From Escallonia rubra (taxonomy: Eukaryota > Streptophyta > Magnoliopsida > Escalloniales > Escalloniaceae), in assembly GCA_033065855.1 (NCBI GenBank), contig JAVXUO010001149.1, positions 62,001 through 126,000 on the forward strand: a DNA stretch of 64,000 bases, written 5' to 3'. This document shows positions 1-64,000 of this stretch, piece after piece (within the stretch, counting starts at the first letter, position 1; the number at the start of each line of letters is the position of its first letter). Under the pieces are notes generated by a model. It was not told the DNA's origin. It did not search any database and saw only the letters and a program-made list of their open reading frames with translations. A program made the position numbers and the translations under genes.

Positions 1-433
1 AAACGAGTCAGTTTACAGAAGTTACATAAGAATTAATCCCGAATTTTCTTCTGTACAAGAGTCTGTCCAGTTTTTAGTGTTCGAAAAGAAGAAAGAGTTC
101 TACCATTGTTTGGTTCGCCGGGTCTGGAAATTTGGTGTGCTACTATTTTCAGACGTAGCCGTTGTATCCTGGGAGACTATCGTCGAGAGTCGTCAGCACC
201 GTTGCGGGACGAATAAGTCTTAAGGACAGTGAATCAAATTCACGCCTCGCTCCCTTTTTCCTTTGCTGTTCTGCAATCTTGTTGTGAGTTATAATCTATA
301 ATTTGTTTCTTTGGTTACGTTACTGCTGTTTATGAAACCTTTATATTTGCATGCCATTAAATGCTCGAAACTGATTTGAGGCACAAGTATACACAAAGAT
401 ATATATTTCGTACAACATTTAGCACATAGGTGT
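1..433. other. No gene seen; AT-rich intergenic DNA
   Basis: No coding frame with recognisable homology, RNA gene or clear repeat boundary is visible before the duplicated segment that begins near 434. Confidence 0.4.
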
Positions 434-1050
434 GGCTAGAACTAGTATTGAGCTTGTGGAATTGATTTGTTGTTCACGGTTTACCATTACTTTACGAAAA
501 CCATTCAAAATACAGTTCATAAGTTGTACAAATGTTGTATGCACGCATTCGTTCAATTAAAACAACCACACAATCTCTTTAGTAGCCTCCAACTCTTGCG
601 TAAATCCAGTGCAAAAGTAAGCATTCATTACTTTTGAAAATATTATTGGGTAAGAAGTTAGGACATCACCATATTCTATGCTAAACTTGCTCCCAATTTA
701 TGCAAGTGGAAGGCACAATGTCCTCTCTATTGCCATCATGACTCCTCCGTTTAAGACCTTGCCTCTAATTAATTTACTACAACGTCAACAAGTAAGAGTT
801 CTGAATCTTTGTTTGCACAGAGCAAGGCCGTTATTATTGGGTGCGACTAATATGAGTTTCTTTGTATGTCATCTTTCCATTTGGGGGTCACAAGTACTTT
901 GTGTGTCATCATTCCATGTGAGGGGATGGAGACATAGTAAATTCTGACCACCTTAATTTATCTAGATCAAAAAATTACCATATAAAGTTTATAAACTTGT
1001 TGTCGCCCTTAAATATCTTCTTTGTTCATTTATTGCTAGAAAATGATATT
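434..1050. repeat. Copy 1 of a ~600-bp direct duplication
   Basis: This stretch matches 3490-4065 in the same orientation at clearly diverged but continuous identity. Shared landmarks in order include 'gtattgagcttgtg', 'acacaatctctttagtagcc', 'gaagttaggacatca', 'gaggggatggagacat' and 'tttattgc.agaaaa'. It has small indels and no conserved reading frame, so it is non-coding. It could be a segmental tandem duplication later pushed apart, or two copies of an unclassified repeat family. Confidence 0.7.
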
Positions 1051-1449
1051 TCCCCTTTTAATTTCATAAAAGGGCGACTCATTAATCCAAGGCTGTGCAT
1101 TTGCACGGGTCCATTGACTAGTCTTATGAAAGCAAGTAGGGGAAACATGTTATTGTTAAGGTTGAAAAGGATGATACCTTGTGTCTTCTTTTTTCCTTGT
1201 TAGTGGAACGAGAGAGTGGCAGATGCGGGGTCAAATTTGAAGTCTGCCCTTTCTGGACTTTAATCTGACACTTGCTTACACTATGTTTGCATTCTTTTGC
1301 CTCTAAAAGTCTAACTTTTTGGTCGTTAATGTTCTTTTACCCAGAAATAAGGTAAAAACAAGCTCGGCTATTCTCACTTCCTTTCTGCTCGTTGTTTCCC
1401 TTACAAGAACGTACAAGGAGTTTAGCACATAGATGTGGCTCAAACTAGC

Positions 1450-1853
1450 CCGTTTGAGACTGATTCTAAAAAGTAGATTTTAGCTTAAATCTTAATCAGT
1501 TTTTAAAATTAGATTTAACCTACTTTAAGTAGAATCAATTTGTTGTTTGACAACAATAACTGTAAACTAGCTTAAAGTTACAAAAAAGTGTTTCGATAAA
1601 AAGTGCTTAAATCAGCTAACAATGACAAAATGACCATACATAACACTTAATAAATAAAAATTTTTAATTCCATTTAGAAAGGTAATGTTAACATAGATTT
1701 TATTTGTAAATAACTATAATAAACAAATAAATTATTGAAAAGCTATTTTCACCCACCTACAAAAGTTTTTTATTTCTTATTTTAAATTAAAAACACCTAT
1801 AATCTCACATTAATGCCTATAGTACAATAACTTTTTCAAATTAGTCAAACGGT
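1450..1853. mobile_element. Possible hAT-like MITE, AT-rich
   Basis: A ~400-bp AT-rich segment is bounded by CCGTTTGAGACTGATT on the left and the reverse complement of CCGTTTGACTAATTTG on the right. It has no coding capacity. The target-site duplication was not resolved. The short ends are only partly matching, so the call is tentative. Confidence 0.3.
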
Positions 1854-2039
1854 ATGAAATGTCCTTCGGTGAGATATATGAGGACAATATAGTCCTACAT
1901 TAAATCAAGTTTGACCATTCCAAAAATCGATGACAAACACATTCTCTCTTAGTGTTGCTTCACTTGGGCTGCCTCATGGCGTATGTCCAATCATTTGATC
2001 ATAATCTCTACAGTAAAAAATAAGGATGCCGTGTTAATA

Positions 2040-3262
2040 TATGCACACGAGAAAGCAGCTTGGAAGTTAGAGGATCAAAATCCTAACTACAATCCAGGAC
2101 TAAGCGTTCCATAAAAAACATGGGGTAGATTGTGGAAGCTCCACCTATCGCACAAAGTACAAGTGTTTCTTTGGCAGGTTCTGATGAGAAGATTACCAAC
2201 CAAGAAATTCCTTTCCAAAATGAAAATAAGTAATGACAGTGCTTGCTGCTTCTGTAATATGCATATAGAAACCTGTGAATATCTATTATATGAGTGCTCT
2301 AGTGTGCGTGCGGTCTGGTTCGGTTTGAAAATAGGTCTTCGATTACAATCGCCCTTGCCAACCTTTTTCGAATGGCTTATAGCTTGGATCAACAAAGGAA
2401 ATGCTCCATCAAAAGATAGATCCAAATTCGCCACCATCATGTTTATCACTCTATGGCAAATATGGTTGCATCGAAATGAAATTGTGTTCAAAGGTGCCTC
2501 TTTCAACCCAATGACTATCATAGAGAAGGTCTAGGCCTAAGCACATCTGACATTGAAGGCCTTCTCAAAGAATTCCACAAGAAAACAGAAAACATTACTC
2601 AAGGGATTATGACAGCTTTGTTAGGAAAACCCAAGGCATCTTATACTCTACATATCACCACAAGTTCCTGCTCACATAAACTGCCATATCTTGTCTATAC
2701 AGGGTCTCAATTCCAACAACATAGGCATAGAGCAGGCCTCGGGATTTGCATATCACAATCTTTGGAGAACAGATTGGGTTCTCATGTGACTTCTTATTAT
2801 GCTCAAGATCCGTTTACTTCTCATGCCCTTGCAGTGCTGAAAACATTGCAGTGGGCACAACATTATCATATGTATCATATCATTATTTACACTGACTCCG
2901 TACGTTTGATTGAACAGATGACAGGACAGGCGGAGATTAGCACCGTAGCACCACCTGTTATGTATTATATAAGCTCGATCAGGACGCAATTTCACTTTTG
3001 TTGGAAATTAAAAGAAAGCAAAAGGCTGCTGTCTGAAGCGGTCGGACTTGCCACTTTTGCTTGCAAGGCTAAATCGGCAGGGCAGTATCTATGACATGGA
3101 CTCATAGATTAGATGCTTTTAGATCTACACATGCATATTTGGACAATGATTAGCTTCCATTTGCTTTAATTGTTTGTAATATATTTTTATGTACTCTGTA
3201 TGGCCGGGACGGCTCTTTTATGCGTAATATATTTTTCCTCTTAATCAAAAAAAAAAAAATTA
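2040..3262 (+). mobile_element. LINE (non-LTR retrotransposon) 3' remnant
   Basis: Frame 2130-2534 encodes a reverse-transcriptase zinc-binding region (zf-RVT type): 'LWKLHLSHKVQVFLWQVL', then a C-x2-C cluster in SACCFCNMHIETCEYLLYEC and a 'RAVWF' tail. After a stop at 2532-2534 a second frame (2609-3094) encodes an RNase H-like domain (RVT_3 type) with 'AGLGICI', 'ALAVLKTLQWA' and 'IIIYTDS'. The two domains in this order are the C-terminal end of a plant LINE polyprotein. The segment ends in an A-run at about 3247-3260, as expected for a LINE 3' end. The stop and frame break show it is dead, and the endonuclease and reverse transcriptase core are absent (5' truncation). Confidence 0.8.
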
Positions 3263-3489
3263 TCAGTTAAAAACAATGAGTTTGGGAGACAAGCAAGTTA
3301 TGGTTAGATTTGGCTGCTAGCTTGTATGGCACAAAATCATAAACTAAACAGGTGAGGTGCCTCTAGAATGTCTTATTTCTTTCTCAGTTTGTTCTTCTTC
3401 TTTGTTCTTTTTTTTTTTTTTGTGTATGTGTGTGTGTGTCTTTTTTTTTTTATCTAGCATATTAGAATGTACCTCGGTCGCATCTCATC

Positions 3490-4065
3490 AATGTATGCTA
3501 GTATTGAGCTTGTGCTATTGATTTGGTGCTAATGATTTACTACTACCGTATAAAAACCGTTCAAAATATAGTTATTAATTTATACAAACTCCGCGTAGGT
3601 AATCGTTCATTTATAAACAACTACACAATCTCTTTAGTAGCCTTAAACTTTTGGGTAAATCCACTGCACAAGTAAGCTGTCATTACTTTTGCAATAATTG
3701 TTGCTTTAGAAGTTAGGACATCATCGTATTCTATGCTAAATTTTCTCCAGATTTATGTAAGTGGGAGGCACAATGTCCATTCTATTACCATCATGACACC
3801 CACGTTTAAGACCTTGCCACTAACTATTGTACAACCTTAACCAGTAAGAATTGAGAATTGGGTGACTAATCAGGATCTCTTTGTATGTCATCTTTGCATT
3901 TGAGGGTCATGAGTACTTTGTGTGACATCATTCCATTTGAGGGGATGGAGACATTGTATATTTTGACCACCTTAATTTCTGGAAATCAAAAGATTACCAT
4001 GAAAAGTTTATAACCTGTTGTTGCCCTTAAAACCCTCTTTCTTCATTTATTGCCAGAAAAGTATA
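3490..4065. repeat. Copy 2 of the ~600-bp direct duplication
   Basis: This is the partner of 434-1050, same orientation, starting about 3.05 kb downstream. The LINE remnant lies in the interval between the two copies. No coding sequence is conserved between them. Confidence 0.7.
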
Positions 4066-4785
4066 CTTCTCTTCTTTTTATATTCTGGAGAGTTGCAAGG
4101 CGTAGACACAGATAATCCCCAACTCATCAATTGCATCTTGAAGCGACAAATGCAGGTCTTCAGCTACCCTTTAGAAAGTATACCATCTCGAATATCGTGG
4201 TTGACGGCCAACCGAAAAGTACAGAGGTGTTTATGGGATGATAGAATCAACCTTCTTTTGCTTGCCAACAACAACAAAAGTTGCGGTTTCATCAAGAAAA
4301 AATAGCCAAGGTAGATCAAAACATGGTCTTCTATAGTGTAGTTTGTTGTTGCACATTTGTGCAAACGGAGAAGTATTATTTCGAAAGATGTTGCTGAACA
4401 TTTTACAAGCCACAGAATAGGATGACAAGATGTTTATACTCATCGTACTTGTGACCTAAACTATCAACCATTTCACACACAAATTCTCCCTATATGAATT
4501 AAGTGAATAGCCTTCCCACAATGACACGCGACGGAAAGAATGCAGTCATTATCATGCTTCTCCCCTGTAGTTGGCCAGTGCAGAAAGCTGAACTATTTAG
4601 CCGTAGACGCCTCTCCATGCCAGCAATGGTTCTCTTCAGGAATCTCGGAAGCTGGAAATTCACCGCAAGCTCGCTAATGATTCAACTTCTAACACTTGAA
4701 TAACTTCCCATTCTTTTCTGAATTAGCAAGCTAGACAGCAGAGGAACGTATTGGGTTCAATCACCGTACGAAATAAATCAATATA
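4066..4785. other. No gene seen; 3' flank of the transporter
   Basis: Short open frames only, none with recognisable homology. The right part is downstream of the minus-strand transporter stop and probably holds its 3' UTR. Confidence 0.4.
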
Positions 4786-7475
4786 TCATCCTTTCTGCAC
4801 TAAATGCTCAACGTCCCCAAGTTCCACTTCGCTTCCTTTCCACCCATGTTCATTCTGAAATAACAATTCAATCTGCTCTAGAGATTTACCTTTTGTTTCG
4901 GGAACAAATTTGTAAACAAACGCAACAGAAAGGGCTGATATTGCTGAAAAGATGAAGAACGTTCCAGCCACAGTGATGGCACGAGAAACAGATAAGAAGG
5001 ACATGGCAATTACGCCGCTGCACACTCTATTACCAACTGCTCCAAGTGCAGATGCTTGAGCTCTCAGTCTTAGAGGGAATATCTCAGATGTCAAAACCCA
5101 GCAAACCGGACCAATTCCAACAGAAAAGAAAGCTACGTTCCCACAAACCGATAGTAGTGCCAATGCAATCCCTAGAGGCCCTTCCTTCAGCAAAGATAAA
5201 CTGAGGCCTAAGCTAAACAAACAAATAGTCATACCAATTGTACTCACATACAGCAATGGCTTTCTTCCAACTTTGTCAATCAGTAAAATAGCAACTAGTA
5301 TAAATGCAGTCTTTGCAAGCCCCACAGCAACAGTTGCACCAAGAAGTTTTGACTTACCTTCTATACCAGCCGTTTTGAAAATCTCAGGGCTGTAGTACAC
5401 TGTTGCATCGATTCCCGTGATCTGTTGAAAACACTGGATCCCAAAACCAGTGACCAGCATCCGTCTAAGTGCAGGAGAAGGACTCAAAAGTTCACGCCAA
5501 ACGGCTTTCTCTTCAGACTTCTCCCCGTTGGCAGGTCCAGCCGCTTGTTGAATTTCAGCGAGTCTCTCCTCCACCTCGGCCTCATTCTCATTTGTTTTTG
5601 ATAGTACTAATCTCGCTTCTTCAACTCGGTTCTGCATTACCAACCACCTTGGTGACTCGGGGATTATGCAGAGAGCGAAGGCTATAAATACCGAGGGGAG
5701 AATTCCCACGGCAAGCATAATTCTCCAGCTTGTGTGTGCTGGCAGACCTGAAAATGCATAGTTGGAGACATAACCAAGTAGAATTCCTAGGTTTATGAAA
5801 ATCTCAGGGAATGAGGTGAAGGAGCCTCTGGCAATGGTTGGTGATATCTCAGCTATGTAGACAGGAGCAATCATGACACCAAAGCCGATCCCAATCCCAG
5901 CCAAGAATCTTCCGACCATAAGTACTTGGAATGAAGGAGCAAGGGTCATTATAGCTGCACCAGCTTGAAATATGATGGCAGCTATTCCCATTGTCCATTT
6001 TCTACCAAGAGAGTCTGATACTCTTCCGCCAGCTAAACTACCAAAAATTGATACGACACTCAAACAACCCACTAAAACTTCTTCTTGCACCTCTGTTATC
6101 TTGAGATCTTCTTGAATGAATAAGATTGCTCCACTCATAACACCCACATCTGCAAATCAAGAATCGCATTACACAATTGCAATTCAATGCATTCAACTTC
6201 CTAATTGCATGTTCCTGTGTTGATTACTTTGTTCTGAATGTATCTATTGTGTGAGGGATTTCTTAAGAAGTAGATTCATAGAATTAGTTGCCCATTACTA
6301 GAAAGAACCAAAATAAAAGAAAAAAGATTGGAAGGGTACATGATCGAGCATTATGGGTGATATGGCTAGAAGAAATGCGTGTCCTATTGCACGCGATCAG
6401 TATTTAGCCAGCTGGCTTAATTGACATAACCACCTTCCAACTATGGCATGGTTGCAAATTCCTTCCTCAAAGAAAAGTCTTCATAAAACGAGCCCAAGTC
6501 TAGAATTTTTAGGAGATGCTCCGAAAAATCTGTATTATGAAGCAAAGAACTCTTTGGTTGGAAAGTTTTTCTGAGCTTAGGCTACTCATTATCCAAAAAG
6601 TTGCAATCAAACAATTATAAGTGACAGTTCAAATCCAAAATTCAGCGATCTTCCTCATTTGCTCAATCTGCAGCGGTCCTCCTTCAAATGAAAAGCGCGT
6701 AGAAAAAAGGATGGCCAATAAGGACCTTAGTCACCTTACTTAGATTGATGTTGTTTTCTGTTCACCAAACAGAAACTTTCTTTCAATCTCGGGTCGAATA
6801 CACCTTCCCATTTTGTAACAAGTGCTCCTAACGATTGGAAATACCAAGGTGGATTTATGGTCTCTGTGTTCCTTTGCAACTGCTTATTTTCTAAAGCAAG
6901 CAATTGACACTTCATTTTCATGAACAGAATCAGCCAATTAGCAACGACATTCCAGCTAACCAGAATCTTGACCATATACCACCCCCCCCCCCCCCCACCC
7001 CCCAAAAGGGGAAAAAACACCTACCGACACCCTTGGGAGATTTTTACCTTCCAGTCAATGAAGGACACCTAAATCTATGCATCCTATAATTACTCTATGA
7101 AGGGGCAAAAGCCAAGATTTGGGCTTTACATATGTGCTCAAGGAACTTGAGATTTAAGCAGAGAAAAAATAGCAAACCTAACCACGACAGCTCTAACTTT
7201 TTGTCGAAAGGAGGGGAAAAAAATAATTGGAAGAGAGGATTACCGTAGCCAAGGAGAACAGAATTCAAGGATGCAAAAACAGCACAAGCAAAAACATATT
7301 TCCTGATACTCCTGCTCTTGTCCTGCTGATGGTGGTGGTGTGAAGCATCATCATCTTCATCACCATAATCAGTCAGCTCAGACACCATCCTTTTGTACTT
7401 GTTCTTATTTCCCAAAGGAAGACCAGCCAACTCCATATCCCCATTCCCATTTTCTTGGACACCCATTAAACCCAT
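4786..7475 (-). CDS. PLT4: Polyol/monosaccharide:H+ symporter, PLT4-like
   Basis: Two exons on the minus strand. Exon 1 is 7475-7244 and exon 2 is 6149-4786; the 1,094-bp intron has GT (7243) and AG (6150) borders and splits the Asp codon of the LLGYDVGVMSGA motif. The product is 531 aa, the usual length for plant polyol transporters. Major facilitator sugar-porter signatures are all present: SLGRKWT, PESPRWLV, QQITGIDATVYYSPEIF, DKVGRKPLL and the C-terminal PETKGKSLEQIE, with about twelve hydrophobic segments. The N-terminus (about residues 1-58) is cytosolic, with an acidic run then a His/Gln cluster. Family members are proton-coupled importers of polyols or cyclitols, usually in the plasma membrane. 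The N-terminal text and GYDVGVMSGA favour the PLT4 (At2g20780) branch. The ATG at 7475 gives the fullest N-terminus. The intron holds a C-rich run at 6980-7003. Substrate is inferred from family only. Confidence 0.93.
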
Positions 7476-8644
7476 CTCCCTTTTCTATGATCTTTCCCCT
7501 GTTTCCAAACAAATCCAAGAAACCTGTACTGGGGTTTTGCAACTGTTGAAACTCTGGCGCAGGGCCAAAAATGAAGTTTATTTATCAGATCTGTTGGGGA
7601 GAGAAGAAGGCGACTTAAGCAAATGGGAGTTCATGTGAGGAATTCATCAACTTACCAAGATATGGTAAACAAAACACGGTATTGACCATGTTGGAATTGT
7701 TTAAGATTCAACGGAGCTTTCAAAAGTAACAGCTGTGTGGTCACTGGTCATTCACGGTATTTTCAAGTATCTAAACATGTCAACCAATGGGATTTCACTT
7801 TTCCTTTTTGCTATTTTCTTAGAGAAAAGACAAATAAAGAGAGTGCGTGACTAAGGGAAAAGAAATATGTGCATGTCCGGTGTCCCAAAGGGCAATAAAA
7901 AACAAGGGAAACTTCTCATTACCACTTCTGGTTTTCTCGGGGCGCTCCCTCGGTATAATTAATCAGCACATGGTACAACGCCTTATATAAGAATCCAAGG
8001 GTGGTGCTTGTGCTTGTGCTTGTGCTTGTGCTTGCTGTGGCATCTTTGCTCTTGTCCCATAGGGTTGGTTGCTCCCAGTGAAGAAGTCTAAAATGCTATA
8101 GCCCCAAAGTGACCAATTTTCAATTTCTTTTTTGACAGAGCCATAGGGCTACAATTGATTGTAGCAGTGCTAAGCATAATTATGTGTTCAAGATAACTTT
8201 TTTTTTTCAAAGAGCAAAAACATTGTGGATTTAGCTGGTTTAAGACACTAGTGATCAATTTGGTTGACCCATTTCACCGCTCTATTCGGGCTCAAGTTGT
8301 AGTCCTTGATGGAAAAAAATGGAACACAAAAATTGAAGCAAGTAAGAATCTGAAAAGATATAATTACGTAAGTTTGAAAGTGTATATTAACTGTTACACA
8401 TAGTTAAATAGTGTCAGTTGACTCGACTCATCTTTAAACAAAGATGTACTTGATAATTACGACACTTTTAGGACTTACTCGCTTAAGCATTCTAGACTTA
8501 GTAGACAAATAGGCACATGTGACTCATCTAAAGAGTAGGATCATCTGTTGTAACAGAAAAATGCAGCTAAATGTGTTATAGCGATGAAAAATTGTTACTA
8601 TAATTTGTAACAACAACGTTAAAATATTTTTAGTGACAATCTTT
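7476..8644. promoter_or_regulatory. Upstream region of the transporter gene
   Basis: No coding sequence is seen. A TATA-like palindrome 'ttatataag' lies near 7984-7992, about 500 bp upstream of the minus-strand ATG; this would be far for a promoter TATA without a long leader. Immediately beyond is a hexamer microsatellite, about five units of cttgtg/tgcttg, at about 8004-8035. Confidence 0.3.
8004..8035. repeat. Hexanucleotide microsatellite (gcttgt)n
   Basis: About five consecutive units of 'gcttgt' are read directly from the sequence. It lies about 530 bp upstream of the transporter start codon. Confidence 0.85.
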
Positions 8645-9421
8645 TGATGCTAAGGAAATGGGTTCGTTGCTACGTGGAGGTGTCACAAAAGGATGCAGTC
8701 TGAATCAGCTTCCAGGTAGGCAAAGTGGGAGACATCAAGGATGGAGTAAGGGCTGAGAGCAAGGCTCCCCAGACAGGTTGCGAGGGTTGGCAGCGCCGCG
8801 CAGGCAGGGCGACGACAAACAGGGCCGGCGGTCGACAGTCCGAATCAAAGGTGCAGCATCAAGGGTCCGATATCAGAAGTCCAAATGTGTTTTTCTCACT
8901 AGAATTCCAGAGAGAATGTCTTTTAGAGAGAGAAAGTGAAAATGTCAAATGAGAGAGCCGTCCCCCAAATGAGCTCCAAAGTTCATTGTTTATAGGCAAA
9001 AGTGTGCATGTGTCATCAGCTGACACGTGTCATCCCCTGGGAGTGACACGTCACCAGGGGGTCCAAAGTACCGATTCTCTGTTGGACTGCCGGTCCCCGA
9101 GTTCGTGCTGCCCTGCTCTTGTGGCATCTCTCTGCCCGTCTAAGGAGACTGACCACACCGCGATAGCATGATCAGAGTAGCCCGTTGCCCCAGCCACCGG
9201 TCCAAGCCCATACTGAATCCCACAAGATGCGTCAAAAAACGAGCAGAGAACCTGACAACGGCGAGGGTTGCCCCTGCAGCCAACTGCCAGGCGGACTAGG
9301 AGTGATGCCCTCCTAGGACCTGCTCCCGTCTCGAAGTGACCCGGGGGTCATAGTCGCTAGGGGTGCCGACGCAAGCCCCCGGTGCCGGAGCACGTAGGCC
9401 AGTCACGAAGACACCCTGGCG

Positions 9422-10640
9422 GAGATAGTGTCCCGAAGGGCTTGTCTATCCCGCGGGTGAGTCCTTGTGCCGGAGCACTCGGAGCGCGTCAAGGTAGCAT
9501 CCCGGAGGAGCCGTCTACCCGATTGGCCGAGGTAGCATCCCGGAGGAGCCGTCTACCTGGCGTAAGGGGAGTTGAAAAGCTCCATGGCAGAGATATTGTC
9601 CCGGAGGAGTCGCCTATCCCCGCGGGTGAGTCCTTGTGCCGGAGCACTCGGAGCTCGTCAAGGTAGCATCCCGGAGGAGCCGTCTACTTGGCGGAAGAGG
9701 AGTTGAAAAGCTCCCTGGTAGAGATAGTGTCCCGGAGGAGTCGGCTATCCCCGCGGGTGAGTCCTTGTGCCGGAGCACTCGGAGCGCGTCAAGGTAGCAT
9801 CCCGGAGGAGCCGTCTACTTGGCGGAAGGGGAGTTGAAAAGCTCCCTGGCAGAGATAGTGTCCCGGAGGAGTCGGCTATCCCCGCGGGTGAGTCCTTGTG
9901 CCGGAGCACTCGGAGCGCGTCAAGGTAGTATCCCGGAGGAGTCGTCTACCCGACTGGCCAAGGTAGCATCCCGGAGGAGCCGTCTACCTTGCGGAAAGGG
10001 AGTTAAAGAGCTCCCTGGTGGAGATAGTGTCCCGGAGGAGTCGCCTATCCCCACGAGTGAGTCCTTGTGCCGGAGCACTCGGACCGCGTCAAGGTAGCAT
10101 CCCAGAGGAGCCGTCTACCCGACTGACTGAGGTAGCATCCCGGATGAGTCGTCTACCTGACGGAAGGGGAGTTGAAGAGATCCATGGCGGAGATAGTGTA
10201 CCGAAGGAGTCGCCTATCCCCGCCAGTGAGTCCTTGTGCCGGAGCACTCGGAGCGCGTCAAGGTAGCATCCCGGAGGAGCCGTCTACCTGGCAGAAGGGG
10301 AGTTGAAGCGATCCCTGGCGGAGATAGTGTACCGGAGGAGTCGCCTATCCCTGCCAGTGAGTCCTTGTGCCGGAGCACTCAGAGCGCGTCAAGGTAGGAT
10401 CTCGGAGGAGCCGTCTACCTGGCGGAAGGGGAGTTGAAGAGCTCACAGGCAGAGATAGTGTCCCGGAGGAGTCGTCTATCCCCACGGGTGAGTCCTTGTG
10501 CCGGAGCACTCAGAGAGTGTCAAGGTAGTATCCCGGAGGAGCTGTCTACCCTACTGGCCGAGGTAACATCTCGGAGGAGCCGTCTACCTGGCGGAAGAGG
10601 AGTTGAAAAGCTCCATGGCAGAGATAGTGTCCCGGAGGAA
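9422..10640. repeat. Nine-unit tandem array with 131/169-bp alternation
   Basis: The landmark 'gagata(g/t)tgt' recurs at 9422, 9590, 9721, 9852, 10021, 10190, 10321, 10452 and 10621. Spacings are 168, 131, 131, 169, 169, 131, 131 and 169 bp. The long units carry an extra ~38-bp copy of the 'ggtagcatcccggaggagcc' block. The pattern is a four-unit block of about 600 bp present twice. It sits in the part of the LTR expected to be U3. Open frames across it are by-products of the repeat. Confidence 0.88.
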
Positions 10641-10859
10641 TCGCCTATCCCCGCAGGATGCTGCACACTTCAGAGAGTGGGTCGAAGCATGTTCCACAAC
10701 CAAGGCAAGATGTGCATGGTGTGGTGAATGAGTGTTAAGGAGTGTTAAGGAGGATAGTTGTTGTGGAGACGGTACCCAGATGACAATGCACGACCTCGAG
10801 TGACGGGTGTCGCGACGACGACGCACGGGCGACAACAAGCGTCATGCGACCACAGGTGG

Positions 10860-11130
10860 TAAGTGAGCACTGTGGAGAGTGCACGGGCGCCGGCGACGGG
10901 GGTCGCGGAGACGGTGCGCGGGCGATGGGAGTCGCGGAGTTGTCATGCGGACACGGGTGATGAAGGTCGCGAGGATGGCGCACAGGCGACGAGAGTCGCG
11001 GAGCTGGCGTGCGGGCAACAGGAGTCACGGAGCTGTCGCGCGGACGCGGGCGACGAAGGTCACGGAGATGGCACCTGGGCGATGAGCGGCGGTCGTAGCG
11101 ACGACGGAGGGTGGCGACGAGCGACGGTCG
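10860..11130. repeat. GC-rich degenerate minisatellite
   Basis: Imperfect units of roughly 40 bp built on 'gagtcgcggagctg.cg.gcgg.c' are repeated with drift. Open frames on both strands (Arg/Gly-rich) follow from the composition and are not taken as genes. Confidence 0.55.
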
Positions 11131-11379
11131 TCGCGACTACGGCGCGCGACCGCGAACGACGGTAGTTGATCGTCAAGGTAGGTGGCCGACCCCTTAAGGT
11201 GGAAGGCACACCAAGGCTGCTTCACAAAGGGAAAATGCACGTGACTTGAGCATGCGTCGCTTTGACTGGTTTGTGAGCGTTGAAAAGTTGACCGTTGAAT
11301 ATGCCGACGTGTCATGAGAATTGGGACCCCCAGTGGGCCTATAGGTGTAACCAAGATAGTTTGGGAACATCTTTTCTCA

Positions 11380-12029
11380 ATAAAACTGTTACATCATAAA
11401 TTATGTAAAGAGAGGATCCTTATCTCTGATTCGAAAATTTTCATATGATAATCAATTATCCGTCTCTTTCGTATGTTCATACATTTTACAGTTTTTATTA
11501 AATACATAAAACGTATAGCCTACTTTATTTTGAGACGTCCACATCAATCATTACCGCTTAATTCAAACTTTACACAAAAAGTATGGTTGAGGTTTGTGAT
11601 ATAATGGTCCTAAAATGGACCTTTTGGATACTGCAGATGTTCTGGGGTGTAGTCTTAGGGATACCAATTGTGTGCCAAGGAAGATGTTGGGACAACGAGC
11701 ATGAGAACTATCAATTCTTCTGCATCTTAACCATAAGTAATCACTCTCTATCTCCGTCCTCTGTCTCCTCCCTGCACTTTGTCGGCCTCTCGCTCCACCA
11801 GCGTTAATGGCTCTGATTCCCTTCCTCATCCATGAGCGGGATTTTATGTTGCTTGAACTTAAGCTTGCCGGTCTCTTGCTTTTAAATTTATCATTTCAGA
11901 AATGGGTTCAAAGGACATGACCCTCTCATACTAATGAGTTTGGCGCAACTACAATCTCAAGAGTATGGTAACTGTTGAGATTGAGGCAATTCTATGACTT
12001 TAAGAACTTCATTGATTCAAGGGCAAAAT
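11380..12029. other. No gene seen
   Basis: AT-rich spacer between the LTR and the RNase H-like remnant. No frame with recognisable homology. Confidence 0.35.
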
Positions 12030-12440
12030 TGGACATGCCCCGACACTGAATTTCTGAAAATCAATATGGACGGATCTTGAATGGCAAATATGGATAAAAG
12101 AGGAGTTGGTAAGGTTATTCGGGAAAAATCTGGAACATTGTTGCATGTCGAAATAGTCTATTTGAAAATTGCGCAAGCGTCCTCGCATCCGCAGCAATAG
12201 CAGCTAAAGAAGGGATTAAAACTGACAGAAGAATTGAGATTTGATCGGTCATCCTCGAAGGGGCAATAAGTACATAGTTAACCTGTTATAAGGGCAATCC
12301 GGACTAAGACCTAAGATTGAAGTGATCATATACAACTATCATTCTCTAGCTAAATCTTTGCCGCTCTTTGTATAGTGGCCTAGGGGGAATGAGGTAGCTC
12401 ATACGTTGGCTGAGTATACTCGTAGGGGACTACACAGAAA
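12030..12440 (+). pseudogene. RNase H-like (RVT_3 type) pseudogene, LINE-derived
   Basis: Broken frames on the plus strand read as an RVT_3-type RNase H-like domain: 'LKINMDGS' (the first catalytic Asp motif), 'GVGKVIREKSGTLLHVEI', an Ala-rich helix region, 'KKGLKLTEELRFDR', and near the end 'WPRGNEVAHTLAEY', the conserved RGxNxxAHxLA motif. Several stop codons and shifts interrupt it. This is the C-terminal domain of plant LINEs and of related stand-alone host proteins. No zinc-binding region is seen in front of it, so the parent cannot be fixed. Confidence 0.72.
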
Positions 12441-13378
12441 TATCTGATGCAACGTGCAACCGGAGTGGTTGATCAACTCTCTCCTAAAAGATGTTGGTTT
12501 TTGTTAAAAAAAATTTCAAGCTTGATAAAATCTTTCATATTGTTTGGAATTTTTTTTTACCATTTGACACTAAATCAAAGACTATTATGTCTATGTTCCA
12601 ATTACAACAAAGTAATAGCGTCAAATTTATCTTTTCATGTATTCGTCCTTGGCATCTACACCAGTTCCATTACAGTCTTGTCATCATCTCCAATTCAACC
12701 TTACTCACAGTCTCATCCCCATCCGTCCGGGCCTCCATCACCACCTCCACCTCATCCATCTCCATCAACAACCTCACCCATGGTCACGATCATCACTAGC
12801 TCACCACCATGCCAACACCTTACTCTCTCTTCATCCACTAATACCGCAGCATCCATGGGGGCAAGGCCACCAAAATATATACGATATTAGTTTGTTTTGG
12901 CTTGAAAAGTTTATGATATTTTAACTGCTCAAAATAGTAATTTTGATTGGTTTTGTTTGTTGTCCGTAATGGAGGTTTGTTAGTCACATAATGATGGCTT
13001 ACGTTGGCGGCATAGTGTAGGGGTAGGGGTTTTATTATGATGATATGGTTGCCACGTGGCTTTTAACTACTATATGGTTGCCACACAAACTTTTTATACA
13101 AATTGTTGAAACGTCAAGATGAAATAGACATCTAAAAAATTTATGTTACTTCGTGTCTGAGGCACAAATATAGAAGTTTGGGATAGTGAGAATAAAAAAG
13201 GGGTGTGGAGTATTTTGGGCACATGATCTAAATTATGGAGTCTTATGTGCAATTAATCCTTCGAGTTATGTCTTCCTTATTTGAGAGGGAAACAAAAAAG
13301 TAAATGCCTTTTTTGACTGAATGAAAAGAGAAGACGAACCCCCAAAAAACAAAAAGAGTAAATGAACACTCTAAATAA

Positions 13379-13745
13379 GGTTCTGTTTGATAACGTTTAT
13401 TTTTTCAGTTTTTTCTCTAATTTTATAAATTGGAGAAAATAAACGCGTTAGGCACACATTTTTCGTTTTTTTTTCTTCAGTTTAAAAAACCAGTTTTTTA
13501 AAACTGGATTGTTTATGAAAACTCCAAAAACAGGATTGTTTATGAAAAGGAGTTTTCGGTTTTCAGTTTTGATTTTTATTTTGAGACCAGCACCACTACC
13601 CTCCTCCTACTGGCGGCAGCCACCGCCTGCTACTGGCTGGCCACCGCCACGCCCCACCACCGCAAACCACCACCAAAGACGAAACTCAAAATAAAAACTA
13701 GGTAATAAAAAAAACTCAAAATAAAAACTGGGTAATCAAACACCC
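13379..13745. mobile_element. hAT-like MITE (uninterrupted copy)
   Basis: The ends are GGTTCTGTTTGATAACG and the reverse complement of GGGTGTTTGATTACCC, with internal 'cagttttgatttttatttt' and a Pro/Ala-codon-like C-rich centre. The same sequence occurs at 37964-40165, where another transposon interrupts it. The GTTTGAT-type ends are common in plant hAT MITEs. The 8-bp target duplication was not found. Confidence 0.6.
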
Positions 13746-13962
13746 AGTAATACTGACTCCGTGCGTTGCACACAGAGCGATAATTATTAAAAACTCATAT
13801 TTATATATCAAATAGTAATGACAAATAACGTTATTTTCCATTTTCTACCATTTTTTGTAGCAATAATAGTAACCCACGTGTTCAAGTTTTTACTAATAAA
13901 ACTCATTAAGAGGAGTATAAAAATCTATGCGATATAAGGGATAATAAAATATACTACTATAT

Positions 13963-14104
13963 CCACACACACACACACACATGCGCGCGCGTATATGACT
14001 TATAAGAGAATAAACGAAGGAATATAAATTTTGTTAGATGGTGAAAACACATTGGACTTGTCTAAGATATAGAAATGTTTCAAGATATGAATAAGAGATA
14101 TAAA

Positions 14105-14150
<46 letters not shown>

Positions 14151-14273
14151 GGGACATATTGAGGTGAGAGAAAGAGAAAAGTAAAATTAATTTGATTGGT
14201 CGTATGTCAAATGACACAAAGAGAAACATGCTAAGTTAGAAAGAAAATGTTACATTCTTTTAGTTTTGACTTT

Positions 14274-14311
<38 letters not shown>
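13963..14311. repeat. Microsatellite cluster: (CA)n, (TG)n(AG)n, (AT)n
   Basis: Three simple-sequence tracts are visible: CA at about 13963-13981 running into a GC/CG run, TG then AG at about 14104-14147, and AT at about 14277-14311. All lie within 700 bp upstream of the splicing-factor gene. Confidence 0.9.
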
Positions 14312-14314
<3 letters not shown>

Positions 14315-14670
14315 TATTTATTTATTTTTGTAATTTTTTTTAAATAGTTGTAATTTTTTGAAAATAAAAAACAAAAACTGAAAGTATCATGAAACGCTAC
14401 ATAAGTTTTTTAGGAGAGAAATGGAATACAAAATAAAAGTAACTCGTTTTCTTTCTTTGATCTTATCTGCTTCTTAAAATTATGGTTTCCTTTGGCGGTT
14501 GCTTCTGCTCTCAAAACTTAGAAACAAGCTGGAAAGTATTTCGAGTCCGTCGTCGTCGTCGCTGTCCTGGCACCGACTCTGAATTTCTGATCCAGGTATT
14601 TCTATCCCCTTAATCCTCCTTTTCTCTCTCACACACAAACACGCACACAGTCACTCGAATTCACATCGCC

Positions 14671-17600
14671 ATGATATTCATCAAATCCCTCAACAACCAA
14701 ACCCTAGTTCTCCACCTAAACCCCCACTCCACCTCCCTCGAAACCCTAAACCAGCAAATCGAGCACAAATCCGGTATCCCCACCGCTCTCCAGCGCCTCT
14801 ACCTCCACCGCCACCGCCTCACCGCCACCAATCCCACCGCCGCCGCTGCCGCCGCCTCTATCGCGGACCTCGGCGTAACCCCCAACTCAACCCTAACCCT
14901 ACACCTCCCCCTGATCGGAGGCATGCAGGCCCCTGTCGCGCCCAAGGCGAGGCTGGAATTCCTCAACACCAAGCCGCCGCCAAACTACGTCGCGGGTCTG
15001 GGTCGCGGTGCCACAGGGTTCACCACCCGGTCCGATATCGGCCCTGCTCGTGCCGCCCCCGACCTTCCTGACCGTTCTGCTGCCCCCATCGGCGCTGCGG
15101 CTGGCCCCGCGGGGGCCGGACGCGGCCGTGGTAAACCCGGTGGCGATGAAGAGGAAGAGGAGGAGAACGAGGAAAAGGGGTACGACGAGAATCAAAAGTT
15201 CGACGAGTTTGAGGGCAACGATGTGGGCTTGTTTTCAACTTCGGAGTACGACGAGGAAGATGCGGAGGCCGACAAGGTGTGGGCCATGGTTGACGGGCAT
15301 TTGGACGAGCGTAGGAAGGACAGGAGGGAGGCCAGGTTGAAAGAAGAGATAGAGAAGTATCGCGAGCAGAACCCGAAAATTACTGAGCAGTTTGCCGGCC
15401 TTAAGAGGAATTTGTACACAATGTCGGCCGATGAGTGGGACAGTATACCCGAAATAGGGGATTATTCGTTGAGGAACAAGAAGAAGAGGTTTGAGAGTTT
15501 CGTGCCGGTCCCCGATACCTTGCTCGAGAAGGCTAGGCAGGAGAAGGAGCATGTGACTGCGCTTGATCCGAAGAGTAGGGCTGCGGGTGGGAGCGAGACG
15601 CCTTGGGGACAGACGCCAGTGACGGATTTGACCGCGGTGGGTGAGGGGAGGGGGACTGTGTTGTCGTTAAAGCTGGACAGGCTGTCGGATTCAGTGTCGG
15701 GTTTGACTGTGGTTGACCCGAAGGGTTATTTGACTGATCTGAAGAGTATGAAGATCAATAGCGATGCGGAGATTTCGGATATCAAGAAAGCGCGGTTGCT
15801 GCTGAAGTCTGTTATCACAACGAACCCGAAGCATCCGCCCGGTTGGCTTGCGGCTGCGAGGTTGGAGGAAGTTGCTGGAAAACTTCAGGCGGCGAGGCAG
15901 TTGATATCAAAAGGATGCGAGGAGTGCCCCAAGAATGAGGATGTGTGGATTGAGGCTTGTCGGCTGTCCAACCCTGATGAAGCCAAGGCTGTGATAGCAA
16001 AGGGAGTGAAGGCAATTCCCAATTCTGTGAAGTTGTGGATGCAGGCTGCAAAGCTGGAGCGGGATGATGTGAACAGGAGTCGGGTCTTAAGGAAAGGGCT
16101 TGAGCATATACCTGATTCGGTGAGGTTATGGAAGGCAGTTGTGGAGCTCGCGAACGAGGAAGAGGCGAAGCTTTTACTTCAGAGAGCCGTGGAATGCTGC
16201 CCATTGCATGTGGAACTATGGCTCGCGCTAGCAAGGCTTGATGATTACGATAATGCTAAGAAGGTTTTGAATAAGGCAAGATTGAAGCTCTCCAAAGAGC
16301 CGGCTATTTGGATTAGTGCCGCAAAATTGGAAGAAGCTAATGGGAATACTGCTATGATTGGAAAGATTATAGAAAGGGGTATCAGGGCCTTGCAGAGAGA
16401 AGGGGTGGAAGTTGACAGAGATGTGTGGATGAAGGAGGCAGAGGCCGCGGAACGAGCAGGGTCGGTAGCAACTTGCAATGCTATAATTAGCAACACTATT
16501 GGGATGGGTGTGGAGGAACAAGATAGGAAGAGGACATGGGTTGACGACGCAGAGGAATGCACGAAAAGGGGTTCCATTGAGACAGCTAGGGCTATCTTAG
16601 CTCATGCTCTTACTGTTTTCTTGACCAAGAAAAGCATATGGCTCAAAGCAGCTCAACTTGAAAAGAGCCACGGGACCAGGGAATCCCTTGATGCCCTGCT
16701 GCGTAAAGCAGTTACTTACAGGCCACAGGCTGAAGTCCTATGGTTAATGGGCGCCAAAGAGAAATGGCTCGCTGGCGATGTGCCCGCAGCTCGAGCTATT
16801 CTTCAGGAAGCGTATGCCGCCATTCCTAATTCTGAGGAGATTTGGCTTGCTGCCTTCAAGCTTGAATTTGAGAACAATGAGCCTGAGAGGGCCAGAATGC
16901 TTCTTGCGAAAGCCCGAGAGAGGGGTGGTACAGAAAGAGTGTGGATGAAGTCAGCGATTGTTGAGAGAGAGTTGGGAAATGCTGCAGAGGAGAGGAGACT
17001 GCTTGACGAAGGGCTGAAACTCTTCCCGTCATTTTTCAAATTATGGTTGATGCTTGGACAGCTGGAGGAACGGCTGGGCCACTTGGAACAAGCAAAGGAA
17101 GCATATGAGTTGGGCTTAAAGCGCTGCCCAGGATGTATTCCACTTTGGCTTTCGCTTGCTAATCTTGAAGAGAAAATGTACGGGTTGAGTAAAGCTCGAG
17201 CATCTCTCACGATGGCCAGGAAGAAGAATCCTAAGAACCCTGAACTCTGGCTTGCTGCTGTGCGAGCTGAATCCAGACATGGGAACAAGAAGGAGGCTGA
17301 TATTCTAATGGCTAAGGCACTGCAGGAGTGCCCGAACAGTGGTATTTTATGGGCTGCCTCAATCGAGATGGTTCCTCGTCCTCAACGAAAAATCAAGAGC
17401 ATGGACGGTTTGAAGAACTCTGACAATGATCCACACGTCCTCACTGTCGTTGCCAAGTTGTTTTGGCATGACAGGAAGGTCGACAAAGCTAGAAGTTGGT
17501 TTAATAGGGCTGTTACCCTAGCACCAGATAATGGGGACTTTTGGGCATTGTACTACAAATTCGAGTTGCAACATGGAACTGAGGATAGCCAGAAGGATGT

Positions 17601-17760
17601 ATTACAGAGATGCATTGCTGCGGAGCCTAAGCATGGTGAGAAGTGGCAACCCATATCGAAGGCTGTGGAGAACTCCCACCAGCCTTCAGAAGTTATTTTG
17701 AAAAAAGTAGTGGTTGCCCTTGGAAAGGAAGACAATTCTGTTGAAGATAGAAAACTCTAA
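14671..17760 (+). CDS. STA1: U5 snRNP-associated splicing factor, PRP6/STA1-like
   Basis: One uninterrupted 1,029-codon frame, ATG at 14671 and TAA at 17758. Domains in order: a ubiquitin-like N-terminus (about 1-84, '[20 protein letters not shown]'); a PRP1 N-terminal domain starting at '[20 protein letters not shown]'; a strongly acidic stretch (about 160-205) followed by '[20 protein letters not shown]'; then about 19 HAT/TPR-like helical repeats from about 370 to the end, each with the W-x2-A-A-x-L-E pattern. PRP6-family proteins bridge U5 and U4/U6 in the tri-snRNP and act in the nucleus. In Arabidopsis STA1 is needed for splicing and turnover of unstable transcripts and for cold tolerance. 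Length and domain order fit STA1 exactly, and intronless structure is usual for this gene. A pyrimidine-rich leader lies just upstream (about 14590-14670). Confidence 0.96.
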
Positions 17761-20032
17761 TTTTCCTACAGAGTTCTGGAAGAATTTTCTCATCCATATA
17801 ATATTGTCATGCTCTATGTACTTTTAGAATGATTAGGTCCTTCGATTTCTTTGGATGAACCTTTCTAGAGAGTGGATTGTCGAAGTGTACTTCATCTTTG
17901 TAGGTATAGACTTATAATTTAAAGCTTCTTATCTGACAAATTTGAATGTATTAGTTATCTCCCATTTAATGCATGTACTTGAATGATGTATATGTAGATT
18001 ATCATTGTGCATTGCAGGTCTAGTGTATGCATGCAAAATCGAGTGGTGTTGCATAGTCATGACCACCGTCAGATATACATACTGTGGTGTGAGATCTCAT
18101 TCTAACCCCCAGCACCAAAGCACTGTTGCATTCTGTTTGCAGGAGACTATGTTTGCAGAAATCAGTTTGTGTAATTCCATGCTTGTGCTGGTAATAGCTC
18201 TCCTTCGTGTTCATTTGTTATTCGTATTGGAGATGACCTGGTTATGCATTTTTGGTAATATTGCTTTGATTATGGTATGCTCTAAAGACTTGAGCTGCAG
18301 TTATCCTAATGCCAAGTAATCTGGTCTGACTGGAAATGCGAAATTCGTATCCATATTTGTCAGCTCACTTTTTGACCTTTCTAACAAGGGCCCTTATTGT
18401 GTTTTGCACTACGTTAATTTGTAGATACACTTCCTATGCTACATCTTTTTATGAGGATTTACCATAATGCCCAGGCACTGTGATATGGTTGAAGATCAAG
18501 CATAAAACAGCGGCCTTAGTGCTGCTCATTGCATGGGCAGGGGAGGTTGAGTAACCTTACCGGTTCACCAAGATCACCCCCATGAAATTATAGTAATTTG
18601 CTTCTATAAGAGGGAGAGTAGGTTCTCAACTTCCATCGATGGCCCCATCATACGTTTACAGTGCTGCTTCGACAACATATTGTATCGCTTGTTGTTTTGC
18701 TGAGAACCGTTTTCTGGGTGCTTTTCTTATGATTCAATTTATTTGTCTGAACGAGTATTTTTACTGCGTGATGATCAGCTATCCTCATTGAGTTCATTGC
18801 AGAACCTGAATTTGATATGATAAGATCTTTGATAAGTTATGCTGGTCGACTGGTGGTGGTTGTGGCCGGGGTTTGGGGGTCGCTGACAGTTTGAGGTATG
18901 GCGAGGATCAAGTATGTGGTTAATTGTCATTTTAGAGCAATTGATCTAGGTAAGAAGTTTTCTGTGTTCTGTTTATTAGAAGTTCTATTCTACATAATTA
19001 TCTTCACATTTTTTCACTAGTTCAACTACGCACTTGTTTTTAGGAGCCAGATGGCACACTGATGTTCGAGGAGCTGGCTTATATCTACAAGGATTAAATG
19101 CAGATTGCTTTCTTTTCATATTTGGGTCAAACATATTTCCCCCCTCGGGTACATGCTTGAAATGTTAAGAATGCCCTGACATTCCACATTCAGTTTTGAG
19201 CTTGTTTTGAGTCCAGCCTATCGTCCCTCGCATAGCAAAGGACCCCAACATTGATCTCTTTCTCCACTTCTTTTCGTCATCTCAACTGAAAACAGCAACA
19301 TTTGAACTTATTTTTCTTCTATGAGGTGAATCCACAAACTCCTCGCTGTACCTATTATTCATCTGTGTGTATATACTGGGAATAATGGGAAATTTCTACC
19401 TAACTCTGTTATTTTGGTTCTCGGTATGGCGGATGTGCAAAGGCGATGAACTCACATGGCTTCCGGACCGAGAACGAAATAGTCGGAAGCTGTAGATCAA
19501 TTTTTAATCTGCCTTCCAATTTGATAATCAGTGGATGCTATCACACATATCAGATATGTAGCAAAGCTATTTATATATATGTGTGAATGGAGAATCTTAT
19601 CTTAAACAAATCCGTCAAATTGAGTTCTTTAAATAATCGATCTTTGCAGCAGTTGACTACAATTTAACTAGGGATGTATAAGTCATGACTTGGTTATGTT
19701 ACCTCTAAGATACACAAAACGATAAAATAAACACATTATTTTCAGTTTATTATGTTGAATAGAAGTCTTTCACATACTGAAAACAATGAACTAATTACTA
19801 AATCTATTAGTTACGATAGAAAGCTCGTCAGAAGTCAATACTTCCCGTCTAATAGTGTTTAGGGGCGGATAAAGATTTTTTTGGATTACTGCAGAAACAT
19901 TTATTCAATGTACTCTTTCATGGTCTTATGTGCGTGAGCAGAAAATTCGTGCTAAGTTTATTTCTGTTCCAGCAAGTAATCAAGAGATCTTTCCTGGATG
20001 CAGTAAGATACTTCTTTGCCTATTATTCTTTA
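17761..20032. other. 3' flank of the splicing-factor gene
   Basis: The first several hundred bases probably contain the 3' UTR. Beyond that only short frames without recognisable homology are seen, and no RNA gene was recognised. Confidence 0.4.
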
Positions 20033-21527
20033 GGCCTATAATCCCCTTTACCGTTCTTGTTTGGGCTAATTATGTACCAAGCCCCTGACAAAATTCTTCA
20101 AGAAGCCCTTCTTCAACGTTTACCAATTTAAGTGATCCTTCTGTCAACATTCCGTTCGTTTTCTCGTTAAAATGCCCTGGGGCATTGAACATGTGAGCAT
20201 TTTAAAATAAAACGCAGGGGTAAATGTGGAATTACACTACTCCTTCCCAATCACCGAATCATCCCCACTGTCTCCACACCACGACCACCGCATAAGCCCA
20301 CCATCATCTTTTTTATCCCCACGAGGGAGTGGAGGATCTCGGGTGGCAGCAATCGATGGCTTGTTGGTGGACAGGTTCGGCGATCGATTGGATAGGCAGG
20401 GTGGGAGGCGGGGTTGGGAAAGGTGGTTGGCCCTGTACTTTCTAGTGGAGATGATTGATGTGTGTTTGATGGGTTGGTTACACACAGGATGGGTGATCCT
20501 GTGTGCGCACAGACGGGGTGGGGGCGGGGGGTACCACTGTGGCTGGGTGGGCGGGTGATTTTTGGGTGTGTGCAAGGCGTGTGTTCAGTTGCTGACGGGG
20601 GGATTGGGGTGGGTTTTTGGCCCCGGGAAGGGGGAAGGGCGGGGGGGGGGGGGGGAGGGACTGCACTACAGTGTGTGGATGTGTCAGTATGTGATTGGGG
20701 GGGTGGGGGCATGGGGCACCAACGGTTGTGGTGGTGGTGTGATTTCTGTGTGAGTGCAGGGTGTGTGTTCGGTGGGTGATGGATGGGGGTAGTGGGGTGC
20801 ACCGACTGTGTGTGTGGGGGTGGGTGATTGGGAGGGATTGTTTTTTTCCCGTGTGTGGTGGGTGTGTAATTCCTGTGTGAGTGCAGGGTGTCTCTGGTGG
20901 TTGGTGATTTATGTGTGCGCAGGGTGTATGTTCGGTGGGTGATGGACGGGGCAATGGGGGCGACTGACACTGTGTGTGTGGATGGGTGGATGTGTGCGGA
21001 CGGGGGTGTGTGTTGCTGGTAGGTGAGAGGGGGAGATGGGGTAGTGGCTGTGATTATGGTGGTGGATGTTGGGCTGGTGGAGGAGTGGTGGTGGGAGGTT
21101 TCTGAATCTAATGAAAAAGAGGAAGAAGAAGAACTAAAAGACAAGAGGCTTAAGTGTGATATGTTGGTTCTTGGTTAAGGTGGCTGTGGAGGCGTTTGGT
21201 GGCAGCGGCGGGTGGTGGTTATCGTGTGGCGGGTGTTGGTGGTGATTGAGTGGCTGGTACTAGGGGTGGTAGAAGAAGAAGAAGAGAAAGTAAAGAAATT
21301 AAAAAGAAAGGTAGTGTAGTTCCACATTTACCCCTACTTTTTATTTTAAAATGTGCACGTGTTCAACATGTGGGCATTTTAACGGGGAAAAACATAGGAA
21401 TGTTGATATAAGGACCATTTAAATTGGTAAATTTTGAAAAAGGGCTTTTGAAGAATTTGAAATGTCAGGGGCTTGGTGCATAGTTAGCCCAAACAAAATA
21501 AAAAATGGCAAATTAGCATAATTAGCC
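20033..21527. mobile_element. Mutator-like TIR element, non-autonomous
   Basis: The left arm (20033-20240) and right arm (about 21310-21527) are inverted copies over about 200 bp, including 'tttgggctaa.tatg.acc' near the ends and 'ggggtaaatgtggaa' at the inner edge. The termini begin GGC(C)TA. They are flanked by TATTCTTTA (20024-20032) and TATCCTTTA (21528-21536), a 9-bp target duplication with one mismatch, as produced by Mutator-like transposases. The interior has no transposase. It is a G/T-rich (plus strand) degenerate minisatellite with a G14-like run near 20641-20654 and repeated 'gtgtgttcggtgggtgatgg'. Confidence 0.82.
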
Positions 21528-21634
21528 TATCCTTTAAACTGCTGCTATATATAGATGAGATATGGTCAGTATTTTCTGTCCTCCATACTTTTTCACAGGG
21601 TGTGCTAGAAACTTATGAGTAGTGCCTGATCATA

Positions 21635-21790
21635 ATGCGGCCAAAGTTGAGCAAGCGAGAATCAGCTGGGTTATTAGAACATGGCAGTTTCTTGCATCCT
21701 AAAGTTCTCCAAGTTCACCCGAAACTTCAAGATCTCCTAGAAAATATAGAATACAAAATGACTGTTCTTTGCAACTCTCATGCTAACCAG
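21635..21790 (+). CDS. Candidate coding exon, unidentified
   Basis: A 52-codon open stretch beginning MRPKLSKRESAGLLEHGSFL ends exactly at a splice donor (CAG|gtggga). The composition is protein-like, unlike the flanks. A phase-compatible continuation begins at 22945 after 'gtaag' (ERFDLVSERLVNDGRVEANF) and runs about 40 codons. A shifted frame (23080-23160) then reads '[20 protein letters not shown]'. I do not recognise the protein. It may be a decayed gene fragment, since the second part needs a frame change. Confidence 0.28.
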
Positions 21791-22313
21791 GTGGGACTTG
21801 TTGGTCCATCCTGTTGCATATGTGTGCTCAACCTGCTGGGCTTTTAGGCTCAACTTCTTTTTTGTTTCTTTTTGTCGTCATTTTTGAAATCGCTACTTCA
21901 TTGAGTTGCTTTCTGGTTTTCTTTTAGTTAATGACAGATTCGAAGCTTTTATCTTATGTTACCTAACGAGGCATTTTTGCAAATTCTAAGTTGCAGTCGT
22001 TCTATTGTTAATGACTCAAATAAGGATCCTTTATAATACTGCATCTTATGCACCTTCTAATGAGAATCAGGGGTACGCAAAATCAGATGTGTAATGTCTT
22101 AGTTTTACTGGGCAATGCCTCGTGGAGATTCCTGCAGGCCATAGTCCCATAGGCTAAAGTCTTCTTGGTATATCCAAACCAGAAGACATTTCCCTTCCTA
22201 ATTGTTTTCTTTCCTCATGGTTTACTTGGGTCTACAGCTGGAGTTACAGCCCATCTAGGTAGTTTCCATTTCAGCTCCTATTAGTCAAGCCGCGTTTTGA
22301 ATATCCTTCTTTA

Positions 22314-22886
22314 TATGCTTTTGGAGTTTCTTGATGCTCCTTAATTTGGTTGTGGCAACTTGTTTAGATAGATTAAATTGGTTGAGGACAGCATATTATC
22401 TTTATTTATAGAGTTTCTGTTGTGGAACTAAACTTGTCACAATCTATTCACGTGTAAACCATCTTTTTTTGTCAATGTTTATGTTGAGGACAAAAGTTTA
22501 AAAGTATTTTTGCGCTCCAGGGATGTTTTAGTTGCCCTCTACATTTAAATTCTTCACATGTTCTCTTTTTTTTTTTCCCGTCAGAATTTTGCAATTTCTT
22601 TGTATGCTTCTGGAGTTTCTAGATGCTCCTTCATTTGGTTGTGGCAACTTGTTTAGATAGATTAAATTGGTCGAGGACAGCATGTTATCTTTATTTATAG
22701 AATTTCTTTTGTGGAACTAATCTTGTCGCAGTTTATTCACGTGTTAATCATCTTTTTTTGTCTATGTTTATGTTGAGGACAAAAGTTCAAAAATATTTTT
22801 GCGCTCCAAGGATGTTTTAGTTGTCCTGTACATTTAAATTTTTTCACGTATTCTATTTTTTTTCCGTTTGAATTTTGCAATCTTGC
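22314..22886. repeat. 289-bp tandem duplication
   Basis: Two adjacent copies (22314-22602 and 22603-22886) share 'tttggttgtggcaacttg', 'aggacagcat.ttatctttat' and 'gcgctcca.ggatgttttag' at a fixed offset of 289 bp with few differences. It lies in the presumed intron between the two unidentified exons. Confidence 0.85.
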
Positions 22887-23344
22887 TACTGATCTATAAT
22901 GTTTATTACCTTTATTTTCTACAAATTATCCTTTGTCATGTAAGGAAAGGTTTGATCTTGTTTCGGAACGTTTAGTGAATGATGGTCGAGTGGAAGCTAA
23001 TTTCCCTATGCATGACACAGTTTCTCCTAGTAGTACAGAAGTTATTTTTGACACACATTGGATTACTGTATCTTTGATTGGTTTCTCAGTGACAAGTTTC
23101 CTGCATTGCTTTCATCACAATCCAACAAGCTTTTCACTGATCTCCCACAGCTTACCTGCCTTCTCTGCATCACTGGTTTCTTGAGAGAGCTGGTTTTCGA
23201 ACGAGGCAGCGTTCTTGTTCAGCTCGAGTATACACCCGAATTTTTTAGGCTAGGCTTGAATCAGTTACGACCTGATTTCAAGTTTCAATACAAGGGTACT
23301 TTAGTCACTATACAACTTAGACAAGTAAAAGAGAAGGGGACATG

Positions 23345-24765
23345 CTGTTTCTATTGATTCTGACCGACCCATGCCAGTCTTTGTCCAGCTTCTTCTTCGG
23401 AAACATAACCTCTAGTGGTGTACCTCTGGAAGGGTGGGAAGAGAAGCCAGAAGAAGGGAATGTGTTCCCTAGACAAGCCTGTTGTGGCAATGCCACCGGG
23501 GTAGAGGGATGAGAAGGTAATTTGTATGTCTTCGTTGCAGCGTCTATGGAACTCTTGAATAGTAAGCATGTTACAGACTTTGCTGTCCTTGTAGGCCTTG
23601 GCTCCATCAAAATCTCCTCCATCTATCATGGCTGAAGTGTTTAGCACTTTAGCCCGTTCCAACCCCCCCCCCCCCCCCCCCCTTGCAAGTCCCCTCAGAT
23701 TCCCGAGGTTTGCTTTTGGAGGCACATTACCTGCTAAGGTGTTTGTGTTTCCTGCATGGCAGTCAAGATCAATTCTAGTTAAAAAATCCTCCATGGTCAG
23801 TGGGAATTTAGTAAATGCAGAAGTTACTTGATTATCTTTTTTGCCCTATGCTTGCTCTGGACGAGTGTGCTTGTAGCGAAGGAATCATCTACTAAGATAT
23901 GCCACTGTGCACAGAAAGGGCATTCTGGAGAGAAAAAAGGCAAGGTTTGGGTTGTGTATTGGATAAAATCAGTTCATCTTGTGGATAGGATTTATGCCGG
24001 TGCATTATCCTTCAAAAGTTTGTGCAAATTTTACACTGAATTCAAATTTTGTTTGGGACATTATGCTAACCTAGTAGAAACTCTGGTACATGTGTGGTAT
24101 CATGTTTAGTTCAATAGTTGAGATTTGACTGGACATATTCTGCTCTGGGCTTCTGTGCCTCTGTCGGATCATCCAGAAGTATTTGTTGGGTGTTGTTCTT
24201 TGTGTTGGTTAAGTCTTTCGATATTATGGCCCCATGACCAGAAGTTGTAGCTGATGCTTTCTTTCGTTACTGTCAAGTGTTGGTGATTTTGACCACATGT
24301 ATGACGATGGTTAAGACAAACTAGTACCTGTTATGGAGGCAACAATTATGAGGCGTCTTAATAGGTAGTCTGACTGTATTATGTCATCTAGCAGCAACCG
24401 TGCAAGGAGGTAGTACCCGAGATGGTTAGTGCCGACGCTGTGTTCAAATCCTAGCTGATTTGAATTGCCGTACAGGAAATTATCTATGAATTGCCGTACA
24501 CTTTCCAGGGAAGCGAGGTCAAGATGCATGATGGTATTGTTCACCTTGGTAATGCTAGCTGATTTTCAGCCCTCTCTGCTCTGAGGAAATCCCTGCAGGC
24601 CATGATAATGTGTCATTTCTTTGTTTCAGCAATGACCGTTGCTGTAGCTAGGCCCAAACCAGAGGAGGCTCCGGTGATTATTACGTTGCCCTTTCTCAAA
24701 GTTTTCTTCCCTTCTGGCGCTGCCTGGTTGATGGCTGGAGTTGCAGCGATAGTCTCTGCTCAAGT
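23345..24765 (-). pseudogene. POR: Protochlorophyllide oxidoreductase (POR) pseudogene
   Basis: The minus strand reads, in order: '[20 protein letters not shown]' with SGLGLATA (the NADP-binding glycine motif), a nonsense codon in place of Trp before HIIMACRDFL, a frame break, '[16 protein letters not shown]', a deletion of about 25-30 residues, '[17 protein letters not shown]', '[10 protein letters not shown]', then a 576-bp intron (24327-23752, GT/AG, splitting the Gly codon) and '[16 protein letters not shown]', '[20 protein letters not shown]' (with the catalytic YxxxK) and '[13 protein letters not shown]'. The last ~50 residues are missing. The functional family reduces protochlorophyllide in plastids with NADPH and light. 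A retained, correctly placed intron indicates a decayed gene copy and not a retrocopy of mRNA. A C22 run (23661-23682) sits inside the second exon. Confidence 0.9.
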
Positions 24766-27700
24766 GGATCAAACGGATGCTTTCCTTTTGCGTTCATTTG
24801 GTTACAATCCACCATCTGAATACACTTAAACGAATATGGATGTTTTAGAAATCCCGCGGCTTATATAGGTGAATCCATGGGGGGCCATAAGTCTTGTTCT
24901 AAGAAAGATTCATGTTACTTGTCTAGACCTCTGTCGTACAGAGGTCTCTGTCTTATTGAGGAATGATGTTCTCTTGTAGTAAGAGTGGAGATGAACATCA
25001 TGTTGGCTCTATATGTGTGTTTACGTTGCTTAGAGTAAATGGAGGCGTGAATCCAGCTTTTAGATCGTCTGGTATAGTACTTCGAAAGAGCGTATTTTCC
25101 TTTGGAGAAGAACTTGACTTTCCCTGTCAAACATTGTAACCGATACATGAAACTAGCAGAAAACGTAGAACAAACCACGCAATTGGGTCACTGCTGACTA
25201 GAAGCAGCACACCTCTTTGTGGATGGAGATGGCAGAAGATGGAAGTAAAAGAGCTGCTTGGAGAGCCATGGACTAGTAAGGTAATTGGGCTATGCTTTTC
25301 TTTGATACAGAGATATACAATAAGTTAGACGCCTTCGGCTTCTCTGGATGGTTTCCCAAAAAATGTTCATTGCAGTGTATACTGAATGTAGTTACATGAT
25401 CATGAAAGATGAGGTAAGTTATTGGAATGGTGACGAGTGTGCCTCTAAGTTGGCTTCCCATTGCCCAACCAGGCTATGAGTTTTGGATTCTCATTGCCAA
25501 TTGTCAATATGGTTGGGGCCAGATTGTACCTAATGCTGGTAGTAGTTTAGAACTTTCCAGTTGTGTTTGACTATCGAGTCTAAAAGAATCCAAGGGTCTT
25601 AAAAGCCACGGATTTTTATGGGCCAAACGTCCCTTGACTTCTGGAGTGAGTGAGCGCTGGAGGTCAGGTATTGTATTATTCCTTTTTAGATTGATTTAAC
25701 ACACTTCAAATCATCTTAGTCGTGTTGTTATACTTGGGTTACTGTAATTTTTTTTTTTTAGCGATAGTTTGAATTGTATTTTCTATGACCCGATAATATG
25801 TAAATTAGAACCAACGATTTTGGGTTCATACCCTTCAAGGCCTCTGCCGTTTCTCTCACCCTTTGGGGTTACTTGGGTTACAGAGTTGAACGATACAAGC
25901 TCTTCAAAACCTAATAGCTTAAAAAGTAGCAGACCAGTATTACAACAGACAAACACACCGAAAGCAATAGCGAAACAAAAAAGAACCTTGCAAATCTGCT
26001 TTGTACAGTGTAACGGGTGAACGAAACCCTGCAAATCTGCATTGTACAAATATTAAGGGTGAACGAAACTCGAGCCATAAAAATCTGGTTCCATCGTGAT
26101 ACCAGAAAAGAGGGAAAAAGTGAGCAATAAAGCTAGCTACGAGTAGGGAGGTGGACAATGTTGGTCTTAATGTTAGAACTTGTTCGATATGACGTGCGGA
26201 AGTTGAACAAAACCTCAACAGGCTTACTTAACTTCTCTAGAGAGGGCACCCTAGAGCAGAGATCAGCTCCCCATCTATTCGTTTGTGTAGATTATAGTGG
26301 GTGGACTTCAAGCTCTTACTTCGCGAGTTGTGATGAGCCAATCACGATGACAGTGAATCTTATTGAATTCGAGATCGATCGAAATATTTGAGTTCTTTGT
26401 TATCAGCGCGATTTGAACTCAGTCTGGAGCCTAGCTATCGCTGGCTCAGTTACCTTCTTTGTTTTTAATATGAAATCGAACTAAGCCGAATCTTAGAAAT
26501 AGATAGCTGTAACAGAATACTACAAATTTATTCCTTTTTTTTTGTTTTGCGCCTACAATTCATTGTATAGCGACAATTTGTATATTTTTAGATGCTTTTC
26601 TACTGACACTTTCAAACGAAAATTCTTAATAGTACTTTTTAGCATTATCAAATAAAAATTACGAAAATCATTTAAGGACAAATAATTATTGCTATAGGAG
26701 GATTGTAATTATTTCTTTACAATCCGGATAACAACAAAAACTTTTGTTAGACGAGGATACAAGATAAGATTAGAGCGGAATGATTCCAAATTGATGATTC
26801 CAAACAAGCCCAAGCTTATCTTCAAATCTAATGCATCCGTAACAAATCCTACTTTGTCTTTGGTAGTAAAGAAATATTAATACTTGTTAATTAGACACTG
26901 CCATTATGTGAAGCCAAACAAATTTTTTTTATATACATATGATGCTAGGCGACCACGCAGCCACACCATGACATCAATTGTTGTTGGGTTTGCTTTAAGA
27001 AAGGATCACTGACCTCCTAATCAATACTTAACCCTAGATATTTCTAATAAAATATTGCTAAAACGTAATCATTAGCCATCTCCTGTTCCTATCACCGGTT
27101 GGCCCTATTCTCATGCCGGCGTGAATAATGATGAAAATGATCTCATGGGCCGGCGACTGGACCCCACCCTTTTGCAACCCCAATTATGATAGGTGTCCTA
27201 GAGATAATCTTCTTCATACAGGGCTTGTGGAGTAAGTAATTAATGATTAAGTCATTGCCCATAAAGTTTAATCTAATCTTTCATCGACTAGTCAGCTAAC
27301 AACAGATCTATGGGTTGCAGAAGTGATTGGTTGTCTATAATGACACTGATAGATGCTAAAGAAGCAACATTTTCCTCTTAAGTTTATGCTTCTGTGACAC
27401 AATTATTAAGGATCATGCAAATGGTAGGATGACTTTTTTTTCCTCCTGAGCAAATTGCTTTAATACAACTAATGATTACGAATGAAAGGCGATTCACGAA
27501 TGAGTATTTTGGAAGCAACAGAGAAAACGCATCCGATCAGATGGTCTCAGAAAGTGGTCAACATATCTCGGAGGAAAGTAGAGTAAACATAAACGCTACT
27601 CAGTAGGATAATTTTTTAATCGCAAACAAATTGAGTTGTTTTAAGACGGCGCCATCTGAAGAGTGAATTTACATTGTTTTTGGTGAATAGTAGAGATATC

Positions 27701-27981
27701 CTATATGACCGAAAGATAAGCAAGTTTTTGAAGGAGCTGAACTGTTGAAAGAGTTGAATGGTCCATGTAAAAGTTGTGGGTATTAGAGGTTAGTCTAGTG
27801 TGCACCATCACATATTGGAGCCTAGTTAATAGAAGCAGAAGCAAGCCTGAAGCTTAGATGTTCCATAAGTGGAGCTTTTGTACTAAGAATGGTGGTCAGT
27901 CTTTGGACAACCAAAACAAAGACATATCTAGAGAAAATGGTCCCCAACATCTTTAACACGCCTAACATGTTATAGTTTTAA
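24766..27981. other. No gene seen; intergenic
   Basis: Only short frames without recognisable homology. A segment near 26405-26450 ('gatttgaactcag' and 'tggctcagtta') superficially resembles parts of a tRNA or SINE but does not fold as one. No other structure stands out. Confidence 0.4.
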
Positions 27982-28126
27982 GGGTAATTACACACGACAC
28001 TCCTGAGGTTTGTCCTAAACTACACACGACTCCGCCTAAATATTTTTATTACACTAAGTTACACATTTCTATTTTTAACAAAATTAATGAAAGGATGGTC
28101 ATACCCCTTATAAACAAGTTAATTTA

Positions 28127-28189
<63 letters not shown>

Positions 28190-29316
28190 GCCGGCAGAAC
28201 CCTTTGGACTGCCACATCCACTGCCGGCGAAGCCATGGGCCACCAATCGTAGTCACCACGACCCACAACTGTCCGCCACCACCTCTCCGTGAAGACAACC
28301 AATCGTGAATTTGATCACCGACGAAGGGAGGAGGAAGAGGGGGCGGGGCAGCCGGCGCAGATCATCGGCCGAGAAAAACGGCAGCTGGGGCGAGCAACCG
28401 ATCACCGGCGAAGTGCGGGCGACGGTTGCCGGAAGCAACAGTTACAACCAAGAGACCCAAACGCAAATCCCGGCCAAACGCAACAACGGTGCAACCAAGA
28501 GACCCACCAGAGATCGAAGAAGATGCCGGGAGAGGTTCAACACTGCCGAAAAACAATGGCCGGCCAAGAAACCACGAGCAGCTTAGAATATTACATCCTA
28601 GGCAATCGACAAGAGTCTTTGAACACGGCCAACCAAAACGGTCGAAAATAGCCCGAACCTAACCACCTCCGTCTAGATCCGAATCACCAGCCACTAGCAG
28701 CAGCGTCGCTGGCCTCCGAACTCACGCAGCGGCACTGGAGAACAACCTTCAACCTCACTCTCTCACTCTCCTTATTTGAATTATTTTTTGAAAACATGAT
28801 GTGTTGCTGGTGGTGTTGACAGAGGTATGTTGGGAGGGCACGATGATATTGGGGGATCTACTTACTGCCACTGCCGAGCACTGTCTCCCTCCTCCAGTAT
28901 GCATCACATCAATCTTGCACCGCCCCGCCCAGATCTATTGACGCCGCTGCCGGATAACTACTCTTAAGCTGCCGCACCGCTACCACCCGGTCCTTGTCCA
29001 CTATGCCGCTGCCCATGAACCCAGTTAATACCCTCATATCGTAAGTATTACAGAAAAATGAGAGATTGAGATACATAGGGGAAGAGAAAGAAGTTTGCCT
29101 CGCTTGTAGTGATAAAGAGAAGGATAAGATAAGGGCATTTTCGGTATATCATAATAAATTAATGTTGTCCTAATTTTTTCTCACGGCGTCCTAACGGAAA
29201 TGGGTGTTATGTAACACAATACCAAACTACAAGGGGGGCGAGGAGTAATAAAAATACTTAGACGGAGTCGTGTGTAATTTAAGGCAAACTTTAGGGGTGC
29301 CATGTATAATTTATCC
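27982..29316. mobile_element. Mutator-like TIR element, non-autonomous
   Basis: The terminal inverted repeats of about 75 bp begin GGGTAATTACACACG on the left and GGATAAATTATACATGG (reverse complement of the right end). Both continue through 'acacacgactccg.ctaa.t' and 'tttttatta'. A perfect 9-bp target duplication TAGTTTTAA occurs at 27973-27981 and 29317-29325. The interior has CT and CA microsatellites (28134-28183) and a GC-rich block of about 600 bp with small frames on both strands, none recognised. There is no transposase. Confidence 0.87.
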
Positions 29317-29325
29317 TAGTTTTAA

Positions 29326-30084
29326 ATAGGCAGCAAAGAGCTGTTATAACTTTTTCATGAGGCACCTTTCTTGGGAGCCACAATCTTTTCAATAGATTGA
29401 TGTAGTTACTTTGAGACAAATTGGGAGATAACGAAATGCGACCATAACAATAACCGGAAGAAATACCAGACTGTACAGAAGTAGAATTATTTATATTCCA
29501 TCCTTGTAAAGTAAAAACATAGCTCGAGATGGAGGCCAGTGCACAAGGAGATCACAAAACCGTCTCCTCTGATGCTGGCTCTGGTCTAAGATAACTAGTA
29601 CCAGTACATCTCCATTGACAAAGCAAAGGGAGAAAAAGAAGATGAAAATGAGAAGAAAAAAAGAAAGCAGCAAGGGAAGTAAACAATAGACATGCTTACA
29701 TGACGCTAACACTAGTGAACTAAGAGATGGCAAAGCTCCTAATGCATGCAGTTACTACCTAATGCAAACAAGGCCTCAAATATGCAGCCTTTTGTTGCAG
29801 CTTAAGATATGGTAGAGGGAGGTTTAAAGAAGAGTCAAAAGTTTTGGAAGTAGGTGATAGGAAAAGAATTCGAAGGGAAAGGGGGCAGGAAGGTAACGGT
29901 GACACTGGTGGCTTTTTGAAAAATCTGCAACCAGTTAGAGTGGTGGGTGTGTGTGGTGGTAGTAGAAGAGAAGTGTGTGCTTGGGATTCACAAGCTGTAT
30001 GCAAGCAGTGAAAAAGACTGGGACTTTCAGGTCATTGTCTGGGGGTCGTGTGGGAGAAGGTTTGTGTGAATGGTGTGTGTCTGT
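29326..30084. other. 3' flank of the ERF gene
   Basis: No coding sequence recognised. The right part lies downstream of the minus-strand ERF stop codon at 30085 and is the likely 3' UTR. Confidence 0.4.
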
Positions 30085-31425
30085 CTAGTCTTGATCTTTC
30101 CAAAAGAATGGATTCATGGGACATGGACCGGGTGAAGCCGAAAACCAGTTGTCTTGCTGCCTCTGAGGATCAGAATCATGAAATTCCTGCTGATTGGCAC
30201 TGCCAAAAGAGAGATTGGAAGGCAACAAAAGATTGTTGGAGGTGTCCAAATCATCCCAGACTGGACTACCAGGACCCCAACCAGCAGGAATTGCATTCAA
30301 CCACGCCTCTGCCATTGCCATGTCACCCCACACCGTTTCTGAAACACCTTCAACACCACCAGAGCTCCCAGCATTTGCTTGAGTTTCATCAGTACATGTG
30401 ACCTCAATCGATCCTAATCCCGTATCATCATCGGGATTTTCTCCTTGAGGTTCTTGCACCGACGGTTCTAGCAACTCTCTGGGAACCTGGACATAGCTTC
30501 TTTCCGAGGGCTGATGCGGCTGCTTCAAACGTCCGCTTTGTGCCAAATTTTCTTGTGGCGTGGGCGGAGAGGACGAAGACGAACTGGGCTCAGTTGGGGC
30601 TGCTTTGTCCTTATTAAGGAAGAGTTCGGGGAAATTGAGCCTAGCGTTCTCTCCCCTCAACTTAAAGGCCTCGCGGTCGTACGCCATGGCGGCGTCCTCG
30701 GCAGTATCAAAAGTGCCAAGCCAGAGGCGAGTCCTGTTTCGAGGTAGACGAATCTCGGCCACCCATTTCCCCCAATGCCTTTGCCTCACTCCCCGGTATA
30801 GCTTCGTCGTGTTGATTGGCTGCACCGGGGCCCTAAACCTGTTCATCATCATTAATCTCCCTCGTGGACTTAAATTTAAGGCTTCGCCCCAATGCTGCAA
30901 CAGCTGCTGCTGCGAATGCTGCGAAGCCATGTCGCCGGAAAAGTAGGGAGGGAATCCGAAACCCTGGTGGTATTGGTGGTGGTGAGGTGTAAAAGAAATC
31001 ATCTGCTGAGGACTTTGCTGGGCCGGGTGTGATAGAGGCGAAGGGTTTGTTCTGAACTGCTGTAAGCTTTCTATTGATTGTTGAGTACCATCAAATGCAA
31101 AAGGAAACAGTCTTGATGATGAAGTTGGAGGAACATGTACAGGTGCACCAGTACTGTAAGGAACAGAAGGGGGAAGAGAGTAAGGAGGTGTTTGGTGAAG
31201 TGAAGAAACAGAGGATTGAAAAGAATCTTGGCGCTCGGGACTTCGAATCTTCTTGAGAGGCCTATTTGACATGGAAACTCCATCAAAAACTGGCTTCCAC
31301 TGTCTCCTCTCGAGGCCGATTTCGAAGTTTTTGCCTTGATCCCTATCCCAATCCATCTGGTTCATCTCCTGAGTTCCCTCCACGATGTTTTTCTTCGATT
31401 TGGCACTGTTCCTTGCTGCAGCCAT
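30085..31425 (-). CDS. ERF053: AP2/ERF transcription factor, ERF053-like (DREB A-6)
   Basis: A single-exon frame of 446 aa with ATG at 31425 ([10 protein letters not shown]); upstream in-frame codons lack another ATG. One AP2 domain at about residues 208-267: '[20 protein letters not shown]', then '[20 protein letters not shown]' and '[17 protein letters not shown]'. Val in GKWVAEI, together with the [12 protein letters not shown] block, places it in the DREB A-6/RAP2.4-like group (group I). An N-terminal '[16 protein letters not shown]' motif (about 54-69) is shared with ERF053/ERF054 proteins. The rest is low-complexity Gln/Pro/Ser-rich sequence with an acidic C-terminal part, consistent with a nuclear activator binding GCC or DRE elements. 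Arabidopsis ERF053 is a drought and salt response factor; that role here is inference. Confidence 0.92.
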
Positions 31426-31933
31426 CGATACAACCAAGAAGTTGACAACAACAAAGCCAGAAAACTTTGCCGCTCGCTCTCAGAGCAGGGGAATCAGAAA
31501 ATTCGAGATGGGGGTCAGAAAATCGAATAAAAAAACAAGATTTCACAAACACCCAATTGAGAAAAGTTAATAAAGATCAATACCCAGAACTCAACCTGGT
31601 CGAAATGTAAAAAAGAAAGACCCAATTTGGGAATCTGGGACTGAATTCAACTGCTAAGTCTATAAACCAAAAACCAAAGTCAGATAGGAAAAATCTTTAC
31701 AAAGTCTAGAAGAACCCATTTCAAGCATCTGAACACAGAAATGGTTTTGGGGGAGAGGGGAGAGAGAGAGAGAGAGAGCGAGCGGCTGTAACGGAGAGCA
31801 AAGAGGTTCCAATGGGCTTTGCTAGAAATGTTGTCTTCTTGGTGCCGTCCGAAGCTGAACAGAGCCAGAGGGAGGCGCAGGGGATTCTGTTTTGCGTGCG
31901 TGGGTGTGAGAGAGGCCGAGGCCAGTGAGGTGG

Positions 31934-31940
31934 TTTTATA
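31934..31940 (-). promoter_or_regulatory. Candidate TATA box of the ERF gene
   Basis: The minus strand reads CTTATAAAACC about 510 bp upstream of the ATG, followed by a CT-rich stretch (GA run on the plus strand at about 31755-31781) typical of plant leaders. A long 5' UTR or a leader intron would be implied. Confidence 0.4.
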
Positions 31941-31999
31941 AGAGGCCAGAAAAAGATTTGAAGAAGGCAACAACTTTTATTTTTTATTTTTCAAATTCT

Positions 32000-34900
32000 A
32001 GAGAGAGAGAGAGAGAGAGAGAAAACATGTAGAAGCATCTGGTTGGTCACTGCATCCAAAAATTGGACCCACACGGCTTCTTTAAATCATTTTCGTTGCT
32101 TCCACTCCAACCTTCTCTCTGTTCCTCCCACTAACCACCTCCTCCTCCTTAAATGTTATGTTAGTACTAGCTTTCTCCTTAAATAAAATAGTAGAAACTA
32201 TTACAAATATCCCCTTCTATTCCAAGATTTTATTTTTTAATACTACAAAGGGTCCAGTCAATAATGTTTTGTTATACACGGACCAATAAACAGGCACCAG
32301 CACATGGTACGGGGTACAGATTGGACGGTAAGAAGCACACAATTTCAAACTCCAGCTCTGTCTCACTTCCTTTGTAACAAACAGGAGAAATACATACCAA
32401 CACTCGAGGTCCCGAGTCCCGAGTCCCGAGTTCGAATTATATATATGAAATACAGTTTTTACAAATTTCTCAATTGAAAAAAAATAGAAGCAGCAATTCA
32501 AACAGTTTCATATCGACATTTTTAGAAATGTTGAGAAAGTGTCATATTTATGCATATACTTCTTCTTTTACTCTATCCCACAGTTGGACGCATAAAACTC
32601 ACGATTTTTTTTCTTTATTTCCTGTGTCTCTGTCTCTGTCTCGCTCTTGTGTTAGTGCTGCGTACATTGAACTGAAGAAAGCAGCTAACATTTGTTCTTT
32701 CACAAAAGCTTCTTTATGAACTCGAGCTCATACACTCTTTAGCAAGCGTCATTTCACCTGAGACAAGCTTGGAAAGCAAAGCAAAGAGCATGTGATCATT
32801 GTAGAGTTCGATGGAGGGTTAGGCTAGTCATTCAACAAATTTGTTCTAGCCTACTCTTGTTGCTTCGTGTATATTATCGTATAGAAGTTCTTTTTTCTTT
32901 TACTCCAAAGTTCACTTTACGTAACTATGAGAACTGTGCTGGACATAAATTCAAGGCACGATGGTTAACATAAAAAAGAGAATGTTAATTAAAATGTTCT
33001 CCATTCAAGTATGGTCCTTCTTTTGTAGTATTATTATATAAAGCTGCATTCATAACTTATCCTCCCCACTCCCACCCTCACCCTCACTCTCCGTCTCCTT
33101 TGTTGGACTACAATTGGAGGCCCAAGGCATTTATGCCATAAAAAAATAAAATAAAAAATTTCATAGAACTTAAACAACAATTGTTTTATTCAGGTTATAG
33201 TTATCCCGTTTTAGTTAGTTTTTATCTAGTTTTAGCCGGTATTTTTCATGTTTTATTTGGTTTTATTTTATTATTTAGCTGGTTAGTGTATATTGCAAAA
33301 AAATAAAATATCTATGTTGTTCTTTTATTACGATTCCTATCGAATGAGGATGCCATCCGTGAGTCTTGTTACTTGCCTTTGGACATGGTGTTTCTCTCCT
33401 TTATTCTTAGTATATATTTCTACCCTTAATCCCAAAAAAAAAAATTAATATTATTTTTTTATATATTCTGATCAAGAACGCTCTACTGTTGTCACTAAAA
33501 CTATAAATGAGTCACTAAACGACGTCTTTAGAGGCAAAATTAGAACTTTGATAACCGATGGCAGTATAAGTAAACATAAAGGCAAGTCTTAGTGGCCACC
33601 TGATACACTTGCGATCTTCCTTTTCCGACTTCTATTCTCTGTAGAGAAACATTTACGGACATTTATAAGCTTTAAATAAGTAATATTATCTCATCAAATA
33701 CTAACACTAGAGTGTATGGCGCTAAAAAGTGAAGTTCGGTTACTAATTTCCAGCTTAAATAGTAGTAGAAACACGAACGCTCTGTCTCAACTTCATTTAT
33801 GACAACAAAAGTTCAGTCTATGCATTTAATAGTGAAAAAATAAAAGTAGAAACATATTGATCATCTCATGAAAGCAGATTCTGATTTTCCATGTTTTTCT
33901 GTACAACTTTCAAATAAAAAGTTCACAATAGGAATCTGTTATTCAAACTCAAAGAAAATCTATTTTGGCCAAAGTATAATAAGATGCAATATACACCATT
34001 CAACAAGAAAAACCAAATCTATAAAATAAAAGGGACCGAATGCGAGAGATACCAAATGAGTATATCATCCACGTAGACTAAAGTTTTGCTGCTACTTAAG
34101 TTGGAACAATCAAGTTTCACTTACTACGTTTACTTTGGGTAATTTTTCGTTTCTAACTACTTGTAATCTAGGGCATTGTAATGGTCACTAATAGTGTAAA
34201 TGTAATATCTTTCCAAAATACTTGCAAGCCAAAGGCAAAATCCTAAACCCGTCCCTGCGGAGGGCAACTGAGCAAGACCAACACGGAGGCATGCATTGCC
34301 CCTCTCTCTCTCTCTCACTTTCGGTGGACAAATTCAAAAATGGTGGTGGTGAGGGTCCTTTTTGTCGTACCGCCTCGCCCCCCCTCTGATAAAGTCAACC
34401 AACAGACCGGTGCGCCTGTGGGAAGGGTCGGTGGAATCGGCACGTTTTTGTGGACCACGCACCCGTCACTTCAACCTCATCATTTCTCATTTACCTCTCT
34501 CTCTCTCTCTCTCTCTTTTGGTTTTTGTTTCTGGTCTTTTTTCTTACAAAATTTCATTCGGGATTTGGTCAGTGTTCTCAAAAGTCTCTGGTCTAGTCTA
34601 GAAATATCAGCTCTAACGTGCCAGATATTTCTGCTGGGGGGACACGTGGCCTCCATTCCTGCTGCTTGCTTTGCTCGTGCCTTTGATGGGGAATGTTTAA
34701 AGATTGATTTGGAAGTGCCAATCAAGGGCGTGGTGACAAGTATGTCCTTTTCTTTGACCAACTCCTCCCAAACCACCACCCCTACGACCCGCCTTCTCTC
34801 TCCAAGTGTTGGGATCATCTGCAGTGATACGAGCTCATTATGTATGGAAACTCCATAATTCTATGTTAGTCCATTATATATGAAAGGAATTAATGAATCA

Positions 34901-35370
34901 TTATGATCAGGGATGAGTACTATTCATTTCAGTTCGATTTAAGAGTCAAACCGTAAATCGAACTGTTATCTTTCGGTTTATAAAATAGATTGAACAAAAT
35001 CAAACCAAACCAAACCAAACACCACCCGATCTTGACGGTTCGATTTAGTCAGTTTGAATAGTTTCGTTTGAATCTGTTTGTGCCCATTTAAAAAGATGTA
35101 TATCTGAAAACCTACTAGTGGATCTAAATATATAATTAAAAATTCAATTAATTAACATCTTATCTAAATTTTCATGTAATTTTGTTACACTCAATATATA
35201 TTGCTCTCAGTTGGTGCTGCTGCAATTGGTTGTCTTATGGGGAGACGAAAGACACCATGCTATAAGTGCTAATAATGCGATTGAAAAGAGGTTTTAACAA
35301 TAGGTGGGTAATTCAACATCACAAATGTCAAGTCCTTTTGGTCAAAAGAAAGATCTGTTATTTTCTTAAG
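32000..35370. other. No gene seen; AT-rich intergenic DNA with simple repeats
   Basis: Contains a GA run near 32000-32022, a CT run near 34495-34515 and an A/T-rich stretch with A-runs near 33430. A possible LINE-like tail sits around 33400-33445. No frame with recognisable homology. Confidence 0.4.
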
Positions 35371-35379
35371 GAATAATTA

Positions 35380-36625
35380 TAGCAAATTCATTGGGACTAA
35401 GAGGTAATTTCATGCGTGTCCACATTATAAAAGATAACAAATACGCCCTTTGACCGAATGAAATACTGACAACACAAAAAATTCTCGTGAGAAGACATGT
35501 TGCACTCCCCTTTCCCTTTCCTTTCATTATCTCTTTCTCAGTTCTTCTGTCATTACCGCCACACCACCACTGCCAGTCAATGTCGTAGCAATGCGTAGCT
35601 CACAACCACCACCACACAACCTATCTATGGCCAACACCATCAACCACACCACCACCCTAACACCTTCCAGCATATATCTCTCTCATACTTATATCAACAC
35701 CAACATCTCTCTCTAACCCTTTCAACTCCACCCACCACCACGGGTCCAACAACACCACTAGCGACAACCACCCCAACACTACCAACCATCATGACACCTT
35801 TGCAACTCTCACCACCACCACCAATCTGCACGCACACACACGCGCGCGCGGCACATACACAAAAATCTTCAAACATGCACCAATCTACACTCGATGGAAT
35901 GGTTGAACCGAACTTGGGGTTTCACCCGAGCCCAATAACCACCACAACATTACCATGACACACACACACACGACGATTACCATGACCGACGCACGCGCAC
36001 GTGAGCACACACATAGATCTGCACGCTCGCACACGCGCTCACACACTGACCTGCGCACACACATGCACATATGCAATGTATGTGTAGTGTGTGCATACGC
36101 GCACATGCGTGTGCATGCGTGTGAGAGAGGGCGAGGAAGCGGAAGAGGCCGATTGATATCGCTGCTACCTAAGGATGCGGCAGTGGCGCCGCTGCTGCAG
36201 CCGAAGGGGAAATCGACAACGAATAGCGACATGAATGATATAAGGAATATGAGAGAATAAGGGTTATAAAGTGTATGGTGAAGGGAATGAGAGAGAGAAG
36301 ACGAGGACATAGATCAGAATGTTCGTCTGTCTGTGTGAATTGGTTGAAGGTGGGTTAGGTGTGTTGAAGGATAAAGGTTATAAAGAGCTATATTGCCATT
36401 CTTAAAGTACTTTTTGTTGACATAATTAAGCAAAACAATACAAAGTGTGCTCTAACATAGAGGTATATGTGTTATGAATCTTTATGATTCTGATTCGACA
36501 CGTAACATTTGGAAAGATGATTGGGTTGTCTGTATTTAAGCTTAACTTCAAGGGTTTTGCTGTAATTATGGTGGAGCTATGTGATATTACCCCTTAATAT
36601 CAAGGAGTTTGTTACTTCAACTAAA
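35380..36625. mobile_element. Possible TIR element with CA-rich core
   Basis: The left end 'tagcaaattcattgggac...aggtaatttca' and the reverse complement of the right end 'taacaaactccttgatatt...gggtaatatca' align imperfectly over about 50 bp, suggesting diverged terminal inverted repeats. The core is rich in CCA/CA repeats (35540-36120) on the plus strand. No target-site duplication and no coding sequence could be established. Confidence 0.35.
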
Positions 36626-36694
36626 ATAAAATAAAAATTAAGCACTGAATTCGTAATAAATACAAACGAGTTAGCCCCTAGTATAGGACACTAA

Positions 36695-37536
36695 GGGACT
36701 GTTTGATAAAACTGAAATTTAAGTGCTGAAAAAGCTAAGCGCTGAATTCGTAAAACTGAAAACTTTAAGCAATTGAATTTTTACTGAAAAATAAGTTAAC
36801 CTGTTTGGTAAACTAAAAGTAGATGTTTGAAAATTTTATTATTTACAAATTTATCAATTTTACAAAAATTATGCATTTGTTTATGTACTTTATAACTTTT
36901 TTGGATGGCTAAAATAGTGTTGGTGGTGGTGGTGGTGGTAGTAGTGGCAGTGACGATGGAGTAATAGTGGTGGCGGCGGCAGGGAAAAGGTGTCAATGGT
37001 GGCGGTAATAGTGCATGAAGACGTGTTGTTGGTAATTGTAATGATAGCGATAGGCGGCGACATGGCGGTCACGACAGTGGTTGTAGTGTGATAGATCTTT
37101 ATATAATTTTGGCGGAAATAGACGTGGTGACAACGATGACGGTATGGTGAAGGTGGCGGTGTCCTTGTGGTGGTGGTGGTGGTCCTAGTGATAGTGGCTA
37201 GGTCGTGATAATTGTGGTGGTGGTAGTAAAATGAAATAACGGTTGTGGTGGTGGTTATATTGTGGTAAATGCGGTGTTGCCAGCAAACTAATTGAGGCGC
37301 TATCGTGGTGGTAATTATTTTTTTCATGTAAAAAAATGTTAAATAACTTTTAACCATTTCACTTAGAATTAAGTGATCAACATTAAGTAAGTCTACCCCG
37401 ACTTAAAATTTTAGTCTATTTTTGGTAGAAATTAACTTTTTAAGTGATACAAGGTTTAGCATTATCAAACGCACTTAATTGACAATCATTGAAAATATTA
37501 AGTTTTAAGTGCTTAATTGCGTTATCAAACACACCC
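36695..37536. mobile_element. hAT-like non-autonomous element
   Basis: The ends are GGGACTGTTTGATAAAAC and the reverse complement of GGGTGTGTTTGATAACGC, with subterminal 'aagtgctgaa' and 'taagcactta' blocks in inverted orientation. The core is GGT-trinucleotide rich (about 36915-37330). Frames across the core (His/Thr-rich on the minus strand) are repeat by-products. The 8-bp target duplication was not clear. Confidence 0.5.
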
Positions 37537-38302
37537 TAACTCATTCGCTTCCCAAGGTCGCTTTGCTGATTCACCAGCTAGCATTGTTGAGGGAATATGA
37601 CTAATGGTTTAAGCGATATAAAAACTCTACCTTCACTAGCCATCAATAATCATATAATCCTTTGTAGTGAGTGCTACCGTTTCTCTGTATGACTTATGAA
37701 TAAGGGTCACTACTCCTTTACTCTCAAGGAAAAGTTTACTAAACTCTTCAACCACGGTCTGGGAATCCGTTGGACATCTCAGCGGCGATCCCGAGATTAG
37801 GTGCCCACATCTGATTGAAGTTCCATTTGAGTGACCCCCAAGAGCTCTTTTTAGCTGGGTCACTTCGTGTAAGACAATGCCTAGGACCACCTGGTCAAAC
37901 GAGAGGTGCACTATCTACTTTGAACGTTCCATCATTCGGCCCTTTGTAGAAGCCAGAGACTTAGCCTCTGTTTGAAAACGTTTCTGTTTTCAGTTTTTTC
38001 TCTAATTTTATAAACTGAAAAAAATAAAGGGGAAAATAGAGAATAACCCCCTCTACTTTACACGTTGTGTGATTTGCCCCCCTCCACTTCAAACTTAAGC
38101 ACTAAACCCCCTCACAGTTTTAGAAAATGGGCACAGTTAACGGAAAACATCCAAACTAACTGTGTTTTTTAGAGGGAACCATTTGGTGCCCAAAACCTGA
38201 TTTTTTATGACCAAATTGCCCTTTTAGCCACTTTATAACACATAAATCCTTGATTATTTTAGCAGGTTAATAAATAAATTATAATCATTATATAGTTAAC
38301 AA

Positions 38303-38401
38303 CACTTGAGCAAACCGACAATTGTAGAATCATTTGGATTCAACCCATCAACCACCTGCATTTCTGAAACTATACGCATAATTTCACTAGTATCACCATC
38401 T
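38303..38401 (-). pseudogene. Short unidentified captured coding piece
   Basis: The minus strand reads [20 protein letters not shown] followed by GLNPNDSTIVGLLKCC and a stop. It is open and protein-like for 33 codons, directly adjoining the LRR fragment. It could be a fourth captured exon; the parent gene was not recognised. Confidence 0.3.
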
Positions 38402-38880
38402 TGAGCAAGCCCCGAAATTTGTACCATTGAACAAATTATGAGACAAATCAACAGTTCCTTGCAAATTAGACAAATTTCCTAAGTCACTGGGGATTAAACC
38501 GCCAAATTTGTTATACGAAAGATCAAGCTTCTCCAGGGAAACCAAATTAGCACCAAACCCTAGAGGGAGAGAAGCAGTGAAATTGCTTCGACTCAGGTCA
38601 AGGGTTTTCAATCTCTTGCACTGGATTAATGCTGTAGGCAAAGACCCATTGAAGAAATTCTGTGACAAATCTAAGGTTTGAAGGTAATTAAGCTTCCCAA
38701 TCTCAATGGGTAGAGATGCAGAAAAGGAATTTCTATAAAGTACCAAACTTTGGAGCCCTTGAGCTCTAAATAGCTCAACAGGCAAGCTCCCAAAGAACTT
38801 ATTACTCCTCAAATTGACATGCCTAAGCTCAGAGAGAGCTCCAAATTGACATGCCTAAGCTCAGAGAGAGCTCCAAGAAC
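38402..38880 (-). pseudogene. Captured ZAR1-like LRR receptor kinase fragment
   Basis: Frame 38812-38402 encodes about 135 residues of leucine-rich repeats: '[20 protein letters not shown]', '[20 protein letters not shown]', '[20 protein letters not shown]', '[20 protein letters not shown]', '[20 protein letters not shown]'. This is the extracellular LRR block of the ZAR1/PRK-like receptor kinase group. No signal peptide, membrane segment or kinase follows, because the copy stops at the junction near 38402. A 32-bp direct duplication ('gacatgcctaagctcagaga') at 38816-38880 disrupts its N-terminal edge. Confidence 0.85.
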
Positions 38881-38959
38881 CTATTGCTCCTCAAATTGAC
38901 CGGCTAAATATTTCGGTCGCCGGCCGGCGAATCATTCTAATTGGACGGCAATGACCAAC

Positions 38960-39232
38960 GCCCTTACACAACTGAAACATGAATATCTTCTCGCCCTCCT
39001 CGCCGGAGTTGTGGTGGTGGGAATCACCGCCGTGCCACCTCTTGGGGATCGTGAAATTAGGGTTCTCGGTGTGTGTGAATGGAAAGTCGTGCAAATGAGG
39101 ACTGAGGGCTTGAATTACAGGGTTGTGATGACGAGGGCGGTAAAGATGAAGGTTCTTGTTCTGGGTATACGAAGAGATTCTTGATATGTAGGTTTTGCTT
39201 ATGGGATTGAAATGGAAGTACTTGAACCCCAT
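38960..39232 (-). pseudogene. Captured exon, probable metal-tolerance (cation efflux) protein N-terminus
   Basis: The minus-strand frame from an ATG at 39232 reads MGFKYFHFNPISKTYISRIS, later 'IPKRWHGGDSHHHNSGEEGE' and 'KIF', then diverges. The His-rich segment followed by GEEGEKIF resembles the N-terminus of plant MTP/cation-diffusion-facilitator proteins of the MTPC1 type, where the text continues into the first membrane segment; here it is cut before any membrane helix. Identification rests on memory of that N-terminus and is moderate. Confidence 0.45.
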
Positions 39233-39256
39233 TCTTCATTGAAATTAAAGGTCTGT

Positions 39257-39497
39257 TTTCTGGGCGAGAAGATATTCCGTAGAGATGCAGAGGAGGCAGA
39301 CGACGTAGAGGGAGTGGGACAACATCTGGAGGAGCGAGACCTCGCGGAGGGCGGTGGGAGGGACGCCTTCCTCGTCCATCTCGAGGCGCGTCTTCTTGAG
39401 GGTGACCAGTTGGCCGGTGGCCTTGTACACCTTCCCGTATGTGCCCTCGCCTACCTTCTCCAGCTTCTCATACTTGTCCTCAATTTCTCTCTCTGAA
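39257..39497 (-). pseudogene. Captured CDKB1-type kinase first-exon fragment
   Basis: The minus strand encodes '[20 protein letters not shown]', '[20 protein letters not shown]' and '[20 protein letters not shown]', the first kinase lobe of a cyclin-dependent kinase with the glycine loop GEGTYG, the Lys of LKK and the PPTALRE helix that marks B1-type plant CDKs. A few residues between KA and TG are missing relative to the family, and the copy ends after 'VCLLCIS'. It has no catalytic loop and cannot be active. Confidence 0.88.
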
Positions 39498-40781
39498 CCT
39501 TCTCTGGTCTTTGGGGGAGTTTGTACTGAAAATCTTCAACCCTGGAAATTGATTTAGAATGGGATGTATAGAGAAGAGCCTTGAACAAACGCAAGATGAA
39601 GAAGAACAGACGCAAGATGAAGGAGATTAAGGGGATATTACTGGTTTTGAGAGAGACGATGAAATGGGATAAGGCAGAGAGATTGCTGGGTTTGGGCAGT
39701 CTTCTGGAAAAATTAAGGGTTATACGGGAAGGGTAAAAAAGATATTTGACAAAGATCTGTTATGGTCAGTTAACTGTGTCCATTTTCTTAAACTGTGAGG
39801 GAGTTTAGTGCTTAAGTTTGAAGTGGAGGGGAGCAAATCACACAACGTGTAAAGTAGAGGGGGTCATTCTCTATTTTTTCCAAAAATAAACGCGTTTGGC
39901 ACATAATTTTCGTTTTTTTTCCTTCAGTTTTGAAAACCAGTTTTTAAAACAGGACTATTTTTAAAAACTCCCATTTAGGAGTTTTGGATTTTCAGTTTTG
40001 ATTTTTATTTTGAAACCACCACCTCCCGCCACCACAACCAACTCCCACCACCGTCTGCCATCGATGCCCGCCGGCAGCCGCCGGTCGGTGGGCCACTGCC
40101 GGCCACCTCCACCGCAAACCACCACCAAAGAAAAAACTCAAAATAAAAACTGGATAATCAAACACATATTTGTTTTTGTAAAAAAAAAAAAAAAATTTAA
40201 ACTAATTTTGGTTATTGTTTTTTCAAACGATACCTAAGGATACTGGTATGGCAAAGAAACTCAGATTCCTTGTGGAGAAATAGGAGTGTTGACCTCTTTC
40301 TCTTAAGCCGAATAGAGCGATGGTGGCTCCACGTGGGGATTAAACTGTTGTTGATGAAAGGTCAAAGCATTGTGTTTACAGTGCTGCAGTTAACCACATA
40401 TAAACCCCTTTATCAATCTCTAAAGATGAATCAGAGCTGGGCAGCCCTCATAAGCAATTGATTTAGCGTTGAGTGCTGGGGCGTGACTCATTTGGGTTAC
40501 TAGTATAGCCCTTGACACTAACACAGTCTTAGTAGCTACTAAGGCTTCGGGCTCTAGAGGTTGCCTCTTTATATGCTCCTCTTTCTCTTGATGCTGTAAT
40601 TCTCCCGTAGTAAGAATAATCTACGACTCCCATTACATAATAACCATTATTTGTCGCTTAATTAATGTTGCTACTGGCGTATTTGCTAACTCATTTAGCA
40701 ACTCTTAAGAGAATCCTTTTAATATCACTAGTTAAAGTCACTAAATACATTTAGCGATCATCATTTGCCACTATAGGGGGG

Positions 40782-41150
40782 TTGTAAGCTCTTCCCGTAG
40801 CTTGGATTGTAGCCAAAATTCATTTTTAAGATAAACCTTTGTTCCCAACCTATTCTGGTCGTACCCAAAGGCCCATTGTAGTCCCATTTTGCATGACACG
40901 TCCGCACAAGCAACAGTCATTTTCAACGCTCATAACCGGTCAAAGCATGCACGCTCAAGTCACTTGCACTTCTCACTTTCGTCACGTTACTTCGTCACTG
41001 AGAAGCTCATTTTTCGCACGAAGCCTTATCACGCTTCGACCGTCGCACGTCGCCCGTCGATGCGCCATGGCACTTGCCCAAGGAGGTTGGATTGTAAGCT
41101 CTTCCTGCAGCTTGGATTGTAGCCAAAATTCATTTCTAATATAAACCTTT
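40782..41150. repeat. LTR-family fragment between ~65-bp direct repeats
   Basis: The block 'ttgtaagctcttcc.g.agc' through 'ttggattgtagccaaaattc' and '...ataaaccttt' occurs at 40782-40846 and again at 41092-41150 (offset 310 bp). Between them, 40850-41090 matches the reverse complement of the right tail of the LTR at 11190-11352 ('atgacacgtc.gc', 'ttttcaacgctca', 'gctcaagtcac.tgca'). So a piece of the same LTR family lies here in the opposite orientation. Confidence 0.65.
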
Positions 41151-41159
41151 TATGAGGTC

Positions 41160-43700
41160 TCACATATAACTAGTTCATAATTAGCTCAATTCTCCTCTGC
41201 ATACCTATCATTAACATGCTTTAGTATCCATTGGTCTCACAAGTTCCTTTCCTTTTTCAGTTTACCTTTTTTTATTATTAAGGTCGATCAGCAGTCACAT
41301 TGCACCACTTTCTCGTCATCAGAACACTGGTATCAATCACGATGCTAGTGACTAACTAAAGAGAGCCAAAGAGCTGTTGTGCAGCCATTGGCTAATTAAC
41401 TTCAACGTACGTAGGTTTCGTCGAGAGCAATCCTAGGAAATAAATTATAGGATAAACCCTTATTGGTCGGTTTGATTTGGTTTAATGTAAGAAGTCAAAC
41501 CCTCAGTTTTGAGTGTGTGATGACACCAATAAGATCAGGTATCGCCAGTTTCATCTTCCTAATTGGCTCATTTAACAATATTTGTATGTTTCCCACTCTC
41601 TCCATCATCTGTTTGATGTAGTAGTAAATGGTTAGGAAGTGCTAATCTACCTGGTTTGAGATAGAATGCAACAATCTTATCGAATGTTCATTTATATAAT
41701 CCATTAAAGCTTGCTTGCCGTGGTTAACAATTACGTCCACTCTTGGACTTTTTTTCCTTACTTCCGAATTTCAGATATTCTATATGTTTAAGTGCGTTGA
41801 CAAGAACAAAGATATTCTATTTAGGTAACTGATTGAAGTTGTGTAGTAAGTGGATATGAGACCATGCATGGTAATTAGTGGCTGATCAAGGTACTTCACA
41901 CAAGGTGGCCATGTCGTAATGGCCGTGATGACCACGCTTTCGTTTGATTGTTCACATTCATTTTCAAAATAAAGAGTGAAAAACTATGTTGGACTTCTCC
42001 ACAATATCGAATATGGTTGGATTATTGTACCCGACAGTTCTCTCTTATGATTGCTGTGATTGCGCTTAATGTCCAGTAACCGTTAAAAGTTATTCAGTAT
42101 CGTTAAAAGTGGTGATCAAGCATTGTTACAAAGAGCATGGAACTAAACACTTGGCAACAAAAGTCACTTTAAGAGCGGAAGAATAATTGTTGAGAACTAA
42201 CTTTACCACTGGAGCTAGCATAGCACATTGCTATGGTCTGGCCGGATTAACGATTAAAGATTACTTATTGCGCTCTTATACTATTAGGAAATTTCGTCTA
42301 GGTTTCCAAGATATATAGTCAAAAGATTCTCGTTGGAACTTCAATTGATACTTTAGGGAAAGTTGGAGATGAGAGCCATACTTTAGAAAGCTATTAACGT
42401 CTACTTCTATTTCGTACCAAAAACACTTTCTAATTTTAGAAGGTTTCCAACATGTAAGCAAGTAGTAATACAAAGTACAGTTTCTTGGAGTACTTTAGCT
42501 CGGAAATTGGGTCATACAGGAAAGATGGATATGTTCTGTGGGTCGGCCAGATTTAGGTTGTTTGGGTGACACAAGGATGGCACCAGTGGTCAAGCGTGAA
42601 TGCGCCGATTACTCTGCTTGTGGCACCTATTTGTCGCTACAAATTTGCTCAAGTGCTTTGAATAAACTTGATAATCAGTAATTATTAATTTTTTGTTACC
42701 CATAATTATTTATTATAGAGCATCAAGTTTACACATATGGTCCAAATTCTCATCTTTTCGCGTAGAGAAATCAAAAGAAAAAATTTGCATCTTATGTGGT
42801 TATCTACGCAGTTTTGATAGTCTGTTTGAAACTCAAGGATTCTTTATGTACAACATTCTCACCCTGTCACCCATGCCGCTAAGAATTTCCTTTTACTTAT
42901 GTAAGCTTTCACTCCAGTGCCAAAATTTGTTTTCCACAAAAAGGCCAGGAAGGGTAAGACAAGAATGATTCTAGTTATTTTTCCTTTTAAATTTGAGTTG
43001 TTCTTTTGTTTAAGGCTTTAAGCACAATGGCAACTTGTAGGTTGGGCAACTGTTCAGGAGAAATGGTAATGACCAATTTGGTGGTTGATAACAAAGCTAG
43101 CTGACTATGAGGTATTCCCTACTTTCTTGGAAGGGTCATTCATCTCAGATTCAGGAGACTTGTTGAAACTCCAGTGCGACAATAACGAATATTGCCTAGA
43201 CAAGATTCTGAGGTGGATTTGGGGGCGCTACACCTGACCTTAACCAATCTACATAACGAGGAGCCACCCCATTGCATGAACCCCCTTCTTCGTTGTCCCC
43301 TGACTTGGTTGAGTTATTACTTTGGCCGTGGGGCACAGGCTGATGTTAGGTGCTGAGGCATAGATATAGAGAGGCAGGAATGCTCCTTTTCATATACGTG
43401 ACACTCGAAATTATAAGTTAAGGTTAAAATTCGGATACCATAATGGTAGACCTTTTGATTATTGGTGCACTGACTATAAGTTCCAACCACTTCCAAAACA
43501 ATCCATCGTCAAGCTACTAATCATGCTTCGCCTTCTCAAAATGGAATGCCCATCTTTAGAAACAAACAGTCTGCTTGCGGGGATGGGGAACTAAAGAGAT
43601 CTATGACGTAATGCGCCATTATGCGAAAGAGGCTAAACTGGTTGAGCTGGCCACCGCTGATTATGGCCCCAGAAAAGTTCAAGAGTCCATTAATTCTTCC
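41160..43700. other. No gene seen; intergenic
   Basis: Low-complexity AT-rich DNA with scattered short frames. No recognisable gene, repeat boundary or RNA. Confidence 0.35.
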
Positions 43701-44101
43701 ATGTGGAGATGAGATCTACACTACCTTTGGACCTTGTGTTGAGATTGATGGGTGCTCTTGGTGACACTAAAATTGGTATTAAGGGCAAAAAGGAAGAGAA
43801 GAAGTCGCTCTGACAGGTTAAGGTGAAGAAGTCTATGTTGATGTCGGTTGAAAGGTCTGCTGCTGCTATTCAGGCCAATCTTCAATTTCATCTGCCAATA
43901 TGAGTTGAACCTTTTTCTGTCACAAACTTTGTGTTGGTTGCGACAAGTCTATGCGGTATAAAATTGTGGTGGTCAATGCAGGATACAACATTTTATTGCA
44001 CCATGGTCTTCCCTTCCGTTTTCCAATTGTTGATAGCTGTAATGCTTCTTGGATGATTCCAAGTGTAGTTCACATGCTGACAATATTTTCTGTTGTTACA
44101 G

Positions 44102-44457
44102 GTCACATATGTGGAGGTTGTTCAAGAACTAACAAGGCGTCTAGAAGTGGACTTCGTTTTGGATTGCAGAGATACTGATCAAGTGACATTGCTACTTGAC
44201 AGGTTTGTGATTCGTGCAGTCTGGCTCCTTTTGCTTTTAAATTAAAACATCGCACTGCGCAGATGAAAGGTAGTCATCTCCTCTGACTTTCCAGATTATG
44301 TCTCACATTTTTTTTCATTGGAAACCCCAATTACTGTTACAGTATTGATGATTGTCACTTTCCCGTGACGTGTACGTAACCTTAGGTTGCAAAAGTTGCC
44401 CTATCGATATGGTGTCCGAGTGCTCTCCGATCCTGAAGACGCTAGCACATGGCAATG
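44102..44457 (+). CDS. Two candidate coding exons, unidentified gene remnant
   Basis: Exon a (44102-44202, after 'ttacag', before 'gtttgt') encodes VTYVEVVQELTRRLEVDFVL and DCRDTDQVTLLLD. Exon b (44386-44457, after 'cttag', before 'gttttt') continues in phase across a split Arg codon as LQKLPYRYGVRVLSDPEDAS and TWQ. Further protein-like stretches lie at 44930-45051 ('IVPHFAVHPLQASWTQKAGF') and 46963-47041 ('LRDILEGRDLRFEVFGFWSD' then ALKSMI and a stop), each next to plausible acceptors. The phase between b and the third stretch does not close. I cannot name the family. It may be a decayed multi-exon gene or one with an unrecognised exon. Confidence 0.4.
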
Positions 44458-47362
44458 GTTTTTCTAGCTATTATAGTTCTTTTTAAACTAGAAGATAATA
44501 AGAAACCAAATGCAACAACATATTCAGTGGGGTTTCTTCTTTTCTTGGCGCAAAATAGCCTTCAGAATACGGACCTCAACAACAGGATGCTCACACATCA
44601 TTGGATGCGCAACCAGGCAGTTTTTCCAGTATGGGGGTGAAAAAAATATTATATGTTGAATGTGTTTGCTGATTTCTGACCAACTGAAGGTTGTTATTTA
44701 TGTTATTGTTAATTGTGCCCTATGAGAAATGGCATTTATTTGGTACTTGCAGCTGTTGCATTTTGTAAAATTGAAGTATCTCAGTATCACCACCAATATG
44801 TTGACATAATTCGTAGTGATTATATAAGGTGACTATTTTGATTCATCATCCAACCTGAATATAAAAAAAAAAAAATAGCATGCGTTCTTCAATGAGCACT
44901 GGAGCTTGATTTTAACATGCTTCCCAGGTGGATCCATAGTTCCACACTTTGCTGTTCATCCATTGCAAGCATCCTGGACACAGAAGGCTGGTTTTTGTTC
45001 AGGTTTTCTTGAAGTCTTGAGTGTTCCAGTGAAGGAAAAAAACTGCAGGGACACAGGGTTGTATGAGGAATTATGTTCCTTTTGCATTAGCAGTCAGGAG
45101 AGGTATATGACGCGTATGTTTCCATTATGCTACTTTTAAGGTTACAGTGAATTACTACCTTCTTCATTATATGGTTCAAAGTCCTTTTTTAAACTTTCAG
45201 TGCATACTTCACTTGCCATCTACAGCTGCGCTTAAAAATTTAAGGGTACTGGAAAAAACTGTTTATCATTGTATGAGGTTGACACTTTGCGGGCAAGTCT
45301 TTTTAGCATTCTGCCAGCACAAACGTGGGTTTGGTGGAATAGAGGCAACAGATTAAGTTTTTCCTCCTTCAAATTCTCAAACATTAGAGCATGAAGCATG
45401 CAGTAGAGGAGGAGAGGCAAGAACCGAAGAGGAGAAGGGATAGAGATGCAACTTTTTGACAAAGGAATTAGAGGCAACTGAATGCTTTGGCATGTTACTG
45501 CTGGTTTCCTTTGAAGGGGAGATCTCGAGTCTCTCGCTGTTTTGGTCAATTGCGTAGATGTATGTATACTTTTAACACCTAATACTGGTCTGTACAAACG
45601 TTGAATCGAAGGCTGTTATTGATGGTGACTGATTAAATAAAAAGAGCTGTGACATGAAAGACGACAGAGAAAGAGGTGGAGGTGAATTCTGTTGACGTAA
45701 TTTTGGTAGCTCTAGCTCGGGAGGGAAATAGCTTGAATTCTCTTTACTTATCTGATGAGATATTAGCTGCAAATCTACAGCCGTATTGCTCTTTGTGATC
45801 TGATGAGATTAGCTGCGAATCTGTGGCCATATTTGCTAGTTGTGCCATGCATGACATTGCAGCCACCAGCTGCGTAATAGTGCCAGAAAGACTTGAAATT
45901 CTCAGCCCATTTGATTCATTTTTTCCTATTGCTTGTTGACTTGTCAAAGTCTCAAATTTGACTAATAGAGTGAAGTTTTTGCTCGAACAAGCACATAATT
46001 TATTGGCTTTCAAATTCAGAATGTGCAGCTCCCAGCATGCACAACTTAAGCTTAGTGTAGAAAAGCCCCATCCAGGTGTGATAACATATCATTATTGATC
46101 AAAGCAGGGTTCGCAGAGGCATACCCTCTTTACTTTTATCTTGTTAATCTTTAATGATTTTTCAAAGTTGGATCTAAACTTTGTACTCCTTTGCAGAACA
46201 GTCCCTTCTGGTAGAGCAAGATACTATTGAGTGTTCTTTAAATGGTTCCAGTACCTGCTAAGTCATTAACATTACCTTTCAAATCTTTCAGTAGGTGATA
46301 TCTGCGACTTACATATGCATGTTACAGTTGCTTAAGGAGTTGCATTCCACTGAACTGTTGCTAGCGGTTTAAAGACCTTCTATACTGGCAAAATGTAGCA
46401 GCGTAAAACAAGTTAAGCTACAGTCAACTAATTCCTTGGCATCCGTGTGAACAACTGGCCGTGGAGGGCTGGTTTGTATCTACAACTTGTCAATCGTACA
46501 CTTCAAGCGTTTGGGAGATGAATGGATTTTGGACTCCAAAGTTATTCATAGAGAGTAATGGCAGAACAGTGGGTTGTTACCTATATGAAGCCATAGGCAT
46601 GTAAGGTATGGTTCTCACAAGTAGTAAGACAAGATCAAGTGATATTGGTTCTTTGCAGTTTTTCTTTTGAGATGCCACAAAATATTTGTAGGTTTTGGCA
46701 AATTCTGGTGCTGCAGATACCGTTCAGAAGAGGAGGAAGTGTTTGACAATATTACATTGCATGAATATGGGTTGTGATGCATTAAAAAGATATTTTCAGA
46801 ATTATGTGTAAAATTTACGTGGAAAATGACTTCTTATAATTTCCTTGCTTCTTCAATTATCTTTACAAAGACAAACAGAAAATTTGATGTTTATGCAGTT
46901 ACTTAAGTTGTCCATTTGTTGTCCTGATGCAATTTTTCATCTCTTGCTTTCCTTTGCAGTCTCCGCGACATATTAGAAGGCAGAGATCTGCGCTTTGAAG
47001 TTTTCGGTTTTTGGTCAGACGCTTTGAAGTCAATGATATAATTGAGAAAAAACTAGGAAGAGGATACAAGCAAAGATTATACTACTTATACTGATTCTTT
47101 CTGAATTTTGTGTGATGCTGAAGTGGAGATACTTATTATTTTCTTCAAGTTTTAGTTGGAATGATAAATGCAGGCAGGCATAAGCTATGCTATATTTTAT
47201 TTACTCATTTCCCAAACACATGAATTGTGTAGACTACAGTATGTACAATGGATGAAAACAAGTTGTTTGAAAAATTCATTATGCACAAGTCTAACTGAAT
47301 AATAATTAATACATGCATCGATCTATCAATGGGAAATGGACCCTAAAATACATGTTAGAGAC

Positions 47363-50117
47363 CTAATTACGCTTGGTTTGCAAATACGCCGTCTTGAGAG
47401 CCATAAACTTAGCTGCTAATTCATCATAATCTGGTAGCTTTGGATGGACATGGGGAGAAGAAGAGGCTGCACTGCTTAAATGACCAGGCTGTTTAAATGG
47501 GAAGGAATTAGAACGTAGAATGTCGTCACTCTGATCATCTCTAGGCCTTTCAGGGGGCATAGTCATGGCCCGCACATAAGGGCGCTGAGTTTTGTGTTTT
47601 GGATCTTCATGGCAAGCACATTGAAAACTGTTGTCACCATGTCGAACATTTTCATCCTTTAGAACGTGATTTGGAAGCTGGTCGGAACTTGTGATTCCTC
47701 TCTTCTGGCAACGTGTGGCGCTTTCCACTTTACTATCACTAATGCAAACGTAACAAGGGTGTTCCAAGCTGCAGGGCTCGACTAGTATTTCTCGTGCACA
47801 ATATGATTTCCGGCTCTCCTCTATTTGCATCCTCTTCTGATGCTTTCTTCGATTATGAGATTTACAGTTCTGATTTGGTAAATTCTCACGTAACTCACCA
47901 TAGTAAATGACATACTCTACATCCTTCACGGTTGTATTTTCCCATGAATACGTCCTCTTCCTCGATTTCTTTCCACCTGTCTTGACGCTCTTTCTAGAGT
48001 TCCTTGAGCCAAAAGTATCATTGTGACCAACTTCAAATTTCTCTGTCATGGGGATAGCAGATGATTTAAACATAAACAGTCTCTGATCTTGGAAATTTCC
48101 ATCTTTAATCATGGGAGACTGGAATTCTTCTATGTCATCAAGATATACAAGTTCCTCAGGAATATGAGATGAACTTTCTGAAGAAGATTCTGCACCTGCA
48201 TCCCCTTCCTTAGATTCCACTGTGGCATAATGAGTTGCATTTGGGCTCCACTCTTCTACTTTCAGTTGGATGAAGCTTTGTGCTCTACCTATCAATGGCT
48301 CAATTGTTTTAAGAACACTCCTGCTCTCTGATGATAGATCAACATGTATAGTCTTCCCCTCTTCTGCTATAGGATTGAAAGCCTGCATATGAGATTCATC
48401 ATTTCTTCTGCTTGCCTGCAGTTTCATAAAATGAAGAAGTTCAAAGGGGAGTAGGGGAACATCATAGATTGTCTTTGTATCCTCTGGGGAACATCATAGA
48501 TTGTCTTTGTATCCTCTGTTAGAAATGCCAAAAGAAAAAAAATTGAAGAATGAATAAAATGAAATACCAGCTGTTGTTGCACTTCTGAAGAGAATTCAAG
48601 TGCCAAAGGTCCTGTCTGGAAGGAAGTCCTAGCTATTTCATTCACTAATCTGTACTTCTCATCTTCCTGTACTGACTTGATGGAGAGATTTTCGCTTATC
48701 TGTAAGTAGAATTTGTACACGGTTTACATTTATAAATCAATGAAATATATCAGAAGAGAAACATCCTAAATAGATCTAACTCAGAAAATTAAATGGCTAC
48801 CTGACGGTTCACAAGATTCCCGGGTAGTAATTCAAGAGAAATCATGGCAAGCCTCTGACCATATCGCTCTCCAAAGAGCTTGCGGATCACCCTAAGCTCA
48901 GGTAGATCCCCACATCTAGCAGATGCAAATATAAGGCTCGACACTGCCTCGTTTATGTCATTAGGACAGTCCCTACATCACACACAAGCAACGTGATCAT
49001 TATCCTAGTTAGTAGAAATGGAGAAAGCAAAGAGTTTTAATATGGCGTAAAATCATGAAAACCAACATTGAAAGGAATGTCTTACTTGTGTCTGCGGATG
49101 TATGAAAGATTGATGATGATAAATTCGCAGAAATGATCCAACAGATCATATACTGACACAATGCTTTCATCCTTGAAGAGCTGCTCAGCCTGAAACCAAG
49201 GATATGGTGAATTGCACTTCTATTAGTTTATTATGCAGTTGCACAAATTTCTGGAATTCCATCCTCCAATTTTGTATTAAAAACTCAGGAGAAAAATGAT
49301 TCTTATAGCTGCATCTGTACCTTGCAATTTGGAAACGTATGCAATGTCAAATCATAGCTAATATCTTCATTACATCTTTTTTCCTATTTCTGTAATCTGA
49401 TCAAGGGATGTCTCTAGTTTCTTAGATGTATGAAAACCAAGGAAATTATCTAGAGGACAATATCCCAGGAAGCTTATAAAACATGCTACTAGTTGGCTAC
49501 TATGTTTTGGGAGCATAGATCCATATGCTAGCAGATAACGATCCCCTCACAAGTCTCATGGATAAAGAAATTCACTATTTCTGTTCTATTACAGTAGATT
49601 GTACGTTTTACTCTGCTTTCAAGAGTGCCCCTGTCCAAAATCAAGCCTCACAGTGCCGCAGAAGCATGATGGGCCTCAGTTTAGAACTTTATTGTTTGTT
49701 AAAATGAAGAAAATTTGCCGCTATACATACTTTTAGCAACAAAATTACATGGCGGGGTGTCGGGTTAGAGTTGATTCTTAAAATCAAAAGTTAGACATTC
49801 ACATGGTTTCTAGAAATCCAGCTAAAAGAAACTGGCCAAAGAACTCTAATGTATACCCGGTTGAAGGCAATTTCGTGATGGCCATGTTTGATAAGCTGAG
49901 CAATGTCGTCGCGCAGTTGCCTGACAATCGAACACCTCTTGTTCTTCAGCAGCTTCAGACGGCACTGAACCCTTCTAATCAGCTTCTTACTGCAACAAAA
50001 TGACCGAGCTCTCACATTAGCCCTGTTTATAATGCCCTAATCCACCAAAACATGTACTATGAATTAACGTAGCTACCATTTGGAGGCTTTTCTCCAGCCA
50101 AATATGAGTTCAAGCAT
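47363..50117 (-). CDS. IST1-like protein (ESCRT-III/Vps4 regulator)
   Basis: Six exons on the minus strand, all with GT/AG borders and closing reading phases: 50117-50077, 49989-49857, 49189-49086, 48972-48801, 48699-48568 and 48415-47363, giving 544 aa. It starts MLELIFGWRKASKCKKLIRR. The Ist1 domain spans roughly residues 10-180 ('KNKRCSIVRQLRDDIAQLIK', 'HGHHEIAFNR', 'FKDESIVSVYDLLDHFCEFI', 'NEAVSSLIFASARCGDLPEL', 'RKLFGERYGQRLAM'). The long final exon is a low-complexity, Ser/charged tail ending in 'HPKLPDYDELAAKFMALK', the conserved C-terminal motif of plant IST1-like proteins (MIT-interacting type). Family members bind ESCRT-III and modulate Vps4/LIP5 at multivesicular bodies in the cytosol and endosomes. 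The specific paralogue is not assigned. Confidence 0.93.
48456..48520. repeat. Short tandem duplication in the last intron of the IST1-like gene
   Basis: The block 'ggggaacatcatagattgtc' with 'tttgtatcctct' occurs twice in direct succession. It lies in the 152-bp intron between exons 5 and 6 and does not touch the splice sites. Confidence 0.85.
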
Positions 50118-52210
50118 GCTCGGAACTTGCAAAGCTTTTGTTGGGTTGCTTCAGTTTCTGGGCAATGAATGAATTTATCATTCGAAGTGAAGAGAAACAG
50201 ACGCAATGATACAAACAAGGCATATGGGTTAGCTGGTAATGATTGAAAAGGAGAAGAAATGGAGGAGCAGGATGAACTGAACCACGTAGTGTACAGTTGA
50301 GAAAAACTGAGGGTCGTTATGGAGGGGAAAAGCAGGAGGAGTGGGTTTGAAGAAAGTTGGGGAATGGGGAGAGAAGAGAGAGGAAGAGTGGCGCGAGACG
50401 GTTATCTTGCATTCCTCCTGAAAACTGCTGCATTGACCGCTTCGACTTGTATACTGTTCGCCTTAATAGAGATTCGAACTCGACACTTTCGAGGTTATTT
50501 TTCAATGTCTTTGTCACTTCACCCTTTTGAGGTCGCTTGTAGAGTCGACAATCAACTTTTGTTACTTACCATAAACAGAGAACATGTTATTTTATGCCAT
50601 GTTAGCCTTTTGTAGGAGGGGGTAAGAAAGAAAAACACTTTTTTTCCATGCTTTAAAAACTTTTTTGTTCATGGTCACGAGTTTGAGAGGCGCTACGTAA
50701 CAGAAGATTGTCCCTATGTTCAAGAGTTACTAACTAGTTAAAATTTAAGTGCTGCATACAGTTCCCAAGTACTAGCGGAAGAAAATTTCAAATGTTGAGT
50801 CATCCCTATTTATAGTTATGCTTCAATCTTGAAATTAGACCAGATTTTTTTTTCTTTCCAGAACAGCAATAAAGTTTCATCTCTAGGATTGTAAACTTGA
50901 ATTTACTACCAACCCAAGGCCAGGGATGTCGCCCATAATTTTATTTTCTTCAATTTGTTTGGTGATTCTATTTTGTAGGCCGATAAAGCTATATATGGAG
51001 CCTTTGGATCTTAGGTTAGGTTGTATGTAGAATATTCTCTGGACTTTCCTCCTATGAGGCCAACCATCTTGTACTTTAACTATATTTCTATCATTTCAAA
51101 CCAAAAAATACCCCAAACCAGGAAAAAGTGGAATTAGAAAAAACTCGAATAATTTTTCTTTATTACTTGAAAAACAAAAGAAAAGCCAAAAGAAAAGAAA
51201 AGAAGAGAGAGAGCGCATTACGGACCTTAGTGACCATCAGGGTTAGTATGAGTTAACATTTGCGTTTTGCATTATTTTTTACAAAAATTATAAATTCATT
51301 CTGAGCTTAAACTAAGCTCTGTCAAATGTCTCTAAAAATAATTTGCAGTGAAGAAATTTCAAAGTTGTGACATTAACATACAACAAACATTCTTAAAGCA
51401 CACACCTGCTCCTCCTCGTCTGCTCATCTATTTCTTGTCTTGTCTAAAACCAAAAATTTGCCCAAGGGGTTGTCAAAGGAGCAGGTTATCAAACATATGT
51501 ATAGTTACATTAAAGACATGGGCCGGTGACCAACTGATGAAATGGCATGCAAATGTGTGGCCGGATCCTTGCTTGGAGTGGTAGGAAACCAAAGCACCCT
51601 AATGATGGTGACCGCTGGCCAATGACTCAGAGGTGACCTATTTGCCATTCCGGCTTTCTTTCTTGTTCAGAAACTCGAACGCCTGATCATTAATCCACGA
51701 TGATGCAAATTCTTTTTTATATATGGGTTGGCTTTCCCTTTTAGTGATTGGATTTATGGCTGTGTATGCAGGTCCGTTTAAGAACCAATTTAGAACTTTG
51801 TATATGCAAGCGTGGGTGTGTAAATTAACCTTTCCTCGGGTGTTTGTGTTTTATGCTCGTGAGAGGTGCAGCCATTGTGGTTTGCTATGCATAGCGTGTA
51901 ATTTAGAGGTGTCAACGGGCCGGCCCAGCAAGCCAGAGGAGGGCCCAGGCAAACAGGGCTTCGGGTCGTGGGAATCGGGTTGGCCACAATGGGGGGAAAT
52001 CTTGGCCCTGTCCAAGCCCAAGCCCTAGGCCCTAACTTTAGGCCGGGGCTAGGGTCAGGCCCAGGCCTGAATAATTTTTTTTTATTTTTTTAGAAATTAT
52101 TTTTATTCATGTTTTATGTTGCAAAAAAATTTATTTTAGATAAATTTGTTCATAAGCCCTCCTTCTTTTATCCGGGCTTGAGATCGGATGCTTGTAAACA
52201 AGCAGACGAA
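50118..52210. other. Upstream of the IST1-like gene; no further gene seen
   Basis: The first ~300 bp probably hold the leader and promoter of the minus-strand gene. At about 51900-52065 there is a GGCCC-rich stretch with inverted 'gggcc'/'ggccc' blocks that looks like part of a MITE, ending in a T-run. No coding sequence recognised. Confidence 0.4.
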
Positions 52211-52211
52211 G

Positions 52212-52213
<2 letters not shown>

Positions 52214-52262
<49 letters not shown>
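52214..52262. repeat. (TA)n microsatellite
   Basis: About 24 uninterrupted TA units at the left border of the transposon-rich block. Confidence 0.95.
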
Positions 52263-52264
<2 letters not shown>

Positions 52265-52265
<1 letters not shown>

Positions 52266-53275
52266 GTTCGATACACACCCACCGGTGGGAAAAAAAAATT
52301 TCCCACCGAATCGCTAGAAAGTCGAGCGATTGCATAAAAAAGCTGGACCAGAACTGGGCAATTGGCCTTGGCCCAATCGCATGAGAGTCGCGCGATTGGC
52401 CCAAAGCCAATCGCCCTTTACCCCGGTAGTAACCCCTCCCCCCGTGGCCCCCACACCTCTTCCCCCCCCCCCCACGTGTCCCCACCCCCTCCCTTGGCCC
52501 CCACCCCCCTCGGCAGATTCCCCCCCCGGCCCCCACCCCCCTCACCCGAATTTCCACCCGGCAGTAACCCCCCCCCCCCCCTCCCATCCCTCTTCCCCCC
52601 CCTTCATGTCATTTTTCCTCCCTAGGCCCCCACCCCCCTTCGGCAGACCCCCTCTTCTCCTCCCAAAATTTCCTCCCATGTCTTGGCCCACACCCCTCTT
52701 CGACACATGGCAGAACATTAGTTGGCCCCCCCCAAACTCCACTTTTCTGTCTATAAAAACCCTCTTCCCCCGAATTATTTCTTACACTCTCATCATTCTC
52801 CCTATCTCACAAACATAATCTCCACAACAATACGAGCGAAAAAAAATTTACGCTAGAAGATCGGTGGATAACCGCTAGAAGAAGATCGGTGGACTTCTTC
52901 GTCATTTTTTTCAAGTCAAAACAAGTAAGTATTTTGAATTTTCTTATAATTCAATGTTAATTTAAATTGTTGTTACGCTTAAATTGTTCTTACCATAGTC
53001 TAAAATTAGTGTTTAGGGCGTCAAAATTACGTTTTTACAAATAGGGATATTACATTCGAAAAATTCGAAAATAGCGATTTTTTAGGGCGTCAAAATTATG
53101 ATTTTTCACGAATTTATAAAAAATATCTAGAGCTAGATTTTGCCAAAGTACAAAAAATAGACCCTAGTTATTTTTAAAAGATCTGTATCAGGTAAAAATT
53201 TCAGATTTTTCCAAATACTGGAAAGGGGTTAACTGATACGCGCAACCTTGTAACTTCGCAGTGTAATTTAAAATA
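52265..53275 (+). mobile_element. Hairpin-rich element end with promoter and non-coding first exon
   Basis: The segment starts with a perfect 10-bp stem CGGTGGGAAA/TTTCCCACCG around an A-rich loop (52282-52307), then a second stem built on 'ggcccaatcgc' and 'gcgattggccc' (52371-52402). A C-rich tract (52430-52640) follows. Then comes a consensus TATA box (TATAAAAA, 52752-52759), a 5'-leader-like A/C-rich stretch and a strong splice donor 'gtaagt' at 52925. No ATG-started frame of note lies between the TATA and the donor, so the first exon would be non-coding. This looks like the 5' part of a transposon-borne or captured gene, but the family is not identified. Confidence 0.45.
52752..52759 (+). 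promoter_or_regulatory. TATA box
   Basis: The sequence 'ctataaaaacc' fits the plant TATA consensus and is followed at the expected distance by a C/A-rich initiator region near 52780-52800. Confidence 0.5.
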
Positions 53276-55970
53276 TCAAGCTAGCGCGATTTCGCGCGAA
53301 ACTTTTTTGAGAACCCTAGGATGTTGGAAAGTTCCATTCCTCAGGAATTCGGGCCATTCCGAAGCCGGTAGCAATTCTTCGCCGAACGGGCTTTTAAGCG
53401 CTCGATCCGGACACCGGTTCGGGATTTTTTGACGAAAAATTCCTAAAATGCTTTTTAGATCAAGGATGAACTCAGCAACCTTAGAATAGCGTCTTAAAGC
53501 ACTTTTGAGATTTTTTCCGATGCCAGGGGGCATTTCGGTTATTCGCCGCCGGAGAGGGGTATTTTCGTAATTTTGCCCCTTTCAACTTTTTCGAGCGCCT
53601 TTTCAGTCCGTAAATATAAGCAAACCCTAGCGAAGGCGGGAAGTTCCATTCGCCACGAATTCGGGCCATTCCGAAGCCGGTAGCAATTTTTTGCCGAACG
53701 GGCTTTTAAGCACTCGATCCGGACACCGATTCGGGATTTTTTGACGAAAATTCCCTAAAATGCTTTCTAAATCAAGGATGAACTCAGCAACCTTAGAATA
53801 GCGTCTTAAAGCACTTTTGAGATTTTTCCCGATGCCAGGGGGCATTTTGGTAATTCGCCGCCCGATAGGGGTATTTTCGTAATTTTGCCCCCTTTCAACT
53901 TTTTTGAATGACTGCTTAGTCCATAAATGTAAGCAAACCCTAAGGATGTTGGAAAGTTCCATTCCCCACAAATTCGGGGCATTCCGAAGCCGGTAGCAAC
54001 TTTTTCTCGAACGGGCTTTTAAGCGCTCGATCCGGACACCGGTTCGGGATTTTTTGACGAAAAATCCCTAAAATGCTTTTTAGATCAAGGATGAACTCAG
54101 CAACCTTAGAAAAGCGTCTTAAAGCACTTTTGAGATTTTTCCCGATGCCAGGGGGCATTTTGGTAATTCGCCACCCGATATTGGTATTTTCGTAATTTTG
54201 CCCCTTTCAACTTTTTTGAATGACTGCTTAGTCCATAAATGTAAGCAAACCCTAAGGATGTTGGAAAGTTCCATTCCCCACGAATTCGGGCCATTCCGAA
54301 GCCGGTAGCAACTTTTTGCCGAACGGGCTTTTAAGCGCTCGATCCGGACACCGGTTCGGGATTTTTTGACAAAAAATCCCTAAAATGCTTTTTAGATCAA
54401 GGATGAACTCAGCAACCTTAGAAAAGCGTCTTAAAGCACTTTTGAGATTTTTTCCGATGCCAGGGGGCATTTTGGTAATTCGCCGCCCGATAGGGGTATT
54501 TTCGTAATTTTGCCCCTTTCAACTTTTTTGAATGACTGCTTAGTCCATAAATGTAAGCAAACCCTAAGGATGTTGGAAAGTTCCATTCCCCACGAATTCG
54601 GGCCATTCCGAAGCCGGTAGCAACTTTTTGCCGAACAGGCTTTTAAGCGCTCGATCCGGACACCGGTTCGAGATTTTTTGACAAAAAATCCCTAAAATGC
54701 TTTTTAGATCAAGGATGAACTCAGCAACCTTAGAAAAGCATCTTAAAGCACTTTTGAGATTTTTCCCGATGCCAGGGGCATTTTGGTAATTCGTCGCCCG
54801 ATAGGGGTATTTTCGTAATTTTGCCCCTTTCAACTTTTTCGCTGGACTGGTCAGTCCGTAAATGTAAGCAAACCCTAGCGAAGGCGGGAAGTTCCATTCC
54901 TCACGAATTCGGGCCATTCCGAAGCCGGTAGCAATTTTTTGCCTATGAAACTTTTAAGCGCTCGATCCGGACACCGGTTCGGGATTTTTTGACGAAAAAT
55001 CCCTAAAATGCTTTCTAGATCAAGGATGAACTCAGAAACCTTAGAATAGCGTCTTAAATCACTTTTGAGATTTTTCCCGATGCCAGGGGGCATTTTGGTA
55101 ATTCGTCGCCCGAGAGGGGTATTTTCGTAATTTCACGCTGTCAACTTTTTCGTGCGTCAATACTGTCCGTAAATGTAAGCAAACCCTAAGGATGTTGGAA
55201 AATTCCATTCCCCACGAATTCGGGCCATTCCAAAGCCGGTAGCAATTTTTTGCCTATGCAACTTTTAAGCGCTCGATCTGGACACCGGTTCGGGATTTTT
55301 TAACGAAAATTCCCTAAAATGCTTTCTAGATCAAGGATGAACTCAACAACCTTAGAATAGCGTCTTAAAGCACTTTTGAGATTTTTCCCGATGCCAGGGG
55401 GCATTTTGGTATTTCGCCGCCCGAGAGGGGTATTTTCGTAATTTTACGCTATCAACTTTTTCGAACGTCTTTCCAATCCGTAAATGTAAGCAAACCCTAG
55501 CGAAGGCGGCTAGGGTTACTCCCCACGAATTCGGGCCATTCCGAAGCCGGTAGCAATTTTTTTGCCGAACGGGCTTTTAAGCGCTCGATCCGGACACCGG
55601 TTCGGGATTTTTTGATGAAAAATCCCTAAAATGCTTTCTAGATCAAGGATGAACTCAGCAACCTTACAATAGCATCTTAAAGCACTTTTGAGATTTTTCC
55701 CGATGCCAGGGGCATTTTGGTAATTCGCCGCCCGAGAGGGGTAATTTGGTAATTTCACGCTGTCAACATTTTCGAACGTCTTTTCAGTCCGTAAATGTAA
55801 GCAAACCCTAGCGACGGCTGATTTGAAGCCGATTCGCTGGGCGTTGGGGTCATAATGAACCCCGGGCCATTTCGGTAATTTACCGCTCATCGGGGGCTAT
55901 TTTCCTTATTTTACATTATACAAATTTTCCGAATGATTTTTAGTTCAGGAAAGGGTGTGAGACACCCGAA
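53276..55970. repeat. Satellite array, ~312-bp monomer, eight copies
   Basis: The landmark '(g)aattcgggccattcc' recurs at 53345, 53657, 53970, 54282, 54594, 54904, 55216 and 55527, at spacings of 312, 313, 312, 312, 310, 312 and 311 bp. All monomers share 'ctcgatccggacaccggttc', 'gatcaaggatgaactca' and 'cccgatgccaggggg'. A degenerate ninth part runs to about 55970 and abuts the LTR. Monomers differ at scattered sites and at the last ~40 bp (two alternative endings, 'aaggatgttggaaagttcc' or 'agcgaaggcgggaagttcc'). Minus-strand open frames recur in every monomer but change frame at the indels, so they are not taken as genes. Confidence 0.93.
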
Positions 55971-56999
55971 AAGTTATTTTAAAGTTGTTGATGCCGAATG
56001 AGGGTCCTTTGCCACGTCGAGGTGCCACAAGGTATGCAGTCTGAGTTGGCTTCCAAGTAGGCCAAGTGGGGGACAGCAGGGATGACGTAAGGGCTGAGAG
56101 CAAGGCTCCTCAGGCAGGTCACGAGGGCTGGCAGTGTCGCGCGGGCAGGGTGACGTCGAACAGGTCCAACAATCGACGGTCCGTGTCAAGAGTGCAACGT
56201 CGAGAGCTCGAAGTCGTAAGTCCAAGTGTCTTTCTCTCACTAGAAATCCAGAGAGAATAGGTTTTAGAGAGAGAAAGTAGAAGTGTCGAATGAGGCAGAA
56301 GTCCTTGAATAAGCTCCAGAATCCACTATATATAGGCACAAATATGCGCGTGTCATCAGCTGACACGTGTCGTCCTCTGGGAGTGACACGTCGCCGTAGA
56401 GGGCCCTGCAGTCTTGATCGTCCGTCGGATTGCCGGTCCCCGAGTTCGCGTCGCCCTGCCCTTGCAGCGTCCCTTTACCTGTCTGAGAAGACTGACCACA
56501 CTGTGGTAGCACGGTCAGAGCAGCCCGTTGCCCCAGCCTCCAGTCCAAGCCCTTACTGAATCCCACGGGATGCGTCAAGAGACGCGCCGAGATCCTGACA
56601 GCGGTGAGGGTTGCCCCTGCAGCCAACTGCCAGGCGTGCTGGACACGATGCCCTACGAAGACCTGCTCCCGTCTCGGAGTGGCTCGCGGTTCATTGCCCC
56701 GACGGTGTCGATGATCGATGGAGGCATCAGCGTACATGCTCATAACTCGATACTCAGAGTCCGTGGCGGTGGGTCCTCGCGCCGGGGCATTATGAGCGGA
56801 GCCCCCTGAAGCTCGTTGTGTGATTGTGCCGGCAATGGCCTTAGGATCGTGAGCTCATTCCCGTTGCGAAGGCCGGGGCCTCCGGTTGATTGTGTCTGCG
56901 ATAATGGGCGTCGCGCATCTACTAGCGATGAGTGAGTGTTGCTGAATGAGTTGAGTGGGGTGATGGCAGTGGTGAGCAGGTCCCCTCCCCCCCTCAAGG

Positions 57000-57290
57000 A
57001 CAAAGGGGTGGCCGACCCCCTCACCAGAGGGGTGGCCGACCCCCTCAGCAAAGGGGTGGCCGACCCCCTCACAAAAAGGGGTGGCCGACCCCTCACCAAA
57101 AGGGTGGCCGACCCCCTCAGCAAAGGGGTGGCCGACCCCCTCAGCAAAGGGGTGGCCGACCCCTTATTAGAGGGGTGGCCGACCCCCTCGGCAAAGGGGT
57201 GGCCGACCCCCTCACCAAAGGGGTGGCCGACCCCCTTATCTGAGGGGTGGCCGACCCCCTCACCAAAGGGGTGGCCGACCCCTCGGGGGG
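57000..57290. repeat. ~21-24-bp minisatellite (aggggtggccgaccccctca)n
   Basis: About thirteen units of 'aaaggggtggccgacccc' plus a variable linker lie head to tail. The unit is nearly self-complementary (ggggtggccgacccc), so either strand could fold into serial hairpins. One related unit ('ggtggccgacccctt') occurs at 11190 in the other LTR copy. Confidence 0.9.
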
Positions 57291-57638
57291 TGTACCTTCG
57301 ATCGTTGTCTGAGTGCTTGCGGCGCGGAGCGCTTTGACCGAGCGATGATGATGTTTAAGTATCGGAGCGTTTTCACCGAGGAATGATGTTGAGCAAGTTC
57401 GACTACCGAGCGTGTGACGTGTCGTGCCACTGGAGCCTTTTAGCGGGCCCTGGGGTGCGGTCCAGAATAGGTTATGAACATAAGCCCCCTGCGTGTGGGG
57501 TACGCAGAGGGGCAACCCGAGCGGGCGCCGCATGCATAAACGGTGTTGGACGTACTGGGAATGGTCGTTGCTTAATGCGAGAGCCTGTTGCGAGGGCCGG
57601 AGCCCCCTGTTGAGTGTGTCGGAGATGGCGAGAAGCTT

Positions 57639-57940
57639 GAGAGCCCATCCCGGATGCGAGGGCCGGAGCCCCCGTCGGTTGATTGTGCGGGTATGGGCCG
57701 GAGCCCCCGGTTGATTGAGACGGCGATGGCTATAAGCTTGAGAGCCCATCCCGGATGCGAGGGCCGGAGCCCCCGTCGGTTGATTGTGCGGGTATGGGCC
57801 GGAGCCCCCGGTTGATTGAGACGGCGATGGCTATAAGCTTGAGAGCCCATCCCGGATGCGAGGGCCGGAGCCCCCGTTGGTTGATTGTGCGGGTATGGGC
57901 CGGAGCCCCTGGTTGATTGTGCCGGCGAGGGTTTGAAGGC
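57639..57940. repeat. 101-bp tandem repeat, three copies
   Basis: The unit starting 'gagagcccatcccggatgcg' begins at 57639, 57740 and 57841 (offset exactly 101 bp twice) with almost no differences, implying recent amplification. It contains 'gggccggagccccc' blocks shared with the surrounding LTR. Confidence 0.92.
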
Positions 57941-58046
57941 TGTGAGTCCGTACTGTCGTGGGGGGTTGGAATGCCGGAGCACGCGAAGCGCGTCAATGAT
58001 GTGGTTGCTGCACGTTTTTTTTTTTTTTTTTTTGGTGGCCCACCTC

Positions 58047-58054
58047 TATAAATA
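58047..58054 (+). promoter_or_regulatory. TATA box for the antisense PMD gene
   Basis: 'cctctataaatagc' is a near-consensus plant TATA box on the plus strand, directly after a T19 run (58015-58033). It would start transcription near 58080, about 730 bp upstream of the PMD frame, and points away from the retrotransposon's own direction. Confidence 0.6.
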
Positions 58055-58399
58055 GCAAAAAGGGGGGGAGAGTGTTTTGGAAAGAAACATTGTGTATTTG
58101 GGAGAGAAAAGATTGAGAGAGAGAGGAGAGAAGAAGAGAGAAGAAAGGGGGGGGGGGGGGAGGCAGGGGGAGGAGGGGTCGGCCGCAGATGGGGGTCGTC
58201 GGGGCCAAGGGGTCGGCGGCGGTGGAGAGAAAGAAAGAAGAGGGGAAGGGGGAAGGAGGGAAGAAAGAGGGGAAATGGGAGGGGGGTCGGCCAATCGAGG
58301 GGGGTCGGCCAATCGCGGAGCGTCGGGCACCCCGGGGGGTCGGCCAACGCGGGAGAGAGGAGAGAGGGAGGGAAGAGAGGGATGAGAGGGGAGGGGGCT

Positions 58400-58740
58400 C
58401 GGCCGCACGAGGGGGGTCGGTCGGGAGCAGGGGAGAGTCGGGGGATGCTTCTTCGGGGGGAAAAGGAAGAGAAGGGAGGAGAGAAAGGGGGTCGGGAGCA
58501 GGAGGTGGTTCGTCGGCGCCGAAGGCGTCGGGATCTGGAGGGAGATCGGCGGGGAAGGTGGGTCGGGAGCTGGAGGGAAGTCATCGGGGGCAGGGGGGTT
58601 GGGAGCTTTGGGAAAGTCGACGGGGGCAGGGGGGTCGGGAGCTGGTGGAAAGTCGGCGGGGGCAGGGGGTCGGGAGCTGGGGGAAGTCGGCGGGGGCAGG
58701 GGGGTCGGGAGCTGGGGGGAAGGCGGCGGCAGGGGGGTCG
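58400..58740. repeat. G-rich minisatellite in the PMD leader
   Basis: Units of about 35-38 bp built on 'ggggcaggggggtcgggagc' repeat with drift. They create Gly/Ser-rich frames on the plus strand and Pro-rich frames on the minus strand. Confidence 0.75.
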
Positions 58741-58812
58741 GCGGTGCCAAAAGCCACGGGCAAGGTCACACCCGCTGAGCCGGTCCCCGTTCTGAAAAAG
58801 TTGAAGCAGTAA

Positions 58813-61800
58813 ATGTGGGTGAAACCACGAGGTGGGGCAGCGAGCGCGGGGCGGCCACCGCGAAATGTGACGACGGAACCAGTGCCGCCTCCGCCAACAG
58901 ATGAAGCCGAAGCTACGGGAGGTGGTGAGACGGGAGTGCCACTTTCATTTGACGATGCGTCGGTGAGGACGTACGATCCGGACCCGGATAAGTCGGTCAC
59001 GCCATTGAGAGTGAAAGGGGTAGTACCGGCCGTGCCTGGCCGGGAGTTGTGGAGGGAGCTGGCCATCCGCGTAGCTGATGGTGCGTTCACAGTGCCATGG
59101 AGTGGTGCGTCGATGAGGGAGGAGCCACGGATGCCGTCACCATATGTGCGGTCCCCTAGCTGGGAGGACGCGCCCGTGCCGTCACCGAGGTATGTGGCGG
59201 GGTTGTTGGTGGAGCATGCGGATATACCTTGGGCACCTGTGGTGTTCAAGGGGCACGGAGCGATGCCGATCGGGTGGGACTTCTGGTGCGATCACATGAT
59301 GGAGGTGCCGAGGTGGGCGGCTTTATTGGATGTGTTGGGGTTGGTGCCGGCGATTGACATTACGGCGAGGGGGGTGGAGCTTTATAGAGACACGTCGGGG
59401 ATGACTTTGCTGTTGTCGCGATGGAGTACTCAGACACACATCTTTGTGACTGAGTTCGGAGAGATTGGGCCGACGCTGCTCGATGTGATGATGCTGACGG
59501 GCTTGCCGATGCATGGAGAGTTGGACGCACGTGTGACGCGGCTGACTAATGATGAATGGGTGTTGCAGACGCAGTTGCTTGATATTTTGGCGGAGACGAA
59601 GCAGCATCGGAAGGCGACATATTGCGGGTGGCTCCGATTGTTCTATGGCACGCCGCAGGTGAGGTCGGGGCAGAAGTTGGGCAATGCGGCTCATTTTGTG
59701 ATGGGGCCGTATCACAAGGACGAGCGATATGAGATGGTGGCCTTTTTGACGATGTACTTGTCGAGGTAAGTATAATGCGTTCGTGTATGTATGTTCGTAG
59801 ATGTGATGCAGGTTGAGATTGTGTATAATGTGTTGGCGTGTTGTTTTGTTTTGCAGGTTCGTGTTTGAAGGGACGCCGGAGGATGGCATATCCGCGAAGG
59901 TGATTCCCCTGGCGATTCGGATGGCGCAGGGGAAGCGTGTTGGGCTAGCTCCCGTGTACCTGGGCACCATGTACTCGCGATTGGATCAGTTCGTGAACGA
60001 TGTGAAGAGGTCGCACGGGTGGTACCAAGTGGCGACCTATGTGGATTGGATGTTCCTGCAGCGGTACTTGTACGAGTGCTTTCCAGACTATCGTCCGACA
60101 GGATATCCGCTCGAGCATCCAGCACCGAGGACGAGGACAGTGATGCACAGCGGTAGATCGCGGGAAGTGGCACTATGGTGCAGCGGGGCGCGGGCATGTG
60201 CATGGGCGGGCATCAAGAGGCCGGAGTGTCCATTGTCGCGTTTGATAGATGCAAGGGAGGCATGCATAGTACGTCCGTACAGAGAGATGCATGCGTCATA
60301 CGGAGTACCCCCTTGGTTGCACGGGCAGGAGATGACGATAGACTTGAGCAGGCGGGGGGTTTTGCCACCGGCGGACGTTGTGCTCTTGGTGGCGTACTTT
60401 CCAGGTTGGCTGCCAGTGATGACGGACGATGGCGCGAAGCCTGCAGAGAACCTTTATTACGTGGCTCGGTATTGCCCGGACCGGTTGTCACGGACATTTG
60501 GTTATGACTTGGAGCCGCCATGTGGGTATCGTAGCCCGTGGAGTGTGACGACCGCCTTTGGATACACGCGGGATGATAGAGTTCGCGAGTGGCCGGCACC
60601 GGTGGTAGCGTGGACGAGGCCTGGGAGAGCATCGGTGGGGGCGGTGACGACGGAGTATGCACAGTGGTGGGAGCGCCTGCGGGCGGTCTGGGCGGAGTGG
60701 TTGGCACAGCCATCGGGGACACGACGGCTGGTTGACGTGTACGCCTGTGACCGGGCATTGAGCTTGATATCGATGACAGCGGCGAGGCAGGCCGGTATGC
60801 TGGTGCTAGTGACGGGGAGTGCGGTTGTGAGCTCAGAGATGGATCCCGATGAGGAGGGCGAGGAGTCCGAGGAGGAGGCTCCAGAGGAGGACTGTGGGGA
60901 GGAGCCAGTGGTGGCGGTACCGCGTGCGCCCGGGGCCGGCAAGGGGCCCTTGTCGTTATTGCGAGTGGGTATGATGGAGGGGGCCCGTCAGGCGAGTGCG
61001 GGTTCTTCAGACTTGCGACTGACAGGATCGAAGAGGCCGCGAGAGGTGTCAGAGGAGCTAGTGGTTGAGGTAGGTCAAACCATGGCCGCTTTTGATTAAA
61101 TCTCGTTTTGCTTGTGCTTGTTGTTTTTTTTGATGTTTATATAAAAAAAAATGCTAACGGTTGCTTTTGGACAGGGGTATGGTGGACATGCGGTGGAAAG
61201 CGGCAGCGATGCACATGTAGCGGTTGAGACTGAGGCGGTGAGAGCAACTGAGGTTGACGAGCCAGTAGGCGGGGATGAGCCGGTAGCGTTGGGCGTGTCG
61301 GGGGCCGTGGCCAGTGGCGGGGTGCGTCCAACACCAGATGGCGAGGAGGGGGCGGATGATGTGTATGGTGGCTTGGTCGACGAGTCGTTAATGTTCGATG
61401 CCAGTGGCTACTGGTGGACAGGCGCGGCGACGGAGGTCACGGCGGTTGAGCGGGGGGATTTGACGGAGTTGGAGCCTGTAGTGGCGGTTCCGATTCAGGA
61501 GGTGGAGATCCCGGTGCAGCCGGTGCAGGCTGTGGCGGTGGCGTCGTCAGGGTCGGCCGTTGAGGCGAGTGCGACGTTGATGGCGATGCACTCGATGACC
61601 GTCGGTGCACAGGCAGCCGGAGAGGTACATGAGAGGCCTGCGATGGCGTCGAGTGGCACAGCTGTCGGAGAGGCGAGTAGGGGGTCGTCGAGCGGTCAGG
61701 CTGACGTGGTACTATGGGAGAACCTGCAGCTACCTTATGAGACAGTGCGCCGGTTAGAGATGGTGAAGGCGGCGTATCCGCAGACGTTTGCGGGGGTGGA

Positions 61801-62152
61801 CTTGGAGAACCCGGTGCTGCAGAGATGGGTGTATTCGGGTTTTGTGGAGTGGCTGCTTCCGTTTGCGAGTGTTCCTGCGGCGGGCTGGACGACGGGGTTT
61901 ATTGAGCGGTCGCTGAGAGAGTTCGCGACGTTCACTGCCTTGGGTGTGCAGCTAGATTGGTTGGCCGAGTTCCTTAGGTCGAGGAGCGAGGGTAGTGGTG
62001 TGGGCGAGAGGATGTCCTTGGTACGTATGGAGGAGATGTTGCTTGAGAGGCGCCGCCAAGGGTTAGAGGTGGAACGATTAGAGATCAACGGAGAGTTGGT
62101 CGTGATTGATAGAGAGGTGGCGGAGATAGAGAGGCAGCTGACGGATTTGTAG
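58813..62152 (+). CDS. Plant mobile domain (PMD) protein, antisense passenger of the retrotransposon
   Basis: Three exons with GT/AG borders and matching phases: 58813-59765, 59857-61069 and 61175-62152, giving 1,047 aa. The PMD core (about residues 130-560) has 'WCDHMMEVPRWAALLDVLGL', 'TLLLSRWSTQTHIFVTEFGE', 'IGPTLLDVMMLTGLPMHGEL' and, in exon 2, 'LGTMYSRLDQFVNDVKRSHG' and 'YVDWMFLQRYLYECFPDYRP', as in MAIN/MAIL-type and transposon-borne PMD proteins. The later part is acidic and low-complexity, with a C-terminal coiled coil ('RRRQGLEVERLEINGELVVI'). An in-frame TAA (58810-58812) directly precedes the chosen ATG and a TAG ends the frame, yet coiled-coil coding continues in frame to 62326 past another TAG (62213-62215). 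Host MAIN/MAIL1 proteins act in silencing and growth; what the mobile versions do is not known. Confidence 0.85.
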
Positions 62153-62749
62153 AGACGTCTGAGTGATCTTCAGAGGCGGCGGACGGATGTGGAGGTGCGA
62201 GAGGCCGAGCGTTAGAGGCGGCAGGCTGAGTTCGAGGCGGAGCGGTCGGCGCTGCAGGTTCAGCGTCAGGCATTGCAGGCATTTAGCGCTCACCCGGTAG
62301 CCGTTTTGCTATCTAGCTTCCGATAGGTTTATCATAGACTTATTGTCTAGGGAGTGCCCGATAGTGGCCAAAGACGTTTTATGTATGCATAGACATCGAT
62401 TTTGCTGGTACATGAAGTGTGATTGGATGCTGTTTTGTGAACACTGTCGTGGATGCATGGTATAGTCGCTTGTATATTGCAATTGTGCGTTGCGTCTGTT
62501 GGATGTCGGTCTGTGTCCCCCCCCCCCTTCTTTTTTTGTAATCGAGGATAAATACTTGATAACCAGAAATGAAATATAACAGTAAAGGCCAAGTAGAGAG
62601 TGAAAAGATTGTATATTGATAGTGCGTAGATTAAGGAAGCATCTGTACATAACAAAAGAACTCGTAACAAGGAACAAAAGTATATGCTAATACATGTGCG
62701 TGCACACACAAAAGGTCGGGTCGTGGTGGGGGGACATGCCGCAAGCTGA
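62153..62749. other. Region between the PMD gene and the integrase end
   Basis: The first ~170 bp continue the PMD coiled-coil frame ('RRLSDLQRRRTDVEVREAER', then a stop, then QAEFEAERSALQVQRQALQA). The remainder is non-coding and contains a C10 run (62518-62527) and T-run. It forms the 3' untranslated part of the retrotransposon pol transcript on the minus strand. Confidence 0.5.
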
Positions 62750-64000
62750 TCATGCATAGTACTTCTTCAGATAGCGACCATTGACAGGGGCGGTAAGTTG
62801 CCCGTCGTCTGGATTGAGCAAGAGGTACGAACCATTGCTTCTGGCAGTGTGTATTTCAAATGGCCCCTCCCAGTTAGGTGTAAATTTAGGAGCTGACAAA
62901 TTGGCCCGTACATGTTTGGCGGCTTGGAGGACAAGGTCGCCTGCTGCGAAGGAGCGAGGTTTGACGGTCTTCCCGTAGGCTTTGACAAGCTTCTCATGAT
63001 ATGCTTTCATTCGTCGCATGGCAGTAGCTCTCTTTTCATCAAGGCTCTCAAGTGCCACCATTCTGGTTTCCTCTTCCCCGAGACCACTGCTGAGGGATAG
63101 ACGCGCCGAGGCGACGGTGATTTCGGCCGGCACTACACATTCGTCCCCGTAGACGAGGGAGAAGGGCGTGGCCTTCGTAGCCGTGTGTCTGGAAGTTCTG
63201 TAGGCCCAAAGGGCATGACTTAGCTTTTCGGACCAAGAGTTGCTTGCGTCATGGACCATGCGCGACAAAACGTGCAACAGCGTTTTGTTAGAGGCTTCAG
63301 CCTGACCGTTGCCTTGCGGATAATAAGGAGTCGACGTGGCATGATTGATATTGTCTGCTTCCATAAGAGTCCGAACATCTCGATTGATGAATGGCGTGCC
63401 GTTGTCGGATATAATACATCGGGGGATGCCGAAGCGACATATGATGTGGTCGCGTAAAAAGTTGGCGATGGCGCCCCCCGTGGCTCTTCGCAGAGGTATG
63501 GCCTCGACCCATTTTGTGAAACGCTCCGTTGCGACCATGATCCAAATGTGACCTTTTGACGGTGGATGTATGGGGCCGATAAGGTCGAGAGCCCAAGAGT
63601 GGAATGGCCAAGGGGCCGCGATCATACGTAGGTCGGATGCTGGCATGTGTATTCTATCTGCATGTCTCTGGCAGGGTTGACAGTGTCGTACATGGGAGAT
63701 TGCATCGTACTCCATAGTTGGCCAGTAGTACCCCAGCCTGAGTAGTTCTGCATACAACTTCTGAGAACCTTGGTGTTCGCCACAAACACCATTGTGCACT
63801 TCGTTGATCACCTCGACTGCTTGGGCACCCTGCAAGCATCGTAGGGTGCGTCCCGAAAATCCTTTGCGAAACAATTCGCCTTCCGTCTCAAAATACTTGA
63901 CCGACTTGCGTTTGATAGAACGTGCTAAGTTGCGGTCAGATGGTAGCAGTCCGTGGGACAGATATTGCAGGAAGGGCTGGCGCCAGTCACCCTCAATATT
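62750..64000 (-). CDS. Ty3/gypsy integrase, C-terminal end of pol (partial)
   Basis: The frame is open from the window edge (64000) to the stop at 62750, 416 residues seen. In order: a linker after RNase H ('DWRQPFLQYLSHGLLPSDRN'); the HHCC zinc finger (H69, H76, C107, C110 counted from the edge; 'VHNGVCGEHQG' and 'HCQPCQRHA'); the catalytic core with D139 in 'ALDLIGPIHPP', D199 in 'ISDNGTPF' and E235 in 'NGQAEASNKTLL'; and a C-terminal domain with 'KFTPNWEGPFEIHTARSNGS'. All catalytic residues are intact and no stop interrupts it, so the copy may be young. The sequence style fits the Tat-type plant lineage; no chromodomain is seen. Protease, reverse transcriptase and RNase H lie beyond the window. 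Confidence 0.93.
   Translation of the reverse strand, partial: NIEGDWRQPFLQYLSHGLLPSDRNLARSIKRKSVKYFETEGELFRKGFSGRTLRCLQGAQAVEVINEVHNGVCGEHQGSQKLYAELLRLGYYWPTMEYDAISHVRHCQPCQRHADRIHMPASDLRMIAAPWPFHSWALDLIGPIHPPSKGHIWIMVATERFTKWVEAIPLRRATGGAIANFLRDHIICRFGIPRCIISDNGTPFINRDVRTLMEADNINHATSTPYYPQGNGQAEASNKTLLHVLSRMVHDASNSWSEKLSHALWAYRTSRHTATKATPFSLVYGDECVVPAEITVASARLSLSSGLGEEETRMVALESLDEKRATAMRRMKAYHEKLVKAYGKTVKPRSFAAGDLVLQAAKHVRANLSAPKFTPNWEGPFEIHTARSNGSYLLLNPDDGQLTAPVNGRYLKKYYA

Follow-up and report, generated by a model that had tools for sequence, protein, structure and literature searches.

The window analyzed here, a stretch of 64,000 nucleotides from Escallonia rubra (GenBank assembly GCA_033065855.1, contig JAVXUO010001149.1, positions 62,001 to 126,000 of the forward strand), holds near its right end a three-exon plant mobile domain (PMD) gene on the plus strand, between the integrase and the 3' long terminal repeat (LTR) of a retrotransposon read on the minus strand. 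Does this gene belong to the element, and does it matter to the element as a protein, as antisense RNA, or not at all? Comparison of the copies of this element in the genome leads us to regard it as a probable case (probability roughly 0.85) of a selected antisense protein gene belonging to an Ogre-type (Tat) Ty3/gypsy element.

The rest of the element lies to the right of the window, in the 6.9 kb up to the contig end (position 132911; segment L009). The pol ORF runs on into this segment, where a Pfam scan recovered RVT_1, RT_RNaseH, and RVT_3 ahead of the integrase, and beyond pol there are an ORF for an aspartic protease, a match to Retrotrans_gag, and the 5' LTR, which the preliminary description had looked for on this side. 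The order between the LTRs is that of Ty3/gypsy elements (gag, protease, RT, RNase H, integrase). Where Ogre elements have a spliced intron, between gag-protease and pol, the protease ORF of this copy overlaps that of pol in another frame; the gag region of this copy is likewise spread over overlapping ORFs in different frames, and gag is therefore probably broken here. The minus-strand integrase proposed earlier was borne out by two Pfam domains (rve, E = 3.9e-12; Integrase_H2C2, E = 2.3e-11) and by the HHCC and D,D-35-E patterns. Immediately inside the 5' LTR is the primer site TTTGGCGACTCCGCTGGGGA, 18 bases of which pair with the 3' end of a tRNA-Arg(ACG) gene, CCA included; the primer pattern had six matches in the genome, and ARAGORN called tRNA-Arg in three of the four tested. 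Because the 5' LTR lies to the right of the integrase, the PMD gene falls inside the element unit.

Table 1. Features of the element and its PMD gene (positions in the window, except for the 5' LTR)
Feature	Position	Strand	Remarks
3' LTR	55986-57480	minus	TG...CA, 1495 bp; ends from five other copies
TATA-like box in 3' LTR	~56334	minus	
24-bp tandem array in 3' LTR	57001-57282		
Internal stretch, probable polypurine tract to PMD TATA box	57481-58046	none	
101-bp tandem repeats	57594-57928		internal, not LTR
PMD TATA box	58047-58054	plus	TATAAATA
Presumed 5' UTR of PMD gene	58080-58812	plus	purine-rich, repetitive, four upstream ATGs
PMD exon 1	58813-59765	plus	PF10536, E = 1e-13
PMD intron 1	59766-59856	plus	91 bp, GT-AG
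PMD exon 2	59857-61069	plus	PF10536, E = 2.7e-13
PMD intron 2	61070-61174	plus	105 bp, GT-AG
PMD exon 3	61175-62152	plus	stop at codon 1048
Convergent region, PMD stop to integrase stop	62153-62749	none	
Integrase, C-terminal part of pol	62750-64000	minus	Pfam rve and Integrase_H2C2
5' LTR	L009 5532-7011		cut by contig end

The three-exon gene described earlier from the plus strand holds up in its profile match, its GT-AG introns, and its open frame. The spliced protein matches PF10536 well above the cut-off over profile positions 8 to 347 of 347 (E = 2.9e-33; 115.9 bits versus a cut-off of 34.9), and a Pfam scan of it returned PMD only, with Transposase_28 absent. GC content is 0.385 and 0.343 in the introns versus 0.59 to 0.61 in the exons, and the longest open plus-strand frame reaches 430 amino acids, compared with a median of 126 and a maximum of 332 in 300 Markov shuffles. 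The earlier estimate of about 1,050 codons is right for this copy, in which 1047 codons are open, but in 10 of the 18 other copies examined the frame runs on for about 58 codons more. Among solved structures, nothing matched exon 2 up to an E value of 1, and scans of viral contigs with exon 2 and with the integrase returned no relative.

The TATA box reported ahead of the gene was also recovered: TATAAATA occurs at 58047, whereas its expected mean number within 58013-58812 is 0.0 (2000 Markov sequences), and the motif CACCTCTATAAATAG lies 670 to 817 bp upstream of the ATG in 15 of the 18 other copies (L011, L014, and L017 yielded no such motif). We infer that transcription of the PMD gene would start at about the left border of the presumed 5' UTR (Table 1). 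A sigma-70 promoter scan, a type unsuited to plant DNA, found nothing.

If the PMD gene were a host gene that adjoins the integrase by chance, or a one-off capture in the window copy, its presence should be peculiar to this place. We searched the genome (566 Mb in 3222 contigs) with a 601-base piece of the integrase and scored the best 40 of 498 candidates, the window copy included. PMD sequence adjoins the integrase in 39 of these 40 copies, the remaining one (C122) having been left out. An exon 2 match occurs at the expected place and in the expected direction in 31 of the 40, a count based on the best 40 exon 2 DNA matches plus 2 of at least 104 rows of a protein search. In six further copies the fetched sequence includes exon 2 together with part of exon 1 and part of exon 3 (L038 being rearranged); L035, which lies at a contig end, has a piece of exon 3, and L003 has exon 3. 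Conversely, 29 of the best 40 exon 2 matches adjoin one of the best 40 integrase matches. The protein search with exon 2 (103 of 960 candidates scored) gave at least 104 rows, of which about 45 are stop-free and about 59 of 104 contain internal stops.

In 18 longer copies (L010 to L027), which were fetched from the best integrase matches and therefore lean young, the three exons and two introns of the gene follow one another in their proper order without exception. Both introns are GT...AG in all 18; intron 1 starts with GTAAGT in 17 copies and GTAAGC in 1, and intron 2, 84 to 114 bp long, starts with GTAGGT in every one. Ten copies have a PMD frame that reads through to about codon 1105; in the other 8 it is broken (2 with an earlier stop, 6 with frameshifts). 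The convergent region has an identity of 79 to 97% across 26 other copies compared. PMD exons likewise adjoin the integrase in two divergent copies, L049 and L051, and in L049 intron 1 is at the same place as judged by eye.

The borders of the unit were established from five other copies in which the LTR ends could be read at both sides (at a sixth 5' locus, L030, inspection revealed no LTR). The LTR starts with TGTTC in four of the five and ends in ...CATCAACA in all of them. Because the ends were read in these copies, the 3' LTR of the window takes the borders given in Table 1 and not the 55989-58012 claimed at first; the part 57481-58012 is rejected as LTR, since by the LTR ends of the other copies it is internal. 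An exact 5-bp target duplication flanks three of the five (L014/L028, L023/L031, and L025/L032), each with the PMD gene inside its LTR-bounded unit, and L027/L033 has a 4-bp duplication; in L017/L029, where the start of the 5' LTR is unclear, none was found. All of these duplications come from other copies, the 5' end of the window copy being cut by the contig end.

Two outcomes had been named in advance as speaking against a passenger within the element, namely, a family whose other copies never contain the PMD gene and an LTR boundary or target duplication separating this gene from the integrase; the gene is present in the sister copies examined, and no such LTR boundary was found. Host-like PMD frames do exist in this genome, four of them in tandem on one contig as single open frames, and would be in keeping with a host gene next to the element. 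However, the gene recurs in sister copies, lies between the LTRs of the unit both here and in copies flanked by target duplications, and is carried by both divergent copies, and the host-neighbor explanation, which we consider hardly credible, is rejected on the strength of the sister copies. The four tandem frames (C922:1278226-1296817, L041 to L044) are stop-free in the match and have the best PMD scores among the matches listed (373 to 384 bits). They are only 23 to 24% identical to the element PMD, which argues that the latter is not a recent capture of them.

A gene carried along in copy after copy may still be without function. The PMD could have arrived as a nested DNA transposon (a MULE-type PMD unit) that is now carried as an inert part of the element, an explanation made conceivable by reports from Amborella and several grasses of PMD-C members fused with MULE transposases (PMC5418596). 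Position and introns are, however, the same in all 18 copies, and the substitutions point to constraint on the protein. Across 153 pairs of the 18 copies, dN/dS (NG86, ratio of means) was 0.218 for the PMD and 0.108 for the integrase. We also redistributed the distinct changes at random, each within its trinucleotide context (500 runs). The ratio of distinct nonsynonymous to synonymous changes was 0.90 for the PMD versus an expected 2.03 (1.59 to 2.58), that is, 0.44 of expectation, and 0.52 versus 2.02 for the integrase (0.26 of expectation). Stop changes in the PMD numbered 9, compared with 17.2 expected under the same context-matched placement. This placement gives a milder constraint than NG86. 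Compared with the divergent copies L049 and L051, at a dS of about 0.9 that is near saturation, dN/dS was 0.18 for the PMD and 0.06 and 0.04 for the integrase.

Judging from these ratios, the PMD protein is under purifying selection, although it is less constrained than the integrase, with a dN/dS roughly double that of the integrase within the family and three to four times that of the integrase relative to L049 and L051; exon 3 is its least constrained exon. Selection on the protein at a dS of about 0.9 argues against a functionless MULE-derived passenger, and we consider this explanation very improbable, while a MULE-type unit is possible as the ancient origin of the PMD gene. The preliminary description had suggested that the passenger is, or was recently, a working part of the element. 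Protein selection favors the working part, but "recently" is unsupported for the window copy, the LTRs of which differ by a K of 0.0818 over the last 880 bp (about 8%). The LTR pairs of the five other copies have K values of 0.0161, 0.0255, 0.0046, 0.0115, and 0.0138. Since each LTR of the window copy resembles LTRs elsewhere in the family (0.04 with L010, 0.035 with L014) more closely than it resembles its partner, this copy would be either an old insertion or a product of recombination between elements, the latter being possible.

The PMD and gag-pol transcription units converge and would overlap, and double-stranded RNA is thus a possible by-product. The antisense unit could accordingly act mainly as RNA, pairing with the genomic RNA and giving rise to siRNAs that limit the element, with the protein incidental. 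Such a role would fit the 175 PHAS loci reported at PMD genes in the tea plant (PMC10673657) and the double-stranded RNA regulation proposed for antisense ORFs (PMC7264820). For a purely RNA-based role, on the other hand, selection at the amino acid level and conserved splice borders would be superfluous, and we regard it as improbable as the main explanation; an effect of double-stranded RNA may add to the role of the protein.

The selected protein gene resides in an element of a recognizable kind. In its pol ORF, RVT_3 (E = 3.7e-17, residues 601 to 711), which we read as the second RNase H (aRH), follows RT_RNaseH (434 to 533) and precedes the integrase. A second RNase H marks the Tat lineage, and its place between RH and integrase marks Ogre/Retand (PMC6317226). 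Three features found here favor Ogre over Retand: the tRNA-Arg primer site, given for Ogre in PMC9289625; the PMD as the extra ORF; and the absence of Transposase_28, which accompanies antisense ORFs in Retand (PMC11963269). This assignment, based on domain order, primer site, and PMD (which some Ogre elements lack) rather than on an RT tree, is indicative only. No chromodomain was found after the integrase, rve and Integrase_H2C2 being the sole Pfam domains recovered from the integrase ORF.

Elements with such a gene have been described before. According to PMC6317226, 57% of Ogre elements contain a PMD, and our element shares with them the position of the aRH, the lack of a detected chromodomain, the PMD ORF, and tandem arrays; in the accessible text of that paper, the likeness covers the presence of the PMD and not the orientation or introns of its ORF. 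The PMD was the commonest noncanonical domain when Gypsy consensus sequences were surveyed (PMC9289625), it is described as restricted to angiosperms in a review (PMC8616336), and PMD-A1 and PMD-A2 are reported to be encoded exclusively by Gypsy elements (PMC5418596). The PMD studied here likewise lies within a Gypsy element, far from the best-scoring PMD frames of the genome, a likeness of setting and divergence rather than of tree position. ORFs lying antisense between pol and the 3' LTR are also known (PMC7264820, PMC11963269), among them gene23 of maize Grande, which, according to these papers, is driven by its own promoter and yields a nuclear product. Grande gene23 has the same position and orientation as our gene, but our element has a PMD instead of gene23/Transposase_28, contains two introns, and has a promoter recognized as a motif only. 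The window element is therefore a well-documented example of an already known kind of PMD-bearing element. A search by title, which left most of the subscription literature outside its range, returned no paper on selection on element-borne PMDs.

How might an antisense protein gene serve the element? The RNA that an LTR element copies back into DNA during replication is that of the gag-pol strand. The PMD introns would survive because they are not recognized on this reverse-transcribed strand, which fits the data, and the element illustrates how introns can pass through retrotransposition thanks to antisense orientation. As an accessory protein gene between pol and the 3' LTR, opposite to gag-pol, the PMD gene would be transcribed by the host from its own promoter, and the transcript would be spliced and translated. 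The protein might then help the element; the likeliest way would be to interfere with, or to mimic, the MAIN/MAIL1-PP7L silencing pathway of the host. Arabidopsis MAIN and MAIL1 have the PMD in common with our protein, a likeness by domain alone; they differ in being host genes that act in silencing of transposable elements (PMC7156037, PMC5418596). An action on silencing is, by this analogy, a tentative step of the explanation. A fuller version, which we put forward as doubtful, is that the element PMD blocks MAIN/MAIL1-PP7L, that the antisense placement permits an intron-bearing, separately regulated anti-silencing gene, and that host and element PMDs are engaged in an arms race. Use of PMDs by transposable elements as a counter-silencing strategy has already been proposed (PMC8616336), and PMD function is described as unknown in the accessible text of the papers cited. 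Element-borne PMD genes are regarded as ancestors of host silencing factors or as their rivals, and this family, with its many copies, some young insertions, open frames, conserved promoter motif, and a protein under purifying selection, offers a good system in which to test whether such genes help the element.

Several dozen other PMD places, on many contigs, share the same score of 168.7 bits and nearly all have a 468-amino-acid frame; they apparently represent another repeat family that bears a PMD and has recently undergone a burst.

The surroundings of the window copy have some features of their own. Close to the 3' end of the element, at 53312-55810, a 312-bp repeat occurs in eight tandem copies, with observed/expected ratios of 1.24 for CpG and 0.59 for TpG (0.64 and 1.14 in the first 50 kb of the window). 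The 671 bp just outside the 3' LTR (55315-55985) are a 96% match to the flank of copy L012 on another contig (C1654); most of this flank is 312-bp repeat, and the 175 bp adjoining the LTR lie outside that repeat. The two copies may occupy one insertion site, as a duplicated locus or an uncollapsed haplotype. Farther to the left, 8660-9351 matches a portion of the LTR (56002-56694) at 79% and represents a remnant of a related element.
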